Source: Sphingobacteriales bacterium (GTDB taxonomy: Bacteria > Bacteroidota > Bacteroidia > Chitinophagales > LD1). Taken from it: a stretch of DNA of 64,000 nucleotides. This document shows, in pieces, positions 1 through 64,000 of this stretch. Both the position numbers and the translations under genes were made by a program. Below the pieces are notes generated by a model. The model did not search any database, was not told the DNA's origin, and saw only the letters and a list, made by a program, of their open reading frames with translations. Within the stretch, counting starts at the first letter, position 1. Every line of letters starts with the position of its first letter. The stretch is taken from NCBI GenBank assembly GCA_018262795.1, contig JADFDM010000006.1, positions 62,001 to 126,000 of the forward strand, given 5' to 3'.

Positions 1-1652
1 ATGCTATCGTGAATGGTGCAACCACTGGCAGACTGCACGGTAACCTGATAAGTAGTAGTGGTAGTGGGTCTTACCACAGTGGACTGATCCACCGGGTTTT
101 GAATTCCTGTGTTGACAGGTCCCCACAAATACGTAAAGGGCCCTTGCGAGGTAGGAGTAGGAGTTACTAATACAGAAGTACTGGCATTCAAACAAATGGT
201 ATCATCAGGGGAGGAAGTACTAGTAGAGTAGGTGGGCACATTAAATATGGTGATCGTATCCCGATTCTTACATCCGCCCTGTAAATCACTTTGTACGTAA
301 TAGGTAGTAGTGGTAGAAGGAGCAAAGTAAACAATAGAACTATCCGCATTAGCACTAATCATTCCGGTGGTAGGTGTCCAAGAGAAATGCGATCCTCCGG
401 TGGCATACACCATTACGGGGCCCCCGCCCGTACAGTAGTATTTATCGGGACCCACTGTAGTACCGGGTAAAACGGTAATATCGTAAGTAAATAATTGAAG
501 GCCGGTAATAGGACAGGCATTATCCTCAAACTGAACGGTAAAATATCTGAACCCTGTATCCGTGCCTAAAGGCATCCAGTTAAAGGTAACAAGCACGGAA
601 TCTGGCCCTCCTACTTGGGTAGTAGTAAGTGTAGCTCCCGGTATGGAAGCCGCAATGTTAGAAGTAACAGTAACAGGTTGACCATCCGGATCTCTTACAC
701 CAATAGTAAAGTTAACATTCTGTCCGGGGCAAACTCCCAAAGAGTTACAGTCCACCACTACACCACCCGATACATTTGAGTTGGTAAGGCAATTGCTCAC
801 TATCGGAGCATTGTTCGAGCAGTTGATAATTACAATTTGAATATCCCGCATGGTAGTACCTATCAATTGTCCGTTTCGATATTCGCTAACTAACACATCC
901 ACGACATAAACCCCTACCTGACTGGCCGTGAAAGTCATTTGACCCGTTTGAGGATCAAAATTAAAACCACCGTTGGTGGGCATAGGACTGGTGAAAGTGT
1001 AAGGTGCATTGTAAGGAATATTTCCGCCCAAATCGTCAATAGGAGGAATCAAAGAATACACTAAAGAATCACCGTCTGTATCTAATGCTCCGTGCGAATA
1101 GTTAACCGGTTGCCCTACACAAAAATAAGGAACCGGTAAGGAGGTAAAAGTAGGCGCACTTTCGCACGATACTAAGTTGCTGTTCAATGTTGCTCGCACC
1201 ATAAAGCCTTGCGAAGTAGCACTAACTATATTATTAGATTGGTTGCGACAGCAGTCGTCATAAGAAAAGGTATAAAGACCACAGCTTGGTTGCACCGTCA
1301 CCGTTCCTTCATAAACATATACCTGAACCCCGGGAAGGGAACCACCCTGACAGGTAGATAGTGCCGTTGGACAAAGTTGAGAAACTTCAATGCCGGAGGT
1401 TTGAGGATTAGCCGTGCAAGTGATTGTTTGCGTTCCGCAAGTGGAGGTGACATCTACAGGGATAGAAGTAGGGGCTGAAATACCGCTACAATCTCTATAT
1501 AGAGTAACAACTACCTGATATTGGTTTCCGCCTAAGCAATGAAAGGAGATATCGGAACCCATGATGTGCGAGGCAGATACGTTTGAATTCCCTGCTAAAA
1601 ACAATATGACCGCTAAAGCCAGTCTTGAAACAAGAGAAGATATTTTTTCCAT
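1..1652 (-). CDS. Partial large secreted surface protein, probable T9SS cargo (N-terminal 550 residues)
   Basis: An open frame on the minus strand runs without a stop from an ATG at 1652 to the window edge, so only the N-terminus is visible. The first 24 or so residues form a signal peptide (charged MEKISSLVSR, then a hydrophobic stretch), followed by SASHIMGSDISFHCLGG, a start typical of large Bacteroidota adhesin-like proteins that end in a type B (gliding-motility-associated) T9SS sorting domain. The middle is Thr/Ser/Asn-rich and beta-strand-like, with dispersed Cys pairs such as DDCCRN and cadherin/PKD-like stretches (DTDGDSLVYSLIPP). It is probably exported and surface-bound. The C-terminal sorting domain lies outside the window, so the T9SS assignment is inferred from the N-terminal family resemblance. 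Confidence 0.8.
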   Translation of the reverse strand, partial: MEKISSLVSRLALAVILFLAGNSNVSASHIMGSDISFHCLGGNQYQVVVTLYRDCSGISAPTSIPVDVTSTCGTQTITCTANPQTSGIEVSQLCPTALSTCQGGSLPGVQVYVYEGTVTVQPSCGLYTFSYDDCCRNQSNNIVSATSQGFMVRATLNSNLVSCESAPTFTSLPVPYFCVGQPVNYSHGALDTDGDSLVYSLIPPIDDLGGNIPYNAPYTFTSPMPTNGGFNFDPQTGQMTFTASQVGVYVVDVLVSEYRNGQLIGTTMRDIQIVIINCSNNAPIVSNCLTNSNVSGGVVVDCNSLGVCPGQNVNFTIGVRDPDGQPVTVTSNIAASIPGATLTTTQVGGPDSVLVTFNWMPLGTDTGFRYFTVQFEDNACPITGLQLFTYDITVLPGTTVGPDKYYCTGGGPVMVYATGGSHFSWTPTTGMISANADSSIVYFAPSTTTTYYVQSDLQGGCKNRDTITIFNVPTYSTSTSSPDDTICLNASTSVLVTPTPTSQGPFTYLWGPVNTGIQNPVDQSTVVRPTTTTTYQVTVQSASGCTIHDS

Positions 1653-1685
1653 AAAACGATTATGTGTCCGGAACGAGAATTGCAG

Positions 1686-1693
1686 CAAAAATA
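1686..1693 (-). promoter_or_regulatory. Possible -7 element (TATTTTTG) for the surface protein
   Basis: Read on the minus strand, TATTTTTG followed by C matches the Bacteroidota -7 consensus TAnnTTTG and lies 33 bases upstream of the ATG at 1652. No TTTG is found at the usual upstream distance, so support is partial. Confidence 0.35.
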
Positions 1694-1849
1694 ATTATTT
1701 AGTTAACACTGTTTAAGATAATCTAAAGAATTTCCACAATTAAGAGCCCGTTATTTTCTGCTGGCAAGAGCATTATGTTAATTATTCATTGCTAACTATT
1801 CATTGACAATTGCTGACGGGAATTGAACGCACCATATAACTGTGTGATA

Positions 1850-1880
1850 TTTGTTCAGATGTGTAAAGTTTATAGATTTG
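1850..1880 (+). promoter_or_regulatory. Bacteroidota-type promoter (TTTG-19-TAGATTTG)
   Basis: TTTG at 1850-1853 is separated by 19 bases from TAGATTTG at 1873-1880. This agrees with the Bacteroidota sigma factor consensus (TTTG at -33, TAnnTTTG at -7). It lies 46 bases upstream of the lipoprotein start at 1927. Confidence 0.7.
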
Positions 1881-1926
1881 CCACATTATTAAATAAACAA
1901 GCATTGCTTAACTAAAACCAAAAACC

Positions 1927-2367
1927 ATGAACAAGATTTTCAAAACATTCTTAGCTGTATTCGCATTTGTTACGGTAGCTTCCTTAATGTCCTGCACCAA
2001 GACTTGCGACCCGGGTTATGAAGGAACTAAGTGCGATGTTAAAATTGTAACTAAGTACACCGGAAACTATCAAGTGAACGGCACTGATAACCAAGGTGGC
2101 ACTTACACCAATTGGACTTGTGTTATCTCTGAATCATCTTCTGATGTATTAACGGTTCTTATCAACTTACAAAATGCCAGTATTACTTTAAGTGCAAAGG
2201 TTGCCGAAGATGGCGGTAGCTATACCATTAGCTCTCAGAATGTTTCCGGCTTTACTTACTCCGGTTCTGGAACACTTACTTCAAATGCAATGACTTTAAG
2301 TCTTACTGAAATAGGTGGTACTCCACAAGTTACTACGGTTTACACCTTTACAGGAAGCAAACAATAA
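1927..2367 (+). CDS. Small lipoprotein with EGF-like cysteine motif
   Basis: A 146-residue protein. Residues 1-22 are a signal sequence ending in a lipobox (SLMSC, Cys23), so it should be lipid-anchored. Directly after comes TKTCDPGYEGTKCD, which resembles the end of an EGF-like module, then a Thr/Ser/Gly-rich beta-strand domain of about 100 residues that resembles lipocalin-like or calycin folds seen in other Bacteroidota lipoproteins. No enzyme motif is visible. It stands alone, with a good promoter upstream and a terminator shared with the convergent gene downstream. Function unknown. Confidence 0.85.
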   Translation: MNKIFKTFLAVFAFVTVASLMSCTKTCDPGYEGTKCDVKIVTKYTGNYQVNGTDNQGGTYTNWTCVISESSSDVLTVLINLQNASITLSAKVAEDGGSYTISSQNVSGFTYSGSGTLTSNAMTLSLTEIGGTPQVTTVYTFTGSKQ

Positions 2368-2384
2368 TTATCATCCTGTAAATA

Positions 2385-2418
2385 AAAAAAAGCCGCTCAA
2401 TGAGCGGCTTTTTTTTAT
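2385..2418. terminator. Bidirectional intrinsic terminator
   Basis: AGCCGCT and AGCGGCT (2391-2397 and 2403-2409) form a GC-rich stem with a five-base loop, flanked by an A run on the left and a T run on the right. It sits between two convergent genes and can end transcription from both sides. Confidence 0.85.
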
Positions 2419-2428
2419 TTATCGAAAT

Positions 2429-2863
2429 CTAGTTTGGAGTTTTATCTCTCTTCTGTCTTAGACCACCTCCGCCCGGTTGGGCTTCTTGATTCTGATCTGA
2501 TTTAGACTTTATGCCTCCTCCCTTTTCTTGTTGCTGATCGCTTTTACCTTGCAAACCGCCTTTTGGTTCTTCCTTCTTAGGTTCTTCTGCTTTTGGCTTT
2601 GGTTTCGGAGCGGGCTTCACTCCCTTCTTCTTTCCTTCCTTAGCATACCACTCGTCATACTGCACTTGAGCTAAAGAATCTACTAAGGCGGTGCACTCTT
2701 GGTCGGCCTGCGTTTGTAACTCTCCCAATTTAGCATCTACCATAGACTGAATTTTGGTGTTCTGCTCATCGGTTTGCTTTTTCACTTCCTCGGCATTGTT
2801 GCAAGCGGTGAGTACCACTCCTGTTGCAATAACCGGTAACATTCTAAAAAATATCTTTTTCAT
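2429..2863 (-). CDS. Low-complexity lipoprotein (Lys/Pro/Gly-rich)
   Basis: A 144-residue protein. The signal peptide ends at a lipobox (VLTAC, Cys21). It is followed by a helical, Gln/Asp/Glu-rich region (residues 25-75), then a Lys-Pro repeat (PAPKPKPK) and a Gly-rich tail with two related segments (GKSDQQQEKGGG and SKSDQNQEAQPGGGG). It is probably anchored in the outer membrane with a flexible tail. It lies 24 bases after a second small lipoprotein gene, likely in one operon, and both carry a DAKLxEL motif after the lipobox. No family recognised. Confidence 0.75.
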   Translation of the reverse strand: MKKIFFRMLPVIATGVVLTACNNAEEVKKQTDEQNTKIQSMVDAKLGELQTQADQECTALVDSLAQVQYDEWYAKEGKKKGVKPAPKPKPKAEEPKKEEPKGGLQGKSDQQQEKGGGIKSKSDQNQEAQPGGGGLRQKRDKTPN

Positions 2864-2887
2864 CTGTTTTGCTTTTTAGGGTTAACA

Positions 2888-3130
2888 TTATTTGCTGGCA
2901 ACAGCCGCATTTTTCATTTCCTCAAATTTGGCACTTGCCTCCGCCTCTGCTTTCGATTGGCAGGCCGCCCGCAGTTCTTCTAATTTGGCATCCTTTTGTG
3001 CGGTAAATAAAGAATCTACCTGAGCACTTACCTGCGCCTCAGTAAGAGGAGTAAATTTTTCTCCGCAACTCGTTAGCAGTAGAGAGAAAAAACCTCCTAC
3101 AACCATCGCGACAATTATTCCTTTTTTCAT
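2888..3130 (-). CDS. Very small lipoprotein, Ala/Glu-rich helix
   Basis: An 80-residue protein. Residues 1-21 are a signal peptide with lipobox LLTSC (Cys22). The mature part is predicted to be almost wholly helical (QVDSLFTAQKDAKLEEL, then KAEAEASAKFEEM), with one internal Cys. It is first in a likely two-gene operon with the lipoprotein at 2429-2863; the DAKLxEL segment is shared, so the two may be diverged paralogs. Function unknown; possibly a murein-lipoprotein-like structural role, but this is only inference from size and helicity. Confidence 0.75.
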   Translation of the reverse strand: MKKGIIVAMVVGGFFSLLLTSCGEKFTPLTEAQVSAQVDSLFTAQKDAKLEELRAACQSKAEAEASAKFEEMKNAAVASK

Positions 3131-3267
3131 GATTTGTAGTAGTTTTTGGTTATTTAATTAAGGCGAAAATAATTTTTGTAATCTAAATAACCGCATATCC
3201 TTTCTTCCTAAATTTATCTAAACGGGGAATTTCAAAAAAGAAAGCCCGAGGTGTGATTCCGAATAAA

Positions 3268-3275
3268 TAAATTTG
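3268..3275 (+). promoter_or_regulatory. Possible -7 element (TAAATTTG)
   Basis: TAAATTTG matches TAnnTTTG and lies 37 bases before the ATG at 3313. No clear TTTG is present at the expected upstream spacing. Confidence 0.4.
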
Positions 3276-3312
3276 GTATGCTGTTTGGCACACATCTCCC
3301 AAACGAAAAGCC

Positions 3313-3924
3313 ATGAAAACTAAATTCGTTGTTTTAGGAGGCATCATTTTAATGAGCACCTCTCTTTTTGCCCAAATAGCTAAGAAGGCGGATGGGAACG
3401 ATAAGCGAACCGATACCGTGGCTTATGTGTACAGCACTCCCGAATTTTCGATAAATGACTCCTCTCCCACGATCAACCTAAGGGATGTAGATATTATTTC
3501 CTTTAAATCGAAAGAGGACTGGATGATGTACTACAAGTATAAAAGCAGGATTCAGAAGGTGCTGCCCTACGTGAAAATTGCAAAGCAACTTTATGGTGAA
3601 TTGAAGGAGGAAAAAGAATCGGTTAAGAAACGGCAGTATAAACACTACCGCAAAGATTTGGAGAAAGAGATGCGGACGAAGTTTGAGAAGGAGCTAAAGA
3701 ACCTGACCGTGAGCCAGGGCGAAATGTTATTTAAACTCATTAACCGCGAAACCGGCAACAACGCCTACACCATTATCAAAGAAATTAAAGGCTCTATGAC
3801 GGCTTGGTTTTACGAGTTGGTAGGGAAAAGATGGGGCTACGATTTGAAGGAACACTATGACCCCGAGCAAGAAAAGATGATTGAGCTAATCATTAAGGAG
3901 ATGGGGCCGGCCTACAATATCTAA
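3313..3924 (+). CDS. DUF4294 family secreted protein
   Basis: A 203-residue protein. Residues 1-20 are a cleavable signal peptide ending in FAQ. The rest matches my memory of the Bacteroidota DUF4294 family: a conserved VLPYVKIAKQLYGEL helix around residues 91-105, a basic segment, LTVSQGEMLFKLINRETGNN (about residues 131-150) and a C-terminal YDPEQEKMIE. The family is periplasmic or envelope-located with no known activity. It stands alone on the plus strand, with a -7-like element upstream. Family assignment is from memory of the motif pattern; function is unknown. Confidence 0.8.
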   Translation: MKTKFVVLGGIILMSTSLFAQIAKKADGNDKRTDTVAYVYSTPEFSINDSSPTINLRDVDIISFKSKEDWMMYYKYKSRIQKVLPYVKIAKQLYGELKEEKESVKKRQYKHYRKDLEKEMRTKFEKELKNLTVSQGEMLFKLINRETGNNAYTIIKEIKGSMTAWFYELVGKRWGYDLKEHYDPEQEKMIELIIKEMGPAYNI

Positions 3925-3989
3925 TCAGTACACTCCGTATTATCTAACAGGAAGAAGCGAGAGACAAGAAGCGAGAAGCTAATGTCCCT

Positions 3990-4052
3990 TTCCAATTGGG
4001 TTTGTCCTATTTCGAATTGGGGTTGCTCTTTTTCCAATTGGGTTGGCGCAAT
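3990..4052. repeat. Three tandem 21-bp repeats around CCAATTGG
   Basis: Three consecutive 21-bp units start at 3990, 4011 and 4032. Each carries TTC(C/G)AATTGGG, and the core CCAATTGG is itself a palindrome. The repeats lie between convergent genes. An open frame can be read through them but it has no other sign of being a gene. Confidence 0.75.
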
Positions 4053-4054
4053 TT

Positions 4055-4091
4055 CCTGCCGGAATCTCTCTGACCGAAACTTTCCGGCAGG
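4055..4091. repeat. Inverted repeat CCTGCCGGAA / TTCCGGCAGG
   Basis: Two perfect 10-base arms (4055-4064 and 4082-4091) surround a 17-base loop. The position between convergent genes fits a terminator or transcript-end hairpin, but there is no strong T run on either side. Confidence 0.6.
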
Positions 4092-4116
4092 GAAAGACAG
4101 CACCGGCAATACCTCC

Positions 4117-5118
4117 CTAAACAGTCAGCAGCATTTCATTTATCTTCCCGGCCAGCAGCTTTTCATCTAACTTATTCATACAATTGAAATGCCCCTTGGG
4201 ACAGGTGTCATACCCAACCTTGCTGCAAGGGCGACAGGGCAAGCCTTTTACCTCAAAAATAAAATTGGACACAGGGATAGTGCCGTAATAGGGAGTCATT
4301 CCAAATTCAGGGATTGTGCTTCCCCATATCGAAATGATCGGTTTTTTATAGGCAGCCGCAATGTGCATCAAGCCGGTATCGTTGGTCACAATCAACTTTG
4401 CTTGTTGCACGATGGAGGCAGATTGGTTGAGGGTATATTTTCCGCAGGCATTATATACCAAAGAGTTTTGCTTTTGAATAGCCGAAATAATTGCCTGGCC
4501 ATCGGCTTCGTCCTCCTTCCCTCCCAACAAAATAACGGGGTATTGAATACCGGCAAGTGTGCGAATGATTTTAGCAGTCGGAAATTTCTTCGTTTGCTTT
4601 TTTGCACCGATCACCCATCCTATATATCCGTTTCGAAATGGCGCAGGAAGAGCTTCGGGCTTTACTTGCTCTGTTTCTGAAATAAAATAATCTAATCCCC
4701 CTCCATCATTTATCACTCCTAACGATTGGCAGGTAGCCAAATAGCGATCTACAAGGTGCACATCGGGCAGGCGATTTATTTTAAAGTTCACCATGAACCA
4801 TTTCTCGATGTTGATTTTATGGAAGGAAGAGGAGGGGCGATTCAGCAGTCTTTTGATCACCCAAGTGCGCTGATTATGGTGCAAGTCAATAATGAAATCG
4901 AACTGCTCTTGTTTTAATTCGTTCGCCAAATGTAGAAGCGAATCTTCGAGTAAATGAATTCGATGGAGGTACGGATTATGAACAACGATAGAATGATATT
5001 GTTTCTTGGTGGCGAAGTGAATTTCTGCCTCCGGATATTTTGCTCGCAAGCAGCGAACCACCGGAGAAGTCAACACGATATCGCCAATTGAACTAAATCT
5101 TAAAATCAGAAACTTCAT
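4117..5118 (-). CDS. GT9 family glycosyltransferase (heptosyltransferase-like)
   Basis: A 333-residue cytoplasmic or membrane-associated enzyme of glycosyltransferase family 9. The family includes ADP-heptose:LPS heptosyltransferases that extend the lipopolysaccharide inner core. The N-terminal Rossmann half begins MKFLILRFSSIGDIVLTSPV, the classical family start, and the C-terminal half has VTNDTGLMHIAAAYKKPI for nucleotide-sugar binding. A Cys-rich segment near the C-terminus (CRPCSKVGYDTC) is common in Bacteroidota members. It is divergent from galT. The sugar donor cannot be read from sequence; a GDP-heptose pathway is encoded about 10 kb away. Confidence 0.88.
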   Translation of the reverse strand: MKFLILRFSSIGDIVLTSPVVRCLRAKYPEAEIHFATKKQYHSIVVHNPYLHRIHLLEDSLLHLANELKQEQFDFIIDLHHNQRTWVIKRLLNRPSSSFHKINIEKWFMVNFKINRLPDVHLVDRYLATCQSLGVINDGGGLDYFISETEQVKPEALPAPFRNGYIGWVIGAKKQTKKFPTAKIIRTLAGIQYPVILLGGKEDEADGQAIISAIQKQNSLVYNACGKYTLNQSASIVQQAKLIVTNDTGLMHIAAAYKKPIISIWGSTIPEFGMTPYYGTIPVSNFIFEVKGLPCRPCSKVGYDTCPKGHFNCMNKLDEKLLAGKINEMLLTV

Positions 5119-5180
5119 GGCTGCAATGTTACGTATTGCCTTCCATAATCACATTCATTAATTCCTTGCATATTCGCACT

Positions 5181-6152
5181 ATGCCCGAGTTTCGTTGGAA
5201 TCCACTGCTGAGTACCTGGACGATGGTTGCCACCAATCGGCAGCACCGCCCGCACCTGCCGAAAAACTACTGTCCGTTTTGCCCGAAAGACAATAAGTCA
5301 CTGCCACCATTTGAGGTGTTAGATTATCCGAATGATTTTCCGGTGATGAGTTTAGAAGCAAGCGATAGCCAACAAAAGATTTCTCCCGATTCTTTTTTTA
5401 AACGAAGCGAAGCAGTGGGTTGCTGTGAAGTGATTTTGTATTCACCGGAGCACAACCTGCAACTGTATCAACTGAGCGATGCGCATGTGTTGAAGATTGT
5501 AGAATTGTGGGCCGCGCGATTTAAAACGTTGCAGCAGGACGCGCGCATCAAATACATTTATGAATTTGAAAACCGGGGGGAGGAAGTGGGTGTGACGATC
5601 AATCATCCGCACGGGCAGTTGTATGCCTATTCATTTATTCCTGCAAAAATTCGAGAGGAACTGAACAACTGCAAACAGTATTACCGAAAAAATAAGCGAT
5701 CGCTATTTGCCGATTTAAACGCTGCGGAAAAGAAACACAAAAAGCGAGTAGTGTTTGAAAACAAAAGTTTTATCGCCTACATCCCCTACTTTACCGATTA
5801 TCCTTTTGGGGTGTTTGTGGTGAACAAAAAATTGAAAGGAAACATCACACAATTCTCGTTGAGAGAAAAGAAAGATTTAGCAGAAGCCCTCAAAAAAATC
5901 GTGGAAGGTTTCGATAAAATATACAATCGTCCGTTTCCGTACATCATGTGCTTGCATCAAACCCCGGTGAATGAAAAGAAATATGCCGATGCGGAGAACT
6001 ACTATTCCTTCCACATCGAATTTTATACCCCACTGCGCGCTCCCGATAAAATAAAATGGTATGCGGGCAGTGAGATGGGAGCAGGCGCTGCGGCCAATCC
6101 TTTAGAGGTAGATGACTGTGCCGAAATTCTGCGAAGTAAAATTTCGCACTAA
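5181..6152 (+). CDS. galT: Galactose-1-phosphate uridylyltransferase
   Basis: Transfers UMP from UDP-glucose to galactose-1-phosphate in the Leloir pathway. A longer frame opens at 5136, but the start at 5181 (MPEFRWNPLLSTW) matches the family N-terminus, giving 323 residues. The zinc-site CPFC lies near residue 31, and the active-site motif HPHGQ with the nucleophilic histidine lies at about residues 142-146. The sequence ends in the family region CLHQTP followed by FHIEFYTP. galK follows 14 bases downstream, so the two should be co-transcribed. No galE or galactose permease is present in the window. Confidence 0.93.
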   Translation: MPEFRWNPLLSTWTMVATNRQHRPHLPKNYCPFCPKDNKSLPPFEVLDYPNDFPVMSLEASDSQQKISPDSFFKRSEAVGCCEVILYSPEHNLQLYQLSDAHVLKIVELWAARFKTLQQDARIKYIYEFENRGEEVGVTINHPHGQLYAYSFIPAKIREELNNCKQYYRKNKRSLFADLNAAEKKHKKRVVFENKSFIAYIPYFTDYPFGVFVVNKKLKGNITQFSLREKKDLAEALKKIVEGFDKIYNRPFPYIMCLHQTPVNEKKYADAENYYSFHIEFYTPLRAPDKIKWYAGSEMGAGAAANPLEVDDCAEILRSKISH

Positions 6153-6166
6153 CAAATCACCTGACG

Positions 6167-7273
6167 ATGAACAAAAATGAACAACAGTTCTTTGCCCCCG
6201 GCAGAGTCAATCTTATTGGCGAACATTTAGATTACAATGGCGGATTAGTGTTGCCTGCCGCTTTAAGCATCGGCATTAAAGCCAGTTATCGAAAGCGAAA
6301 TGACAACCGGGTTCTACTGTCTTCCTCCGCTCATACTTTACAAAAAGAAATTCACTTGCAGGATGCTTACTTCTTTCAACCCGAAAATGATTGGTGCAAT
6401 TATCCTATTGGCATTATTGAGCATTTGAAAAAGGAAGGCCGTCAACTTTCGGGAGGCGAGATTCACTACGAAAGCAACTTGCCCGAAGGCTCGGGTCTTT
6501 CTTCTTCGGCTGCGATAGAAGTACTCACAGCTTACCTGCTGCTGTCGCAAACCGAATCGGATATTGACAGGGTGTGGCTGGCTAATTTTTGTCGCGAGGT
6601 AGAAAATGAATTTATAGGCGTGCAATGCGGCATCATGGATCAATATGCGGTGGCTTTGGGCAAAAGAGATTGCGCTATTCTGTTGGACTGCGATACGCTG
6701 GAGCATCTTTACATCCCCATTGTGTTGGAGGATTACAAACTGGTGTTGCTGAACACCAACAAACCCCGCTCGCTGATTCACTCTAAATACAATGAACGAA
6801 AGCGCGAATGTGACGAAGCGTTGAGGATTATTCGCGCCACGCAACCGAGTGTTGCCAATTTGTGTGCTGCCTCCCCCTATTATTTAGATCTGCTGCAAAA
6901 CGAAACGATTCGCAAACGAGCCAAACATGTGATCACCGAAAATCTTCGGGTGAAGGAAAGTGTAAAAGCACTTCGGTTAAATGACCTGAGTACTTTCGGG
7001 CGGCTGATGAATGTTTCTCATCAATCACTGAAAGAAGATTACGAGGTCACCGGCCTTGAGTTAGATACGCTGGCCGAAACAGCACAACAAACCAGAGGCT
7101 GCCTTGGAGCGCGAATGACCGGAGCAGGGTTTGGTGGTTGCGCCATCGCTATTGTTCATAAAACCGCGATAGAGGAGTTTAAAAATAAAGTGGGCGAAAA
7201 ATACCTGTCAGTAACAGGACTGAACTGCAACATCTTTGCAAGTGAGATAGGTGACGGAGTGCGGAAAATTTGA
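6167..7273 (+). CDS. galK: Galactokinase
   Basis: Phosphorylates galactose at C1 with ATP, the step before GalT. A 368-residue GHMP-family kinase with all three motifs visible: GRVNLIGEHLDYNGG (galactokinase signature, residues 12-26), PEGSGLSSSAAIEV (ATP-binding loop) and GARMTGAGFGGCAIAIV near the C-terminus. Length is normal for the family. It is second in the galT-galK pair. The enzyme is cytoplasmic. Confidence 0.95.
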   Translation: MNKNEQQFFAPGRVNLIGEHLDYNGGLVLPAALSIGIKASYRKRNDNRVLLSSSAHTLQKEIHLQDAYFFQPENDWCNYPIGIIEHLKKEGRQLSGGEIHYESNLPEGSGLSSSAAIEVLTAYLLLSQTESDIDRVWLANFCREVENEFIGVQCGIMDQYAVALGKRDCAILLDCDTLEHLYIPIVLEDYKLVLLNTNKPRSLIHSKYNERKRECDEALRIIRATQPSVANLCAASPYYLDLLQNETIRKRAKHVITENLRVKESVKALRLNDLSTFGRLMNVSHQSLKEDYEVTGLELDTLAETAQQTRGCLGARMTGAGFGGCAIAIVHKTAIEEFKNKVGEKYLSVTGLNCNIFASEIGDGVRKI

Positions 7274-7331
7274 TGATTTCAATTCCCCTTCCTAAAATGG
7301 TTGGAGTTAAGAACAACCCCTCGCCTCTCCC

Positions 7332-8072
7332 CTATTTAATCACTAAGGTTTTGAGAATCTTCTTGGTGAAATCTACATAAGCCTGCTGCTCATCGGGGTA
7401 CACAAACATCTTCCATTCCAAAATATCCTCGGGCAATGTGGTTTCGTAATTGTATCGGTAATACTCAAAGAATACAAAGTGGCTGCTCTTGCCATCGTCA
7501 CCGGGAATCAGCAACAGCAGCACAAAATTGCTTTGCTGCGTTTGCAGGTCGTTGATGTAATATAATTCGCCCTTCTTCCCCGCATTGGTGGTAAAGGATT
7601 CGGGGCTGCTAATCAGCATGGCCGCTTTTGTCTCCACTTCTTTACTGCTCAAAGGCTCACCGTTATCCTTGTAAATACCGGCCAGATGATTCCTCACCTC
7701 TTTCATCACCATCTCCTTTTTTTCGGCTGCTGACTTTTTGATGGTGTTCATCGTAATCTGCACCCCTTGTGCAATTTTCTTATCGGGCAAAGGGAACGAT
7801 TCGCTCAGCGGCTCCTTATCGGCTTTCTGCAATTTAAAATCGGAGAATATCAATGCGCCCTGCTCTTTCCAAACAATAGGAATAGTCAACTGCAGGTTGA
7901 AGTTGATGAGTTTATCGGCCAGTGTGTCGGGGCCTTTATCGGGCTGTGCTATCAGCATATCGGGCAATTCCTTCAACACTTCTTTCACACTTTTTTTCTG
8001 ATCCTTGTTTTGAGCAAAAGCCCCAACAAATGGCAGCAACAGCAGCAGGAGGAAAGCATGTTTTATTTTCAT
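7332..8072 (-). CDS. Secreted hypothetical protein
   Basis: A 246-residue protein with a clear signal peptide (MKIKHAFLLLLLLPFVGAFA, then Q). The mature part is rich in Lys and mixes alpha and beta segments; the C-terminal 90 residues hold WKMFVYPDEQQAYVDFTKKI. I recognise no family or catalytic motif. It lies convergent to galK, 58 bases after its stop, and divergent from miaE. It may be periplasmic. Function unknown. Confidence 0.75.
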   Translation of the reverse strand: MKIKHAFLLLLLLPFVGAFAQNKDQKKSVKEVLKELPDMLIAQPDKGPDTLADKLINFNLQLTIPIVWKEQGALIFSDFKLQKADKEPLSESFPLPDKKIAQGVQITMNTIKKSAAEKKEMVMKEVRNHLAGIYKDNGEPLSSKEVETKAAMLISSPESFTTNAGKKGELYYINDLQTQQSNFVLLLLIPGDDGKSSHFVFFEYYRYNYETTLPEDILEWKMFVYPDEQQAYVDFTKKILKTLVIK

Positions 8073-8134
8073 TTAGCGATAATAGCAACTAATCCTCTCA
8101 AATCATTACAGGCAGCCTTCCTGTCACCAATTTT

Positions 8135-8142
8135 TACATTTG
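8135..8142 (+). promoter_or_regulatory. Possible -7 element (TACATTTG) for miaE
   Basis: TACATTTG matches TAnnTTTG and lies 17 bases before the miaE ATG at 8160. It supports that start over the longer upstream frame, which would run through this element and through the neighbouring gene. Confidence 0.5.
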
Positions 8143-8159
8143 TAACACAACTGAAAGGA

Positions 8160-8741
8160 ATGCTTGGACTGAAATTACCGACCGACCCGCGCTGGACAGA
8201 TTTAGCAGGGAAATCTATTGCGGATATACTGACCGACCACGCCTATTGCGAACAAAAAGCAACCTCCACCGCTATTTCGCTCATACAGAATTATCCCGAT
8301 TTTGAAAACATAGTGGAGTCGCTTTCGCCAATTGTAAAAGAGGAATGGGGGCACTTTGAATTGGTGATGGACCACCTCAAAAAACGCGAATTAAAACTGG
8401 GGCCGCAGCGGAAGGATAAATACGTGAATGAACTGCAAAAATTTATTCGTCATGGCGGTTCTCGGAAGGATTCACTGGTAGAAAAATTGCTGTTTTCTGC
8501 TTTGATTGAAGCGCGTAGTTGCGAGCGTTTCCGGCTGCTCTCTAAGAATATTGCCGATGCGGAATTAAAATCGTTTTATAAAAACCTGATGGTGAGCGAA
8601 GCGGGTCACTATCGCCTGTTTTTGGATATGGCTTGCGAATTGGGCGGCAAAGAAACGGTGCTGAACCGCTGGGAGGAGTGGCTACACCACGAAGCGGAGA
8701 TAATAAAAACATTAGAAGTAAGAGGCGACCGGATGCACTAA
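8160..8741 (+). CDS. miaE: tRNA 2-methylthio-N6-isopentenyladenosine-37 hydroxylase (MiaE)
   Basis: A non-haem diiron monooxygenase that hydroxylates the isopentenyl group of ms2i6A37 in tRNA. The frame is open from 7767, but that part is antisense to the neighbouring gene; the start at 8160 (MLGLKLPTDPRW) follows AAAGGA and gives 193 residues, a normal length. Ferritin-like ligands are visible: Glu31, EEWGH (Glu61 or 62 and His65), Glu117 in IEARSCERF and EAGH (Glu147, His150). A DoxX-like gene follows after 18 bases and may share the transcript. Confidence 0.93.
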   Translation: MLGLKLPTDPRWTDLAGKSIADILTDHAYCEQKATSTAISLIQNYPDFENIVESLSPIVKEEWGHFELVMDHLKKRELKLGPQRKDKYVNELQKFIRHGGSRKDSLVEKLLFSALIEARSCERFRLLSKNIADAELKSFYKNLMVSEAGHYRLFLDMACELGGKETVLNRWEEWLHHEAEIIKTLEVRGDRMH

Positions 8742-8759
8742 AAAAACAGCAGAAAGAAG

Positions 8760-9119
8760 ATGAAAAAAGTTTTGTTATACCTGATGGGAGTGCTCTATGT
8801 ATTGGCAGGGATCAATCATTTTGTTCATACCGATTTCTACCTAAAAATGATAGAGGGATTTTTGCCGCAAGCCACACTGTTAGTACAACTGAGTGGGGTG
8901 GCCGAAATCGTTTTAGGGGTTGGAATCATGATCCCTTCTTCACGAAGAATCTCTGCTTGGGGAATTATTCTTTTACTCATTGCCGTGTTTCCGGCCAACA
9001 TCAACATGGCCATCCATTCTGCCGATTGGAACATGAATCCGCTGGGCTTATATCTAAGGCTGCCAATTCAACTGCTACTGATTTACTGGGCATATTCTTA
9101 CACAAAACAAAGGGATTAA
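8760..9119 (+). CDS. DoxX-like small membrane protein
   Basis: A 119-residue protein with four predicted membrane segments (about residues 4-20, 40-58, 65-83 and 95-112), the pattern of the DoxX-like family. LAGINHF near the N-terminus is a familiar family motif. It follows miaE closely. Its last four bases overlap the end of the convergent lipoprotein gene. The role of such proteins in Bacteroidota is not well defined. Confidence 0.82.
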   Translation: MKKVLLYLMGVLYVLAGINHFVHTDFYLKMIEGFLPQATLLVQLSGVAEIVLGVGIMIPSSRRISAWGIILLLIAVFPANINMAIHSADWNMNPLGLYLRLPIQLLLIYWAYSYTKQRD

Positions 9120-9472
9120 ATTCCCTCTAATTTCAATTGATTGGGCGAAGCCGTCAAATGAAATTTCTTTTCCGTTTGGTCGGATTGCTGAAACACAATG
9201 TCGCAACTATTGTTATTCTGCCAAAGAAAGTGAACCGAGTTACTATCTAAATCGCGAGCATACACTTCAAAGTTAAGGCGGTCTTCCTTAAAGCTATACG
9301 CCTTTACTTTTAGCTCCACCTTCCACGGATCGAAGCGAATGCTTTTTGTTCCTGTAACAGTTATCAGCACCTTTCCGTCAGAGGATCGGTTTTCTACCAC
9401 CGCTTTCTGATTGCCATCGCAGGAAAAAATAAATAGGAGCGGTAGAATTAAAATCAAAGAATAGCATTTCAT
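9116..9472 (-). CDS. Small lipoprotein
   Basis: A 118-residue protein. The signal peptide ends in a lipobox (FIFSC, Cys18). The mature domain is beta-rich, with alternating hydrophobic residues (KVLITVTGTKSIRF, KVELKVKAYSF), and resembles a small beta-sandwich. No family recognised. The gene ends inside the stop region of the convergent DoxX-like gene (4-base overlap). Confidence 0.72.
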   Translation of the reverse strand: MKCYSLILILPLLFIFSCDGNQKAVVENRSSDGKVLITVTGTKSIRFDPWKVELKVKAYSFKEDRLNFEVYARDLDSNSVHFLWQNNNSCDIVFQQSDQTEKKFHLTASPNQLKLEGI

Positions 9473-9540
9473 GAGTAGGGTTTAGTAGTGAACGCAAATG
9501 TGTATCTCAAATTTCTCATTGCCTATACAATTGCTTTCGG

Positions 9541-9580
9541 AAAAAATAAAAAAAGCCACCCCCAAAAGAGTGGCTTTAGA
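9541..9580 (-). terminator. Intrinsic terminator after sucD
   Basis: Arms AAAGCCAC (9552-9559) and GTGGCTTT (9570-9577) form an 8-bp stem with a 10-base loop. On the minus strand it is followed by a T-rich run, 22 bases after the sucD stop. Confidence 0.85.
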
Positions 9581-9599
9581 AATTATAGTGCTGAAAACT

Positions 9600-10487
9600 T
9601 TACACAGTTTGCGCTACCCCCAGTACTTTCGCCATCATCTCACCAATGCCTGCGGGTGACTCTACCACATGAATTCCGCATTCGCGCATGATGGCCATTT
9701 TCGCAGCAGCGGTATCATCTTTACCCCCGATAATTGCTCCGGCATGTCCCATTCTGCGCCCGGCAGGGGCGGTTTGCCCCGCAATAAAACCAACTACCGG
9801 CTTTTTATTGCCGCTGGCTTTAATCCACTTAGCAGCTTCCGCTTCTAAATTTCCACCAATCTCACCAATCATCACAATTCCATCCGTATCGGGATCATTC
9901 ATAAAAAGTTCTATCGCTTCCTTTGTAGTAGTGCCAATAATAGGATCGCCACCAATACCAATTGCAGTAGAAACTCCCAAGCCCGCCTTTACAACCTGGT
10001 CGGCTGCTTCGTAAGTAAGAGTGCCCGATTTAGAAACAATTCCCACAGCACCTGCCTTGAATACAAAAGCCGGCATAATGCCCACTTTCGCTTCTGATGG
10101 GGTAATAACACCGGGGCAGTTGGGGCCTATTAATCGCGTGTTTTTATCGCTTAGGTAAGACTTCACTTTTACCATATCCTGCACGGGAATTCCCTCGGTG
10201 ATGGCGACTACTAATTCTACTCCTGCTTCGGCTGCTTCCATAATTGCATCGGCAGCATACGGTGGCGGCACAAAAATGATGGACACATTACATCCGGTGG
10301 CTTTGCGCGCTTCGCTCACGGTGTTGAAAACCGGTTTATCTAAATGAGTTTCTCCTCCTTTGCCGGGAGTAACTCCTCCTACTACATTTGTACCATACTC
10401 AATCATTTGCCCGGCATGAAAAGTTCCTTCCTTTCCCGTAAAACCCTGCACAATTATTTTCGAGTTCTTGTTGACTAATACTGACAT
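9600..10487 (-). CDS. sucD: Succinyl-CoA ligase, alpha subunit
   Basis: The alpha subunit of the TCA-cycle enzyme that interconverts succinyl-CoA and succinate with substrate-level phosphorylation. A 295-residue protein with the CoA-binding Rossmann domain ([20 protein letters not shown], residues 13-32) and the C-terminal ligase domain holding the phosphorylated His in [12 protein letters not shown] (near residue 250). It lies 25 bases after the ABC transporter ATPase gene and before a terminator, so it is probably last in that operon. sucC is not adjacent. Confidence 0.95.
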
Positions 10488-10512
10488 TGTATCTGTTGTT
10501 TTAGTGAAGCAA

Positions 10513-11271
10513 TTAATACTTGGCGTGCGCCCGTAAATCTTTCAAAAAATCAGACGCGAATATAAAATCAAATAATTCCCCTTCGGTTATCTGCATAATT
10601 TCTTTGTTCGTACCTTCCCAATATTTATAACCATCGTGAAGAAAAAGCACATTATCGCCTATGCCCATCACCGAGTTCATATCGTGCGTGTTCACGATGG
10701 TAGTGATGTTGAATTCTTCGGTAATTTCTTTAATCAAATGGTCAATAACGATAGATGTTTTGGGGTCGAGGCCGGAGTTTGGCTCATCGCAAAACAAATA
10801 TCTCGGATTCATAACAATAGCTCGCGCAATACCCACTCGCTTTTTCATTCCTCCTGAAAGTTCGCCCGGATATTTTTTGTTCGTGCCATCCATGTTTACG
10901 CGCTTGAGACAGAAATTTACTCGCTGTTGTTTTTCCTCCATCGTTTTTGAAGTAAACATGTCTAAAGGGAAACGGATATTCTCCTCTACCGACATAGAAT
11001 CGAACAGGGCAGTTCCCTGAAACAACATTCCGATTTCGCGCCTAATGGCTTTGCGCTCTTTAAAATCCATATCCATCGTGTTGCGACCATCGTAAATGAT
11101 GCTGCCGCTATCCGGCTCAAAAAGCCCCACCATACATTTCAGCGTAACCGTTTTACCCGAGCCGGACTTGCCAATAATGAGATTACATTTACCATCCTCA
11201 AACACAGCTGAAATACCTTTCAGCACTTCCTGGTCGCCAAAATTTTTCTTTATGTCTTTTATTTCTATCAC
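10513..11271 (-). CDS. ABC transporter ATP-binding protein, MlaF-like
   Basis: The ATPase of an Mla-type lipid transporter, a system that moves phospholipids between the outer and inner membranes. 252 residues with Walker A GKSGSGKT (about residues 34-41), Q-loop [14 protein letters not shown], signature LSGGMKKR, Walker B YLFCDEP and a switch His in NTHDM. The Gly-Thr-Ala-Leu-Phe-Asp Q-loop is typical of MlaF. It overlaps the permease gene by 4 bases, which suggests translational coupling. The substrate-binding MlaD partner is not in the window. Confidence 0.9.
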
Positions 11272-12011
11272 AGCATTAAAAAGGCTACCAAAAAGTTTAC
11301 AATAACAATAGCAATGCTGCTATAGACCACCGCTTGAGTCGAGGCTTGACCAATTTCAATAGCCCCGCCTTCTACCGTAAATCCTTTGAAGCACGAAATA
11401 GATGAAATGATAAACCCAAAAAGAACCGACTTCACCAACATGATATTTACATCGCGCACAATGAAGTTATCTGTAACTCCGCGAAAGTATTCGGTGGTGG
11501 TATAATAATTCCCCATTACCCCTGCTCCCCATCCTCCAAGGATACCTAAAAACACCGCGATGACTACCAACATCGGCACCATCAGCACACCGGCTACCAG
11601 CTTAGGCGAAATGAGATAGCCCGCAGTATTTACTCCCATTATTTCATAGGCATCTATCTGCTCAGAGATTCGCATGGTGCCTAATTCAGAAGAAATGTTG
11701 GAGCCGACTTTACCGGCCAATAGAAGCGCAGATATGGTAGGGGCTAATTCCAAAATCATTCCCTTGCGAACAATTGAACCAATCCACCACATAGGCACTA
11801 AACTAATGGTGCGTAACTGATAGGCAAACTGCACTGCGCTCACCGCTCCCACAAAGGTGGCAACGATGGCAATGATAGCGAGCGACCCGATACCGAAATC
11901 GTGGCACTGGCGGAAAGCTTCCTTTGAGTACATAGAGAACTTTTCCGGCTTGCGGAAAGCCCTCCGTATGAGTATTAGAAATTCACCAATCGTTTCAAAA
12001 AGTTTAATCAT
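11268..12011 (-). CDS. MlaE-family lipid ABC transporter permease
   Basis: The inner-membrane permease of the Mla lipid transporter. 247 residues with about five hydrophobic segments and the family signature LAGKVGSNISSELGTMRISEQIDA (split here: LAGKVGSNISSELG at about 98-111, then TMRISEQIDAYEIMGVN). The C-terminus ends in two membrane helices. It is the first gene of the permease-ATPase-sucD set and overlaps the ATPase start by 4 bases. Confidence 0.92.
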   Translation of the reverse strand: MIKLFETIGEFLILIRRAFRKPEKFSMYSKEAFRQCHDFGIGSLAIIAIVATFVGAVSAVQFAYQLRTISLVPMWWIGSIVRKGMILELAPTISALLLAGKVGSNISSELGTMRISEQIDAYEIMGVNTAGYLISPKLVAGVLMVPMLVVIAVFLGILGGWGAGVMGNYYTTTEYFRGVTDNFIVRDVNIMLVKSVLFGFIISSISCFKGFTVEGGAIEIGQASTQAVVYSSIAIVIVNFLVAFLML

Positions 12012-12107
12012 ATCGGAAAGAGGCGCTAAGATAAGAAAGGAGTTGATGTAAGAAAGGACAAGGCAATATACAAACAGAACACCCTGAATTGTACCCCTCA
12101 GAATTGA

Positions 12108-12115
12108 TATGTTTG
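12108..12115 (+). promoter_or_regulatory. Possible -7 element (TATGTTTG) for the SDR gene
   Basis: TATGTTTG followed by CC lies 24 bases before the ATG at 12140, with a TTG 16 bases further upstream. It supports the shorter start, because the longer frame from 12089 would include the element. Confidence 0.45.
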
Positions 12116-12139
12116 CCGGTGAAAAACAGGAATATCATT

Positions 12140-12841
12140 ATGAATAAAAGAATCGTTATTACTGGAGCTTCAAAAGGAATTGGGAAAGCTCTATCAATAA
12201 AGTTTGCTGCGGAAGGATTTGATCTGGCACTTTGCTCCCGTACCCTCTCCGATTTAGAAAAACTAAAATCAGAGATTGAACATCGGGGGATAGAAATTAA
12301 AATATTCGCCTGCGATGTGAGTAAAAAAGAAGAGGTGAAAAAGTTCAGTGAATATGTTCTTAGTAATTGGAATTCGGTGGATCTATTAATAAATAATGCC
12401 GGAACGTTTGAGCCGGGGCAGGTATATAACGAAGCGGAAGGAACCCTCGAGCGACTGGTGGAAACCAACCTTTACAGCGCCTATTATATGAGCCGAAACT
12501 TTATACCGGGAATGGTGGATCAAAAGAGTGGGCATATTTTCAACATGTGTTCAGTGGCTTCCATACAAGCCTATCCCAACGGAGGATCTTACAGTATTTC
12601 AAAATATGCTATGTTGGGCCTTTCAAAAGCGCTTCGCGAAGAGTTGAAAGAGTTTAATATCCGCGTTACTTCGTTAATCCCCGGTGCTACCTACACCGAT
12701 TCATGGGCAAAAAGTGGCTTGCCCGAAGCGAGATTTATGAAAGCAGAAGATATTGCAAAAGTGGTGTGCGACATTTATCACTTATCCGAGAATACTGTAG
12801 TAGAAGAAATACTGTTACGCCCTTTAGCAGGGGATATTTAA
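12140..12841 (+). CDS. Short-chain dehydrogenase/reductase
   Basis: A 233-residue NAD(P)-dependent oxidoreductase of the SDR family. The frame opens at 12089, but MNKRIVITGASKGIGKA at 12140 is the natural start. Motifs: TGASKGIG for cofactor binding (residues 7-14), NNAG, and the catalytic YSISK. Ser in the NMCSVASI segment is the likely partner of the catalytic Tyr. SDRs of this kind act on many alcohols and ketones; the substrate cannot be told. It is divergent from the Mla operon and precedes a DUF1573 gene. Confidence 0.9.
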   Translation: MNKRIVITGASKGIGKALSIKFAAEGFDLALCSRTLSDLEKLKSEIEHRGIEIKIFACDVSKKEEVKKFSEYVLSNWNSVDLLINNAGTFEPGQVYNEAEGTLERLVETNLYSAYYMSRNFIPGMVDQKSGHIFNMCSVASIQAYPNGGSYSISKYAMLGLSKALREELKEFNIRVTSLIPGATYTDSWAKSGLPEARFMKAEDIAKVVCDIYHLSENTVVEEILLRPLAGDI

Positions 12842-12905
12842 GCGCAAAAACTTGTTAAGGATATCGCTCTCAGAACAAAAATTCCGTCATTTTTAGCAGA
12901 GAGTT

Positions 12906-12913
12906 TATTTTTG
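12906..12913 (+). promoter_or_regulatory. Possible -7 element (TATTTTTG)
   Basis: TATTTTTG lies 18 bases before the ATG at 12932 and matches TAnnTTTG. No TTTG is seen at the expected upstream spacing. Confidence 0.45.
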
Positions 12914-12931
12914 AAACCAAATTGTTGATTC

Positions 12932-13399
12932 ATGAAAGGAATAATTTCATTATTAGCGCTCACCGTTTTCGTATCCGGTATTTATGCACAGGAGAAAAAG
13001 GACGATAAAGGCGCAACATCAAACCCCAATGCCGCACAAATAAATTTTAAAGAAGAGTCATTTAACTTTCAAGAGATTCCCGAAGGGCCGCAAGCCACGC
13101 ACGAGTTCAAATTTACCAACACCGGTAAGGAGCCATTAATTCTTTCTAACGTTAGAGCTTCGTGCGGTTGCACGACTCCCAGTTGGCCTAAAGAACCCGT
13201 ATTGCCAGGTAAAGAGTCGGCCATTGTAGTAACCTACAACACACAAGGAAGACCCGGCCCGTTTACCAAATCAATCACCATCACTTCCAATGCAAATACT
13301 CCGAACCAAGTAATTATTATTAAAGGCGAAGTGGTAAAAGACGACCCTAATAAGTCGGTTCCTATGGAGGCACCGAGTATGTTAAGCCCCAAAAATTAG
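12932..13399 (+). CDS. DUF1573 domain secreted protein
   Basis: A 155-residue exported protein. Residues 1-19 are a signal peptide (MKGIISLLALTVFVSGIYA). The mature domain is an immunoglobulin-like DUF1573 fold with the conserved HEFKFTNTGKEPL and VRASCGCTTP segments (about residues 54-90); this CGCT motif is diagnostic. Such proteins are abundant in Bacteroidota and are thought to be periplasmic. It has its own likely promoter and a terminator. Confidence 0.9.
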   Translation: MKGIISLLALTVFVSGIYAQEKKDDKGATSNPNAAQINFKEESFNFQEIPEGPQATHEFKFTNTGKEPLILSNVRASCGCTTPSWPKEPVLPGKESAIVVTYNTQGRPGPFTKSITITSNANTPNQVIIIKGEVVKDDPNKSVPMEAPSMLSPKN

Positions 13400-13425
13400 A
13401 GTTACATTCATTCAACGAATACAGC

Positions 13426-13456
13426 ACTCCGTCAAAACTCAAGACGGAGTTTTTTG
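13426..13456 (+). terminator. Intrinsic terminator after DUF1573 gene
   Basis: ACTCCGTC (13426-13433) pairs with GACGGAGT (13443-13450) around a 9-base loop, followed by TTTTTG. It ends the DUF1573 transcript. Confidence 0.88.
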
Positions 13457-13482
13457 TTTTCTTCGCGTTTCAAAATAGTGAC

Positions 13483-14697
13483 ATGCCACAGATTTCTTTG
13501 AAAGGAAAGGAGATGCCTGCTTCTCCAATTCGCAAGTTGGTTCCTTATGCCGATGAAGCAAAACGAAAAGGCGTTAAAGTGTATCACCTCAACATAGGTC
13601 AACCCGACTTGGAAACTCCCAAGCCATTTTGGGACAAGTTGAAAAACTTAGACATGAAAGTGTTGGAATACTGCCCCAGCAATGGCATTGCATCTTACCG
13701 AGAGAAATTTGCCGCTTATTACAATGGGATTGGAATAGATGTGAAAGCAAATAATTTCTTGATTACCGAAGGCGGTAGTGAAGCGTTGTCGTTTGCCATG
13801 ATGAGTTGCATTAATGAAGGCGATGAAATTATTATTCCGGAACCGATGTACGCTAATTATATAGGCTTTGCTACAGCCGGAAATATTCGCGTGAAACCGA
13901 TTTCTACCAATATTGAAAATGGATTTGCCCTTCCTCCTATTGAAGATTTTGAAAAGGCCATTACCTCAAAAACAAAAGCCATTCTCATTTGTAATCCGAA
14001 TAATCCAACGGGGTATTTGTACAGCAAAGAAGAGTTAATGACCCTGCGGGAAATATGTCTGAAACACGATTTGTTTCTCTTCGTGGATGAGGTGTATCGC
14101 GAATTCTTATATGAGAAAGGCCCCTTTTTCAGTGCGCTCAATTTGCCGGGAATGGAAGAACATGTGGTGGTGATTGATTCCATCTCGAAACGATTCAGCG
14201 CTTGTGGAGCCAGAATAGGAGCCTTAGTTACACGGAACAAACTGGTGTTGGAAATTGCACTCAAATTCGGCCAGGCACGGTTAAGCCCGCCTTCGCTGGG
14301 GCAAATAGCTGCGGAGGATTTATTTGACCTCGGCAAAGAATATTACGATTCTATAGTAGCAGAATATCAACATCGAAGAGATGTGATAGTAGCAGCGCTG
14401 AACAAGATACCCGGAGTGGTTTGCCCGAATCCGGGAGGAGCTTTTTATGCGGTGGCTTCTTTACCGGTGAAAAACTCAGATGCGTTCTGCCAATGGATGT
14501 TGGAGGATTTTTCGTACGAGGGGGCAACGGTGATGATGGCTCCGGCTTCGGGATTTTATTCTACCGAGGAAGCCGGAAAAAATCAGGTGCGAATAGCTTA
14601 TGTGCTAAAGGCCGATGACTTGAAAGCCGCTGCCAAATGCTTAGAAGAAGGATTGAAAAAATATGCTGAAATTTCGGTTAAAGAGTTAGCCCGTTAG
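13483..14697 (+). CDS. Pyridoxal-phosphate aminotransferase, class I/II (AspC-like)
   Basis: A 404-residue fold-type I aminotransferase. Key features: LNIGQPDLETP near the N-terminus, the NPNNPTGYLY substrate-binding segment, DEVYREFLYE with the cofactor-contacting Asp and Tyr, and DSISKRFSACGARIG with the Schiff-base Lys. It resembles enzymes annotated as aspartate or broad-specificity aminotransferases; the exact substrate is open. Its 3' end overlaps that of the convergent gmhB-like gene by 20 bases. Confidence 0.9.
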   Translation: MPQISLKGKEMPASPIRKLVPYADEAKRKGVKVYHLNIGQPDLETPKPFWDKLKNLDMKVLEYCPSNGIASYREKFAAYYNGIGIDVKANNFLITEGGSEALSFAMMSCINEGDEIIIPEPMYANYIGFATAGNIRVKPISTNIENGFALPPIEDFEKAITSKTKAILICNPNNPTGYLYSKEELMTLREICLKHDLFLFVDEVYREFLYEKGPFFSALNLPGMEEHVVVIDSISKRFSACGARIGALVTRNKLVLEIALKFGQARLSPPSLGQIAAEDLFDLGKEYYDSIVAEYQHRRDVIVAALNKIPGVVCPNPGGAFYAVASLPVKNSDAFCQWMLEDFSYEGATVMMAPASGFYSTEEAGKNQVRIAYVLKADDLKAAAKCLEEGLKKYAEISVKELAR

Positions 14698-15241
14698 CAA
14701 AATCAATCAGCGAATCAAAATAGTAATCCACTAATAGCCGGTCGTTTTTCAATAGCTTTCGCTTACCTCCAATAAATACCGTTTTCATTCCGGCATTTTT
14801 ACCGAATAGCATATCACTGCTTGAGTCCCCCACCATCATCGCTTTCTCAAAATCCAGTTCCGGGAAATCTTTTTTAGCCTGCTTTGCCATACCGGTGTTC
14901 GGCTTTCTTAATTGCTTCGTGTCTTCTGTCAGTAAATCGGTAGCGGCATAAATAGCATGAATACGACCTCCGTATTTTCTCACCTCCTTCAACATCTCAT
15001 CATGAATAAAATCCAAATCTTCTCGACTCATCAGCCCCTTTCCTACTCCTTGTTGATTCGTTACCAGTACTATTCGTTTGAAGTATTTTGAAAGTATTTG
15101 CAAAGCCTCTAACACTCCTTCGAGAAAGTAAAACTCATCCCATTTTTTCACATAGTCATTTGGGTAATGCAGGTTAATTACTCCATCTCTATCGAGGAAC
15201 AGAGTCCATGTTCTGTCTATTCTTAGCTCACTGTTTTTCAT
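14678..15241 (-). CDS. HAD-IIIA phosphatase, GmhB-like (heptose 1,7-bisphosphate phosphatase)
   Basis: A 187-residue HAD hydrolase. Motif I is FLDRDGVINLHYPNDYV (about residues 16-32), motif II VTNQQGVGKGLM, motif III KPNTGM and motif IV MVGDSSSDM. This is the pattern of GmhB, which removes the C7 phosphate of heptose 1,7-bisphosphate. The clustered Cys/His residues that bind zinc in many GmhB proteins are missing between motifs II and III. It lies downstream of hddC in a set with gmhA and hddA, which supports the heptose assignment. It could act on another phospho-sugar. Confidence 0.8.
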   Translation of the reverse strand: MKNSELRIDRTWTLFLDRDGVINLHYPNDYVKKWDEFYFLEGVLEALQILSKYFKRIVLVTNQQGVGKGLMSREDLDFIHDEMLKEVRKYGGRIHAIYAATDLLTEDTKQLRKPNTGMAKQAKKDFPELDFEKAMMVGDSSSDMLFGKNAGMKTVFIGGKRKLLKNDRLLVDYYFDSLIDFANGLTL

Positions 15242-15280
15242 CTTTCGAAATTGGATAAAAAGGAGGATTGAATTTTATGA

Positions 15281-15300
15281 GGTCAGTATCTGAACTGACC
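15281..15300. repeat. Short perfect hairpin GGTCAGT/ACTGACC
   Basis: Seven-base arms (15281-15287, 15294-15300) with a 6-base loop in the hddC-gmhB gap. No T run follows on the minus strand, so it is not a clear terminator; it may influence mRNA processing. Confidence 0.5.
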
Positions 15301-15342
15301 ACCGGAACAAAACAGCATCTTCCTGCATTTTCACTTTGCCTA

Positions 15343-16062
15343 TTATTTAAAAAGTGCCGTGAACTCGTTTTGCGCTCTTTCATAATCTTCGGGAATGCCG
15401 ATATCAATAAAATAACCATCGGATACTCTACCTGCCAAGCGGAGAAAGCGGAGATGCTTTTCGAGAATATCTTGTTCAAATGAAAATTTGCGAGGCAACA
15501 AGGCATCTTGTTGCTCTTCAATTTTCCGAAAGCAATCGCGGCTCATCAGATAAACTCCGGCATTAATCAATCCCTTTTTCCGAAACTGTTTTTCTGCAAA
15601 ACCGGTGATGCGGTTTTGTTGGTTCAGTGTAACAGTTCCATAGCGATCAAAGTTTTTCATGGGTTTTAACGACAAGGCAATATCTGCTTTTGTCTCTTGA
15701 TAAAAATCCATCAACTCTTTCAGGTTCACATCAAAAAAACTATCTCCATTCAGCACAAAAGCCATTTCATCGGTGAGCGAAATAGCCTGATAAATTCCAC
15801 CACCTGTTCCCAAGGGTTTTTCTTCTTCCATGTAGAGAATAGAAATTCCGTCATAATGATCGCCAAAGTATTCCCTGATAGATTCTGCTTTATAACCCAC
15901 CGAGAGAATAGTTTTTTCTATCCCCTGCGCTTTTAAGTATCGAAAGAGATAATGCAGAAAGGGCTTCCCGCCTATGGGTGCCATAGGCTTAGGCAACTCC
16001 TTCACTACTTGGCGCAAGCGAGTGCCAAGTCCTCCGGCTAATATGATGGCAGGTATATTCAC
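15343..16062 (-). CDS. hddC: D-glycero-D-manno-heptose 1-phosphate guanylyltransferase-like nucleotidyltransferase
   Basis: A 239-residue NTP-transferase. The N-terminal AIILAGGLGTRLR (residues 5-17) binds the nucleotide, followed by LPKPMAPIGGKPFLHYL, LGTGGGIYQAI, and NGDSFF with the metal-binding Asp; GYFIDIGIPEDYERAQ closes the domain. Together with neighbouring hddA, gmhA and a GmhB-like phosphatase it completes the GDP-D-glycero-alpha-D-manno-heptose pathway, supplying an activated sugar for a surface glycan or S-layer. Specificity for GTP over other nucleotides is inferred from context. Confidence 0.85.
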   Translation of the reverse strand: MNIPAIILAGGLGTRLRQVVKELPKPMAPIGGKPFLHYLFRYLKAQGIEKTILSVGYKAESIREYFGDHYDGISILYMEEEKPLGTGGGIYQAISLTDEMAFVLNGDSFFDVNLKELMDFYQETKADIALSLKPMKNFDRYGTVTLNQQNRITGFAEKQFRKKGLINAGVYLMSRDCFRKIEEQQDALLPRKFSFEQDILEKHLRFLRLAGRVSDGYFIDIGIPEDYERAQNEFTALFK

Positions 16063-16089
16063 GCCTCTAATATGTCAATAGAATTGAAA

Positions 16090-16122
16090 AGAAAAAAACC
16101 GATACAGAATTCTCGGCTTTTG
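16090..16122 (-). terminator. Possible intrinsic terminator between gmhA and hddC
   Basis: On the minus strand AAAGCCGA (16113-16120) pairs with TCGGTTTT (16095-16102), with one G-U wobble and a 10-base loop, then a T run. It lies just before hddC, so hddC and gmhB may also have their own transcript. Confidence 0.45.
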
Positions 16123-16176
16123 ATGCGAATTAAATTCCTCGTTATGGAACTGCGCTCAAAATAATTGCGCGCTGGT

Positions 16177-16752
16177 TTATTTATCGAACAGTTTTTCCTC
16201 TACCAATTGGCAGATGATGTGACCAAGCATAATGTGACTTTCCTGGATGCGAGGAGTATCGTTGCTGGGTACGTTAAACAGATAATCACAACTTTCTTTC
16301 ATTTTACCACCTGTTTCGCCTGTCAGTGAAATCACTACCATTCCTCTGCGCTTCGCTTCTTCTTGAGCGAGAATTATATTCTTTGAATTACCGCTGGTAG
16401 AGAGGCCTATCAGCACATCGCCTTTGCGACCGTGTGCTTTCACTGCCCGCTCGTATATTTGATCGTAGCTATAATCATTGGCGACTGCTGTTAGAAAGGA
16501 CGTATTCACATGCAGTGCTTCTGCGGGGAGGGGTTCGCGGTCGCTGTAAAAGCGACCGGTGAACTCAGCCGCCAAGTGTTGCGCATCAGCCGCGCTGCCT
16601 CCGTTGCCGCACAGGTACAGGCGCTGTCCATTCTTAAAGGCTTCGGTTATCAGATCGGCCACTTGTTCTACCTGTTCCAGCATAGCCGCATTTGCCAGTA
16701 TTTTATTTTTTACCTCAATAGAGGAAGTGATAATGCTCTTTATCTTGCTCAT
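16177..16752 (-). CDS. gmhA: Sedoheptulose 7-phosphate isomerase
   Basis: Converts sedoheptulose 7-phosphate to D-glycero-D-manno-heptose 7-phosphate, the first step of activated heptose synthesis. The frame opens at 16812, but the start at 16752 (MSKIKSIITSSIEVK) fits family length, giving 191 residues. SIS-domain motifs are clear: LYLCGNGGSAADAQHLAAEF (about 46-65) and IGLSTSGNSKNI, then VPSNDTPRIQESHIMLGH near the C-terminus with the catalytic His. It lies between hddA and hddC. A TATGTTTG element abuts the start, so a short or leaderless transcript is possible. Confidence 0.93.
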   Translation of the reverse strand: MSKIKSIITSSIEVKNKILANAAMLEQVEQVADLITEAFKNGQRLYLCGNGGSAADAQHLAAEFTGRFYSDREPLPAEALHVNTSFLTAVANDYSYDQIYERAVKAHGRKGDVLIGLSTSGNSKNIILAQEEAKRRGMVVISLTGETGGKMKESCDYLFNVPSNDTPRIQESHIMLGHIICQLVEEKLFDK

Positions 16753-16756
16753 GTCG

Positions 16757-16764
16757 CAAACATA
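16757..16764 (-). promoter_or_regulatory. Possible -7 element (TATGTTTG) abutting the gmhA start
   Basis: On the minus strand TATGTTTG ends only four bases before the ATG at 16752. If used, transcription would begin at or very near the start codon. No matching -33 element is visible. Confidence 0.25.
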
Positions 16765-16893
16765 AAAAACCGTTTTCAGTTCAGCACTTAAAAGAAGTCG
16801 GAAGAAGCGCAAGCACCTTGCACAGTTGATATAAAGAGAATAACGAAGAGGGAAGCGCTGCGGAAATTCAGTTTGAAAATGTAGCTGTAGTTT

Positions 16894-17916
16894 TTATATC
16901 GTCCAACTAATTAAGCCGTGTGGAGTAAAGTTGTAACGCATTACTCGACCCCCCACTTTATTGAGTGCTTCTATCACTTTGAACTTTGAGTTATATGGCG
17001 CATAAAAAAACATGAACCCTCCACCCCCGGCTCCGGATATTTTCCCTCCGGTAGCTCCGGCTTTCATCGCAGCCTCATAAATACTTTCAATATGCGGATT
17101 GCTGATGCCTTCGGCCATTGCCTTTTTGTGTTGCCATCCGTAATGAAGTATTTCGCCTATGCGATCTACCTCTCCTTTCAGCAATGCTTCTTTCATGCGA
17201 ACAGATTGTTCCTTCAAGCTGTGCATCGCATCTATACTTTTCTTGTTTTTCCGCGTTACGTTTTCTGATTGTTTCTTAATAATTTCTGACGAGAGGCGAG
17301 AGGTCTCTGTATAGAACAGAATGAGATTATTCTCCAGTTCGTGAATCCAGATGTCGTGCACGCGCAACGGGTTCACTATCACTTTTTCATTTTTATAAAA
17401 TTCCATGTAATTCACTCCGCCAAAAGTAGCGGCATACTGATCTTGCCGCCCCCCTTGCATATTCAAATCTTCCCGTTCTATTTTGTAGGCTAAATGGGCA
17501 ATGTCGTATTCGCCTAAAGGAAGTTTAAGCCATTCTACAAATGCGCCAAGGATAGCTACCACCAGCGTAGAGGAAGAACCTAAACCGGAGCCGGGAGGCG
17601 CGTCCACATAAGTGGTTAGTTCAAAGGCTAATGGCTTTTTTACAAAATCGTTTACAATCCGGTTATACACTCCTTTGGCTAAATCAAGCTGCCCATTGAT
17701 GGGAAGTTTCTTTTTGGCATCCAGCGTTATTCCCTCCCCGCGATCCATCGCCTTTATGTGAATCTTTTTTCCCGTTAAGGGTTTAATGGTAGCATAGGCA
17801 TACATTCCGATAGTAATGTTCAAAATGGCACCACCATAGATATCGGCATAGGGAGAAACATCTGTGCCGCCACCGGCTAATCCCAATCGTAAAGGAGCTT
17901 TGCTTCGAATTATCAT
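16894..17916 (-). CDS. hddA: D-glycero-D-manno-heptose 7-phosphate kinase
   Basis: A 340-residue GHMP kinase that phosphorylates D-glycero-D-manno-heptose 7-phosphate at C1. The N-terminus MIIRSKAPLRLGLAGGGTDV (residues 1-20) is the hallmark of the HddA group. The ATP loop is PPGSGLGSSSTLVVA (about 107-121), then EREDLNMQGGRQDQYAATFG, and the C-terminal GGKISGAGGGGFMFFY. The neighbours gmhA and hddC complete the pathway. It starts 92 bases after a GT4 gene in the same direction. Confidence 0.93.
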   Translation of the reverse strand: MIIRSKAPLRLGLAGGGTDVSPYADIYGGAILNITIGMYAYATIKPLTGKKIHIKAMDRGEGITLDAKKKLPINGQLDLAKGVYNRIVNDFVKKPLAFELTTYVDAPPGSGLGSSSTLVVAILGAFVEWLKLPLGEYDIAHLAYKIEREDLNMQGGRQDQYAATFGGVNYMEFYKNEKVIVNPLRVHDIWIHELENNLILFYTETSRLSSEIIKKQSENVTRKNKKSIDAMHSLKEQSVRMKEALLKGEVDRIGEILHYGWQHKKAMAEGISNPHIESIYEAAMKAGATGGKISGAGGGGFMFFYAPYNSKFKVIEALNKVGGRVMRYNFTPHGLISWTI

Positions 17917-18008
17917 GGAACAAGTTTACGGTTTACAGTCATAGTTGAAAAGTGAAATGGTATGGGAAGATAGATTCCGCAACCAATAGAGTATTCCCAA
18001 TTCTTCAT

Positions 18009-19154
18009 TTATTGATTCTTCATTTTCAAATCGTTCATCACCTCAAAAATCCTATTCAACATTTCGCTCCACGCATATTTCTTCTTCTCCTGCTTGATGT
18101 TGTCGCGCATTACAAACTCTCGGTGTTCTTTGTAGAAATCTACCAGTGCATCGGCAATGGCATTGGGTTCGGGTGATACTACATACCCCACCTGACCATT
18201 GGGCACCATCTCGGGAAGGCCTCCTACGTTGGTCACCAACATGGGTCGGTTAAAGTGATAGCAAATTTGCGTGACTCCGCTTTGTGTGGCATGTTTGTAT
18301 GGCTGCACCACAATATCGGCTGCGCAGAAATAATACTTCACCAATTCATCGGGCACAAAATCTGTTTTCATAATTACCTTATCAGCAATGCCGAGGTTGG
18401 TAATCATATCCCAAAAGGGTCGTGCTTCAGTGTAAAACTCTCCGGCTACAATGAGTTTAAAATTCATGGGGCGGATGCGCTCATCGGCCATTGCCTGTAG
18501 TAGCAAATCAAGCCCTTTATAATCGCGGATAAAACCAAAGAAGAGAATGTATTCTTCATTCAGCGTTAAGCCTAACTTTTCATAGGCCTCTACTTTGTTG
18601 ACCGCTTCGCCAAAGTTATCGAAGAGCGGGTGCGGAGAAAACACTTTGGGCTTATGGGTATCAAATTTCTTTAAGTCTTCGAGCACCGAAGCACTCATGG
18701 TGATAAAGCCATCAACACTTTTTACAAAGTAGCGGGCAAGCAACTTATCTCCTAATTTTTTTTCGTGCGGAATAATATTGTCAATAATGGAAATCACTTT
18801 TGTTTTCCCATTCTTTCGCACTCGCCTGGCAATAGTGCCCAAGCAAGGTCCCATAAAAGGCAGCCAAAACTTCACAATCATCAATTCGGCATTCAACTTC
18901 GCTATTTCTTTACCTACTCGGAACCAGTTGAAGGGATTGATAGAATTTACCTTTACGTGAATGTACAAACCATCCGGAGCGGGAGAGTCACTGTATTGAG
19001 AAGTGCCGGGGAAAAGAAAGGAGGGGTACTGCAAACTGAAAGTATAAATCTGCACACTGTGCCCCTGCCGGATAAATTCGCGTGCCAACCTTTCGTTGTA
19101 GGATGCCAAGCCACCGCGAAGAGGATGTGCACTGCCCAGAATAATAACTTTCAT
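18009..19154 (-). CDS. Glycosyltransferase, GT4 family
   Basis: A 381-residue GT-B fold enzyme. The N-terminal domain begins MKVIILGSAHPLRGGLASYN, including the GG-x-x-x-Y acceptor-side loop. The C-terminal domain has FFGFIRDYKGLDLLLQAM, then DIVVQPYKHATQSGVTQICY, with a Gln at a place where many GT4 enzymes have the E-x7-E motif. It should transfer a sugar from a nucleotide donor to a surface glycan precursor. It lies between a GT2 gene and hddA, so it could use the GDP-heptose made by the neighbours; this is inference. Confidence 0.88.
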   Translation of the reverse strand: MKVIILGSAHPLRGGLASYNERLAREFIRQGHSVQIYTFSLQYPSFLFPGTSQYSDSPAPDGLYIHVKVNSINPFNWFRVGKEIAKLNAELMIVKFWLPFMGPCLGTIARRVRKNGKTKVISIIDNIIPHEKKLGDKLLARYFVKSVDGFITMSASVLEDLKKFDTHKPKVFSPHPLFDNFGEAVNKVEAYEKLGLTLNEEYILFFGFIRDYKGLDLLLQAMADERIRPMNFKLIVAGEFYTEARPFWDMITNLGIADKVIMKTDFVPDELVKYYFCAADIVVQPYKHATQSGVTQICYHFNRPMLVTNVGGLPEMVPNGQVGYVVSPEPNAIADALVDFYKEHREFVMRDNIKQEKKKYAWSEMLNRIFEVMNDLKMKNQ

Positions 19155-19194
19155 GAATGAATTTTGCGCCCCGAATATAAGTGAACCGATACAC

Positions 19195-20142
19195 TCAGCC
19201 GACTTTCAGCCCCAGTGTTTTCGTTATATGGTACTCATTGCGGTCGGCTGCGCTGCGGGTGGTGAGTTCGCCCAGAAAACCCGCAACAAACAACTGCACT
19301 CCGATTACGATAGAAAGCAAAGCGAGAAAAAAGATAGGGCGTTCCGTCATCCGATATTCGGCAAAAGCAAACTTGGCCACTGTGAGATAGACCATAATAC
19401 AAAAGCCGGCAAAGAAACTAAGCACCCCCAACCCTCCGAAGATGTGCATGGGGCGTTTGCCAAAGCGAGTCATAAAATAAACGGAGAGCAAATCGAGGAA
19501 GCCGTAGAGAAATCGCTCCATTCCAAATTTTGTGACCCCATACTTGCGCGCCTGATGATGCACTACCTTCTCCCCTATTTTAGAAAAACCGGCTTGCTTC
19601 GCCAGCACGGGAATATAACGGTGCATTTCGCCATATACTTCTACATTTTTTACTACCGCATTTTTATACGCTTTCAACCCGCAGTTAAAGTCGTGTAGTT
19701 GAATACCCGTCATAAAGCGTGTTGCTGCGTTGTAAATCTTTGTAGGAACAGTTTTAGAGATGGGATCATAGCGCTTCTTCTTCCAGCCGCTCACTAAATC
19801 AAATCCTTCTTCCACAATCATTTTATACAAGTCGGGCACTTCTTCGGGAGAATCCTGTAAATCAGCATCCATCGTCACTACCACATCGCCTTGCGCCTCC
19901 TGAAAGGCCACCTGCAAGGCAGCACTCTTCCCATAATTTCGTCCGAAACGAATGCCTTTGATATTTGAATTTTGTACCGCAAGTGTTTCTACTACTTGCC
20001 AGCTATTATCCTTACTGCCATCATCTACCATCAGCACTTCGTACGAAAAATTATTCGCCTTCATTACACGATCTATCCACGCAGCTAATTCGGGCAGCGA
20101 TTCTTCTTCATTAAACAAGGGAACGACAATGGTAATCTGCAT
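19195..20142 (-). CDS. Glycosyltransferase, GT2 family, DPM1/ArnC-like with two C-terminal membrane helices
   Basis: A 315-residue enzyme. The GT-A catalytic domain begins VVPLFNEEESLPEL, with DDGSKDNSWQV and DADLQDSPEEVPDL (the D-x-D region). Two hydrophobic segments near residues 231-256 and 268-290 anchor it to the inner membrane, as in the dolichol/undecaprenol phosphate-sugar synthases. It should charge a polyprenyl phosphate with a sugar. The start codon overlaps the DUF4199 stop by one base (TAATG). The order dihydroorotase-DUF4199-GT2 is one I recall as common in Bacteroidota. Confidence 0.9.
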   Translation of the reverse strand: MQITIVVPLFNEEESLPELAAWIDRVMKANNFSYEVLMVDDGSKDNSWQVVETLAVQNSNIKGIRFGRNYGKSAALQVAFQEAQGDVVVTMDADLQDSPEEVPDLYKMIVEEGFDLVSGWKKKRYDPISKTVPTKIYNAATRFMTGIQLHDFNCGLKAYKNAVVKNVEVYGEMHRYIPVLAKQAGFSKIGEKVVHHQARKYGVTKFGMERFLYGFLDLLSVYFMTRFGKRPMHIFGGLGVLSFFAGFCIMVYLTVAKFAFAEYRMTERPIFFLALLSIVIGVQLFVAGFLGELTTRSAADRNEYHITKTLGLKVG

Positions 20143-20681
20143 TAAGCTTCGGCTTTTGGTGGTATGGTAGGGTCAGGTCTGTTTACAAATAAAGCAATAA
20201 GCGCAGAAAAGATGCTGCCTATCAAAAGGGAAGTGCCATAGCGAATCATTTGCGATTTGAATGTAGGAATGTAGTCTTGGTCTTGCATTCTTTGAATGGC
20301 TTCATCCAATTTATCATCAGGGGTTCCAAATTTTTCCATCATAGCCGTAGCATTCTCTATAGCTTTCTTCTTTATCAGTTCCGGCAGGTCGGGGTCAATT
20401 ACTTTGTACAGCAAATAGCCGAAGGTATCGAAGAGGAAAGTAGCAATGAAGGAGATGATAAGCACTGCCACAAAAGCCTGCCCGAAATTTTTATAGTTGC
20501 CCAACTCTTTGCGGTAAGTGATTCCTCCCCATATCATTAAAAAAACCAGTGGGAGATACGCCAGCATCGGAAGGAAAGAGGCTAACTTCTCTGCCGAAAT
20601 AATATACAGCAGCAATAAAAAGGCAATCATGATAATGCCGGCCATGAGTCCATACTTGATGGGGGTGTTGTAGCTTTTCAT
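20142..20681 (-). CDS. DUF4199 membrane protein
   Basis: A 179-residue protein with four predicted membrane segments (about residues 11-29, 36-51, 69-88 and 148-166) and a helical, charged loop of about 50 residues between the third and fourth. This matches the Bacteroidota DUF4199 family. It starts 10 bases after the dihydroorotase-like gene and shares a TAATG junction with the GT2 gene, so the three are probably translated together. Function unknown. Confidence 0.88.
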   Translation of the reverse strand: MKSYNTPIKYGLMAGIIMIAFLLLLYIISAEKLASFLPMLAYLPLVFLMIWGGITYRKELGNYKNFGQAFVAVLIISFIATFLFDTFGYLLYKVIDPDLPELIKKKAIENATAMMEKFGTPDDKLDEAIQRMQDQDYIPTFKSQMIRYGTSLLIGSIFSALIALFVNRPDPTIPPKAEA

Positions 20682-20691
20682 ATCGGTGATT

Positions 20692-21957
20692 TTAATTCAG
20701 TTGCAATTGCCCTTTATGAATCACTCCCAAGGCCTTGCCGATAAATTTCATTCCTGCAAAGGGAGTATTTTTTGAAAATGAACGAATATCCTTTTCGGTA
20801 AAAGTCCAAATTAGGTCAGGGTTAAACAAAGTCAAATCGGCCTCTACTCCTTCGCTGATGGCAGCACTTAGCCCAACAATTTTGCGAGGGTTATTCGCCA
20901 TCATTTCGACAAGTTTTTCTGTGTTTACTTTCCCTTTTAAAGCAGTATTTGCTACGGCAAAGCAGGTTTCTAATCCAATCATTCCGTAATCTGCTTTATC
21001 AAACTCTAACTTTTTACATTCTTCATCTTGCGGCTGATGGGCAGAGGTGATGGTATCAATAGTGCCGTCAGAAATTCCTTTGATTAAGGCCTCTATATCC
21101 TTAGAAGAGCGCAAATGAGGATTTACTTTGTAGTTGGTATCGTAGTCGCCCACTTTTGTTTCGTCTAACAACAAGTTATAGGCATTGACCGAAGCGGTGA
21201 TTTGTTGTTTTTTCTTTTTCGCAGCTCGTATCATATCTACCGAGCGCGCGAGTGAAACATCAAGAAAGTGAAGACGAGAGCCGGTGTATTCCAAGATGTA
21301 GAGATCGCGGTTCACCGCTATTTCTTCTGCCAGTGCAGGAGCACCGGGCAAACCCATTCGCACGCTTACCGCCCCTTCGTGCATCGCTCCATTTTTTGAA
21401 ATGCTCTTCTCTTCGGGATGATTCATCACCAAGCCTCCGAATGCTTTTACATAGAGCAATACCCGCTCTACCAAACCGGCTGAAGGGCTGGGTCGAAGTC
21501 CATCGCTAAAGGCAATAGCGCCTGCGCGGTGCATGTCGTACATCTCGGTCATGTCTTTTCCCTCACAGTGATGGGTCAGAGCACCTATGGGGTGAACGCT
21601 CACCATTTCGGAGGCCGATTTATTAAGCACATATTCCACCTGCGATTTGGTTTGAATAACGGGGGAAGTATTGGGCATGCAACAGATGTGAGTGAAGCCA
21701 CCGGCTGCTGCGGCAGCGCATCCGCTTTGGATGGTTTCCTTTTGTTCATAGCCGGGATCGGCCAAAAAGGTATTGAGGTCAAACCAGCCTAAAGACACAT
21801 GCAGGTTACCGGCCTTTACCTCTTTTGCCTTAGAGGTATTGGGCAGTTTGGCAGCAATCTTTTTGATTTTGCCATTGGAAATTAAAATGTCGCGAACCTG
21901 ATTGTGAAACTTAGAGCCGGAGTCAATGATGCGGGCAGAACGTATGAGTATGTCCAT
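20692..21957 (-). CDS. Dihydroorotase-like protein with degenerate active site
   Basis: A 421-residue amidohydrolase-fold protein of the dihydroorotase family. The frame is intact, but catalytic positions are lost. The usual D-x-H-x-H is DLNTF at residues 60-64. The metal-ligand His of the LHxxHxS segment is Asp (LHFLDVS, Asp233). The TDHAPH catalytic motif appears as SAHQPQ (305-310), with Ala at the catalytic Asp position. His180 in MNHPEE is kept. It is unlikely to hydrolyse dihydroorotate unless the fold works differently; similar inactive forms are known to pair with aspartate transcarbamoylase in some bacteria. It heads the operon with DUF4199 and GT2. Confidence 0.85.
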   Translation of the reverse strand: MDILIRSARIIDSGSKFHNQVRDILISNGKIKKIAAKLPNTSKAKEVKAGNLHVSLGWFDLNTFLADPGYEQKETIQSGCAAAAAGGFTHICCMPNTSPVIQTKSQVEYVLNKSASEMVSVHPIGALTHHCEGKDMTEMYDMHRAGAIAFSDGLRPSPSAGLVERVLLYVKAFGGLVMNHPEEKSISKNGAMHEGAVSVRMGLPGAPALAEEIAVNRDLYILEYTGSRLHFLDVSLARSVDMIRAAKKKKQQITASVNAYNLLLDETKVGDYDTNYKVNPHLRSSKDIEALIKGISDGTIDTITSAHQPQDEECKKLEFDKADYGMIGLETCFAVANTALKGKVNTEKLVEMMANNPRKIVGLSAAISEGVEADLTLFNPDLIWTFTEKDIRSFSKNTPFAGMKFIGKALGVIHKGQLQLN

Positions 21958-21977
21958 TGATTGTTTTTACCGGAGAA

Positions 21978-21985
21978 CAAATATA
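21978..21985 (-). promoter_or_regulatory. Possible -7 element (TATATTTG) for the dihydroorotase-like operon
   Basis: On the minus strand TATATTTG lies 20 bases before the ATG at 21957 and fits TAnnTTTG. No -33 element at proper spacing. Confidence 0.45.
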
Positions 21986-22105
21986 GAAAAAAGTGAGGGA
22001 CACGAAGCTATTCAAAAATGGGGTGGGGTATTTTGTCGGCTGCCAGCTATCTGCTTCCTGTTTGTCTGTTTTATTACCATCACACCCACCGTTTGCAATC
22101 AGCAG

Positions 22106-22267
22106 CCATCGGTGAAAATATACGATGCCCTTGCGCAGCAGGTGCTACCATTACCAAAAAGCAATTCCCCATCAGCCATTGACATTTCTTCATTGGTTGC
22201 CGGTGTTTATTTCATCGGTGTATTTGACGGGAATAAACAAAGTCGCGGAAAATTTGTGAAGAAATAG
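22106..22267 (+). pseudogene. Orphan C-terminal T9SS type A sorting domain fragment
   Basis: The plus strand encodes SVKIYDALAQQVLPL, then IDISSLVAGVYFIGVFDG and a final GKFVKK, before a stop at 22267. This is the pattern of the second half of a T9SS type A sorting domain (V-x-I-Y-D, D-[IL]-S-x-L-x-x-G-x-Y). No cargo domain or YPNP motif precedes it; the upstream part of the frame overlaps the start of the dihydroorotase-like gene on the other strand. It is probably a remnant of a deleted secreted-protein gene. Its end overlaps the CsoR-like gene on the opposite strand. Confidence 0.65.
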
Positions 22268-22525
22268 GAAAGAGAAAACAGAATAATGTGCGAATCGGAT
22301 AATCTTTTCCCGAATGTCGGCAAGGGTTTCCGCCTGTTTGTCGCATAGTTTATCGCCCTCTAAAAGCCGATTGATGTGCACGATTAAATCTTTGCGAAGG
22401 GCTTCGTCAAAAAATTTGTAAATAATTTTTTGAATGCTCCCTTCCACTGCTCTCAACTGACAATAAACATCGTAAGGGTCGCGCTTTTCAATAATCATAT
22501 TATCTGCTTTATGCAGATGCGCCAT
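22190..22525 (-). CDS. CsoR/RcnR-like (DUF156) metal-sensing repressor homologue, atypical
   Basis: From the ATG at 22525 the product has 111 residues, but the frame continues upstream to a stop at 22550-22552 and adds IKNQLHCT. Read with this part the pattern (QLHCTMAHLHKADNMI, EKRDPYDVYCQLRAVEG, then KIIYKFFDEALRKDLIVHI) follows the three-helix DUF156 repressors that sense copper, nickel or aldehydes. A CTG at 22537 or ATT at 22549 might be the real start. The usual Cys before the D-V-x-x-Q-L segment is replaced by Pro/Tyr. The last 30 residues are read from DNA antisense to the T9SS remnant and look like an acquired tail. Regulation target unknown. Confidence 0.5.
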   Translation of the reverse strand: MAHLHKADNMIIEKRDPYDVYCQLRAVEGSIQKIIYKFFDEALRKDLIVHINRLLEGDKLCDKQAETLADIREKIIRFAHYSVFSFLFLHKFSATLFIPVKYTDEINTGNQ

Positions 22526-22917
22526 AGTGCAATGCAGTTGATTTTTAATTTACCGATATAGCTTACTTTCCGAGTACATAAGCCCAATGGGGGAGTTTTG
22601 TTAAACTTCATAGATTAAAAGAAAGATCAATCCAGAAAAAAACAAGAGGAAAAGAAAGGAATTTTTGGCGCAAAATGATTCTTTACACCACTGCCCTTCA
22701 AAAGGAAAAAGGGGGAGTAATCTGTTTGCTGGCTTTATTTGAGCAATGAGGATAATGGGGGAATGATTGAGCGTGTAACAGTTATTAGTTAAGCGTGCAA
22801 TCCGCAATCCAAAATCCGCAATCCGCAATCCGCAATTTATTACAATCCGCAATTTGGCATAATTCGCAATTAAAAATTTGCAATCAAATGAGCCTCTACC
22901 AAAAGCTAAAAGCAAGC
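22526..22917. other. Gene-free stretch before the repeat array
   Basis: About 390 bases with no convincing gene. It holds the probable 5' part of the CsoR-like frame (to 22549), an A-rich region, and the ATCCGCA heptamer block listed separately. The open frame on the minus strand here is largely produced by the heptamer repeats. Confidence 0.6.
22795..22858. repeat. Heptamer repeats (ATCCGCA)
   Basis: The heptamer ATCCGCA occurs in several adjacent copies, such as AATCCGCAATCCGCAATCC near 22822, plus imperfect copies to about 22858. It is a simple tandem repeat, not coding. Confidence 0.8.
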
Positions 22918-23418
22918 GAATCCGTAGGATTCAAATGTTTATAGCTAACAAATAGTGCCAAGGTGCGACCCCAAAGGGGTCGGATTCTTTCCTCTCACAT
23001 AGCTATAATCATACGACCCCTTCGGGGTCAAACATTTCCTATAAACATGCAACCACTTCGGGCTAAAAACAAAACCGAATCCGTAGGATTCAAATGTTTA
23101 TAGCTAACAAATAGTGCCAAGGTGCGACCCCGAAGGGGTCGGATTCTTTCTCCTCACATAGCTATAATCATCCGACCCCCTCGGGGTCAAACATTTTCTA
23201 TAAACACGCAACCCCTTCGGGCTAAAAACAAAACCGAATCCGTAGGATTCAAATGTTTATAGCTAACAAATAGCGCAACAAGGTGCGACCCCGAAGGGGT
23301 CGGATATTTATAACTGCCGATTTATCCTATAAACATACAAACCCTTCGGGGTCGAATAAAATTGGTAACCTTGTTTCTATAAACATAAAATCCCTTCGGA
23401 ATTAAAAACAAACCAATT
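22918..23418. repeat. Tandem array of 159-bp palindrome-rich (REP-like) repeats
   Basis: GAATCCGTAGGATTC, a perfect palindrome with 7-base arms, recurs at 22918, 23077 and 23236, exactly 159 bases apart. Units one and two are nearly identical; unit three diverges from about 23306 and runs up to the transposase start. Each unit also holds GACCCCGAAGGGGTC-like and GACCCCTTCGGGGTC-like hairpins and the pair TGTTTATAG/CTATAAACA. In unit one GACCCCAAAGGGGTC keeps its arms although the loop changed. Such hairpin clusters beside a Y1 transposase recall REP/BIME elements mobilised by RAYT proteins. Confidence 0.85.
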
Positions 23419-23880
23419 ATGTCCGGCACATTTTCGCAAATTTATATTTAGGTGGTATGTGCAGTTAAAGGCAGAAAAAGCCTCATCCATCCATCATGGG
23501 AAGAAGAACTATATAAATACATAACCGGCATTGTTCGCAATAAAGAACAAAAAATGCTGGCTATAAATGGAATGCCTGATCATATTCATTTCCTGATTGG
23601 CATGAAACCTTCCTGTTGTTTATCCGACTTGGTTCGTGAAATAAAAAAATCAACAAACGATTTTATCAAAGAGAAAAAACTCTCAAAATTTAAATTTCAA
23701 TGGCAAGAAGGTTATGGTGCATTTTCATACAGTCATTCTAATTTAGACCAGGTGATTAAATACATTGCAAGTCAAAAAGAACATCATAAAAACAGAACTT
23801 TCAAAGAGGAATATGTAAAGTTTCTGCAAAAATTTGAAATAGAGTTCAAGGAAGAATACTTGTTTGAATTTTATGAATAA
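23419..23880 (+). pseudogene. Y1 transposase (IS200-like / REP-associated), interrupted by an in-frame TAG
   Basis: A single-strand (HUH) transposase of about 153 codons. From the ATG at 23419 the frame reads MSGTFSQIYI, meets TAG at 23449-23451, then continues VVCAVKGRKSL to the normal end. Relatives have the sequence IYI-[QH]-x-V-F-A-V-K-G at this point, so a CAG-to-TAG change is likely. The HUH motif is DHIHFLIG, and the nucleophile Tyr is in FSYSHSNLDQVIKYIASQ, probably the Tyr of IKYI. A GTG directly after the stop (23452) could restart translation and lose only the first strand. The 159-bp hairpin array lies directly upstream; no matching hairpin is seen downstream. Confidence 0.8.
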
Positions 23881-24097
23881 TCGAGAGACCAACTCTAGTA
23901 TATGAGATAGGCTTTTTAAAACACGGTCGCCCTGAAAATAAGGCGGGGTTATTTATCGCTTGTCAGCTAAGCCGCTTTGATATATCAAAATGCCTAACAA
24001 AGATTAGATGGGAGAGATTTGGAGGTTTGAAAGTATGCGCATGGACAAACTTATAAGGTTTGGAAGGAAGAGTTAAACAGCAACCATTTTCTAAAGC

Positions 24098-25411
24098 CTA
24101 TGCAACTTTACTTCCTCCCGAAGCATTCTCTAATGTATGTTCCTTCTGAATTTTCGTATTGAAATACACCAATGAAAAGCCGGTGAGTACAATGCCCAGC
24201 ACACTGGTAATGTATAAAGCGTCAATGAAAAACTTGCCGTAACTCATTTGCGACTGCCCGAAATTCTTAAAAAGCAACACTAAGATGCTTCCTAAATACC
24301 CAAAGGAATCAGCTATGTAAATTAGAAAGCCCACATTGGCAGGTTTGCGAGTGGAGGCGATCAACCTTTCAAAAAACACAATATTGAAAGGGATATAACC
24401 GAGATAAAGCCCCAGCCCGTTCAGTATCATCCAGTTTACCGCGCTGATAGTACCGTAGGAGTATTCCAAAGTTGCAATGCCGGTAATAAGAAAACCGACT
24501 ATCACCATGTAGTGGTTAATCCGCAGTGCTTTGAAGTTGTTTCGCACCACCATCACCAAACTCATCAACACAAGAATAGCGATAGAGATAGGCGTTTCAG
24601 TAGCGGTAAAGATAGAGGCATCATTAAAGCCGAGTTCTTTCCAGATGTCGGCCACAAAATTGTCGCGAAAGTCGCGAATAACTGAGAGCAGAGCATAGGT
24701 AACGACCAGCACTATAATTCCCGGCAGAAAATGTGTTACAAATTCCTTGCGCTCTTTTTGGCTCATCGGTAGCCTTTCGCAACGGTGTAGTTTATCGTCT
24801 GCCGAAGGGGGAGGAATTTGTTCCAACAGAAACACAAAGATCAGCATCGGTATTAAGAAGATAGCCCCGGTAGCTGCCGGCATCCAATATTCATTTACGT
24901 GCATATCCATCATCAGCCATTTCCCTACAGACTTTACAAAACCCGAAGAGAAAATAAAACTGACAGCCAGTACGCTTCCCATAAACTCAGTGGTGTGCCT
25001 TCCTTCAATATAAGAGAACACGAGTCCCCACACCATGCCCAGCGGAATACCGTTCAAGAACATGAAAAAAATATTGATTGGCGCAGGGGTGAAAGCAAAA
25101 AACACCAGCATCAGCCCCGCAGTAGCAATCAGCACTATAATGCCTAAGGCGCGGTGGTGATGTTTGATTTCGCTCACATAGCGGATGCCGAGAAACTTGC
25201 TGAGGGTATAGCCGATAAGCTGGGCAATGACGAACAGAATTTTGAGATCAACACCCGCAAACATAAGCCCGTCAAAGGTGGCGGCTGTGTAGGGCTTTCG
25301 AAAAGCATACATACAACTATAAGTGCAAAAAGTAGCGAGGGCAGCAAAAATTGCTACCACTGCCGGTGGGCTTTTTTCGAGTTTCGCTTTCAGCGGAGTA
25401 GGAAGTTGCAT
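24098..25411 (-). CDS. DUF5690 family MFS-like membrane transporter
   Basis: A 437-residue inner-membrane protein with about 11-12 hydrophobic segments. The N-terminal TYSCMYAFRKPYTAATFDGL and FVIAQLIGYTLSKFLGIR match the Bacteroidota DUF5690 family, a relative of the major facilitator superfamily. The central cytoplasmic loop (around residues 200-225) is charged. The phosphonatase-like hydrolase starts about 45 bases upstream in the same direction, so they probably form one transcript and one pathway. The substrate is unknown; a phosphonate or a related phospho-compound is a guess from the neighbour. Confidence 0.85.
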   Translation of the reverse strand: MQLPTPLKAKLEKSPPAVVAIFAALATFCTYSCMYAFRKPYTAATFDGLMFAGVDLKILFVIAQLIGYTLSKFLGIRYVSEIKHHHRALGIIVLIATAGLMLVFFAFTPAPINIFFMFLNGIPLGMVWGLVFSYIEGRHTTEFMGSVLAVSFIFSSGFVKSVGKWLMMDMHVNEYWMPAATGAIFLIPMLIFVFLLEQIPPPSADDKLHRCERLPMSQKERKEFVTHFLPGIIVLVVTYALLSVIRDFRDNFVADIWKELGFNDASIFTATETPISIAILVLMSLVMVVRNNFKALRINHYMVIVGFLITGIATLEYSYGTISAVNWMILNGLGLYLGYIPFNIVFFERLIASTRKPANVGFLIYIADSFGYLGSILVLLFKNFGQSQMSYGKFFIDALYITSVLGIVLTGFSLVYFNTKIQKEHTLENASGGSKVA

Positions 25412-25456
25412 GCAGTGGTGGGTGTTTAGAATCGGGCTGTTTTATCGGTGGCTTTA

Positions 25457-26146
25457 TCAATCGCAAGCAGTGACTATATCTACAACCTCTATCAGGTCAT
25501 CTACCAAATGAGTAGGTTCTTCAAGCATTAATGCTTCGCGAGTAAAGGCTCCGGTGGCAATACCTATCACATACTTACAACCGGCCGCGATTCCTTCCTG
25601 CATGTCCGAAGGGGTATCGCCTACTTTCGCCACTTCCTCAACCGAAGCTATTTTCAGTTCTGCTATTGCTTTCAAAATCATATCGGGATATGGCTTGCCG
25701 TTGTTCACCTCATCGTTCGTTACGCTATAGTCTATCAGGTTCGCTTCTTTCCATCCTAATCGTTCAAAAATAGTATCGGCAATATCGCGTGAAAAGCCCG
25801 TATCAATACCCACCAATATTCCTTTCTCTTTTAGTGCTCGGAAGGTGGCCTCTGCATTTTTCTTGGCTCGCACCGATGGGTCGTTCCGATAAAATTCAAT
25901 CATAGATTCTTTAAACGCTTTATGAACCTTTGAAACTGTTTCGCCTATACTCTCTTTCATTTTAAACTTTTCTTCCAGCAGGGTGCGGATGGCTACCGGT
26001 TTTGAAATTCCCATCACCCTATCGGCATCTTCGGGGGTAATGATAAAGCCAAAAGTGCTAAACCCTTTTTTCAACGCCTCATACACATTATTGCTGTCCT
26101 CCACAGTGGTTCCTGCTATATCAAATACCACTAATTTTATTGCCAT
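25457..26146 (-). CDS. Phosphonatase-like HAD hydrolase
   Basis: A 229-residue HAD hydrolase close to PhnX (phosphonoacetaldehyde hydrolase). Motif I is VVFDIAGTTVEDSNNV (about residues 6-21), with the two Asp positions occupied by Asp and Ala-Gly as in phosphonatases; motif II is GIDTGFSR, motif III lies in NGKPYPDMI, and motif IV is KVGDTPSDMQEGIAAGC. The cap helix around GISKPVAIRTLL is where PhnX keeps a Schiff-base Lys; a Lys is present (SKP) but I cannot confirm it aligns. It is first in a pair with the DUF5690 transporter. Confidence 0.85.
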   Translation of the reverse strand: MAIKLVVFDIAGTTVEDSNNVYEALKKGFSTFGFIITPEDADRVMGISKPVAIRTLLEEKFKMKESIGETVSKVHKAFKESMIEFYRNDPSVRAKKNAEATFRALKEKGILVGIDTGFSRDIADTIFERLGWKEANLIDYSVTNDEVNNGKPYPDMILKAIAELKIASVEEVAKVGDTPSDMQEGIAAGCKYVIGIATGAFTREALMLEEPTHLVDDLIEVVDIVTACD

Positions 26147-26297
26147 TACTTTTCAATTAGATGCGGAAGATACAAATCGTCTCTTTTTATCGGGCATTTT
26201 TGTATCTGTGAGAGGCATGTTCTGCTTTGCCCACTGTAAATCAAATCACTTTTACAGAAAGATAACTTAGCTCTCTATTAAGATTTGGCTTTAATCC

Positions 26298-26305
26298 TAT
26301 TTTTG
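26298..26305 (+). promoter_or_regulatory. Possible -7 element (TATTTTTG) for accA
   Basis: TATTTTTG lies 19 bases before the ATG at 26325 and fits TAnnTTTG. A TTTG lies only 10 bases upstream, too close for a -33 element. Confidence 0.45.
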
Positions 26306-26324
26306 ACTTCCCTTAAAAGTTCAG

Positions 26325-27290
26325 ATGAATTTCCTTGATTTCGAACAACCCATTTGTGAATTGACGGAGCGCTTAAAAACGCTTCGACAAACTGCCGATG
26401 CCAGCCCTTCGGTACAGTTAGAAATGGAATCGCTCGAAATGCAACTACAAGAAAAACGGCAAGAGGTGTACTCCCATCTAACAGTGTGGCAGCGCATACA
26501 AGTGAGTCGCCACCCGGATAGACCTTATACTCTTCACTATATTGAAAAGATGTGCGAAAAATTTGTGGAGCAATCAGGCGACCGCAATTTTCGCGATGAC
26601 AAAGCGATTGTTGGTGGCTTCGGAAGTATCGAAGGTAAAACCTACATGATTATTGGCCACCAAAAAGGAACGAATACCAAGATGCGCCAGTTGCGCAATT
26701 TCGGCATGCCCCATCCAGAAGGCTACCGCAAGGCCATGCGCTTGATGAAACTGGCAGAGAAGTTTAACAAACCTATAATTACCTTGATTGATACTCCCGG
26801 AGCTTATCCCGGTGAAGGAGCCGAACAGCGCGGACAGGCCGAGGCTATTGCCCGCAATTTGGCGTTGATGAGTGCACTAAAGGTGCCGGTGTTGTGTATA
26901 GTGATTGGAGAAGGCGCTTCGGGTGGGGCATTGGGCATTGGAGTTGGCGACCGTATGTTGATGCTGGAGAACACTTGGTATTCTGTTATCTCACCGGAGG
27001 CTTGTTCTTCAATACTATGGCGCACCGTTGATTTTAAAGAAAAGGCAGCCGAAGCATTAAAGCCCACTCCTCAAACACTGCTCGAAATGGGAATTATTGA
27101 CGGCATCATTCCCGAACCGGTAGGTGGCGCTCATGCGGCTCCCGATGAAATGACCGAAACGCTTAAAAATACCATCATTAAGAATATTGCTGAACTAGAG
27201 CGTTTTACTCCAGAACAGCGCCTTCAAAACCGCATTGACAAATTCTCTGCCATCGGTATTTACGAAACGCTTAAAATTCCGGCTGAATGA
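26325..27290 (+). CDS. accA: Acetyl-CoA carboxylase carboxyltransferase, alpha subunit
   Basis: The alpha subunit of the carboxyltransferase that makes malonyl-CoA for fatty acid synthesis. 321 residues, normal length. The N-terminal helical region precedes [15 protein letters not shown] and [13 protein letters not shown], then the crotonase-fold core with [20 protein letters not shown] and [18 protein letters not shown]. It needs AccD (not in the window) and biotinyl AccB-AccC. Its stop overlaps the next gene's start (ATGA), so the three genes to dapA are likely one operon. Confidence 0.96.
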
Positions 27291-27835
27291 ACTGGTGGGA
27301 ACAAATCATCCGCTTTTTTTACCAACGCTCGCTGAATGCAAAACTCCAGTCCACTACCGATACCAGTAAAATTATTAACCTTAAAGATGCGAAAACAGTG
27401 GGCATCATGTATAACAGCACTCAGCCGGATAACGACATTATTATTACCAAATTTGCCGAACACTTGAGAGCCGCGGGAAAAACGGTAGAGATTCTCGGGT
27501 ATATCAACGATACTAAAACGGAACGCAAAGTGGATATAACCGTGTTTAATAAAAAAAGTCTGACTTGGTGCGGGGTTCCAACAGATGAAAAAGCACTTGC
27601 TTTTGCGGAAAAGAATTTTGATTTATTATTGGCTTGCTTTATAGGGGAAAACCTGCCACTCGAATACCTCAGTTGTATTTCAAAAGCGCGATGGCGGGTA
27701 GGTGCTTACTATCCGGGTAAAACTAATTGTTACGATATGATGGTGAATGTGGGCGACCGTCAGGAGGTGCAGTACTTTTTAGATCAAGCATCCGATTTTT
27801 TAAATAAAATAAACTATGATACAGCAACGGCTTAG
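27287..27835 (+). CDS. Small conserved protein between accA and dapA (possibly DUF6913)
   Basis: A 182-residue cytoplasmic protein without signal peptide or membrane segment. It has an alternating alpha/beta pattern ([44 protein letters not shown]), consistent with a flavodoxin- or Rossmann-like fold. Family name DUF6913 is from memory and uncertain. It overlaps accA by 4 bases and dapA by 20, so its translation is coupled to both. Function unknown. Confidence 0.75.
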
Positions 27836-28697
27836 AGGAACCGGTGTAGCGCTCGTTACTCCATTTAACTCCAAGGGAGAAATCAATTATAAAGCACTTG
27901 AAAAGCTCATCAACTTCTGTATTGAGGGTGGGGTAGAATACCTCGTATCACTGGGCACTACCGGGGAGAGTGTAACCTTGACTAAAGAAGAAAAAACAGA
28001 CCTTCTCAATTTTACGATTGAAAAGAATGCGGGTCGGGTGGCGATGGTTGCAGGCTTTGGGGGCAATAACACTCAGGCAGTAATCAGCGACATAGAGAAG
28101 TTTCATTTTAATGGGGTAGATGCCATCCTCAGTGTAAGCCCTTACTATAATAAACCTACGCAAGAGGGAATCTATCAGCATTACAAGGCCATAGCAGAAG
28201 CGGCTCCGCGGCCTGTCATATTATATAATGTGCCGGGAAGAACTTCCAGCAATCTCACAGCCGCCACTACCTTGCGTCTGGCAAACGATATAGAAAATAT
28301 CCTTGGAATTAAAGAAGCATCAGGCGACTTTAATCAATGTATGCAGATTCTTAAAAATCGGCCAAAAGACTTTTTGGTGGTTTCAGGCGATGATAACATC
28401 ACATTGGGTCTAATAGCTTATGGTATGGATGGAGTGATTTCTGTAGTGGGGCAGGCCTTCCCTAGAATATTTACCGAAATGGTACGGCAGGCGCTACAGG
28501 GAAATTTTGAAACGGCTCGTTTACTGCATTACCAAATCAACGACATTACCGACATGCTTTTTGCGGAAGGCAACCCCGCAGGAGTAAAATATGCTCTTGA
28601 GTTGCAGGGTATTTGTGAAAGTCACCTTCGACTTCCCTTAGTAGGCATTAGCGATGCCCTCGGGCAAAAAATGAGAGCCGCGATAGGGAAGTTGTAG
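27816..28697 (+). CDS. dapA: 4-hydroxy-tetrahydrodipicolinate synthase
   Basis: Condenses aspartate semialdehyde with pyruvate at the entry to lysine and meso-diaminopimelate (peptidoglycan) synthesis. 293 residues, TIM barrel. Motifs: GTGVALVTPF at the N-terminus, SLGTTGESVTLTKEE, SPYYNKPTQEG, the YNVPGRTSSN motif with the catalytic Tyr, and ILGIKEASGD with the Schiff-base Lys. The start lies within the preceding gene (20-base overlap). Cytoplasmic. Confidence 0.96.
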   Translation: MIQQRLRGTGVALVTPFNSKGEINYKALEKLINFCIEGGVEYLVSLGTTGESVTLTKEEKTDLLNFTIEKNAGRVAMVAGFGGNNTQAVISDIEKFHFNGVDAILSVSPYYNKPTQEGIYQHYKAIAEAAPRPVILYNVPGRTSSNLTAATTLRLANDIENILGIKEASGDFNQCMQILKNRPKDFLVVSGDDNITLGLIAYGMDGVISVVGQAFPRIFTEMVRQALQGNFETARLLHYQINDITDMLFAEGNPAGVKYALELQGICESHLRLPLVGISDALGQKMRAAIGKL

Positions 28698-28736
28698 CAT
28701 TGCGAACAAATCCAGCTTCTATGTTACGCGGTAATA

Positions 28737-28759
28737 AAATTCCATTTTCTGTGGAATTT
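28737..28759 (+). terminator. Possible weak hairpin after dapA
   Basis: AAATTCCA (28737-28744) pairs with TGGAATTT (28752-28759) around a 7-base loop, 39 bases after the dapA stop. It is AT-rich and no clear T run follows, so it is a weak candidate. Confidence 0.35.
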
Positions 28760-28845
28760 GCACAGTAACTTTTGGTGTAGCTATTTCTTTTTAGCCGGAC
28801 ACACTTGCCTTCTTCATTTTTTTGTATTTTCTTTAGCCATACATT

Positions 28846-29319
28846 ATGTTACAGTGGCAATTAAAAACATTTCATCAGTTAAGTTCCTTAGAACTTTATG
28901 AGGTGATGCGTTTGCGGGGAGAAGTTTTCGTAGTGGAACAGAATTGCCCGTTTGTAGATGCAGATGGGAAAGATGTCGCCTCCCACCATCTCTGTGGATT
29001 CCATCAAGGGGAATTGGTAGCGTATGCGCGCTTAGTGCCACCGGGAAGTTGTTACGCAGAACCATCCATTGGTCGCGTACTCACCGCTGGCAAGTACCGC
29101 AAACTCGGATATGGCAAACTACTGATGCAACAGGCTTTACGAGAAACCGAAAAACTCCACGGGCAAATCGCTATTCGCATTGGAGCGCAGTACTATCTTA
29201 AAAACTTTTATGAAGCGTTCGGATTCCAAGATATAAACGATCACTATTTAGAAGATGGCATTGCCCATCTGATTATGCTACGGCCTGCCTTCCCTGTTAA
29301 AGAAGAGATACCCGCATGA
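28846..29319 (+). CDS. ElaA-like GNAT acetyltransferase
   Basis: A 157-residue GNAT-fold protein related to ElaA. The start MLQWQLKTFHQLSSLELYEV and the segment LRGEVFVVEQNCPFVDADGK (about residues 24-43) are typical of ElaA. The acetyl-CoA pyrophosphate loop appears as RKLGYGKLLMQQAL. The substrate is unknown. It stands alone between dapA and the zapA operon. Confidence 0.88.
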   Translation: MLQWQLKTFHQLSSLELYEVMRLRGEVFVVEQNCPFVDADGKDVASHHLCGFHQGELVAYARLVPPGSCYAEPSIGRVLTAGKYRKLGYGKLLMQQALRETEKLHGQIAIRIGAQYYLKNFYEAFGFQDINDHYLEDGIAHLIMLRPAFPVKEEIPA

Positions 29320-29434
29320 AAATGTTCTCCGGCAATGTGGAGTAAAAAGCGGGAAAGAGCAATCATTTTATTTTAGCTAACTGAGCGGAACCAAAATCTA
29401 CAACTTATTGTAAATTCACCGCAGTAATCAGACT

Positions 29435-29731
29435 ATGGCTACACCGCAACAATTAAACTCCCTCATTCGCAAAACCAAAAATTTGGTAGCAGAAAGGAAT
29501 GCGCTGTTAACTTCCAAAGAGGCGATGATGCTGGAGATAGAGCGATTAAAACATTTATTGGCGGAGCAGTTGATGGAAACGGAGGAATTAAACAATAAGA
29601 TTAAAATAATTAAGTTAGCGCAAAATATCCGTTCAGATAATTCAGAAAATGGAGAATTGACTGAACTGAAACGAAAGATTAACGAATACGTCAAGGAAAT
29701 AGATTATTGTATAGCGATGCTGAATGAATGA
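29435..29731 (+). CDS. Small coiled-coil protein upstream of zapA
   Basis: A 98-residue protein that is mostly helical with heptad-like spacing (LIRKTKNLVAERNALL, LEIERLKHLLAEQLME). Such a short coiled-coil gene upstream of zapA is common in Bacteroidota, and it may function with ZapA in cell division, but this is inferred from position only. Its stop overlaps the zapA start by 4 bases. Confidence 0.7.
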   Translation: MATPQQLNSLIRKTKNLVAERNALLTSKEAMMLEIERLKHLLAEQLMETEELNNKIKIIKLAQNIRSDNSENGELTELKRKINEYVKEIDYCIAMLNE

Positions 29732-30033
29732 GCATGAGCGAGAAGAATGAAACGGTCAACATGAATGTGATGATTGCGGAAAGAAACTATCCGCTGAAAG
29801 TGTTGAAAGCAGATGAGGAAAGAATGCACGGAGCAGTGAAACTGGTAAACGACAGAATAAAGGAATACCAGCAGAAGTATGAAGGCAAAGACAAGCAGGA
29901 TTACATGGCGATGTGTCTGCTTAATTTTGCGGTAGAGCAGATGAGTGCACAGGCTACCTATAATGAAAATGACCGTTTACTGGAAGAAAAACTACAACAA
30001 CTGGAGGAAACACTTTCCGGTTCGTCTGAATAA
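29728..30033 (+). CDS. zapA: Cell division protein ZapA
   Basis: A 101-residue ZapA homologue, which binds FtsZ and stabilises the Z-ring. The N-terminal beta-rich head MNVMIAERNYPLKVLKADEE (about residues 11-30) leads into the long helical coiled coil from AVKLVNDRIKEYQQKY. Four-base overlap with the upstream coiled-coil gene; rny follows after 76 bases. Cytoplasmic, midcell. Confidence 0.88.
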   Translation: MSMSEKNETVNMNVMIAERNYPLKVLKADEERMHGAVKLVNDRIKEYQQKYEGKDKQDYMAMCLLNFAVEQMSAQATYNENDRLLEEKLQQLEETLSGSSE

Positions 30034-30109
30034 ATCTTCTTTTCTTTTTTATCTCTCCTGATAGTATTCCCGGGTTTGTTTTTTATTAATCAATTATAAA
30101 TACACCATT

Positions 30110-31720
30110 ATGGATAGTAATACCATCATTATCATCATTGCGGCAGTCATTGCTGTGGTGGCAGCTATTGTGGGTTTATTCGTGGGCAGGTCTATCACCC
30201 AGAAATCAAATCTGGAGATAGAAGCAAAGGCACAGGAAGAAGTTGACAAAAAACTTGCTGAAGCCAAATCTGCCTCTGACAAACTAATAGCCGATGCTAA
30301 GCGGAATGCCGAGAATGCTAAAAAGGATAAAATGCTGGAGGCCAAGGAACATTTCCTTCAGTTAAAATCGAAACACGAGAGTGAAGTAGTCGAACGCAAC
30401 AAAAAGGTAAGCGATCGGGAAACACAGTTAAAGCAATTACAGACAGAAGTTTCGCACAGAAATGGTGAAATTTCAAAAAGAGAGAAAGAGATTGAAAGTC
30501 TCCGCGATAATCTTAATAAGCAGTTAGAATTGGTCAACACCAAAAAAGAACAGTTAGAAAAGAGCCACGAAATCTTTGTCAACAAACTGGAACAAATCAG
30601 CAGCCTTAGCAAAGAAGAGGCGAAAAAAGAGCTGGTAGAAAGCATGAAAAAGGAAGCCGAAACAGAGGCAATGGCCTATGCTAAAAATGCTATTGATGAA
30701 GCAAAAGCCAGAGCAAATAAAGAGGCCAAGAAAATTGTGATACAAACCATTCAGCGCACCGCTGCCGAAAATGCTATCGAAAACACAGTATCTGTTTTTA
30801 ATCTGGATAGCGATGATCAAAAGGGGCAGATCATTGGTCGTGAAGGGCGCAACATCCGCGCCTTAGAAGCCGCCACCGGTTGCGAATTTGTAGTAGATGA
30901 CACCCCGGAGGCAATTATCATTTCCGGTTACGACCCTATCCGCAGAGAGATTGCTCGCCTTTCGCTTCAACGCTTAGTGGCCGATGGCCGTATTCACCCG
31001 GCACGGATTGAAGAAATAGTCGGAAAAACTAAAAAACAGTTAGAAGATCATATTCTGGAAATTGGGGAAAGAACAGTTATTGATATGGGTATTCAGGGAA
31101 TGCATCAGGAATTGGTGCGCTTTGTTGGCCGGATGCGTTTTCGTTCTTCTTATGGTCAAAACCTATTACAGCACTCCCGCGAGGTGGCCAATCTTTGTGC
31201 CACCATGTCGGCTGAATTGGGGCTGAATCCCAAACTTGCTAAACGGGCAGGCTTATTACATGATATTGGAAAAGTTCCCGATGAAGAAAGCGAATTGTCA
31301 CATGCTTTGCTGGGGGCTAAATTATGTGAGAAATACGGAGAACATCCTGCAGTAGTAAATGCGGTAGGAGCGCACCATGACGAGATGGAGATGAAGTATG
31401 TTATTTCTCCCATCATTCAGTCTTGTGATGCTATCTCGGGCGCGCGTCCGGGGGCTCGCAGAGAAATAATGGAAGGATATTTACAGCGCATTAAGGATCT
31501 GGAAATATTAGCACAATCATTTGACGGTGTAGAAAAGGCCTACGCCATTCAGGCAGGGCGCGAACTACGCGTAATAGTAGAAGCCGACAAAGTGGACGAC
31601 AAGAAAAGCGAAGAACTTTCCTTTACCATATCCCAAAAAATTGAGAAGGAAATGACTTATCCCGGCCAAGTGAAGGTGACCGTTATCCGCGAGAAACGGA
31701 GTGTGAGCGTAGCCAGATAA
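30110..31720 (+). CDS. rny: Ribonuclease Y
   Basis: A membrane-anchored endoribonuclease that starts mRNA decay. 536 residues: an N-terminal membrane helix (residues 5-27), a long coiled coil to about residue 200, a KH domain with [17 protein letters not shown], and an HD domain with [14 protein letters not shown] and the later [11 protein letters not shown]. Length and order are normal. It is the third gene after the coiled-coil protein and zapA, an arrangement I recall in many Bacteroidota. Confidence 0.96.
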
Positions 31721-31865
31721 TTACACAAGGAAATAAGTGTAATAAGCAATGCGCTTTGGCATTACTGTATATCATTATAATCACTTAACCCGAACTACGT
31801 GGATTTGCTGAACCTCTATACCCAATTGCTTTGTTACTTTCGCTGAACAAAAAAATGATAGAGTT

Positions 31866-33479
31866 ATGAAAAAGATTTTTGCGCTCAGTGCTTTTTTCGC
31901 CTTCTTATCGGGTTACAGTTTCGGTCAATCATCGAGCTTTCAAAGAACCATCAACTTGGGGGGAGATGATTATGCTAATATGTCTATCGAAGGAGATAGC
32001 GGCACACATTATTTCGTAGGCAGCACTACCGCTCCGGGAGGAGGTAGTTATGATGCATTTATTGCCAAGTTAGATGCAGAGGGCCATTTCCTTTGGGAGA
32101 AACAATATGGCGGATCTGGTACCGAGTACGGAACCTTTTTAATGAGAACCAGCGACAACAACTTATTGTTAGTAGGGCGTTCTAACAGTTTCTCTTCTTC
32201 ACAAGATATTTTTGTAGTAAAAACAGATTTGGACGGAACCGTTATTTGGGCAAAAACCATAGGAACCGATAGCACAGAATACGGACTTAGAGCCGCAGAA
32301 GGACCATCCGGTTACATGGTCATTGGCCAAACAAAGGGGTCGGTTCATAGCACACGTACGGACATGACTTTAATTAATTTGGATGTGGACGGAAATATTA
32401 AATGGTCAAAATCTTTTGGTTCAGAATTTGGCAACGAAGTAGGATATGATGTGCAAAGTATAGGAGAAGACGGATGGGTTTTTGCCGGCTATACAGGAAT
32501 CAATAATATTGGATTGAATGACGGTGTATTTGGCATCGTGGATACTACCGGCTCTTTGCAAGGCAGTTTCGAAGTTGGAGGAACCGGTGACGATGATATC
32601 AGAAGAGTGGTGATGGGAGATGATGCCGTGTATATGGTAGGCAACACTCGCTCCTTTGGTGTAGGTGGCGGTCAAGATGTGTTTGTCGCAAAATATAACG
32701 TAGCTGGAGGGCCACCTACTTTAGATTGGTTCAAAACTTATGGTGGCGATGGCTCAGAATCAGTGACCGGTGCTGAAGGCACTCCTGATGGTCAGATAAT
32801 TATTACAGCGCTTTCTACCTCTTATCCAGGAGGCGACAATGGTTTAGTAACCATGATAGACACCAGTGGAAATGTAGTTATATCGAAAGTGGTAGGTAGT
32901 GCCGGAAGCGATGTGATGATGGGGATTGAAATTTCAGATAATGCTCTTTTGGTAGGGTACTCTAATTCATTTAATGGTGGTGGGAATAACGATATTTATT
33001 ATGTAAAGCCGGATAATAATATCGGATTAGGATGTCATTCGTATGACACCACCCTTACTGTAGTCACTCAAACCGCCTCTACGTTAGGTCCTGTTATTAG
33101 TGATTTTGCGGTAGATACTTTCTTGGTAAATGAAACAAGTCCTACTAATCTCACATTTACCAACACCGCTATTGATTCTAATTTATGTGATACCGTGAAT
33201 GTAGGAGTAAAAGAAGTGGGAGGCCTTTCATTCTTCCGCTTATTCCCTAACCCTACACAGCAAAACATAAACATCTCTTACTACAATCCTACTATGGCAG
33301 TGGTCAATTACACCATCATTAATCTTTACGGTGCCGTTGTGTTCTCCACTACTAAAGAAGTGCAGTCAGGGAATGTAAAGGAAGAGTTTAATGTCAATAA
33401 CCTCTCTGCCGGCACTTATTTTATGAGAGTGCAAACCGGTAATAATACTACTGCGAGCAGATTTGTGATTACGAAATAG
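31866..33479 (+). CDS. Secreted beta-propeller-like protein with T9SS type A sorting domain
   Basis: A 537-residue protein. Residues 1-20 are a signal peptide. The middle has about eight repeats of the form G-G-S-x-x-D-x-F-x-x-K-x-D-x-x-G-x-x-x-W, for example DAFIAKLDAEGHFLWEKQ and DIFVVKTDLDGTVIWAKT, the pattern of SBBP-type or delta-60 propeller repeats. The end (from FRLFPNPTQQNINI at about 456) is a T9SS type A sorting domain ending in NNLSAGTYFMRVQTG, so the protein should cross the outer membrane and be attached or released. Binding target unknown. Confidence 0.88.
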   Translation: MKKIFALSAFFAFLSGYSFGQSSSFQRTINLGGDDYANMSIEGDSGTHYFVGSTTAPGGGSYDAFIAKLDAEGHFLWEKQYGGSGTEYGTFLMRTSDNNLLLVGRSNSFSSSQDIFVVKTDLDGTVIWAKTIGTDSTEYGLRAAEGPSGYMVIGQTKGSVHSTRTDMTLINLDVDGNIKWSKSFGSEFGNEVGYDVQSIGEDGWVFAGYTGINNIGLNDGVFGIVDTTGSLQGSFEVGGTGDDDIRRVVMGDDAVYMVGNTRSFGVGGGQDVFVAKYNVAGGPPTLDWFKTYGGDGSESVTGAEGTPDGQIIITALSTSYPGGDNGLVTMIDTSGNVVISKVVGSAGSDVMMGIEISDNALLVGYSNSFNGGGNNDIYYVKPDNNIGLGCHSYDTTLTVVTQTASTLGPVISDFAVDTFLVNETSPTNLTFTNTAIDSNLCDTVNVGVKEVGGLSFFRLFPNPTQQNINISYYNPTMAVVNYTIINLYGAVVFSTTKEVQSGNVKEEFNVNNLSAGTYFMRVQTGNNTTASRFVITK

Positions 33480-33510
33480 GCAAGTAGCAATCAATTAATA
33501 AAACAGATGC

Positions 33511-33550
33511 AAAGGCATCCAGAATGTTATCTCTGGATGCCTTTGTATTT
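33511..33550 (+). terminator. Intrinsic terminator between the two T9SS genes
   Basis: AAAGGCATCCAG (33511-33522) pairs with CTGGATGCCTTT (33533-33544) in a perfect 12-bp stem with a 10-base loop, followed by GTATTT. It ends the first T9SS gene. Confidence 0.85.
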
Positions 33551-33552
33551 AG

Positions 33553-33560
33553 TAGCTTTG
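33553..33560 (+). promoter_or_regulatory. Possible -7 element (TAGCTTTG)
   Basis: TAGCTTTG fits TAnnTTTG and lies 34 bases before the ATG at 33595, just after the terminator hairpin. No -33 element at proper spacing. Confidence 0.5.
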
Positions 33561-33594
33561 CTCCGATATTTCTACCGTTCACTTAAACGCTATA

Positions 33595-36500
33595 ATGAAA
33601 ACAGTTACAACGATTGCTGGGATACTCTTATTACTCACAACTTACCAAGCATTCGGTCAGCAATGGTACCCCACTTATGTTCCGCATGGTAGGGATGTGA
33701 GCGCGGCAGTTATTCTCGACAGGAATACCTTAGTAATGGGCGCGGGTAGTGAGATAGATGAAACGATGGAGGATTTTTTCATCACCTCTGATTATGCCCT
33801 ATTGTGCAATGTATTTTCTACCGGGAATCCTACTTCGCAGGTGAAATCAATTGCCTTTTCTGATGGCTTGAAAGGTTTTGCGGTACACTATAAGGGTAAA
33901 ATGTCTGAAACTTTCGATGGAGGGAATATTTGGAGTATTGTAAAGGTGATGAACAATAGAAACTTTTTCAAAGTGATTTATCACGGAGTCAATACCTTGT
34001 TGATAGCCGGAGGCACACAAACAAAAGATACGGCTGTGATTCTGAAAAGTACCGATGGTGGAGTGAATTGGACGGATGTGTACGATCAACCCGGCACTTG
34101 GTTGAAATCGGTTTGCTTTGTGGACTCGTTGAAGGGATTTGCAGTAGGTGATAGCGCACAAATTCTCACTACCACCGATGCCGGAAATTCATGGACACCA
34201 ATGGTAGCTCCCATCACGGGAAGAAACTTTAACAGCGTTGTTTTTCTGAATAGTGATACCGGCTTTATAGTTGGCGGGCTAAAAGATTCTATTCGAACCA
34301 TTTTAAAAACAACCAATGGCGGCACTAACTGGACGGTGCTTAAAGACGAAGTGGGTGGAGGCTTGAATGATATTGCTTTTTTGAATTCCGTAGAGGGATA
34401 CATAGTGGGTGATAGTGCTACGCTTCTGAAAACTACTAATGCCGGAACGAATTGGACTCCGCAAGCGCTTCCCAATACTTTGGATGATCAATATCTCACC
34501 ACCATTACTTTTTATCAAAATACACTTGGGCTAATCGGTGGCAGGGATGGGCACTTATACCTCTACTCCAACATGACATCACCGCAGGTTATTACTGATT
34601 CTTATACACAAATTGATTCTGGACAAGTGGTGCTGGCCGCTAAAGTAAATACACATGGCACCCCTACCAGATGTTACTTTGTAATCTCAGATGACTCTAC
34701 TTTCACTTCACCGGCAACCAGATTTAATGAGCAAACCATCACCAGCGATTCGTTAGTGTATCTCACTTCACCGTTTAATGGATTAATTCCGAATACGCGC
34801 TATTACTATTACTGCCGGGCAGAAAATTTAGCAGGTAACACTGTGGGGAACACCTTGAATTTTGACTTTGGTGGTGATAGATATACCTTTCGGTTCGATC
34901 AACCCGGTGGACGAATAGATACCACCTTTCTGACCGCGATAATCAATAAATTCTCTGAGCCTGTTGCGGTTACTTTTGATTATGCTACAGATCTGCTGAT
35001 GCAGAATTCAGTGAGTGGATTTCCGGCAACTGTCACCGACACACTTTTACACCCTATCGCTGCTTCATTGGGGAATCTTTATCCATACACCCAGTATTAC
35101 TGCCGGATGAGAGGAACTTCTGCCAGTCGAAAATATTTCAGTCCTACGCTTGTATTTACAACGGGCGAACCGTTTACCACCTATAGAACTTTACAGGCCA
35201 CTTCTGTATCAGACTCCAGTGCAGTGCTGAACGGATTGATGGAAGGGGCACTGCTGTCCAGCACAGTTTATTTTGAATATGGTCTTGATCCGGTCTTTAT
35301 GCGGAATCTGGTATATGCTACCCCGGCTGTAGTAAATGACACGCTACAACATTTGCTTTCCGTTAGCCTAAATCATCTTTTACCCGATACCATTTATTAT
35401 TTCCGTTTGGTAGTAAAAACAGCCACCGGTAGTTATTCTGGCCAGGAACTTAGTTTCTATACCTCAAACATCCATACTGTTTTTGAAACCCTCCCTCCGG
35501 CACACGTTACCGGGTATTCTGCTTCACTACTGGGGCAGGTAGATCAAATGCCTTTGCCCGTATCCCTTTATTTCCAATACGGAACCAATTCGTTCATGCA
35601 GGATTCCGTATTTGCCATACCGGCAACTGTCAATGATTCCCTTCCCCATTTAATACAAATTCCGGTACTGAACTTGGTGCCTTACACTACTTATTACTAT
35701 CGCTTGGTAGGCATCACTTCATCGGGAAATTTTCGTGGAGACATCATCAGTTTTCAAACCGGAAATACAACTTCCGCCTTTCAAACCGAAGCGGCTTCGG
35801 GTATTAGCACCAATTCCGCCATTTTAAATGGCGGCATACATAACGTGGGGCTTAGTACCAATTTAAGTTTTGAATATGGCACTACCACCGCTTTGGGAAA
35901 CACAATAACAGCGAACCCACAAACCGTAAACGATACTTTACAACATACCGTTTCTGCTGCTTTACAGAGTTTACTCCCCAACACTTTTTATTACTACCGG
36001 CTAAAAGGAGAACTCGCGGGCGGAGCCACCTTACTCGGAAACACATTGTCTTTTTACACCGGAGCAAACCCTATTCTGAACTGGGATTTTCAGTCTTGGC
36101 ATCAGGAGGATTTTCTCTTAGCCGATCATTGGACATTTTTTGGAAATGATTTTGAACAAGTGCCGGGGCACTCAGGGAATTATGCCCTCAAGATAAGCAA
36201 TGCAACCATTGCCATGAATGGTAAGATGATAGATAATGCCCCCCACCAATTCTTGCTCGGGGTACCTTTTCACGCCCGTCCTGATTCCTTCTCGGTATTT
36301 TTGAATTATCATTTTTTGCCGGGAGATACCGGAGGAATGTTCGTGCATTTGTATGATGATAATTACAATGATATCTGTACAGAGCTTTTCCCTGTAAGTG
36401 GTAATTCAGGGGGTACCTTTAAGCGGATATCATTTCCCCTTTCCTACAATTCGGGACTTATGCCCGACTCTTTAATTGTAATGTTTGCTTGCGCTTATTC

Positions 36501-37392
36501 CGATCTTACCATGCCGCACCCCGATGATTACATGATCATAGATGATATTACCCCTGTACCTGCCACGCAAACTATTTACAATGGTGATTTTGAAAACTGG
36601 TTTTCCTTCTCTAATTATTCTTTAGACAGTTGGAATTATGCAAAGCATCAATTTATAACGGATTCAGCAAATATCACTCCCATCGTTACTCAAGCAACCT
36701 ATAATCCTCCCAGCGATTATGCCGCACAAATTCAGGGTATAAAATTAGGAGGAGAATGGGTAGGAGGAGAACTTAGCAATATTAACCAGGATGTTTTCAC
36801 AAAGTCGGGCGGCACTCCCATACAGGTGCGCTACCAAACTCTAAACGGATATTATAAGTGGTTGCCTCAAAATAGTGATACTATGCTGATAGATGTACAG
36901 ATGCTGTCACAGGGGCAAATCATCGGGAACGGACGATTTTCGCAAACCGATAGCGTTAGTTCATTTACTCCTTTCAATATTCCGATAAATTATGCGGTAA
37001 GCGGTGTGATACCCGATACCGCTAAAATTCTTTTCCGAACATTTTCATCTATGGCTTATGGCCCCTCTACTTTAGTCATTGATAAAATTAGTTTTGACGG
37101 ATTTACAGGCGTACCCGAAAATGAAGTAATGGTGCCGAGTACATCTCTTGAAGTTTTCATTTATCCCAACCCTACCGGCAACCGTTTAACCGTAGAATGG
37201 AATAAGGAAACAAAGGGGAAAGTTACGCTAACACTGGTAAGCGTAGAGGGAAGGGTGGTAAAATCAGAAACAAATTATCCAGCTAACAGAAAACTAAGTA
37301 TAGATGTAGCAGATTTAGTTTCGGGTGTTTATTTTATAGAAGTGCAGAGCGGAAGCAGCCGAATGGTAAGAAAAGTAATAGTAGCCAGGTAA
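33595..37392 (+). CDS. Large multidomain T9SS protein: YCF48-like propeller, five FN3-like repeats, two jelly-roll domains
   Basis: A 1265-residue exported protein. Residues 1-21 form the signal peptide. Residues 25-326 carry YCF48/BNR-like repeats (STDGGVNWTDV, TTDAGNSWTPM, TTNGGTNWTVL, TTNAGTNWTPQ). Then come five repeats of about 100 residues, starting near 327, 428, 526, 626 and 725; each has a [FY]-x-Y-G or similar beta strand and a [LI]-x-P-x-T-x-Y-Y-Y-R motif, like fibronectin type III. Two jelly-roll-like segments follow (NWDFQSWHQEDFL at about 828 and NGDFENWFSFSNY at about 996). The last 85 residues are a T9SS type A sorting domain (FIYPNPTGNRLTV to GVYFIEVQSG). A surface adhesin or glycan-binding role is inferred. 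Confidence 0.9.
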   Translation: MKTVTTIAGILLLLTTYQAFGQQWYPTYVPHGRDVSAAVILDRNTLVMGAGSEIDETMEDFFITSDYALLCNVFSTGNPTSQVKSIAFSDGLKGFAVHYKGKMSETFDGGNIWSIVKVMNNRNFFKVIYHGVNTLLIAGGTQTKDTAVILKSTDGGVNWTDVYDQPGTWLKSVCFVDSLKGFAVGDSAQILTTTDAGNSWTPMVAPITGRNFNSVVFLNSDTGFIVGGLKDSIRTILKTTNGGTNWTVLKDEVGGGLNDIAFLNSVEGYIVGDSATLLKTTNAGTNWTPQALPNTLDDQYLTTITFYQNTLGLIGGRDGHLYLYSNMTSPQVITDSYTQIDSGQVVLAAKVNTHGTPTRCYFVISDDSTFTSPATRFNEQTITSDSLVYLTSPFNGLIPNTRYYYYCRAENLAGNTVGNTLNFDFGGDRYTFRFDQPGGRIDTTFLTAIINKFSEPVAVTFDYATDLLMQNSVSGFPATVTDTLLHPIAASLGNLYPYTQYYCRMRGTSASRKYFSPTLVFTTGEPFTTYRTLQATSVSDSSAVLNGLMEGALLSSTVYFEYGLDPVFMRNLVYATPAVVNDTLQHLLSVSLNHLLPDTIYYFRLVVKTATGSYSGQELSFYTSNIHTVFETLPPAHVTGYSASLLGQVDQMPLPVSLYFQYGTNSFMQDSVFAIPATVNDSLPHLIQIPVLNLVPYTTYYYRLVGITSSGNFRGDIISFQTGNTTSAFQTEAASGISTNSAILNGGIHNVGLSTNLSFEYGTTTALGNTITANPQTVNDTLQHTVSAALQSLLPNTFYYYRLKGELAGGATLLGNTLSFYTGANPILNWDFQSWHQEDFLLADHWTFFGNDFEQVPGHSGNYALKISNATIAMNGKMIDNAPHQFLLGVPFHARPDSFSVFLNYHFLPGDTGGMFVHLYDDNYNDICTELFPVSGNSGGTFKRISFPLSYNSGLMPDSLIVMFACAYSDLTMPHPDDYMIIDDITPVPATQTIYNGDFENWFSFSNYSLDSWNYAKHQFITDSANITPIVTQATYNPPSDYAAQIQGIKLGGEWVGGELSNINQDVFTKSGGTPIQVRYQTLNGYYKWLPQNSDTMLIDVQMLSQGQIIGNGRFSQTDSVSSFTPFNIPINYAVSGVIPDTAKILFRTFSSMAYGPSTLVIDKISFDGFTGVPENEVMVPSTSLEVFIYPNPTGNRLTVEWNKETKGKVTLTLVSVEGRVVKSETNYPANRKLSIDVADLVSGVYFIEVQSGSSRMVRKVIVAR

Positions 37393-37762
37393 AAAAACGA
37401 GATACCCGTTCTCTCAAAGTATTCAGATGCCACACTCCGTTGAGATTGCAAAAAGCGCAGGGTTGTCAACTTTAATAGCAGGGTTATAAGCAAAGGAGTA
37501 AAATTTCCAAACCGGATAACTTCCCGAGCTAAGCATTGTCCATCTCAGTCTTTAATGAACTAAAAATACCTATTAAAACCTTGAGGGCGTAAAACAAAAT
37601 CTTAAGAAGAAATGGCCGGTTATAAGTTGCCGATGTTCTATCGTCAATTTTCAACTTCCTATTTTTAAACGGAGGAGTTGCTTAGATTTTGGGATCATCC
37701 ACTTTTCTTATTTAGCCGGCATTTATATTAGAATAAAAGGCATCTTCTATTATCTTTAAAAC
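37393..37762. other. 370-base intergenic stretch
   Basis: No gene, repeat or strong promoter is visible. TAGATTTTG near 37684 has one base too many for the -7 consensus. Confidence 0.5.
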
Positions 37763-38536
37763 ATGAATCCATTTCTATTAGCAGCGGTCATCGTGTTTTG
37801 CTTTATGACGGTTTTGTTTATGATAGCTGTTTTCATCAAAGACAACGGAGTGGCGGATATTGGCTGGGGAATCGGTTTTATACTCGTGGCGGCTGTAGCA
37901 ATGGAAAGCAGCGGCACTCTTTTCCCCAAACAAAAACTGCTGATGTTTCTGATAGCGATGTGGGGAGTAAGGTTAGCCTCATATATCTGTATCCGCAATT
38001 GGGGTCGGCCGGAAGACTTCCGCTATGCAAAGTGGAGAGCAGAATGGGGCGATAAGGTGTTGGTCAATTCGTTTCTGCGAGTGTTTATGCTTCAAGGGCT
38101 AATTATGTTGGTGATGTGCTTGCCTATTATTGTCGTCAACTCCACCCCCCGAACTCTTGACCTTCGATCCCTTTACCCGATAGGCGGTGGGCTTTGGGCT
38201 ATCGGCTTTTTCTTTGAGGGACTGGCCGATTTGCAAATGTTTTATTTCAAAGATAACGTGGCACACGAAGGGCACATTATGAATAAGGGCTTATGGAAAT
38301 ACTCGCGCCATCCCAATTACTTTGGCGAAGCGCTGATGTGGTGGGGCATCTTTATTATTTCTATCCCGTCCGGACAATGGTATCTCACCATTTGGTCGCC
38401 TGTGCTTATCACCTTTCTGTTATTAAAAGTTTCGGGAGTTACGCTGCTCGAAAAAAAGTATGAAGGAAACGATGCTTACACAGATTACAAGCGCAGAACC
38501 AGCACTTTCATCCCTTGGTTTCCCAAACAAATCTAA
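37763..38536 (+). CDS. DUF1295 membrane protein (steroid 5-alpha-reductase-like)
   Basis: A 257-residue protein with about six hydrophobic segments. Near the C-terminus is the family motif [20 protein letters not shown] (about residues 176-195), the cofactor-proximal segment of the steroid reductase and isoprenylcysteine methyltransferase superfamily. DUF1295 members are thought to reduce lipids or alkyl chains with NAD(P)H; the substrate here is unknown. The S8 peptidase follows after 26 bases. Confidence 0.9.
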
Positions 38537-38562
38537 TTTCACAATTCACTCATTTTTTTGTG

Positions 38563-40434
38563 ATGAAGAATTATCTGCTTTTCACTTTTGTTTTTATCAG
38601 CTTCGCATCTACCGCCAGCGACAATTATTCTAATTATCCGAAACACACTGCTACAGACCGCTTGCTATTAATTTTTAAACCCGGAGTTTCTCCTGAAAGG
38701 AAGGAGGAAATCATTGAGGCTTCTCATTTAGTCACTTCCTTTACTCCCCTCCCTTCACCGGCTCTCACCATTTGTTTTACGAACGATCGCAAGGCGGCAA
38801 ACGCTTATTTTGAAAAGGTAACCGAGGTGCAGTTTGTTTCCTTTTTTATCACTGACGGGCAACATTATGCCGGAGTGCTGAATAAGTTTTTTGTAAAAAT
38901 CACCGATAAAAATTTTGAACCATTTTTAATGGAGAAATTGAAACACAACCATCTGAATCATTTCTTCCCCGACCGATACATTCCCAACCTTTATCAGGTA
39001 ATTGTTCCGGCCAACTCAAAGGAAAATACAATAGAGTGGTGCAATAAATTCAGAAACGAAGCATGGTGCAGTTATGCCGCACCCGATTACTTAGTAAACC
39101 CTATTGTTTGCAGCAACGATCCTTATTACAACAGGCAGTGGAGCATCGAAAACACCGGAAGTGTGCTGCAAGGGCACGGCACTCCCGATGCGGATATGGA
39201 TGTGGATAGCGCATGGACGCTTACTACCGGAAACCCCACCATCAAAGTGGGCATTATTGATTCGGGAGTAGATACCTTACACGAAGACCTAATGGCCAAC
39301 CTGCTACCCGGCCACGATGCTGTGAGCGATTCAACAGACGGATACCCCACCCCAAATTTCCCGGAAGACGGACACGGCACTTGCTGTTCGGGAATTGTAG
39401 CAGCCGTAAAAGACAACAACAAAGTGACCACCGGGATTGCTCCCTCGTGTAAAATCATACCGGTTCGCGCTTTCTATTACATCCTGTTACAAGGGTCGAG
39501 CGGGCCTCTCCCCTATTCTACCGCCACTGCCTTTGCCGATGCTATTGGATGGGCGTGGAGTGTAGCCGGAGCCGATATTTTGAGCAACTCATGGGGACTG
39601 CCACCCTCACTCATCACTTTTTTGCCGGGAGGTATGCAGCCGGTAGATGATGCGATTCAACAAGCCTATATGAATGGACGAAACGGTAAAGGGATAGCGA
39701 TGTTTTTCAGCAGTGGAAATGACAATGATAGCTTGGGAACTATTTGGCCCTCTTCCCGGCCACAAACTATTGCGGTAAACGCTACCAGTATGTGCGATGA
39801 AAGAAAAAATCCGGCTGATTGCAGCGGGGAAAACTGGGGAGGCGATTACGGAACGGGGCTTGACTTTAGCGCTCCGGGAGTTAAGATAGCAACGACTGAC
39901 ATGAACGGCAGCAAAGGTTTTACGGCTCAAAATTACACCTTCACCTTTAACGGCACTTCGGCAGCCTGCCCCAATGCAGCCGGAGTGGGTGCGCTGTTGC
40001 TTTCCTTGCGACCCGATCTGACTGCCGAGGATGTGCGGAATATCATTGCAAGAAGTGCTGAAAAAGTAGGCGGTTATAACTATGATTCCACTTTTGCCAA
40101 TGGAACATGGAGCAGAGAGTTGGGCTATGGAAGAGTGAATGCTTATCAGGCTTTGCAATTATCGCTCTACTATTCTTCTGTATCTGACCCAATTTCCCCA
40201 GAGGAAAAAGTAAGCATATACCCCAATCCGGGCAGCGGTGTATTTTTCATTCGCAGTAATGCCTCTGCTTCTAATTGGGTATTGTTGGATATGAGAGGAG
40301 CCGAAGTGTTAAAGGGAGCGCTTACCAATGGAGAGGGAACAGTAGTTGCTTCTGCCATGCTGCCGGGTATTTATCTTCTGAAAATAAATACCGGAAGATT
40401 ATGGCTAACAGAGAAAGTAGCCATTACCAAATAG
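38563..40434 (+). CDS. Secreted subtilisin-like S8 peptidase with T9SS type A sorting domain
   Basis: The frame opens at 38515, but the start at 38563 begins a signal peptide (MKNYLLFTFVFISFASTAS), giving 623 residues. An N-terminal prodomain (about 20-180) precedes the catalytic domain. The triad is Asp233 in VGIIDSGVDTLHED, His271 in EDGHGTCCSG, and Ser466 in FNGTSAACPNAAG; the oxyanion Asn is probably in SSGNDND. The last 80 residues are a T9SS sorting domain (VSIYPNPGSGVFFI to GIYLLKINTG). It should be a protease exported to the cell surface or medium. Confidence 0.92.
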   Translation: MKNYLLFTFVFISFASTASDNYSNYPKHTATDRLLLIFKPGVSPERKEEIIEASHLVTSFTPLPSPALTICFTNDRKAANAYFEKVTEVQFVSFFITDGQHYAGVLNKFFVKITDKNFEPFLMEKLKHNHLNHFFPDRYIPNLYQVIVPANSKENTIEWCNKFRNEAWCSYAAPDYLVNPIVCSNDPYYNRQWSIENTGSVLQGHGTPDADMDVDSAWTLTTGNPTIKVGIIDSGVDTLHEDLMANLLPGHDAVSDSTDGYPTPNFPEDGHGTCCSGIVAAVKDNNKVTTGIAPSCKIIPVRAFYYILLQGSSGPLPYSTATAFADAIGWAWSVAGADILSNSWGLPPSLITFLPGGMQPVDDAIQQAYMNGRNGKGIAMFFSSGNDNDSLGTIWPSSRPQTIAVNATSMCDERKNPADCSGENWGGDYGTGLDFSAPGVKIATTDMNGSKGFTAQNYTFTFNGTSAACPNAAGVGALLLSLRPDLTAEDVRNIIARSAEKVGGYNYDSTFANGTWSRELGYGRVNAYQALQLSLYYSSVSDPISPEEKVSIYPNPGSGVFFIRSNASASNWVLLDMRGAEVLKGALTNGEGTVVASAMLPGIYLLKINTGRLWLTEKVAITK

Positions 40435-40442
40435 CGTTCATT

Positions 40443-40589
40443 TCAATTGCTCATTTGCACATGAGTTTGCTCTATTTCCGCTTGCTTCTTGTTGAGCGAC
40501 TCACTCATTTTGCGGTTTAGAATAACAAACCCGATCAGCACTACACAGAACACTACCAGCATTAAGTTCATTGAGGTGTCAGTTTTCAT
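40443..40589 (-). CDS. Small single-pass membrane protein (48 residues)
   Basis: A complete frame of 48 codons on the minus strand. A short N-terminal part (MKTDTSMN) is followed by a hydrophobic segment of about 16 residues (LMLVVFCVVLIGFVIL, residues 9-24), then a basic turn (NRKMSESLNKK) and a polar helix. This N-out or N-in single-span layout with a positive flank is typical of small membrane proteins, and the frame lies in an otherwise gene-free region. There is no strong ribosome-binding site or -7 element, so it may still be chance. Confidence 0.45.
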   Translation of the reverse strand: MKTDTSMNLMLVVFCVVLIGFVILNRKMSESLNKKQAEIEQTHVQMSN

Positions 40590-40893
40590 AAGGTCTGATT
40601 TATAAATGAAAAATGGTTGTTTAATAAATGTAACGGCTAAATCTTTTAATCGTGTATGTCCCTGTGTCTATAACCTGCGGTTTTTAACGGGCTATTCACA
40701 AATGGCTATTATAATGCCAGTTCTATAGAATTACGAGAACGATAGAGGAAGGTTATACACACTGATTGGGGAACCCATTACGGGTGAAGGAATTAGCGAA
40801 AAAAAAATGTTAGCACATTGCTTGTTCCACTTTTGAGGTGTTCAACTACCGGACACGTTTTGTCCCAATTAATTGACAGCTAAATCCACCTGT
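40590..40893. other. Gene-free stretch between small ORF and serS end
   Basis: About 300 bases with no gene, clear hairpin or promoter that I can support. Confidence 0.45.
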
Positions 40894-42165
40894 TTATACA
40901 ATCGTGCTAAATCCAGTATAGGGTTTTAAGGCCGCAGGAATATTAATTCCATCCTTCGTTTGGTGGTTTTCCAATAGAGAGGCAACTATACGCGGCAGTG
41001 CTAAAGCGCTACCGTTTAATGTATGCGCCAACTTTGTTTTTTTGTTTTCATCGCGGAACCGCACCTTCATCCGGTTGCTCTGAAAAGTTTCAAAGTTGGA
41101 AACAGAACTTACTTCCAGCCAGCGCTTTTGGGCAGCGCTGTACACTTCAAAATCGTAGGTCAGTGCCGAAGCAAAACTCATATCGCCACCACAAAGGCGA
41201 AGAATCCGGTAGGGCAGTTCCAACTTCTGCAACAAGCCTTCTACATGAGTCACCATCTCTTCCAATACTTCATAACTTTTATCGGGATGAACAATTTGCA
41301 CGATCTCTACTTTTTCAAACTGATGAACCCGGTTCAGCCCACGCACATCCTTTCCGTAAGAACCGGCTTCTCTGCGAAAACATGGAGAATAGGCAACAAA
41401 CTTTAGGGGCATATTCTTTTCCTCTATAATTTCATCTCGCACAATATTCGTCACCGGCACTTCGGCCGTAGGGATTAAATAAAATTGATCCATACCTACA
41501 TAGTACATCTGCCCTTCTTTATCGGGTAATTGGCCGGTGGCAAAGGCCGAATCCGTGTTCACCATGTAGGGAGGAATCACTTCCATATAACCGGCTTCAA
41601 TCGCATGGTCTAAAAAAAAACTGACTAACGATCGCTGTAGTTTTGCCCCTTGCTTTTTATACACCGGAAAGCCTGCCCCCGTAATTTTTACCCCTAATTC
41701 CAAATCGAACAAGTCGTGCTTTTTTGCTAATTCCCAATGTGGCAAGGCACTTTCGGCAAGCATGGGTATTTCCCCCACTTGCTTCACTACTTCATTTTCC
41801 TCCGGTGATTTTCCTTTGGGCACAGCTATACAAGGGGTATTTGGAATTAGTACCAGAATGTTGGTTAAATCTTCCTCTACCTTTCTGAGTCCGGCCTCTA
41901 ACAGTTTTGACTCTTCCTTCAGTGCAAATGTTTCTGCCTTTTTCTTTTCTGCCTCTTCCTTCTTTCCTTGCTTAAATAAGTCCCCTATTTCTTTGGCAAT
42001 CACATTTTGTTGAGCCAAATTGTCATCCAACTGTTTCTGAATATTTCTTCGCTTTTCATCCACTACCAAAGCCTCGTCAATCAAGTTCAACTGTCCGAAA
42101 TTTTTTACCGCTAATCGGCTTTTAATTTCCTCTGCTTTCGCTCTAATATTTGCTATTTCTAACAT
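40894..42165 (-). CDS. serS: Seryl-tRNA synthetase
   Basis: Charges tRNA-Ser and tRNA-Sec with serine. 423 residues, class II. An N-terminal long coiled-coil arm (about residues 25-105) binds tRNA. The catalytic domain has motif 2 FRREAGSYGKDVRGLNRVHQ (about 266-285), the TAEVP serine-binding segment, and motif 3 NGSALALPRIVASLLENHQ near the C-terminus. Cytoplasmic, essential. A TATCTTTG element lies upstream. Confidence 0.97.
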   Translation of the reverse strand: MLEIANIRAKAEEIKSRLAVKNFGQLNLIDEALVVDEKRRNIQKQLDDNLAQQNVIAKEIGDLFKQGKKEEAEKKKAETFALKEESKLLEAGLRKVEEDLTNILVLIPNTPCIAVPKGKSPEENEVVKQVGEIPMLAESALPHWELAKKHDLFDLELGVKITGAGFPVYKKQGAKLQRSLVSFFLDHAIEAGYMEVIPPYMVNTDSAFATGQLPDKEGQMYYVGMDQFYLIPTAEVPVTNIVRDEIIEEKNMPLKFVAYSPCFRREAGSYGKDVRGLNRVHQFEKVEIVQIVHPDKSYEVLEEMVTHVEGLLQKLELPYRILRLCGGDMSFASALTYDFEVYSAAQKRWLEVSSVSNFETFQSNRMKVRFRDENKKTKLAHTLNGSALALPRIVASLLENHQTKDGINIPAALKPYTGFSTIV

Positions 42166-42181
42166 CCCGAATGATTTTCCG

Positions 42182-42189
42182 CAAAGATA
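42182..42189 (-). promoter_or_regulatory. Possible -7 element (TATCTTTG) for serS
   Basis: On the minus strand TATCTTTG followed by C lies 16 bases before the ATG at 42165. A CAA at 42216 (TTG on that strand) is 26 bases away, too far for a -33 element. Confidence 0.5.
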
Positions 42190-42252
42190 TTTTTTTAGCG
42201 AAACTTACTTTGATGCAATGCTGTTGAAAGGAAAAACCGATCGCTATTTTCG

Positions 42253-42279
42253 CATTCATTCAAACCATTAAAATGAATG
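42253..42279. repeat. Inverted repeat in serS-rho gap (CATTCATT/AATGAATG)
   Basis: Eight-base perfect arms (42253-42260, 42272-42279) with an 11-base loop. Low GC content, so stability is modest. It could be an operator or a transcript structure; nothing more can be said. Confidence 0.5.
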
Positions 42280-42455
42280 GAATGGCCGCCAAACCCTTAG
42301 TGAGACAGCTCTTCGATTTTCTAAAGAAAAATTTGGGGAATCCGAAACTTTACCTAACATTGCAATCGTTATCTGATAGATCTCTCAGTATTTAGTGCTT
42401 TCCAACTAAAAATTACTGTCCGAAAAAATCCCGATACTTCAATATGTATTTTGGC

Positions 42456-42475
42456 AAACACAGAGAGTGTTTTTT
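42456..42475 (+). promoter_or_regulatory. Attenuator-like hairpin in the rho leader
   Basis: AAACAC (42456-42461) pairs with GTGTTT (42467-42472) around AGAGA, followed by TTT. It lies about 70 bases before the rho start. Rho is autoregulated in other bacteria, so a leader structure is plausible, but this stem is short and AU-rich. Confidence 0.3.
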
Positions 42476-42544
42476 ACGCTTCGTATGACAATTTCTCATT
42501 CAAATATCTCTCACCATAATTATTATTACACTAAAAATTAGCAC

Positions 42545-44056
42545 ATGTACGACATTCTTGAGTTGAATGACATGATCCTTCCTGAATTAAAAGAAATAGC
42601 AGAAGGTCTAAAAATTAAAGGCAACGACAAATTAGAGAAGCAAGAGTTAATCCTTAAAATCTTAGATGTTCAGGCATTGACTCCTGTAGCAGAGGAAGAA
42701 AAAGAGAAGGAAAAAGCAAAAAAGCCGCGGGCACGCAAGCCGATTGATCCGGTGCTGAAAACAAAGAGAGAAACGCACGAAGAAGTGACTGAAAAGGCGA
42801 TAACCCCTTCGGAGGAAAAAGAAACGGAGCAGGCTTCGGCAGCAGTTTCAGAGGAAACGGAATATCACTCCTCAGAAACACATTTTACTCCGGAGAGGCA
42901 GCATGAGGACACCAGAGCCAGAAATATTTTTAGCGTAGAATCAGATGCTATTATCGAAGGAGAAGGGGTATTGGAGATGATGCCGGACGGCTATGGATTT
43001 TTGAGATCTTCCGATTACAGCTACCTCTCTTCTCCGGATGATATTTACGTCTCTCCTTCTCAAATTAAATTGTTCGGATTAAAAACTGGCGATACCGTAA
43101 AAGGCTATATCCGCCCTCCCAAAGCCGGTGAAAAGTATTTTGCTCTCTTAAAAGTAGATACTATTAACGGAAAATTGCCGGAGGATGTTCGCGACCGAGT
43201 TTCATTCGATTACCTCACCCCGCTTTTCCCCTTTGAAAAACTGAATCTGTTCACTGCTCCTAACAATTTGACGACCCGTATCATTGACCTTTTTACTCCG
43301 GTAGGCAAAGGGCAGCGCGGTATGATTGTGTCACAACCCAAAACAGGGAAAACCACCATCCTAAAAGAAATAGCAAACGCTATTGCTAAAAACCATCCTG
43401 AAGTTTATCTGATTGTGTTGCTGGTAGATGAACGACCGGAAGAGGTAACAGACATGGACAGAAGTGTAAATGGCGAAGTGATTGCATCTACGTTTGATGA
43501 ACCGGCCGATAAGCACGTAAAGGTTTCTACTATCGTGTTGCAAAAGGCTAAGCGCTTAGTAGAGTGCGGCCACGATGTGGTCATTCTGCTCGATTCTATT
43601 ACTCGATTAGCCAGAGCGCACAACACGGTTTCCCCTTCTTCCGGCAAAGTATTATCCGGTGGAGTGGAAGCGAATGCCATGCAAAAACCCAAACAGTTTT
43701 TTGGAGCAGCTCGCAAAATTGAAAATGGCGGCTCGCTTACCATATTAGCTACAGCCTTGATAGATACCGGCTCAAAAATGGATGAAGTGATTTTTGAAGA
43801 ATTTAAAGGTACGGGCAATATGGAATTGCAGTTAGACCGCAAACTTTCCAACCGCAGAATTTACCCGGCCATTGATATTATTTCCTCTTCGACTCGTAGA
43901 GATGACTTATTGTTAGATAAGGATACTTTACAGCGGATGTGGATTTTGCGCAACCATATTGGCGATATGACTTCAGAAGAAGCGATGAACTTCTTAACAC
44001 AACAGATGAAAGGCACAAAAACCAATGAGGAGTTTTTGGTAGCGATGAACAGCTAA
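42545..44056 (+). CDS. rho: Transcription termination factor Rho with charged insertion
   Basis: An ATP-driven RNA helicase that ends transcription. 503 residues, longer than the about 420 of E. coli Rho. The N-terminal helix bundle ([20 protein letters not shown]) is followed by a low-complexity, Glu/Lys-rich segment (about residues 50-130), the OSB-type RNA-binding domain ([20 protein letters not shown]) and the ATPase core with Walker [10 protein letters not shown], Walker [14 protein letters not shown] and [20 protein letters not shown] (R-loop). The insertion resembles the disordered segment of Bacteroidota Rho. Confidence 0.96.
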
Positions 44057-44135
44057 CAGCTTTTGAAGAAGTCTCTAAAAGTGCACTATTAAATGAAGAG
44101 GGTCGCATTTGCGATAATCCGATACGTTTAAACAG

Positions 44136-44165
44136 TTTGTTTTGTGGGCAGAATAATTATTTTTG
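44136..44165 (+). promoter_or_regulatory. Bacteroidota-type promoter (TTTG-18-TATTTTTG) for rpmH-rnpA
   Basis: TTTG at 44136-44139 and TATTTTTG at 44158-44165, followed by C, are 18 bases apart. The ATG of rpmH lies 31 bases downstream. Confidence 0.65.
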
Positions 44166-44196
44166 CCGTCCCTTATTGAAAAGTATAAATTAGAAT

Positions 44197-44352
44197 ATGA
44201 AAAGGACATTTCAACCGAGCCGCAGAAAAAGAAAGAACAAACACGGCTTCAGAGAGAGAATGAGCACTAAAAATGGAAGAAAAGTTCTCGCACGCAGAAG
44301 GGCCAGAGGCCGTAAAAAACTCTCCGTATCAGACGAAGGAAGGCTCAAGTAA
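44197..44352 (+). CDS. rpmH: 50S ribosomal protein L34
   Basis: A 51-residue, very basic ribosomal protein. [20 protein letters not shown] and [17 protein letters not shown] are the full L34 signature, with GFRERM in between. It has a good promoter upstream. The rnpA frame begins at 44273, inside this gene, in the +1 frame. Constituent of the large subunit; the gene pair rpmH-rnpA is widely conserved. Confidence 0.97.
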
Positions 44353-44782
44353 TTCGCTAAAGACTAAAGCATTTGCGGAATTTAACCATGAACTTGCGAA
44401 GGGAAAGAATACCTTTTGCCGGGACGAAAAGCTCAAAAGCCGTAAACTTATAGAACACTTGTTTAAAGAGGGTAAATCCGTATCTAAGGACGGATTTACC
44501 CTTGTTTATTTGATACTGCCTATTTCTTCCTTTTACCCGGCTCAAGCCGCTTTCTCTGTTCCTAAAAGGAATTTCAAACGCGCGGTTGACCGCAATCGCA
44601 TAAAGCGACTGATGCGCGAAGTGTATCGCCTGAACAAATCTGCCGTGTACGAAAAGTTGGTTACAGCAAAAAAACAGATGGCATTGATGTGGATATACAA
44701 GGGGAAGGGAGTGCCAAACTATACGTCAACTCAAAAAGCAATGCTGCAATGTGTAGAGAAGCTGAATAGAATAATTAAGTAA
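44273..44782 (+). CDS. rnpA: Ribonuclease P protein component, with start inside rpmH
   Basis: The protein subunit of RNase P, which matures tRNA 5' ends. The core (about residue 46 onward) has [19 protein letters not shown], the [20 protein letters not shown] segment with the RNR motif, and LMREVYRLN. The frame contains no other ATG, GTG or TTG before the core; the stop at 44261 precedes the ATG at 44273. That ATG lies within rpmH, so the first 80 bases overlap it in the +1 frame and give an N-terminal extension of about 45 residues ([17 protein letters not shown]). Total 169 residues, longer than usual. A non-standard start downstream is the alternative. Confidence 0.9.
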
Positions 44783-44798
44783 AATTTGAGTAGCGTAT

Positions 44799-45503
44799 TC
44801 ATTGCCCACTCACTTTCAGTTGTTTCTTTCCGGGTGCTTTGGCGTAAGATTCATTGATATACATCGGCTCAAAATAAGCCACATCTGCAAAATCCTTTTC
44901 TCGAAATTTGCTTTCTGCCATTCTTGCCATAAACCTGGCATCGGGCTGAATATTTTCCAAGAACAAAAACCGATCGCTATTTAAGATAGCCCTCGACTTT
45001 TCAGCGGCATCTCCTCCAACAATTATTTTATCGTAAGGTTGTAAAGAATCAAGAAGCGTCTGATTAAGAGTGGAAAAGGCAGGAGCTAAAATCTCCTCTC
45101 CATTACTGTTATACAAGGCGGTATATACATCCATCCTTCGCGCATCAATAAGCGGCAGATAATATAGATGGCTTGCCCCCCCTTGTTGGCGCATTCCCTC
45201 AGCCAGCGCATAAAGTGTGGGCACAGCTATTAAGGGTTTGCCGAGTGCATAACACAATCCCTTCGCTATTGCAATGCCAATGCGAAGGCCGGTGTAAGAA
45301 CCAGGGCCGGCACTTACGGCTATGGCTTCTATTTGCATTAATGAAAGACTATTTGACTTTACGAGATCCTCAATCAACACCGTCATTACCCGAGCATGAG
45401 AGTTTTTTTCCCGATCTTCTCGGTAATCCAGCACTATTCCATCTTTGGCTAATGCCGCAGAACAAACAGAAGAAGATGTTTCTATAAGGAGAAGAGTGGA
45501 CAA
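44799..45503 (-). CDS. tsaB: tRNA threonylcarbamoyladenosine protein TsaB
   Basis: A partner of TsaD in making t6A37 on tRNAs that read ANN codons. 234 residues, ASKHA-fold with LLIETSSSVCSAAL (residues 4-17), the dimerisation segment VSAGPGSYTGLRIGIAIAKG and LIDARRMDVYTALY. Length normal. It is last in a long minus-strand run and converges on rnpA, 17 bases away. Cytoplasmic. Confidence 0.93.
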   Translation of the reverse strand: MSTLLLIETSSSVCSAALAKDGIVLDYREDREKNSHARVMTVLIEDLVKSNSLSLMQIEAIAVSAGPGSYTGLRIGIAIAKGLCYALGKPLIAVPTLYALAEGMRQQGGASHLYYLPLIDARRMDVYTALYNSNGEEILAPAFSTLNQTLLDSLQPYDKIIVGGDAAEKSRAILNSDRFLFLENIQPDARFMARMAESKFREKDFADVAYFEPMYINESYAKAPGKKQLKVSGQ

Positions 45504-45530
45504 GAGAATTAATGTTTTGGTGAAGAGAAC

Positions 45531-46739
45531 TTAAAACTGCACAGCTTTTTCAATTATTTCATTTCCGCGTTTCACTTTTACTTTGGTCGCATCTCCCTTT
45601 TTGAAAGCAGATAGTGCTTTCATATAGCCCATCATATCGGCCACTTTCATATCGCCCAGTTGAACCACCACATCTCCTGCCAGCAAGCCAGCCTTCGAAG
45701 CCGGGCGATCATCGGTTACAGCATCAATGCGCATTCCCTCGCCTTCGAAAGTATAATCGGGCATCACGCCAAGGGTAACTGTAAATCTGGGAGTATCTTC
45801 GCTTGCATCTTCCTTGGTTTTGTTGAATTCAATTTTGCCTTTATTGTTCAAGTTGCTTATCAGCGCCATCACATAGTCGAAGATTTTATCCATGCCGGGA
45901 TAATTAATCTTGTATTCATCATCCGTTGGTTTGTGGTAATCGTGATGCTGTCCGCTAAAAAAGTGCAACACCGGAATATTTTTCAAGTAGAAAGAAGTGT
46001 GATCTGAAGGGCCTATTCCGCTCTCTGTGGTTTTGATGTGCATAGAAGTAGTAATGCGCTTCATGGCCGGTGTCCATTCAGAGGAAGTGCCCACTCCATT
46101 TACCACCAGCCTGTTGGAGTCTAAGCGACCCACCATGTCAAAGTTGAGCATGTAATTCACTTTCTGCATATCCACCATGGGATGAGTAACAAACCATTTA
46201 GAGCCGAGTAGTCCTTCTTCTTCACCGCTAAAAGCAATAAGGAGGTAATTGTTATTCGTGAGAGAAGATAACTTCAGGTTTTTGGCGAGTTCTATAATCA
46301 TGGCCACACCACTGGCATTATCATCGGCTCCATTGTGAACAGCAGGCGCTCCTTGATAAGCGGAGAAATGCGGGTCTCCCATTCCCAGATGGTCATAATG
46401 TGCTCCGAGAACAACCGTGTGGGCAGCATGGTTATCAATATAAGCCACGACATTTTTTCCCTTCCAAGTAAAACGAATACTGTCAGTGGTAGGGTGATAA
46501 GCAAATGCCTGTAAATAGTTTTTCGCTTTCAAGTTGCCCTTTACATTTGTAATGTTGTTTTTCTGAAACTGTCGGATAATATAATCAGCCGCTACTTCTT
46601 CATCTTTACTGCCAACATAGCGACCGTGCAAACTATCAGAAGCAAGGAAAACAATATGTTGTTTAAAGTTAGGAGTTGATTGGCTCTGAACAAAAAAACA
46701 TTGGCTATACAGCAGCAGGAACAGAAAAACATTCTTCAT
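45531..46739 (-). CDS. Secreted M28 family zinc aminopeptidase with PDZ domain
   Basis: A 402-residue exported peptidase. Residues 1-19 are a signal peptide. The zinc ligands and catalytic residues of the M28 family are visible: His114 (AHYDHLG), Asp139 (NGADDNASG), Glu173/174 (SGEEEGL), Asp201 (FDMVGR) and a late His in GQHHDYHKPTDD. The C-terminal 90 residues (from VTLGVMPDYTF) form a PDZ domain. Probably periplasmic or outer-membrane facing, releasing amino acids from peptides. Neighbours: tsaB downstream, two small secreted proteins upstream. Confidence 0.9.
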   Translation of the reverse strand: MKNVFLFLLLYSQCFFVQSQSTPNFKQHIVFLASDSLHGRYVGSKDEEVAADYIIRQFQKNNITNVKGNLKAKNYLQAFAYHPTTDSIRFTWKGKNVVAYIDNHAAHTVVLGAHYDHLGMGDPHFSAYQGAPAVHNGADDNASGVAMIIELAKNLKLSSLTNNNYLLIAFSGEEEGLLGSKWFVTHPMVDMQKVNYMLNFDMVGRLDSNRLVVNGVGTSSEWTPAMKRITTSMHIKTTESGIGPSDHTSFYLKNIPVLHFFSGQHHDYHKPTDDEYKINYPGMDKIFDYVMALISNLNNKGKIEFNKTKEDASEDTPRFTVTLGVMPDYTFEGEGMRIDAVTDDRPASKAGLLAGDVVVQLGDMKVADMMGYMKALSAFKKGDATKVKVKRGNEIIEKAVQF

Positions 46740-46817
46740 CTTGTTGTGTTTAAAACGGTCGTAAACCTAAGAGGAAGAAACGATAGAAGAAAATAAAAAG
46801 TGTAGCTGGAAATCTCT

Positions 46818-47222
46818 TTACAAATCCATGACAGAGCGGAAGAACTCCATTCCTTTATCGCTGAGCATATTCACGTACTCTTTGCCGTCTAACCGGAAGG
46901 AAATAACTCCTTCATCTCCTTTCACGAATATCTCACCGGAGATAAACTCTTTACCATCTTTCAGGCACATAATAGTAGCTGCCGGAGAAGATTGAATTCT
47001 TTCAGCAGAGGCATTGGCGACCAACTCCTTTACGAATCCCATGTTTTTATCATCAATGTTCACACTGCCACCCTGGCCTTTCAGTAAAACAATATCAGCC
47101 GAGTTGCAGTTGTTGGTCATAGTCATGTAATAAGCCCAAGGAAGTTTAGCGACCGTAGATTGAGCTTGTGCTGCGTAAAAACAGGATGCAGTAAAAACGA
47201 ATAGGATGCAGAGGTGTTTCAT
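46818..47222 (-). CDS. Small secreted protein, tandem paralog A
   Basis: A 134-residue protein with a signal peptide ending near AQAQS. The mature domain reads YYMTMTNNCNSADIVLLKGQ, SAATIMCLKDGKEFISGEIF (as SPAATIMCLKDGKEF) and DGKEYVNMLSDKGMEFF. Most of this pattern recurs in the next gene (47283-47675), so the two are tandem duplicates with low identity. No known family. The common segments suggest a small beta-rich domain with a conserved DGKE(F/Y) turn. Confidence 0.78.
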   Translation of the reverse strand: MKHLCILFVFTASCFYAAQAQSTVAKLPWAYYMTMTNNCNSADIVLLKGQGGSVNIDDKNMGFVKELVANASAERIQSSPAATIMCLKDGKEFISGEIFVKGDEGVISFRLDGKEYVNMLSDKGMEFFRSVMDL

Positions 47223-47282
47223 AATGCCAATTATAAAGACAATATAAACTGAAATTGATGCCTCGTCAAGAGTTGCGGTAGT

Positions 47283-47675
47283 TTATTCCTTGATCTGAGA
47301 TTTAAAGAAAGAAGTTCCCTGCGGGTTGATCCGGTTTACATATTCCTTCCCATCCTTAGAAATGACCACATAGCCGGTAGAATCATCAAGGAAAAACTTT
47401 CCGGACAAAAACTCGCGACCGTTGATGAGCCACATAATAGACCCGGCAAGTTCAGTATGCTCTTTGGTAGCTGTTTTATTTTCAAAAAAGGAATTAAAGA
47501 GGTGCACATTGCGACCGTCTAATGAAAGGCTGCGACCTTTGCCTTGCATAAAAACCACATCCATAGAAGTAGTGGAATCACGCATAGTAATATAGGTTTT
47601 GGCAGGTAGCGGCTCCTGTGCAAAGGAACTCAGACACGAGAGCGAAGAAATTAAAAGCAAGGAAATGTATTTCAT
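47283..47675 (-). CDS. Small secreted protein, tandem paralog B
   Basis: A 130-residue protein with a signal peptide (MKYISLLLISSLSCLSSFAQ). The mature part aligns with paralog A: TYITMRDSTTSMDVVFMQGK, SIMWLINGREFLSGKFF and SKDGKEYVNRINPQGTSFF. Shared features are a Tyr-x-T-M start, D-[IV]-V-x-x-x-G-[KQ]-G, D-G-[KR]-[EN], and the DGKEYVN end. It lies 18 bases after the GT4 gene and 60 bases before paralog A. Confidence 0.78.
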   Translation of the reverse strand: MKYISLLLISSLSCLSSFAQEPLPAKTYITMRDSTTSMDVVFMQGKGRSLSLDGRNVHLFNSFFENKTATKEHTELAGSIMWLINGREFLSGKFFLDDSTGYVVISKDGKEYVNRINPQGTSFFKSQIKE

Positions 47676-47693
47676 CTCACTAAGTTAGGAATG

Positions 47694-48812
47694 CTAAAGT
47701 AAACTCTGAAAATGCTTAACATAAGTTTGTTGCAAAGCCTGACAGGAAAATTTTTCTTCAATAGTTTTTCGCCCGGCTTTGCCTAAGCTTTCGCGCAACG
47801 CTGTACTTTCTATCAACAATGAAAGTTTCTCTATCCATTCTGCATCTGTTGTTGCAAGAAATCCGTTGATGCCATCCTGCACAATGTCCTTATTTACTCC
47901 CACTGCGCTCATCACAGCGGGCACTTCCAAGGCCATGTATTGCAGCCCCTTCATACCGCATTTACCGCGGGTCCATTGGTTATCGGGCAAGGGCATTATT
48001 CCTATATCGAAAGCCGCTATCTGCTCCACTTCATTTTGAGGAGTCCAACCTATTCCTTTTATGTTTAGTTCTTCTTGTGTGTAATCTGACATTCCGAAAA
48101 CTCTAAATGCTACTCGCTCTCCGTATTTCTCCTTTACCTTTTTAAGCACCGGAATAATAGGTTTGAAATGCTCGATGGTAGTGAGGCTTCCGCTCCAACC
48201 AATGACTACTGTTTTGGCTTTCTTTTTTTCTGGTACTTGATAATAATTCAGGTCAATAGTGGACGGAATAACTACCGCATGGGCGTTGAACCGCGCAGCA
48301 TGTGTAGCGAGATATTGATTCCCCACTATAACGAGATCGGCCAGCGCGATAATGTCGTTTGTCTTTTCAGGCCGTTTTAGCCAACCTAAAGCCTTGTTTG
48401 CCTGACTCACGTCATGATTCCAGATAGCATCATCAAAATCATAAACAATTTTAACCCCTGAACGTTTCAGCATTTTTTCAAAAACGATGGTGCCGGTCAT
48501 AAAAGCTTCGCGATAGATGAACACGATATCGAACTCTTTTGCCCTTCGCACATCCTTTAGTCTTCGCCATGCTCCCTTCAAAAACAAACCAAGCTTGCGC
48601 AAATAATTACCTGCGGAGTAAAAGTCTTTATCCTCTTTGGCGGTGGCAAGAATTGGGGAATACACACACTCAAATCCGGCTTTCTGTAAGTAAGGGAAGT
48701 ATTGTTCGCAACGGTACCGCTGGCCGGGAGAGCGATCCCAACGGTGCTGCACAATGTAAAGGATACGTTTCTTCGTCTGCGGATTCACCTTTGCAATATA
48801 ACAATGCCGCAA
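47694..48812 (-). CDS. Glycosyltransferase, GT4 family
   Basis: A 372-residue GT-B fold enzyme. The N-terminal half starts ILYIVQHRWDRSPGQRYRCE. The C-terminal donor-binding half has WSGSLTTIEHFKPIIPVLKK, then GIGWTPQNEVEQIAAFDIGI and RGKCGMKGLQYMALEVPAVM with the E-x7-E equivalent. Acceptor unknown; a surface glycan is likely. It starts 3 bases after the PhoD-like gene, so they are co-transcribed, though a functional link is not obvious. Confidence 0.88.
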   Translation of the reverse strand: MRHCYIAKVNPQTKKRILYIVQHRWDRSPGQRYRCEQYFPYLQKAGFECVYSPILATAKEDKDFYSAGNYLRKLGLFLKGAWRRLKDVRRAKEFDIVFIYREAFMTGTIVFEKMLKRSGVKIVYDFDDAIWNHDVSQANKALGWLKRPEKTNDIIALADLVIVGNQYLATHAARFNAHAVVIPSTIDLNYYQVPEKKKAKTVVIGWSGSLTTIEHFKPIIPVLKKVKEKYGERVAFRVFGMSDYTQEELNIKGIGWTPQNEVEQIAAFDIGIMPLPDNQWTRGKCGMKGLQYMALEVPAVMSAVGVNKDIVQDGINGFLATTDAEWIEKLSLLIESTALRESLGKAGRKTIEEKFSCQALQQTYVKHFQSLL

Positions 48813-48815
48813 ATA

Positions 48816-50351
48816 CTACGGATAGGTGGAATGTTTCCGTTTCTTATTCGGCTTTTTATCCCAATGGCTCACCCCGTTGCGCACGGTATAGCCACGCGCA
48901 AATTTTTCCTGATCCGTTACTTTCTTAATCGTGGAATACCAAAATTCAGTCACACACTTTTCGGGGGTTACATCCAGAGTGAAATAGCCGTGCTTTGAAA
49001 ACTGACACCACACATGGTGCGGATTGAGCCGCATACTAAAGTTGCGTACTGCCGGAAGTAGAAATCCCGGCACCCCTGCCTCCTTCATATTTACCCGCGA
49101 AATACTTGGCCCAGTCACTTCCACGCCTACGGCACCTTCGCCTGTTTTTCGATTATAGCGGGTTTTATCTTTCGGATAGCCGGTCATGTTCATCACGAAG
49201 CTCATGTGAATATCACCGGTGAGCACCACTGTATTTTTGATATGATTAGAATCAATAAAATCGTACAAGCGCTGCCGGTCTTCCGGAAACCCATTCCAAT
49301 TGCCGGGGTCAAATACCCGCCCATTGCCTCTCTTTTTTGCGATAAACTTCGGAGCCCCTTCACTCAGCCAGTCTGTCATCATTTCCTGATTGCCCAGCAA
49401 ATGCCATTGTGCTGTTGATGTAGCTAATTGATTTTTTAGCCAAGCATCCTGCGCCAGCCCCAATACTGATTTTTTACCGGGAGCATATTCCTCTTTCCCT
49501 CTGTAACTAAACATATCAATCATGGTGAGGTCCGCCAAAGCGCCAAAGGGAAAGTTCCGATAAATTTTTTCCGGGTGATTTTTGTCCTGCATTCGGATGG
49601 GCAGATATTCATAGAAGGCCTGTATAGCGTCTTCCACTCTTCCTGTATCATTCACATTCGTATCGTGGTTATCCCATTCAGCTATCCAAGTTTTGTTTTG
49701 TCGTGCAGCTCGCAAATCAGGGTCGAGCAAGTAGTAGGTGTGCATTTCGCGCCAGTCGCTCAAGTTGCCGGGGTCTTTCAAAGGAACTTTAGGCATGCGA
49801 TTCAGTTGCCGCTCATCGGGATAATCATACACATAATCACCGAGATGAATCACAAAATCAATGTCGGGGCGCTCGGCAATTCTTCGATACGCATTAAAGT
49901 AACCGGCCCATATACTGGAGCAAGAAACCACTGCCAGTTTAAAATGTTTAACAAAATCATCGGGCAGTGTTTCTGCCTTTCCGGTTTGCGACATTTTCCC
50001 ATCTGCTGTTACAAAGCGGTAGAAATAATGATAGCCGGGTTGTAAGTTTCCGGCATCTACTTTTACACAAAAGCCATGAGTAGCAGATGCTAATACTTCT
50101 CCCTGATTAGCGATCTGCTGAAAGCCACTGTCCGTTGCTATTTGCCATTGGAGCGGAATAGTTATCGAGCTATTTTCTGTAAAAACCTTCGTCCACAGAA
50201 TCACCCGATCTTGCATCGGATCTCCGGAAGCTACCCCGTAGTAAAAAGGCGAATAGGCGGTATCGGCAAAAATACGGTCGGGGTATGGAGATTGAGCTGC
50301 TGCCCAATAAAAAGCCAACAGAGTGAACGGAACAGCCAGGAGCCTTTTCAT
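48816..50351 (-). CDS. PhoD-family alkaline phosphatase
   Basis: A 511-residue exported metallophosphatase. Residues 1-19 are the signal peptide. The N-terminal fibronectin-like PhoD domain has YGVASGDPMQDRVILWTKV. The catalytic domain has VVSCSSIW, HLGDYVYDYPDE, AEWDNHDTNVND and LTGDIHMSFVMNM, the PhoD metal-binding pattern. It should hydrolyse phosphodiesters or monoesters outside the cytoplasm. It overlaps the other PhoD-like gene by 4 bases, and the GT4 gene starts 3 bases later. Confidence 0.9.
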   Translation of the reverse strand: MKRLLAVPFTLLAFYWAAAQSPYPDRIFADTAYSPFYYGVASGDPMQDRVILWTKVFTENSSITIPLQWQIATDSGFQQIANQGEVLASATHGFCVKVDAGNLQPGYHYFYRFVTADGKMSQTGKAETLPDDFVKHFKLAVVSCSSIWAGYFNAYRRIAERPDIDFVIHLGDYVYDYPDERQLNRMPKVPLKDPGNLSDWREMHTYYLLDPDLRAARQNKTWIAEWDNHDTNVNDTGRVEDAIQAFYEYLPIRMQDKNHPEKIYRNFPFGALADLTMIDMFSYRGKEEYAPGKKSVLGLAQDAWLKNQLATSTAQWHLLGNQEMMTDWLSEGAPKFIAKKRGNGRVFDPGNWNGFPEDRQRLYDFIDSNHIKNTVVLTGDIHMSFVMNMTGYPKDKTRYNRKTGEGAVGVEVTGPSISRVNMKEAGVPGFLLPAVRNFSMRLNPHHVWCQFSKHGYFTLDVTPEKCVTEFWYSTIKKVTDQEKFARGYTVRNGVSHWDKKPNKKRKHSTYP

Positions 50352-51679
50352 GGAGAAGTAGATTTTTCCTCTATCCCATTCGCATTGATATTATACTCCC
50401 ATCTTTTCACTCCCCCCTTGCCATACAATGCCATTTGGCACACTCGGTTTCCTTCGGGGCCGGTGATATTAATTTGCCCGAAATTCTTTTTGTAAAAGAT
50501 GGTGCTTTCAATACTGTAATCGTTTCTGTAGCCTCTTAAATGTTTGGTATATATTATGGGGCTTGTAAATGGAGAGGAGGTAAAGTCATAAAACGTGTAC
50601 CCCTTCCAATCGCGCTTGCTCAACTCAGCATAGTGCCGATCACCGGTTAAAAATATAACCCCTCCTATTTTGTTTTCTACAATGTAGTCGAGCAGTTTAT
50701 TCCGCTCTACCGAGTATTTGGCATACGAATCGCCATACCAGGAATCATTCAACACCTGCGAGCCTACACAGATAAACTTGAAGGTGGCATCGCTTTTCTT
50801 CAATTCCCTCTCTAACCATTCCAACTGTGCTTCGCCCAAAAAGGAAGCAGCAGAATCACCGACAGGGTCGAGATACCAGCGATCATCGGTCATAAAAAAT
50901 TGTGCATCATATTTCCGAAAGGTATAGTAAATGCCGGGCACGGTATCGCCATGATCAAAGTTATTTGGCCAGAACCCTTTGAACACTTTCATCGCAGTAT
51001 CTTTTAGCGGGAAGGTGCGGTCGGCATCGTTCCAACCATAATCATGGTCGTCCCAAATAGCATAGTTGGGTTGGTTTCGCAGAAACTCGCTGAGGGTAAT
51101 AAAGCTATTTCGGATTTTCAACTGGCGGGCAAACATGTTATCGTAGCTGCGATAATCTTTCCCGATGTAGTACACATTGTCGCCCAACCATACCGCAAAG
51201 TCGGCACGCTTTCGTTTCATAGACCAAAAGATACGAATAGAGCTTCCCGGAAAAATAAACCGCGCAAAGCCGGGACTCATATAGGCACAAGAGCCGAACA
51301 GAAATTTCATATCCCTCACGGTAGTATCGGCCAAAGTGCGCACGATACATTTTGGTTGCGCGACAATCGGTTCCAGCGCATACACTACTTTGTAAACATG
51401 GTCAGGCTGCAAGTCGGTAAAGTCCATATTCAGCGCTACGTTTCCCTTCCTATCATTTATTTTATCGTAGCGAGTTGGGTGATACAAGGTTTTAGAGGCA
51501 GTATCTTCTAACGAAATCATATTCTTGCCTTCGCCTCGGTAAGCAATCCAAAGCCGGGCGGTGGTGGTGGTAACGGTGCCTATCACCGGGCCGGTTACTA
51601 ACTTAGCTTTTTCAGGGTTTTGAGCTTTGCTGCTCAGTAAGATTAAAAACAGCAAAGGCAGCAGAATCGTTTTTCTCAT
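50348..51679 (-). CDS. PhoD-like secreted phosphatase
   Basis: The frame opens at 51715, but the ATG at 51679 gives a clean signal peptide (MRKTILLPLLFLILLSSKAQ) and 443 residues. The catalytic domain has FLFGSCAYM, AVWLGDNVYYIGKDY, YAIWDDHDYGWND and FLTGDRHYAELSK, so it belongs to the PhoD-like metallophosphoesterases but differs from the neighbour. The stop codon overlaps the next gene's start. Perhaps it works with the partner on different organophosphates. Confidence 0.88.
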   Translation of the reverse strand: MRKTILLPLLFLILLSSKAQNPEKAKLVTGPVIGTVTTTTARLWIAYRGEGKNMISLEDTASKTLYHPTRYDKINDRKGNVALNMDFTDLQPDHVYKVVYALEPIVAQPKCIVRTLADTTVRDMKFLFGSCAYMSPGFARFIFPGSSIRIFWSMKRKRADFAVWLGDNVYYIGKDYRSYDNMFARQLKIRNSFITLSEFLRNQPNYAIWDDHDYGWNDADRTFPLKDTAMKVFKGFWPNNFDHGDTVPGIYYTFRKYDAQFFMTDDRWYLDPVGDSAASFLGEAQLEWLERELKKSDATFKFICVGSQVLNDSWYGDSYAKYSVERNKLLDYIVENKIGGVIFLTGDRHYAELSKRDWKGYTFYDFTSSPFTSPIIYTKHLRGYRNDYSIESTIFYKKNFGQINITGPEGNRVCQMALYGKGGVKRWEYNINANGIEEKSTSP

Positions 51680-51803
51680 CTTAGATATATTGAAACTGGT
51701 AAGGAATGTGCGCAAAAGTATTTTACATTACATGATTCCCTAAAAATAGTCGAATGCAATTTTTCTTTCCCCCTGCAAATTCTGTTAAGCCATAATTGGT
51801 TCC

Positions 51804-53948
51804 ATGAAATTTATTCCCTGCTATATTTTCATCCTGATGAGCCAAGTATCCCATTCGCAAATCCTTACTACTGCACAGGCCGACAGTGCCGCCCAAGTCA
51901 TTATCCGTCAAATGACGCTGAAGGAGAAAGTAAATGAAATGCACGGGCATGGAGTAATTCGTTTCGGCCTGTCTATTCTGTTTTCAAAAAAAGTAAAGCC
52001 CGTTCGTGCCGGAGGCTGCCAGCGATTCAATATCCCTTCCACCATTTTTTTAGACGGGCCGCGCGGGGTTTCATTCTATAAAGGCGCGACAGCTTTTCCC
52101 GTAACGATGGCGCGCGGTGCCGGTTGGGATGTTGAGTTAGAAGAACGAGTGGGCGAAGCGATGGCAGAAGAAATTCGCGCGTTGGGAGCCAATTACTCGG
52201 GTGCAGTGTGTATGAATTTGCTGCGCCACCCGCGTTGGGGGCGCGCGCAAGAAACGTATGGCGAAGACCCTTTTCATGTAGGCGAAATGGCGAGTGCGCT
52301 CGTTGCGGGCATTCAAAAACATAATGTGCAGGCGTGTGCCAAACATTTTGCAGCCAACAGTATGGAGAACAACCGCTTTGGTGGCAGCATGAATATGGAT
52401 GAGCGTACTTTGCAGGAGGTATATCTCCCGCACTTTAAAAAAGTGATTGCGAACGGATGCGTTTCGGTGATGAGCGCTTACAACAAATTAAATGGCGAAT
52501 ACTGCGGAGAGAACAAAAAGCTGCTCACCGATATTTTGCGAAACGATTGGGGCTTTAAAGGCTATGTGACCAGTGACTGGCAGAATGGATTATACAATAC
52601 GCGCAAAGGAATTGAAGCGGGGATGAATATTGAAATGCCCTCCGGCAATTTCTATTCCTTGAAAAAAGTGAAACAACAATTGCGCGAGGGAAAAATTAAA
52701 CCGGAACAAATTGATGAGTTGGTATTGCCCATCCTCCGCACTAAAATTCTTTTTGCTTCGAAGAAAGATGAAAGGACTTACCCCAAGAGTTTGGTGGGGG
52801 GCAAGGCGCATACCGATTTGGCAAGAGAGGTGGCAGAAAAAAGTGCGGTGCTGTTGAAGAATGAGAACGCATTTCTTCCACTCGATAAAAACAAAGTAAA
52901 GCGCATTGCTGTGATTGGTTCGTTAGCCGATATAAAGCAAACAGGCGATCACGGCAGCAGCCGAGTATTTCCTGCATATATTATTTCTCCGCTGGAGGGG
53001 ATTAAGAATTATTTGAGCGAAGTCAATACAGAAATTCTCACTGCTCCGGCTACCGATTTGACAGCCATTAAAACAATTTGCGAAGGTGCTGATGTGGTAA
53101 TTATTATTGCCGGCACCACTTACTTAGACGAAGGCGAATACATCGGCAACGAAGAGATACGCGACCGCCATCATCCCGACAAGAAAAATTTTATTACTCG
53201 CACCGGTATATTGGGCGTGGGGGGCGATCGCAAATATTTGCATCTGCATCAAAATGATATGGACGCGATACATGCAGCAAGTTCTGTCAACAAAAATATT
53301 GTGGTGAGCTTGGTGGCGGGCAGTGCGGTTACGGTAGAGGAATGGCAGGAAGAAGTGCCCGCCATCCTCGAAACATTTTACAACGGTATGGAAGGCGGCA
53401 GTGCACTGGCGCGTATTTTATTTGGCGAGGTAAACCCCAGCGGCAAACTGCCGTTTACGGTTCCGAAAAACGAAAATGATTTGCCTCCGTTTCACTCTTT
53501 CGATGACAGTGTTTATTACGATTATTATCATGGCTACACGCTTTTCGATAAAGAGAAGAAACAGCCGCGCTATCCGTTTGGATTTGGCTTGAGTTATACT
53601 TCATTTCAAATTTCGGATTTGAAAACCTCACAGATTTCTCCAAAGGATACGCTTTGCTTTTCGCTGAAGGTGAAGAACACCGGAACTCGCGAAGGAGCCG
53701 AAGTGGTGCAGCTTTATATCGCGTTTCCGCAATCAAGCATAGACCGCCCCGAAAAACTATTGCGGGGGTTCAAAAAAGTGTATCTGCAACCGGGCGAAGG
53801 GCGCACTATTGATTTCAGCATTCCCGCAAGCGAACTTGCTTACTATAATACCGAAACAAAAAATTGGGTGGTAGAAAAGGGAAAGTATGAAGTGCTCGTG
53901 GGCAATTCATCTCGCGATGAGAAGATGCAGAAGATGAGTTTTGATTGA
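51804..53948 (+). CDS. GH3 family beta-glucosidase
   Basis: A 714-residue exported glycoside hydrolase. The signal peptide covers residues 1-18 (MKFIPCYIFILMSQVSHS). The N-terminal TIM barrel has LDGPRGVSFYKG, the ACAKHFAANSMENNR substrate segment, and the nucleophile Asp in YVTSDWQNGL. The second domain has GTTYLDEGEYIGNEE, where the acid/base Glu is expected, and the C-terminal fibronectin type III-like domain runs from YPFGFGLSYTSFQ onward. It should hydrolyse beta-glucosides or xylosides in the periplasm or outside. Confidence 0.92.
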   Translation: MKFIPCYIFILMSQVSHSQILTTAQADSAAQVIIRQMTLKEKVNEMHGHGVIRFGLSILFSKKVKPVRAGGCQRFNIPSTIFLDGPRGVSFYKGATAFPVTMARGAGWDVELEERVGEAMAEEIRALGANYSGAVCMNLLRHPRWGRAQETYGEDPFHVGEMASALVAGIQKHNVQACAKHFAANSMENNRFGGSMNMDERTLQEVYLPHFKKVIANGCVSVMSAYNKLNGEYCGENKKLLTDILRNDWGFKGYVTSDWQNGLYNTRKGIEAGMNIEMPSGNFYSLKKVKQQLREGKIKPEQIDELVLPILRTKILFASKKDERTYPKSLVGGKAHTDLAREVAEKSAVLLKNENAFLPLDKNKVKRIAVIGSLADIKQTGDHGSSRVFPAYIISPLEGIKNYLSEVNTEILTAPATDLTAIKTICEGADVVIIIAGTTYLDEGEYIGNEEIRDRHHPDKKNFITRTGILGVGGDRKYLHLHQNDMDAIHAASSVNKNIVVSLVAGSAVTVEEWQEEVPAILETFYNGMEGGSALARILFGEVNPSGKLPFTVPKNENDLPPFHSFDDSVYYDYYHGYTLFDKEKKQPRYPFGFGLSYTSFQISDLKTSQISPKDTLCFSLKVKNTGTREGAEVVQLYIAFPQSSIDRPEKLLRGFKKVYLQPGEGRTIDFSIPASELAYYNTETKNWVVEKGKYEVLVGNSSRDEKMQKMSFD

Positions 53949-54526
53949 GATAGGAGTTTAGGGGCTGTTCAATCAACTGTGTCAAAAACTAAATTTGATA
54001 CAGATTATAAAAAATGAAAAAGAACCATTTGACTTTAAGGCGTTCGAAGCAGATGCGGTTAATTGGCAGAAGGGCGGAAGGAAGTTTTTCCACCTCCATC
54101 AAGGGCAGCTCCTCCAGGTGGCTACGGAGAAAATTTTGGTGACTGGTATTCTATGCTCATCAACGAAATTGATACCCCCTATCACTTTTACATCGAGCAT
54201 ACCTTTTACTTTTGCCCGCGATACGCTTTGAGGGGAAGTATATTTGTGCGAAATTCTAATGAAGTCAACCAACCGCATTAGCAAATTTTAAAAATAAACA
54301 GCCATAAGAAATACTTGAGACCTAAGATGAAAAAGGTTCAGATACTTTACTGTTTATGGGTTTCTGAAAAGGATTACAGTTACCGAAATGAAAGGTTGGA
54401 CAGAAGGATCTTTTAAACGTCTGTTCTTTAGAGATTACCATTCGCTATTTTAAATTCTCTCACTTTCTTCGGAAAAAATTGAAGGATGGATGTAGCTTTA
54501 GAAAAGCAACACCACAATCCCCTCCC
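53949..54526. other. Gene-poor stretch with mobile-element debris
   Basis: About 580 bases after the GH3 stop. The first 200 bases carry the IS256-like fragment listed separately. The open frames from 54063 to 54284 have no recognisable product. No strong terminator is seen. Confidence 0.55.
53961..54150 (+). mobile_element. Degraded IS256-like element end with transposase fragment
   Basis: GGGGCTGTTCAATCAACTGT (53961-53980) followed by GTCAAAAACT resembles an IS256-family terminal inverted repeat. Shortly after, KNEKEPFDFKAFEADAV and GQLLQVATEKIL are readable from 54007; they resemble the N-terminus of IS256-type transposases (F-D-[FY]-x-A-F-x-x-x-A, then L-L-x-x-x-E-x-x-L). No catalytic DDE part and no second inverted repeat are present. 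It is probably a one-ended relic. Confidence 0.4.
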
Positions 54527-55015
54527 TCAAAACTTCACTACTTCTTTCAACCTTTCTAACACATAAAATACAGCCGGGCAGGTAGTCGAGTTTTGCAGGC
54601 TCGTGTGAGGGTATTCAAAAAACTCCCCACTATCGGTATAGGGATATTTGCGGCAATCGCCCGGGCGCGCTTCGTAAATAGAGCAGTAATTATCGGCTCC
54701 CAAGAAAGGGCAGGGGCTGTGCTTCACCACATAATCGCCATCCTCGTCCAAGCGCAAATATTGATCAATCATTTGCCCCTGTTTCATCCCCAAAAATTTT
54801 GAAATGCGAACTAAGTCGGGCGTTTTAAAGCGGGGCGAAATGGTCTTGCAACAATTCGCACAGTGCAGGCAATCAATTTTTGTAAAAGCCTCCTCATGCA
54901 GGGTAGGGAGTTTTTTCTCAATTCCCTTCTGCCTTTTAGCGCGTGCCAAAAACTGCTTATTCTCCTTCTTTTTCTTCTCGGCTTCTTGCCGCCAACTATC
55001 GGGATTAAACTGCAT
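54527..55015 (-). CDS. YkgJ-family cysteine cluster protein
   Basis: A 162-residue cytoplasmic protein with the Cys pattern of this family: CLHCANCCKTISPRF (about residues 49-63), CPFLGADNYCSIYEARPGDC (101-120) and a last Cys in TTCPAV. These likely bind a metal, perhaps iron-sulfur or zinc. The N-terminal 40 residues are Lys-rich. Function unknown. It is divergent from carA, 88 bases apart. Confidence 0.88.
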   Translation of the reverse strand: MQFNPDSWRQEAEKKKKENKQFLARAKRQKGIEKKLPTLHEEAFTKIDCLHCANCCKTISPRFKTPDLVRISKFLGMKQGQMIDQYLRLDEDGDYVVKHSPCPFLGADNYCSIYEARPGDCRKYPYTDSGEFFEYPHTSLQNSTTCPAVFYVLERLKEVVKF

Positions 55016-55103
55016 TGTGAATATTCTGTGGGTACAAATAAAGCAAATGAGGGCGGCAAAAGGTTTTATAGGCTATATTCGCACCTCGAATAATCCTAAT
55101 TCG

Positions 55104-56213
55104 ATGCACAAGACCTTCTCACCCCTTCCCGCAGTATTAGTTTTAGCTGACGGCACTGCTTTTTACGGAAAATCACTTGGTAAAATAGGCACTACCACTG
55201 GTGAAATTTGCTTTAATACCGGGATGACCGGCTATCAGGAAATTTTTACCGACCCTTCCTATTTCGGGCAAATCATTATTATGACCACCGACCACATTGG
55301 CAACTACGGCACCAAAAATTCAGAGGTGGAGTCGAAGAGCGTAAAGATTGCCGGAGCGATTTGTAAGCGCTACACAGCCGAAAATTATTCCCGCCAGTTG
55401 GCCAATGAATCCTTACAACAATATTTTGAACAAAATAATTTGGTAGGGATTTCAGACATAGATACTCGCGCCCTCACTATCCACGTGCGGCAGCAAGGAG
55501 CCATGAACTGCATTATCAGTTCAGAAGTAACAGAGGTGGAAACCCTCCAAAAACAGTTGCGCCAAATTCCCGACATGAACGGGCTGGACCTCGCTCTGAA
55601 AGTAACTACGGGCACGCCCTATTACTACGGCAACCCACAAGCTAAATACAGAGTGGCCGCGCTCGATTGCGGCATCAAAGAAAATATTCTGAAGTGCATG
55701 GCCGATCTCGACATTTATGTAAAAGTATTTCCGGCACAAACTACCGTGAAAGAGATGCAGGAGTTTGCGCCTACCGGCTACTTCGTGAGCAACGGCCCCG
55801 GTGACCCCGCCTCAATGGATTATGCGGTTAAAACGGTGCGCGATATTTGCGAAACGAATGTGCCTTTTTTCGGTATTTGCTTAGGCCATCAGTTATTGGC
55901 ACTGGCGTATGGCATTCCTACATTAAAAATGCATCACGGCCACCGAGGTATTAATCACCCCGTAAAAAATTTGTTGACCGGACGCAGCGAAATTACCTCA
56001 CAGAATCACGGCTTTGAAGTATCGCGCGAACACATTGAGAAATCAGACAAAGTAGAGGTGACACATGTGAACCTAAATGATAATTCCATTGAAGGAATAC
56101 GCATTAAAGGAAAGAAAGCATTCAGTGTGCAATACCACCCCGAAAGTTCTCCGGGGCCACACGATTCGCGCTATCTTTTCGACCGCTTTGTGGAGGACAT
56201 GCGCGCTAATTAA
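55104..56213 (+). CDS. carA: Carbamoyl-phosphate synthase, small (glutaminase) subunit
   Basis: Releases ammonia from glutamine for carbamoyl phosphate in pyrimidine and arginine synthesis. The frame is open from 54804, but that part is antisense to the YkgJ gene; the start at 55104 (MHKTFSPLPAVLVLADGTAF) fits the family and gives 369 residues. Features: FNTGMTGYQEIFTDPSY, the SNGPGDPASMD segment, the glutaminase Cys in FGICLGHQLLALA and His-Glu in VQYHPESSPGPHD. carB is not in the window. A lipoprotein gene follows 2 bases after the stop. Confidence 0.94.
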   Translation: MHKTFSPLPAVLVLADGTAFYGKSLGKIGTTTGEICFNTGMTGYQEIFTDPSYFGQIIIMTTDHIGNYGTKNSEVESKSVKIAGAICKRYTAENYSRQLANESLQQYFEQNNLVGISDIDTRALTIHVRQQGAMNCIISSEVTEVETLQKQLRQIPDMNGLDLALKVTTGTPYYYGNPQAKYRVAALDCGIKENILKCMADLDIYVKVFPAQTTVKEMQEFAPTGYFVSNGPGDPASMDYAVKTVRDICETNVPFFGICLGHQLLALAYGIPTLKMHHGHRGINHPVKNLLTGRSEITSQNHGFEVSREHIEKSDKVEVTHVNLNDNSIEGIRIKGKKAFSVQYHPESSPGPHDSRYLFDRFVEDMRAN

Positions 56214-56215
56214 CC

Positions 56216-56851
56216 ATGAAAAATACTTTCAGCCTCCTGCTTATGGCAGCAACCATCCTCTCGGCTTGTGATCAAAAATCAAATCAGCCCGCGATGATAG
56301 GAGGAATTGACACCGTAGCCATTGCCGGGGATACCACCATGCAGTTGGGCATCGAAGCCTCCTACGAGTTTCACAAAACATTTTCTTTGAATCAGAATGA
56401 AGTTTTTGACATAGTGGCCTATGGCCATCCAACGAAAGGGGAGATAGCGATTATTTTTCGCAATGCGGAGGGGATAAACGATACCGTTGCCAAAGCCGAA
56501 AGAACAGGTATTGTAAAGGGTTGTTGGCTCACTGACCTGAATAAAAACAAACAGCCCGAAATCATAATTGCACTGCAATCTTATGATACAAGTAAATACG
56601 AAAAGCTGGTAGGGTTTGAAATGAATAAAGAGAAGAGCGCCACTCCTATCAAATTCAACATTGACCTGCTGCAACAATATGTGCAGGAATATCGCGGAAA
56701 AGATACCATGTATTACGAACCGCAGTCTGAAATTATACATCACGAATTTCCTTTAGTGGAAGAGGGCCAGGTGAAAGGGAGAATGAAAATTAAATACGAG
56801 TTAAAAGGAGACAAAATAGAGGCGAAAGATTTCGCCATCGAGCAATATTAA
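56216..56851 (+). CDS. Hypothetical lipoprotein downstream of carA
   Basis: A 211-residue protein with signal peptide and lipobox ILSAC (Cys18). The mature part has a TMQLGIEASYEFHKTFSLNQ region, a DLNKNKQPEIIIALQSYD segment like an FG-GAP or VCBS loop (D-x-N-x-x-x-x-x-E-I) and a C-terminal acidic beta-strand region. No known family. It starts 2 bases after carA, but the functions look unrelated. The gene may be part of the carA-eno transcript. Confidence 0.78.
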   Translation: MKNTFSLLLMAATILSACDQKSNQPAMIGGIDTVAIAGDTTMQLGIEASYEFHKTFSLNQNEVFDIVAYGHPTKGEIAIIFRNAEGINDTVAKAERTGIVKGCWLTDLNKNKQPEIIIALQSYDTSKYEKLVGFEMNKEKSATPIKFNIDLLQQYVQEYRGKDTMYYEPQSEIIHHEFPLVEEGQVKGRMKIKYELKGDKIEAKDFAIEQY

Positions 56852-58177
<1,326 letters not shown>

Positions 58178-58199
58178 ATCTTCCATCATCAAGTAATTG

Positions 58200-58226
58200 A
58201 GCGCCTCCTTGCGGGGCGCTTTTTGT
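58200..58226 (+). terminator. Intrinsic terminator after eno
   Basis: AGCGCC (58200-58205) pairs with GGCGCT (58215-58220) around a 9-base loop, followed by TTTTTG. It lies 22 bases after the eno stop. Confidence 0.8.
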
Positions 58227-58243
58227 TTCTATCTTAGTGGCAC

Positions 58244-59545
58244 ATGGTTCTCGGCAAAGTCATTATTCTCCTCTTCTATTTCTGCCTTTTCAACTTTGTC
58301 ATTTATCGCTTTCCAATTTTTCAACTGAATCGTTTTAAACCGTGGATCAGCATCGCGTTGTTTAATCTAAAATTTCTCACCGGCATTTTTATCTGGCTTA
58401 TTTACACCTTCTATTACACAGACGTACAGAATAATGACATCCACAAGTTTTATAACGATGCGCTCATTCTCCGACAATCTGCTTCTGAAGACCCCGGTGC
58501 CTTTGCCAAATTAATGATCGGGCGAGAAGATGAAACGACCTCAAAGTTTACGGCTCAAATGAAAAACTGGGAAAGGAATTTTGATGAAGCCCCGGTGAAT
58601 GAAAACAAAACCATTATCCGGCTGAATGCGCTTCTCTTGTTTCTATCCTTTAAAACTTATTTCGTTCATATCCTGTTCATGTGCTTCTTCTCCCTTTTCG
58701 GGTGGGTGCTATTGACGAATGCTGTTTTTGATTTTGTAAATACAAAAGCGGTGCTGCTCGCTTTGCCGGTTCTGTTGCTGCCCTCTGTGTTATTTTGGAC
58801 TTCCGGCATTATGAAAGAGCCGTTGCTGGTTCTCGGCCTGGGAATATTTGTCTATGGAATGCTTCGCCTACGCGGTTGGAAAAGTTGCGGATGGATGATA
58901 GCCGGAGGGCTTTTAATTTTGTCCGCCAAATTTTATGTACTCATCTGCCTGCTGCCTGCTGCCGTTTCATTTTTGATCTATAGGCAAGCTAACGGACTCG
59001 TTCCTCTTGCCATAAAATATGCGATCGTATGCGGAGTGTTTCTGCTCATCGTTTTCAACATTCAACATGTTGCACCCGGCATTCATCCATCGCAAATGCT
59101 GGTCAATAAACAAAGAAACTCCATTCAGGAAGCGCTGTACTTTAATGCCGGAAGCCGTATTGAAATTCCTGCGATAGCCGCCAATGCTACTAGCATATTG
59201 AAAAATATTCCACAGGCTATTTGGAATTGCCTCATGCGACCTTATCCTTGGGAAGGGAAAAACATGATGATGTTGGCCAGCGCTATCGAAAATATCTTCA
59301 TTCTCTTCTTGCTGTTGGCTTGTTTGTGGCTCACCAATTGGTCAGATATTCGGCATCTCCATCTCCTTTTTTTTCTACTGGCATTCTCGCTTTCCTATTT
59401 TGCAGTCATTGGTATTTGCACACCGGTGTTGGGAAATCTGGTGCGCTATAAAGCGCCACTGCTACCGGTATTTCTTTTTACCTTCGGCCTTAACCTGCGA
59501 TGGCGAAAAGAGTTCCCCGCTTTAGAATTTCTGTTTCGGAAATGA
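58244..59545 (+). CDS. Multi-pass membrane protein, hypothetical
   Basis: A 433-residue inner-membrane protein with about 9-10 hydrophobic segments and one larger soluble loop (about residues 65-120, DIHKFYNDALILRQSASEDP). The segment PSVLFWTSGIMKEPLLVLGL (about 183-202) resembles the conserved loop of polysaccharide or glycosyltransferase-like membrane proteins of the GT-C type. No catalytic motif that I can name. It stands alone after the eno terminator and before the convergent UbiB-like gene. Role unknown, perhaps glycan assembly. Confidence 0.8.
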   Translation: MVLGKVIILLFYFCLFNFVIYRFPIFQLNRFKPWISIALFNLKFLTGIFIWLIYTFYYTDVQNNDIHKFYNDALILRQSASEDPGAFAKLMIGREDETTSKFTAQMKNWERNFDEAPVNENKTIIRLNALLLFLSFKTYFVHILFMCFFSLFGWVLLTNAVFDFVNTKAVLLALPVLLLPSVLFWTSGIMKEPLLVLGLGIFVYGMLRLRGWKSCGWMIAGGLLILSAKFYVLICLLPAAVSFLIYRQANGLVPLAIKYAIVCGVFLLIVFNIQHVAPGIHPSQMLVNKQRNSIQEALYFNAGSRIEIPAIAANATSILKNIPQAIWNCLMRPYPWEGKNMMMLASAIENIFILFLLLACLWLTNWSDIRHLHLLFFLLAFSLSYFAVIGICTPVLGNLVRYKAPLLPVFLFTFGLNLRWRKEFPALEFLFRK

Positions 59546-59553
59546 ATGGAAAC

Positions 59554-61227
59554 TTAAAACTTCTTGCTTTTAAAAATAGTGAACAGCATTCTTGTGCCCA
59601 ATAGAATGGCAATCACAAATCCCAAGCCTCCGGGGATAGAAATGTGCTTGTATAAGGGTGGAAAATTCACCGCAATCAGAATGGCAGAGGTCATTAGTAG
59701 AGAGCCAACCAGAAACCCTCCTGCTATGCGGTTACTTGCCAAATCAATGATATGAACCAATCTGCTCAGGCCTTCATGCTCAATAGTCACCTTTAGTTCG
59801 CCCTTCTTTATTTTACTAATAATTTCGCGAATGTCACGAGGCAAACTCTCTATCAGCGACAGACTGTCGCGAGCAGAGTTTATAAATCGTTTTAGAATAT
59901 TGCTTGGAATAAATTCTTGCCGAAGTACCTTATTGATGTGCGGAGTCAACTCTTCGATGATGTTTAACTTAGGATCTAAGCGGTGCCCTACCCCTTCAAT
60001 GGTCACTAAACACTTCGAGAGTAAAAAGTAATCGGGCGGCATGCGGATGTTGTATTTATTCACGAGGTCTAACAGCCGATTAAATAAATCCGACATATTC
60101 ATTTTGTCGGCCGGCAAGGAGTGATAATCCTGAATCAAATCTTCTACTTCATAATTAAATGCTTTTATGCCCTCAAACTGCTGACTCACGGCTATATTTT
60201 TCAATCCCCATATCAGCAACTTAGAATCCTTCGCGGTAACTCCGTACACAATATCCGCAAAAAACTCTACGTCACTTTTGAGTACGGTACCCATCATACC
60301 GAAATCAATGAAACACACTTTGTTATTCGGCATGGCGAACAAATTTCCCGGATGTGGATCAGCATGAAAATACCCGTGGTCGAATATCTGTTGAAACAAA
60401 GCAAACATCCCGTTTTTAGCTAACTCATGGCCACTCACACCAATTCGAGCAAGACCTTCTTTATCGTACGGGTGCACTCCATCTACAAACTCCATAGTAA
60501 GTAGCTTTCGTGTTGTGTACTGCGGATAATACTTTGGCACAAAAACAATATCGCTATCCTTAAAGTTATTGGCAAACCGTTGCAGGTTATACCCTTCATG
60601 GCTCAAATCCAATTCGCGGTGAATAGCTGTGTCAAAGGCGCGCACAATACCCACCGGATCTAACTTATCCATAATTTTTCGCTCCTCCATTTTTTGAGCG
60701 ATATACTTCATAATAACAATGTCTAATTCTATTCGCGCTAATATGTCGGGCCTGCGCACTTTAAAAACTACTCGCGTTCCATCTTCTAAACGCGCGCGGT
60801 GAACCTGCGCAATAGAGGCACTGGCAAAAGGCTCATCTTCAAACTCGGTAAAAATTTCTTCAATCGGTTTCCCTAATTCCTCTTCAATAATTACCCTGGC
60901 TTTCTCCGATGAAAATGGCGGTACGTGAGTTTGCAGTTTTTCAAATTCGGTGACTAACTCTATTGGAATGATGTCCGGGCGGTTACTCAATATCTGAGCA
61001 AACTTGATGTAGGTAGTACCCAACTCCTCTACGGCCATTCGAATTCGTTCCCACTTTGTATGTGAGTTCGCATCTTCTATAGCCGATTTTGAGAGAAAGA
61101 CCTCTATCACTTTGGCGCGTAGTGAAACCCCCGATTCCGCTACAATATCTCGGAATCCGTACTTGATCAAAATACCGATTATCTCTCGGTAGCGTCTAAG
61201 AACTTTAAAATTGAGACCTAATGCCAT
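59554..61227 (-). CDS. UbiB/ABC1 (AarF) family protein kinase-like protein
   Basis: A 557-residue protein of the UbiB family, linked to quinone synthesis or lipid homeostasis. KFAQILSNRPDIIP (about 75-88) is the family KxGQ segment, FASASIAQVHRARL the A-rich P-loop equivalent, and FHADPHPGNLF with FIDFGMMG the catalytic and metal loops. Two C-terminal hydrophobic segments (about residues 490-540) anchor it to the membrane. Bacteroidota make menaquinone, so the original ubiquinone role need not apply. Confidence 0.92.
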   Translation of the reverse strand: MALGLNFKVLRRYREIIGILIKYGFRDIVAESGVSLRAKVIEVFLSKSAIEDANSHTKWERIRMAVEELGTTYIKFAQILSNRPDIIPIELVTEFEKLQTHVPPFSSEKARVIIEEELGKPIEEIFTEFEDEPFASASIAQVHRARLEDGTRVVFKVRRPDILARIELDIVIMKYIAQKMEERKIMDKLDPVGIVRAFDTAIHRELDLSHEGYNLQRFANNFKDSDIVFVPKYYPQYTTRKLLTMEFVDGVHPYDKEGLARIGVSGHELAKNGMFALFQQIFDHGYFHADPHPGNLFAMPNNKVCFIDFGMMGTVLKSDVEFFADIVYGVTAKDSKLLIWGLKNIAVSQQFEGIKAFNYEVEDLIQDYHSLPADKMNMSDLFNRLLDLVNKYNIRMPPDYFLLSKCLVTIEGVGHRLDPKLNIIEELTPHINKVLRQEFIPSNILKRFINSARDSLSLIESLPRDIREIISKIKKGELKVTIEHEGLSRLVHIIDLASNRIAGGFLVGSLLMTSAILIAVNFPPLYKHISIPGGLGFVIAILLGTRMLFTIFKSKKF

Positions 61228-61386
61228 GAATAGATTTGTTGAACAAATTAATCATAATCTGATGATTACCATAAATGATTGAATTCAGAATGTTACTTGA
61301 CTTAGTCCACTTTACCATACTGCTGTGCATAGCTTCCCGCATTCTGCTTGGCATACCCGAGTTTTTCTTTCGAAATTCGTAGCAAC

Positions 61387-61698
61387 ATGTGGCAAAAGCT
61401 AAAATTTCATTACAGCAACATTCCCCGAGTATTTAAGAATATTTATTTCCTTACCGGAATATTTTTCGTGGTTTGGATGTTGTTTATTGATGACAATAAT
61501 TTGATGGTTCAATACCGAAGGCACCATGAACTTTCATCTCTATTAGATAAACGAGAGTATTATCTGGAACAGATTAAGCTAACAGATAAGGAATACCAAG
61601 AACTGACCACTAACCCCGAGACACAAGAAAAATTTGCCCGCGAACACTACCGTATGAAAAGGGATAATGAAGATGTGTTTGTAATAGTAGAGAAATAA
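61387..61698 (+). CDS. FtsB/DivIC-family septum protein
   Basis: The frame opens at 61348; the ATG at 61387 (MWQKLKFHYSNIP) gives 103 residues. One N-terminal membrane helix (about residues 20-35) is followed by a coiled coil (HHELSSLLDKREYYLEQIKL) and ends in AREHYRMKRDNEDVFVIVEK. This is the septum initiation FtsB/DivIC layout. In many bacteria the gene lies directly after eno; here a membrane protein and the UbiB-like gene intervene. It should act in the divisome with FtsL and FtsQ. Confidence 0.88.
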   Translation: MWQKLKFHYSNIPRVFKNIYFLTGIFFVVWMLFIDDNNLMVQYRRHHELSSLLDKREYYLEQIKLTDKEYQELTTNPETQEKFAREHYRMKRDNEDVFVIVEK

Positions 61699-61701
61699 TT
61701 T

Positions 61702-62409
61702 TCAGGCCTTATCGGTAATGTTATTTATGAATGGCGATTGGCTCATCAACCAGATTATACTCTTGTTCATGAGTGAAACCGGAAAGGGTAATGGACGAAT
61801 AAAATCTACAAAAAGCACCACCCTTATTTCACTGGACTTGTTCCAGGCTTCATGGAGATAGGAATCGTCAAACACTAAACTCGCTCCCTGTTCCCAATTT
61901 CTGATTTCATTCTCCATCCGAATGGCACACAACTCACTTTTTTCGGGGACTTTCAATGCTAAGTGATACCGTAAAACTCCGCTATAAGGGCCTCGGTGTT
62001 CTGTTATAAAAGTTTGAGGTTCTAAAATAGAATAGAAGGCAGTGACCATTCCCGGAATGGTGTTTAAAGTTTGAATAGTTGCAGGACACAAGGCACAATT
62101 TTTTTCTATCTTCTTTCCATACGCATAAAAGAAAAAAGATTTCCAGCGATTCCCTGTCACAATCCTCTTTTGCTCTGCCGATAAATCCTTTAATTCGGGA
62201 ATGGTCTGGTACTCCTCCATCACATGATTCATTTCTCGGATTAGCACTTTGGCATTCCTTTCCACATCGCCAATCCAGTCAAAATCATCAGGATTAAAAA
62301 ATCTTTTGGGAGCACTTGTATGGTGAATCACAAACTCAGCAAAGGCAATCAGCCAAACTCCGGTTTGTGCAATGAACCTATAAAGGATAGTGTTGTATTT
62401 TATCTTCAT
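61702..62409 (-). CDS. Aspartyl/asparaginyl beta-hydroxylase-family dioxygenase, LpxO-like
   Basis: A 235-residue Fe(II)/2-oxoglutarate-dependent dioxygenase. The HRGPYSGVLRYHLALKVP segment (about 138-155) carries the first iron His, and the metal site continues to SLVFDDSYLHEAWN with the second His. An N-terminal hydrophobic stretch (about 11-27) may anchor it to the membrane, as in LpxO, which hydroxylates a lipid A acyl chain. The substrate is open: lipid A or another envelope molecule, or a peptide. Confidence 0.85.
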   Translation of the reverse strand: MKIKYNTILYRFIAQTGVWLIAFAEFVIHHTSAPKRFFNPDDFDWIGDVERNAKVLIREMNHVMEEYQTIPELKDLSAEQKRIVTGNRWKSFFFYAYGKKIEKNCALCPATIQTLNTIPGMVTAFYSILEPQTFITEHRGPYSGVLRYHLALKVPEKSELCAIRMENEIRNWEQGASLVFDDSYLHEAWNKSSEIRVVLFVDFIRPLPFPVSLMNKSIIWLMSQSPFINNITDKA

Positions 62410-62454
62410 CCCGCTCTGCCCACAAAATGAAAATATGAATTACTTTGCGCAAAC

Positions 62455-63333
62455 ATGAGCACAATATTATCCCTTTCGCCCACCCGATGGAAAGATTATG
62501 AATTAATTGATTCGGGTAATTTTCTAAAACTCGAAAAGTTTGGCAGTCATATTACGATTCGTCCAGAGCCGCAGGCCGTGTGGGATCCTTCGATGAAAAT
62601 AAGCGAATGGGAAAACAAGGCACAGGTGCGGTTTGTTCCCAAATCATCTTCGACAGGCGATTGGAAAAAGTTAAAGAATGTACCGGATCAATGGAATCTG
62701 CATTATAATGGTGCGTGCAACATTCAACTTCGTTTAGGGCTGACTGCTTTCAAGCATGTAGGAATATTTCCTGAGCAAGCCGTTAACTGGGAATACATTG
62801 TAAATTCTATTGGGCAGATGAAGAATAGGAATCCCAAATTTCTCAATCTGTTTGCCTACACAGGAGGCGCCTCTCTGGCAGCACGAGCAGCAGGCGCAGA
62901 GACTTATCATCTGGATTCCATTAAGCAGGTAGTTAGCTGGGCACGCGAAAATATGGAGTTAAGTGGGCAGAACAACATCAGATGGATTGTAGAAGATGCA
63001 CTGAAATATGTAAAGCGTGAAGTGAAACGAGGGAACAAATATCATGGTATTATTTTAGATCCTCCGGCCTACGGTCACGGGCCTTCGGGAGAAAAATGGA
63101 AATTAGAAGACAACATTAATGACATGGTAAAGTGTGTGCTGCAATTACTTGACGAGAAGGAACATTTCCTTATTCTAAATGCGTATTCACTCGGATTCTC
63201 CCCCATGATTTTGGAAAATTTAGTTGCACAGAATTTTAAGCCGGAGAATACTGAGGCGGGCGAGTTATTTCTGAATGACAGTTTCAATAAAAAATTGCCC
63301 TTAGGTTCATTTGTAAGATTCAGGAAAACTTGA
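62455..63333 (+). CDS. SAM-dependent rRNA methyltransferase, RlmI/RlmK-like
   Basis: A 292-residue Rossmann-fold methyltransferase. The SAM site is LNLFAYTGGASLAARAAGAE (about residues 130-149), then DSIKQVVSWARENM, and the catalytic motif LDPPAYGHGPSGEKWKLED (about 202-220), a pattern seen in the cytosine-C5 RNA methyltransferases related to RlmI and RlmK. The usual N-terminal PUA domain is missing; the first 120 residues look different. Ribosomal RNA is the likely target. Confidence 0.88.
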   Translation: MSTILSLSPTRWKDYELIDSGNFLKLEKFGSHITIRPEPQAVWDPSMKISEWENKAQVRFVPKSSSTGDWKKLKNVPDQWNLHYNGACNIQLRLGLTAFKHVGIFPEQAVNWEYIVNSIGQMKNRNPKFLNLFAYTGGASLAARAAGAETYHLDSIKQVVSWARENMELSGQNNIRWIVEDALKYVKREVKRGNKYHGIILDPPAYGHGPSGEKWKLEDNINDMVKCVLQLLDEKEHFLILNAYSLGFSPMILENLVAQNFKPENTEAGELFLNDSFNKKLPLGSFVRFRKT

Positions 63334-63350
63334 TGAAACTGAAGTAAATA

Positions 63351-63812
63351 TCAATCAAATCCATTCAGCACTTTTGCAATCAGTTCGTTTAGTAGTTTGG
63401 CTTCCTTATCATTTAACTTAGCAAATGGCTGCTGCATTCGACTCTCCAATTTATCTATCTGACTCAGCAGATTAAGTCCTTTTTTTGTAATTAATACATC
63501 CACTGCTCTGCGATCTTTTTCGCATTGCACCCGCTCTACTAACTCCGCTTTACGAAGCCGCTCAACAATCCGTGAAGCATCACTCATTTTATCCATCATT
63601 CGCTCACGAATTAGATTGACTGTGGAGGGGGAAGGAGATTGCCCGCGCAGAATTCTCAAAACGTTAAACTGCTGAAGCGTTAATCCGTATTTTTCCAATA
63701 TTTCTTCGTGGTGATTGCAAATAAGATTAGAAGCGCATATAATGCTTACAATGCACTTGTGCTTCTCATTTTTGAACTTACTCAAGTGAATCAATTCCTC
63801 TACGCTGGGCAT
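63351..63812 (-). CDS. MarR family transcriptional regulator
   Basis: The frame opens at 63902, but the ATG at 63812 (MPSVEELIHLSKFKNEKHKC) gives a normal 153-residue MarR protein. The winged helix-turn-helix runs from QFNVLRILRGQSPSPSTVNL to VERVQCEKDRRAVDVLIT, with the wing Asp-Arg-Arg. The dimer helices are at both ends. MarR proteins bind inverted repeats near their own gene and sense small ligands. The gene is preceded by a -7-like element and a nested inverted repeat. Confidence 0.9.
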   Translation of the reverse strand: MPSVEELIHLSKFKNEKHKCIVSIICASNLICNHHEEILEKYGLTLQQFNVLRILRGQSPSPSTVNLIRERMMDKMSDASRIVERLRKAELVERVQCEKDRRAVDVLITKKGLNLLSQIDKLESRMQQPFAKLNDKEAKLLNELIAKVLNGFD

Positions 63813-63826
63813 ACGGTTTGTTTTTA

Positions 63827-63834
63827 CAAAAATA
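63827..63834 (-). promoter_or_regulatory. Possible -7 element (TATTTTTG) for the MarR gene
   Basis: On the minus strand TATTTTTG lies 14 bases before the ATG at 63812. TTG at 63850-63852 is 15 bases upstream, somewhat closer than the usual 19. Confidence 0.5.
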
Positions 63835-63840
63835 AAAAAG

Positions 63841-63896
63841 CGTAACAAGCAACTGCTTCGTTCAAAATTAAACCTCTTTGAATAAAATGCGTTACG
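63841..63896. promoter_or_regulatory. Nested inverted repeats upstream of the MarR gene (candidate operator)
   Basis: CGTAAC (63841-63846) pairs with GTTACG (63891-63896), and inside them TTCAAA (63861-63866) pairs with TTTGAA (63877-63882). Such two-fold symmetric sites in front of a MarR gene are candidate binding sites. They are short and could be chance. Confidence 0.4.
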
Positions 63897-63969
63897 AAGC
63901 ACGCATTGCTAATCTGCGTTATTCTACCCCATACTCCTTTCGCCTACGTTTACCTTGGAAGCAATGTAA

Positions 63970-64000
63970 CATAAAAAAAGGCGGTCTTTCGACCGCCTTT
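63970..64000 (-). terminator. Intrinsic terminator at window end
   Basis: AAAGGCGGTC (63977-63986) and GACCGCCTTT (63991-64000) make a 10-bp stem with a 4-base loop. On the minus strand it is followed by a T run, so it probably ends a gene that lies to the right of the window, upstream of the MarR gene. Confidence 0.85.

Follow-up and report, generated by a model that had tools for sequence, protein, structure and literature searches.

The palindrome-rich tandem array that lies upstream of a Y1 transposase gene in the window (the whole stretch of 64,000 nucleotides that was analysed) is, in our opinion, quite probably a gene-proximal cluster of a REP/BIME-like family of non-autonomous repeats, which belongs to a TnpAY1 transposase of subclass 1.2, is read by it and probably is spread by it. 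What we observe is a tag at a fixed spacing from a hairpin whose stem covaries. These modules are associated with the gene, their tags follow the transposase tree, copies are dispersed, and one array is present in some Flavobacterium relatives and absent from others. Recognition of the tag-hairpin by subclass-1.2 TnpA is strongly suggested by these sequence patterns, and from the enzyme family we would infer that the same protein also cleaves and mobilises the repeats.

TRF places a tandem array at 22917-23305, with a period of 159, 2.4 copies and a 95% match. The initial annotation spoke of three strict 159-base units. Indeed the period is 159, and unit 1 aligns to unit 2 without gaps at 94% identity, but the third unit keeps only about 70 bp of the sequence, after which bases are gained and the copies diverge. 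Past the array two further, diverged modules, whose tags are at 23327 and 23377, occupy the stretch before the ATG (23419), the last of them standing close to the gene. A module consists of a 6-bp hairpin with a 3-nt loop and, exactly 12 nt in front of it, a tag that is CTATAAACAT or a variant. In a full 159-bp unit there are four elements, namely the hairpin GAATCC-GTA-GGATTC and then TGTTTATAG; the hairpin CGACCCC-AAA/GAA-GGGGTCG; CTATAATCA and then the hairpin GACCCC-TTC/CTC-GGGGTC; and CTATAAACA with a degenerate hairpin. The palindromes that the initial annotation named are present in the array (GAATCCGTAGGATTC and CGACCCC-AAA/GAA-GGGGTCG three times each, GACCCC-TTC/CTC-GGGGTC twice), with TGTTTATAG there three times and CTATAAACA four times, and its remark about conserved arms with differing loops is accurate, as copies of the named hairpins differ in their loops only.

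Copies were sought with R1, a covariance model of the modules, which favours CTATAAA tags and whose E-values are rough. Unit 1 begins with a minus-strand tagged module at 22918-22944 (R1 match C16:84918-84947), in which the hairpin GAATCCGTAGGATTC at 22918-22932 precedes the tag TGTTTATAG at 22936-22944, so that on the minus strand it reads as CTATAAACATTT and then the hairpin. The central untagged hairpin CGACCCC-AAA-GGGGTCG (22966-22982) comes next, followed on the plus strand by the tagged module CTATAATCATAC with GACCCC-TTC-GGGGTC (23003-23029; R1 match C16:85000-85029) and by an extra module in the same orientation, recognised in the sequence, with tag CTATAAACA and a degenerate hairpin (23039-23065). 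Unit 2 has the same order: hairpin GAATCCGTAGGATTC with TGTTTATAG on the minus strand (23077-23103; R1 match), the central untagged hairpin CGACCCC-GAA-GGGGTCG (23125-23141), CTATAATCATCC with GACCCC-CTC-GGGGTC on the plus strand (23162-23188; R1 match) and the extra plus-strand module with a degenerate hairpin, again recognised in the sequence (23198-23224). The partial unit 3 consists of the minus-strand module of hairpin GAATCCGTAGGATTC and TGTTTATAG (23236-23262; R1 match) and of the hairpin CGACCCC-GAA-GGGGTCG, here followed by a TTATAAATA-like tag on the minus strand (23286-23316; L020:1369-1398:-; R1 match C16:85287-85316). Beyond the array, on the plus strand, lie a module with tag CTATAAACATAC and an imperfect hairpin (23327-23353) and the gene-nearest module, in which tag CTATAAACATAA is joined to AATCCC-TTC-GGAATT with five of six pairs (23377-23403; R1 match C16:85374-85403, and seen in the sequence); it ends 15 nt before the ATG.

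Perfect hairpins with a stem of at least 5 number eight in the 531 bp of the array region; 118 other 531-bp windows of the 64 kb have 0.51 on average and three at most, and mononucleotide shuffles 0.4 on average (maximum five, n=500). DNA folding of one stretch per unit gave z-scores of -5.7, -6.0 and -5.4. A chance origin of the array and its modules is rejected by this hairpin density together with the register and permuted-tag controls described below. An identity as a known Rfam RNA was likewise rejected, as 22000-24200 has no match at the gathering threshold. Somewhat further upstream, at 22797-22836, there is a 7-bp tandem repeat, GCAATCC, in 5.7 copies; this heptanucleotide repeat is itself dispersed, with BLAST matches at many places in the same genome and in relatives (G014, G015, G016 and others).

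The frame 23419-23880 on the plus strand, of 153 codons, is a Pfam Y1_Tnp protein with a TAG at codon 11 (23449-23451). Because of this in-frame TAG the gene-finder ORF, the longest that is left, is truncated: it starts with GTG at 23452, runs to 23880 on the same strand and encodes 142 aa without the first conserved residues. The window transposase may accordingly be inactive, and what the window holds may be a relic system or one in decay. Read through, the protein carries DHIH, WQ and YIASQKEHH, and its H55, H57, W95, Q96, Y115 and Q119 are invariant in 20 aligned sequences, H122 and H123 being nearly so. These correspond to the motifs published for subclass 1.2 (DH[IV]H, WQ, YIKNQKEHH, with a length near 148 aa), a subclass mostly restricted to Cyanobacteria and Bacteroidetes and of low copy number (Quentin et al. 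2018, PMC6006769). Judged by sequence, the window protein is an IS200-like TnpAY1 of subclass 1.2. It passes the IS200 equivalog NF033573 with 63 bits (67.9 for the read-through protein; cut-off 55) and fails NCBIfam REP_Tyr_transpos with 31.6 bits (33.1 read through; cut-off 80), and a profile of 15 relatives finds the ISDra2 transposase as best match (8e-12) and IS608 next, with the RAYT entry 4ER8 absent among the best eight matches listed. In 80 relatives from named genomes YxxxQxxHH is present in 77, WQ in 79 and DH[IV]H in 68, and YxxxNP in none. The assignment to RAYT or TnpAREP class 2 is therefore rejected, given the missing YxxxNP and a REP_Tyr_transpos score of 33.1 against 80 bits. 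The length of 153 codons and the two gene matches in the genome, the second (E<=1e-15) being 36-37% identical, agree with the short proteins in few divergent copies of subclass 1.2. The window gene itself is single-copy in its genome, without near-identical copies of a whole element.

The 80 relatives come from one scan of named genomes, are 54-81% identical and belong mostly to Bacteroidota and Ignavibacteria records. All five close orthologues from the family (71-79% identity) have CTATAAAC and then a hairpin nearby. When 8-mers within 600 bp of the 80 genes were ranked de novo, the top ranks were parts of the tag and hairpin: TTTCTATA is found near 41 of the 80 genes (4.1 expected from DNA 1.5-3 kb away), and CTATAAAC near 29 (1.8 expected). 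Among the hairpins 3' of near tags, 88 of 99 have their loop centre 19 or 19.5 nt from the first base of CTATAAA. The unbiased test of this register used every distinct CTATAAA tag that lies within 1 kb (140 in all), whether or not a paired stem follows it; register 19 pairs 68% of the six-pair cells, and nine other registers 20-31%. Permuting the tag in 40 ways gave on average 47 occurrences, 87 at most, with pairing of 27% on average and 35% at most; the 49 CTATAAA tags found far away were 35% paired. Allowing at most one tag mismatch and requiring at least 5/6 pairs at register 19, there are 191 modules within 1 kb in 60 of the 80 loci. Among the controls, nine other registers yield 0-6 modules, DNA far away yields 15 in five loci, and 60 permuted tags yield 3.5 on average (maximum 11). 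Twenty loci are free of modules by this criterion and 14 by a looser one. Beside distant Y1 relatives modules were found in none of 16 loci. In alignment A3, which holds 88 modules after 10 of 98 candidate rows were dropped as probable chance matches, all six pairs covary, 92.2% being paired with 133 double changes against 34.7 after shuffling, a table that is biased because its rows were chosen for pairing.

The letters of the tag are not the same everywhere. Among 28 loci without CTATAAA, 18 have a one-letter variant at the same register (CTATAATAAT, CTATAATCTT, CTACAAACAG, CTATAGACAT and others). We compared the tags with a tree of 92 proteins (80 named and 12 from family loci), 89 of them with a tag, in which many branches are weak. 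Tag position 7 (A/T) changes three times on this tree versus 19.0 times when shuffled (minimum 15 of 300), position 10 (T/G) six times versus 18.1 (minimum 14) and position 4 (T/C) nine times versus 15.1 (minimum 11), for tags that were picked by their closeness to CTATAAA (at most two mismatches), 14 of the 89 resting on a single module. By these sequence comparisons the tag letters track the TnpA tree. Linked inheritance could account for some of this agreement; the flanks are otherwise widely different while the tags persist.

Neighbouring modules no more than 150 nt apart are arranged in a characteristic way. In 31 inverted pairs the tags point inwards, and in 22 of these the distance from tag to tag is 57-69 nt. 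In 33 pairs they point outwards at scattered spacing, and 32 pairs share one orientation, of which 24 are 20-29 nt apart. Inner-tag pairs with a spacer of 50-75 nt number 29, in 19 of 85 loci examined, and 27 of these 29 have a hairpin in the spacer (4.2% in shuffles), which lies near the middle of the spacer and has CGACYCC on its left arm in 26 of 27 cases. All 19 loci with such composites fall within a single clade of 35 rows in the tree (support 99). Units 1 and 2 of the window are three-hairpin composites of this kind, with a 58-nt spacer, thus the 159-bp period is a composite plus one extra module. In genome G005 four dispersed composites of a similar kind agree in sequence between points just outside the first and the last hairpin and diverge beyond them, and there are further dispersed families in G005 and G001. 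Some tag-hairpin pairs lie within longer inverted repeats, CAATGTCATTAAGTTAAG / CTTAACTTAATGACATTG or variants, like a REP pair with a MITE-like wrap; such wrapped pairs are at L002:1471-1594 (C13:248383-248506 of the window's genome) and at L160-L162 and L172 of G001. Another locus of the window's genome, L010 (C13:225169-228192), has a direct duplication with 313-bp spacing of a tagged pair and apparently part of a small reading frame.

A first pattern search of the window's genome gave 14 matches versus seven in the reversed control, and since this pattern is too weak alone it was replaced by the fixed-register test and R1. All R1 counts are lower bounds, taken from the best 150 candidates per genome (family and named-locus genomes) or the best 37 (phylum genomes). 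The window's genome has at least 20 R1 matches, contigs C1 and C13 included. Two of its contigs end at or beside modules, C1 (144252-144281 of 144354) and C5 (1-112), hence the assembly probably breaks in the repeats and the copy number may be underestimated. Among 30 family genomes, the 15 with a strong TnpA match (E<1e-45) have at least 1-64 R1 matches each and the other 15 have 0-6, and copies per Mb are higher in the strong-TnpA group (p = 7e-5). Among 198 genomes of the phylum, at least one R1 match is found in 45 of 59 with TnpA (E<=1e-45) versus 21 of 139 of the rest, p = 1.7e-16, a value that ignores kinship and treats non-independent genomes as data points, with a threshold of 1e-45 chosen after the matches were seen. 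The association is not strict. Fourteen of the 59 genomes with the gene have no R1 match, and 11 of the 139 without strong TnpA have at least three, four of these with a weaker TnpA (1e-35 to 1e-44). G116 (at least 18 R1 matches) and G225 (at least 19) have no TnpA match at E<=1e-20; they may hold orphaned families, or else be evidence against a strict pairing of repeat and gene.

The 16 genomes of named loci have at least 1-88 R1 matches, five from Flavobacterium records at least 3, 6, 51, 69 and 76, and [Flexibacter] sp. ATCC 35103 (G040, in a genus group that contains F. hungaricum) at least 88. Dispersed copies in the genome and in relatives are what the initial annotation would have taken as support for REP behaviour. 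Proteobacterial REPs typically number hundreds per genome, and the module counts here are below that. In the fetched stretches 26 of 47 modules lie outside all stop-to-stop frames of at least 80 codons, a figure without a control set, so that no intergenic bias is shown. The dispersed tag is that of the resident TnpA in G038, G039, G040 and G043 (one dispersed stretch), and partly in G033. In G042, with four TnpA matches, CTATAAATAT is on eight of 11 modules in 10 sampled regions and is absent from both TnpA flanks that were read; in G041 too the dispersed tag is unlike the resident one. This agreement is a soft test, because R1 favours CTATAAA and the stretches were taken from its best matches.

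Arrays too are common beside these genes. In 28 of the 80 loci a tandem array with a period of at least 40 overlaps the gene or lies no more than 1.5 kb from it, and in 17 of the 28 it includes at least two tags, so the tandem multi-hairpin array, put forward initially as a distinct arrangement, is not peculiar to the strain of the window. Examples have periods of 387 bp (99% match), 220 bp and 136 bp, the first two beside TnpA genes, and a second array in the window's genome has a period of 206. Tandem growth could be explained by recombination. In G040, of the Flavobacterium group, about 690 bp of units stand between two stretches that are conserved in relatives. Among 11 relatives at this site the array is absent in five, which have 44-60 nt instead and left flanks 84-86% identical. 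One (L203) has it, one ends at a contig edge, and in the remaining four its place is taken by 201-867 nt of other sequence. Gain in one lineage is the simplest reading of this comparison, its direction being unproven. The site (G040:C14:486599-488199) is apparently an insertion-prone spot; in L204 and L211, which represent it in Flavobacterium relatives, the other sequence appears to be small protein genes. An empty site for the window array was not found in the 30 family genomes, in which the matches to the flanking genes (dihydroorotase-like and DUF5690) and to the transposase were spread over separate contigs or places.

The system most resembles the RAYT/TnpAREP REPtrons of E. coli, Pseudomonas and Stenotrophomonas, in which a Y1 gene is likewise flanked by 5'-tagged hairpins, with inverted pairs and more dispersed copies than gene copies. 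The initial annotation proposed a REPtron, and the dispersed copies in the genome, in relatives and in the phylum, together with the stem covariation, bear this out; however, the protein is not a RAYT and the repeats are not GTAG-tagged. RAYTs are class 2 with YxxxNP and their REPs carry GTAG (or GTGG) at the hairpin foot, whereas here a subclass-1.2 protein with YxxxQxxHH accompanies a CTATAAAYAT-like tag placed 12 nt before the stem. In comparison with RAYT REPs and BIMEs there are also three-hairpin composites and fewer copies, and the dispersed 5'-tagged palindromes, also in inverted pairs, are shared. Both the anatomy and the evolution of the modules support a repeat family that co-evolves with subclass-1.2 TnpA and works as REP/BIME does with RAYT, with a different transposase subclass, tag and geometry. 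Published subclass 1.2 agrees in motifs, length of about 148 aa, Bacteroidetes and low copy number, yet it is described as generally without typical IS200 terminal structures, with 'no' in the REP column of Table 1 (PMC6006769), and here most relatives examined have a dedicated repeat; the 191 modules in 60 of 80 loci contradict that entry. The 'atypical secondary structures' of TnpAY1 subclass 2.6 and class 3 (PMC6006769) are also hairpins without GTAG, and those of subclass 2.6 are also mostly in Bacteroidetes with copies elsewhere in the genome, but they belong to another transposase subclass, and the main-text sections of that paper give no tag or spacing rule that we could find. The CGTC-tagged palindromic repeats (PMC3733652) are small, dispersed and tagged, and occur in Bacteroidetes among other phyla; going by their description there rather than by sequence, they differ in having CGTC at one end and no associated transposase. 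In IS608 and ISDra2 (IS200/IS605), whose catalytic domain is related by sequence, a hairpin is recognised along with a guide sequence on its 5' side (PMC8266576), to which we liken the tag; the window system is not a multi-copy near-identical element, and neither of the two adjacent ORFs scanned in Pfam is tnpB. Among the matches listed in the PMC literature (titles and starts of abstracts) we found no description of CTATAAA-tagged or subclass-1.2 repeats.

This relationship raises the question whether the modules are simply subterminal LE/RE hairpins of an ordinary IS200/IS605-type IS, with the extra copies as solo ends and decay products. The IS200 equivalog score (63 against 55) and the closest solved relatives speak for it, as do hairpins 14-40 nt from the gene in several loci, in a few of them on both sides. 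We nevertheless regard it as unlikely, since two gene copies in the window's genome, the second so divergent, face many modules, in G068 one gene match faces at least 37, and modules are found in both orientations and in composite units free of any gene. We think it more improbable still that some unrelated transposase moves the repeats as MITE-like elements, which would then merely cluster near this gene. The outer inverted repeats of the copy at C13:248413 and of several G001 copies, and the genomes with repeats and no TnpA match, would fit such elements, but those ends are missing from the other copies that were aligned or read, and spacing and tag are tied to subclass-1.2 TnpA across 80 loci.

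Hairpins could also be selected at the RNA level, as terminators or attenuators, or because they stabilise mRNA and at the same time repress the transposase, and not be mobile at all. In many loci hairpins do adjoin the gene on its upstream and its downstream side, and REP hairpins are known to affect expression (PMC6006769). Against this are the lack of an Rfam match in 22000-24200, a conserved tag that keeps its distance from the hairpin in either orientation, the varying presence of the array between relatives and the copies throughout genomes, and we give this explanation as little credence as that of the MITE-like elements.

For the repeat family read by TnpA we imagine the following mechanism. 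The recognition unit would be the tag (CTATAAAYAT in the clade of the window, other letters elsewhere) 12 nt 5' of the 6-bp hairpin with its 3-nt loop. Two inverted units with tags inwards about 60 nt apart, together with the central untagged hairpin, would make a composite of about 110-125 bp that occurs dispersed and in tandem. In a single-stranded state, for instance on the lagging-strand template, a TnpA dimer might bind the hairpin, the tag serving as guide and/or cleavage site like the guide tetranucleotides of IS200/IS605 TnpA. TnpA would then excise or copy the composite and re-insert it elsewhere, and local tandem growth would follow from repeated insertion or from recombination.

In proteobacteria REP repeats influence both gene expression and the structure of the genome; the best-known cases involve class-2 TnpAREP and GTAG. 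As the same tag-hairpin code flanks many relatives and is scattered in genomes, a class reported to be partnerless seems to own repeats. We lean slightly towards the wider idea that this transposase subclass runs its own repeat families across Bacteroidota by a clade-dependent code (about 10 tag letters, 12 nt, a stem free to vary), with the symmetric three-hairpin unit of one clade as a mobile single-strand substrate, and that this would represent an independent REP-like domestication from IS200 with a tag-guided choice of target that could be reprogrammed. Besides class 2 there would then be a second lineage, IS200-like and outside the phylum of the proteobacteria, that has tag-hairpin repeats of its own, and one could ask whether domestication with repeats happened more than once. 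Tag variants and transposase variants form matched natural series, which offers a direct route to the protein residues that read the tag. The family is also a likely origin for the intergenic hairpins that run to dozens in some genomes of Flavobacterium and related bacteria.

A second, distant Y1 gene is present at C15:236213-236626 of the window's genome (L005, L042), at G008:C108:4785-5219 and at G025:C178:4681-5091. In all three genomes it has on both sides another perfect palindrome, CCCACGGTTTAAACCGTGGG (one copy mismatched), of which further copies are at C11:171413, C12:254289 and C15:232689 of the window's genome and also in G007.
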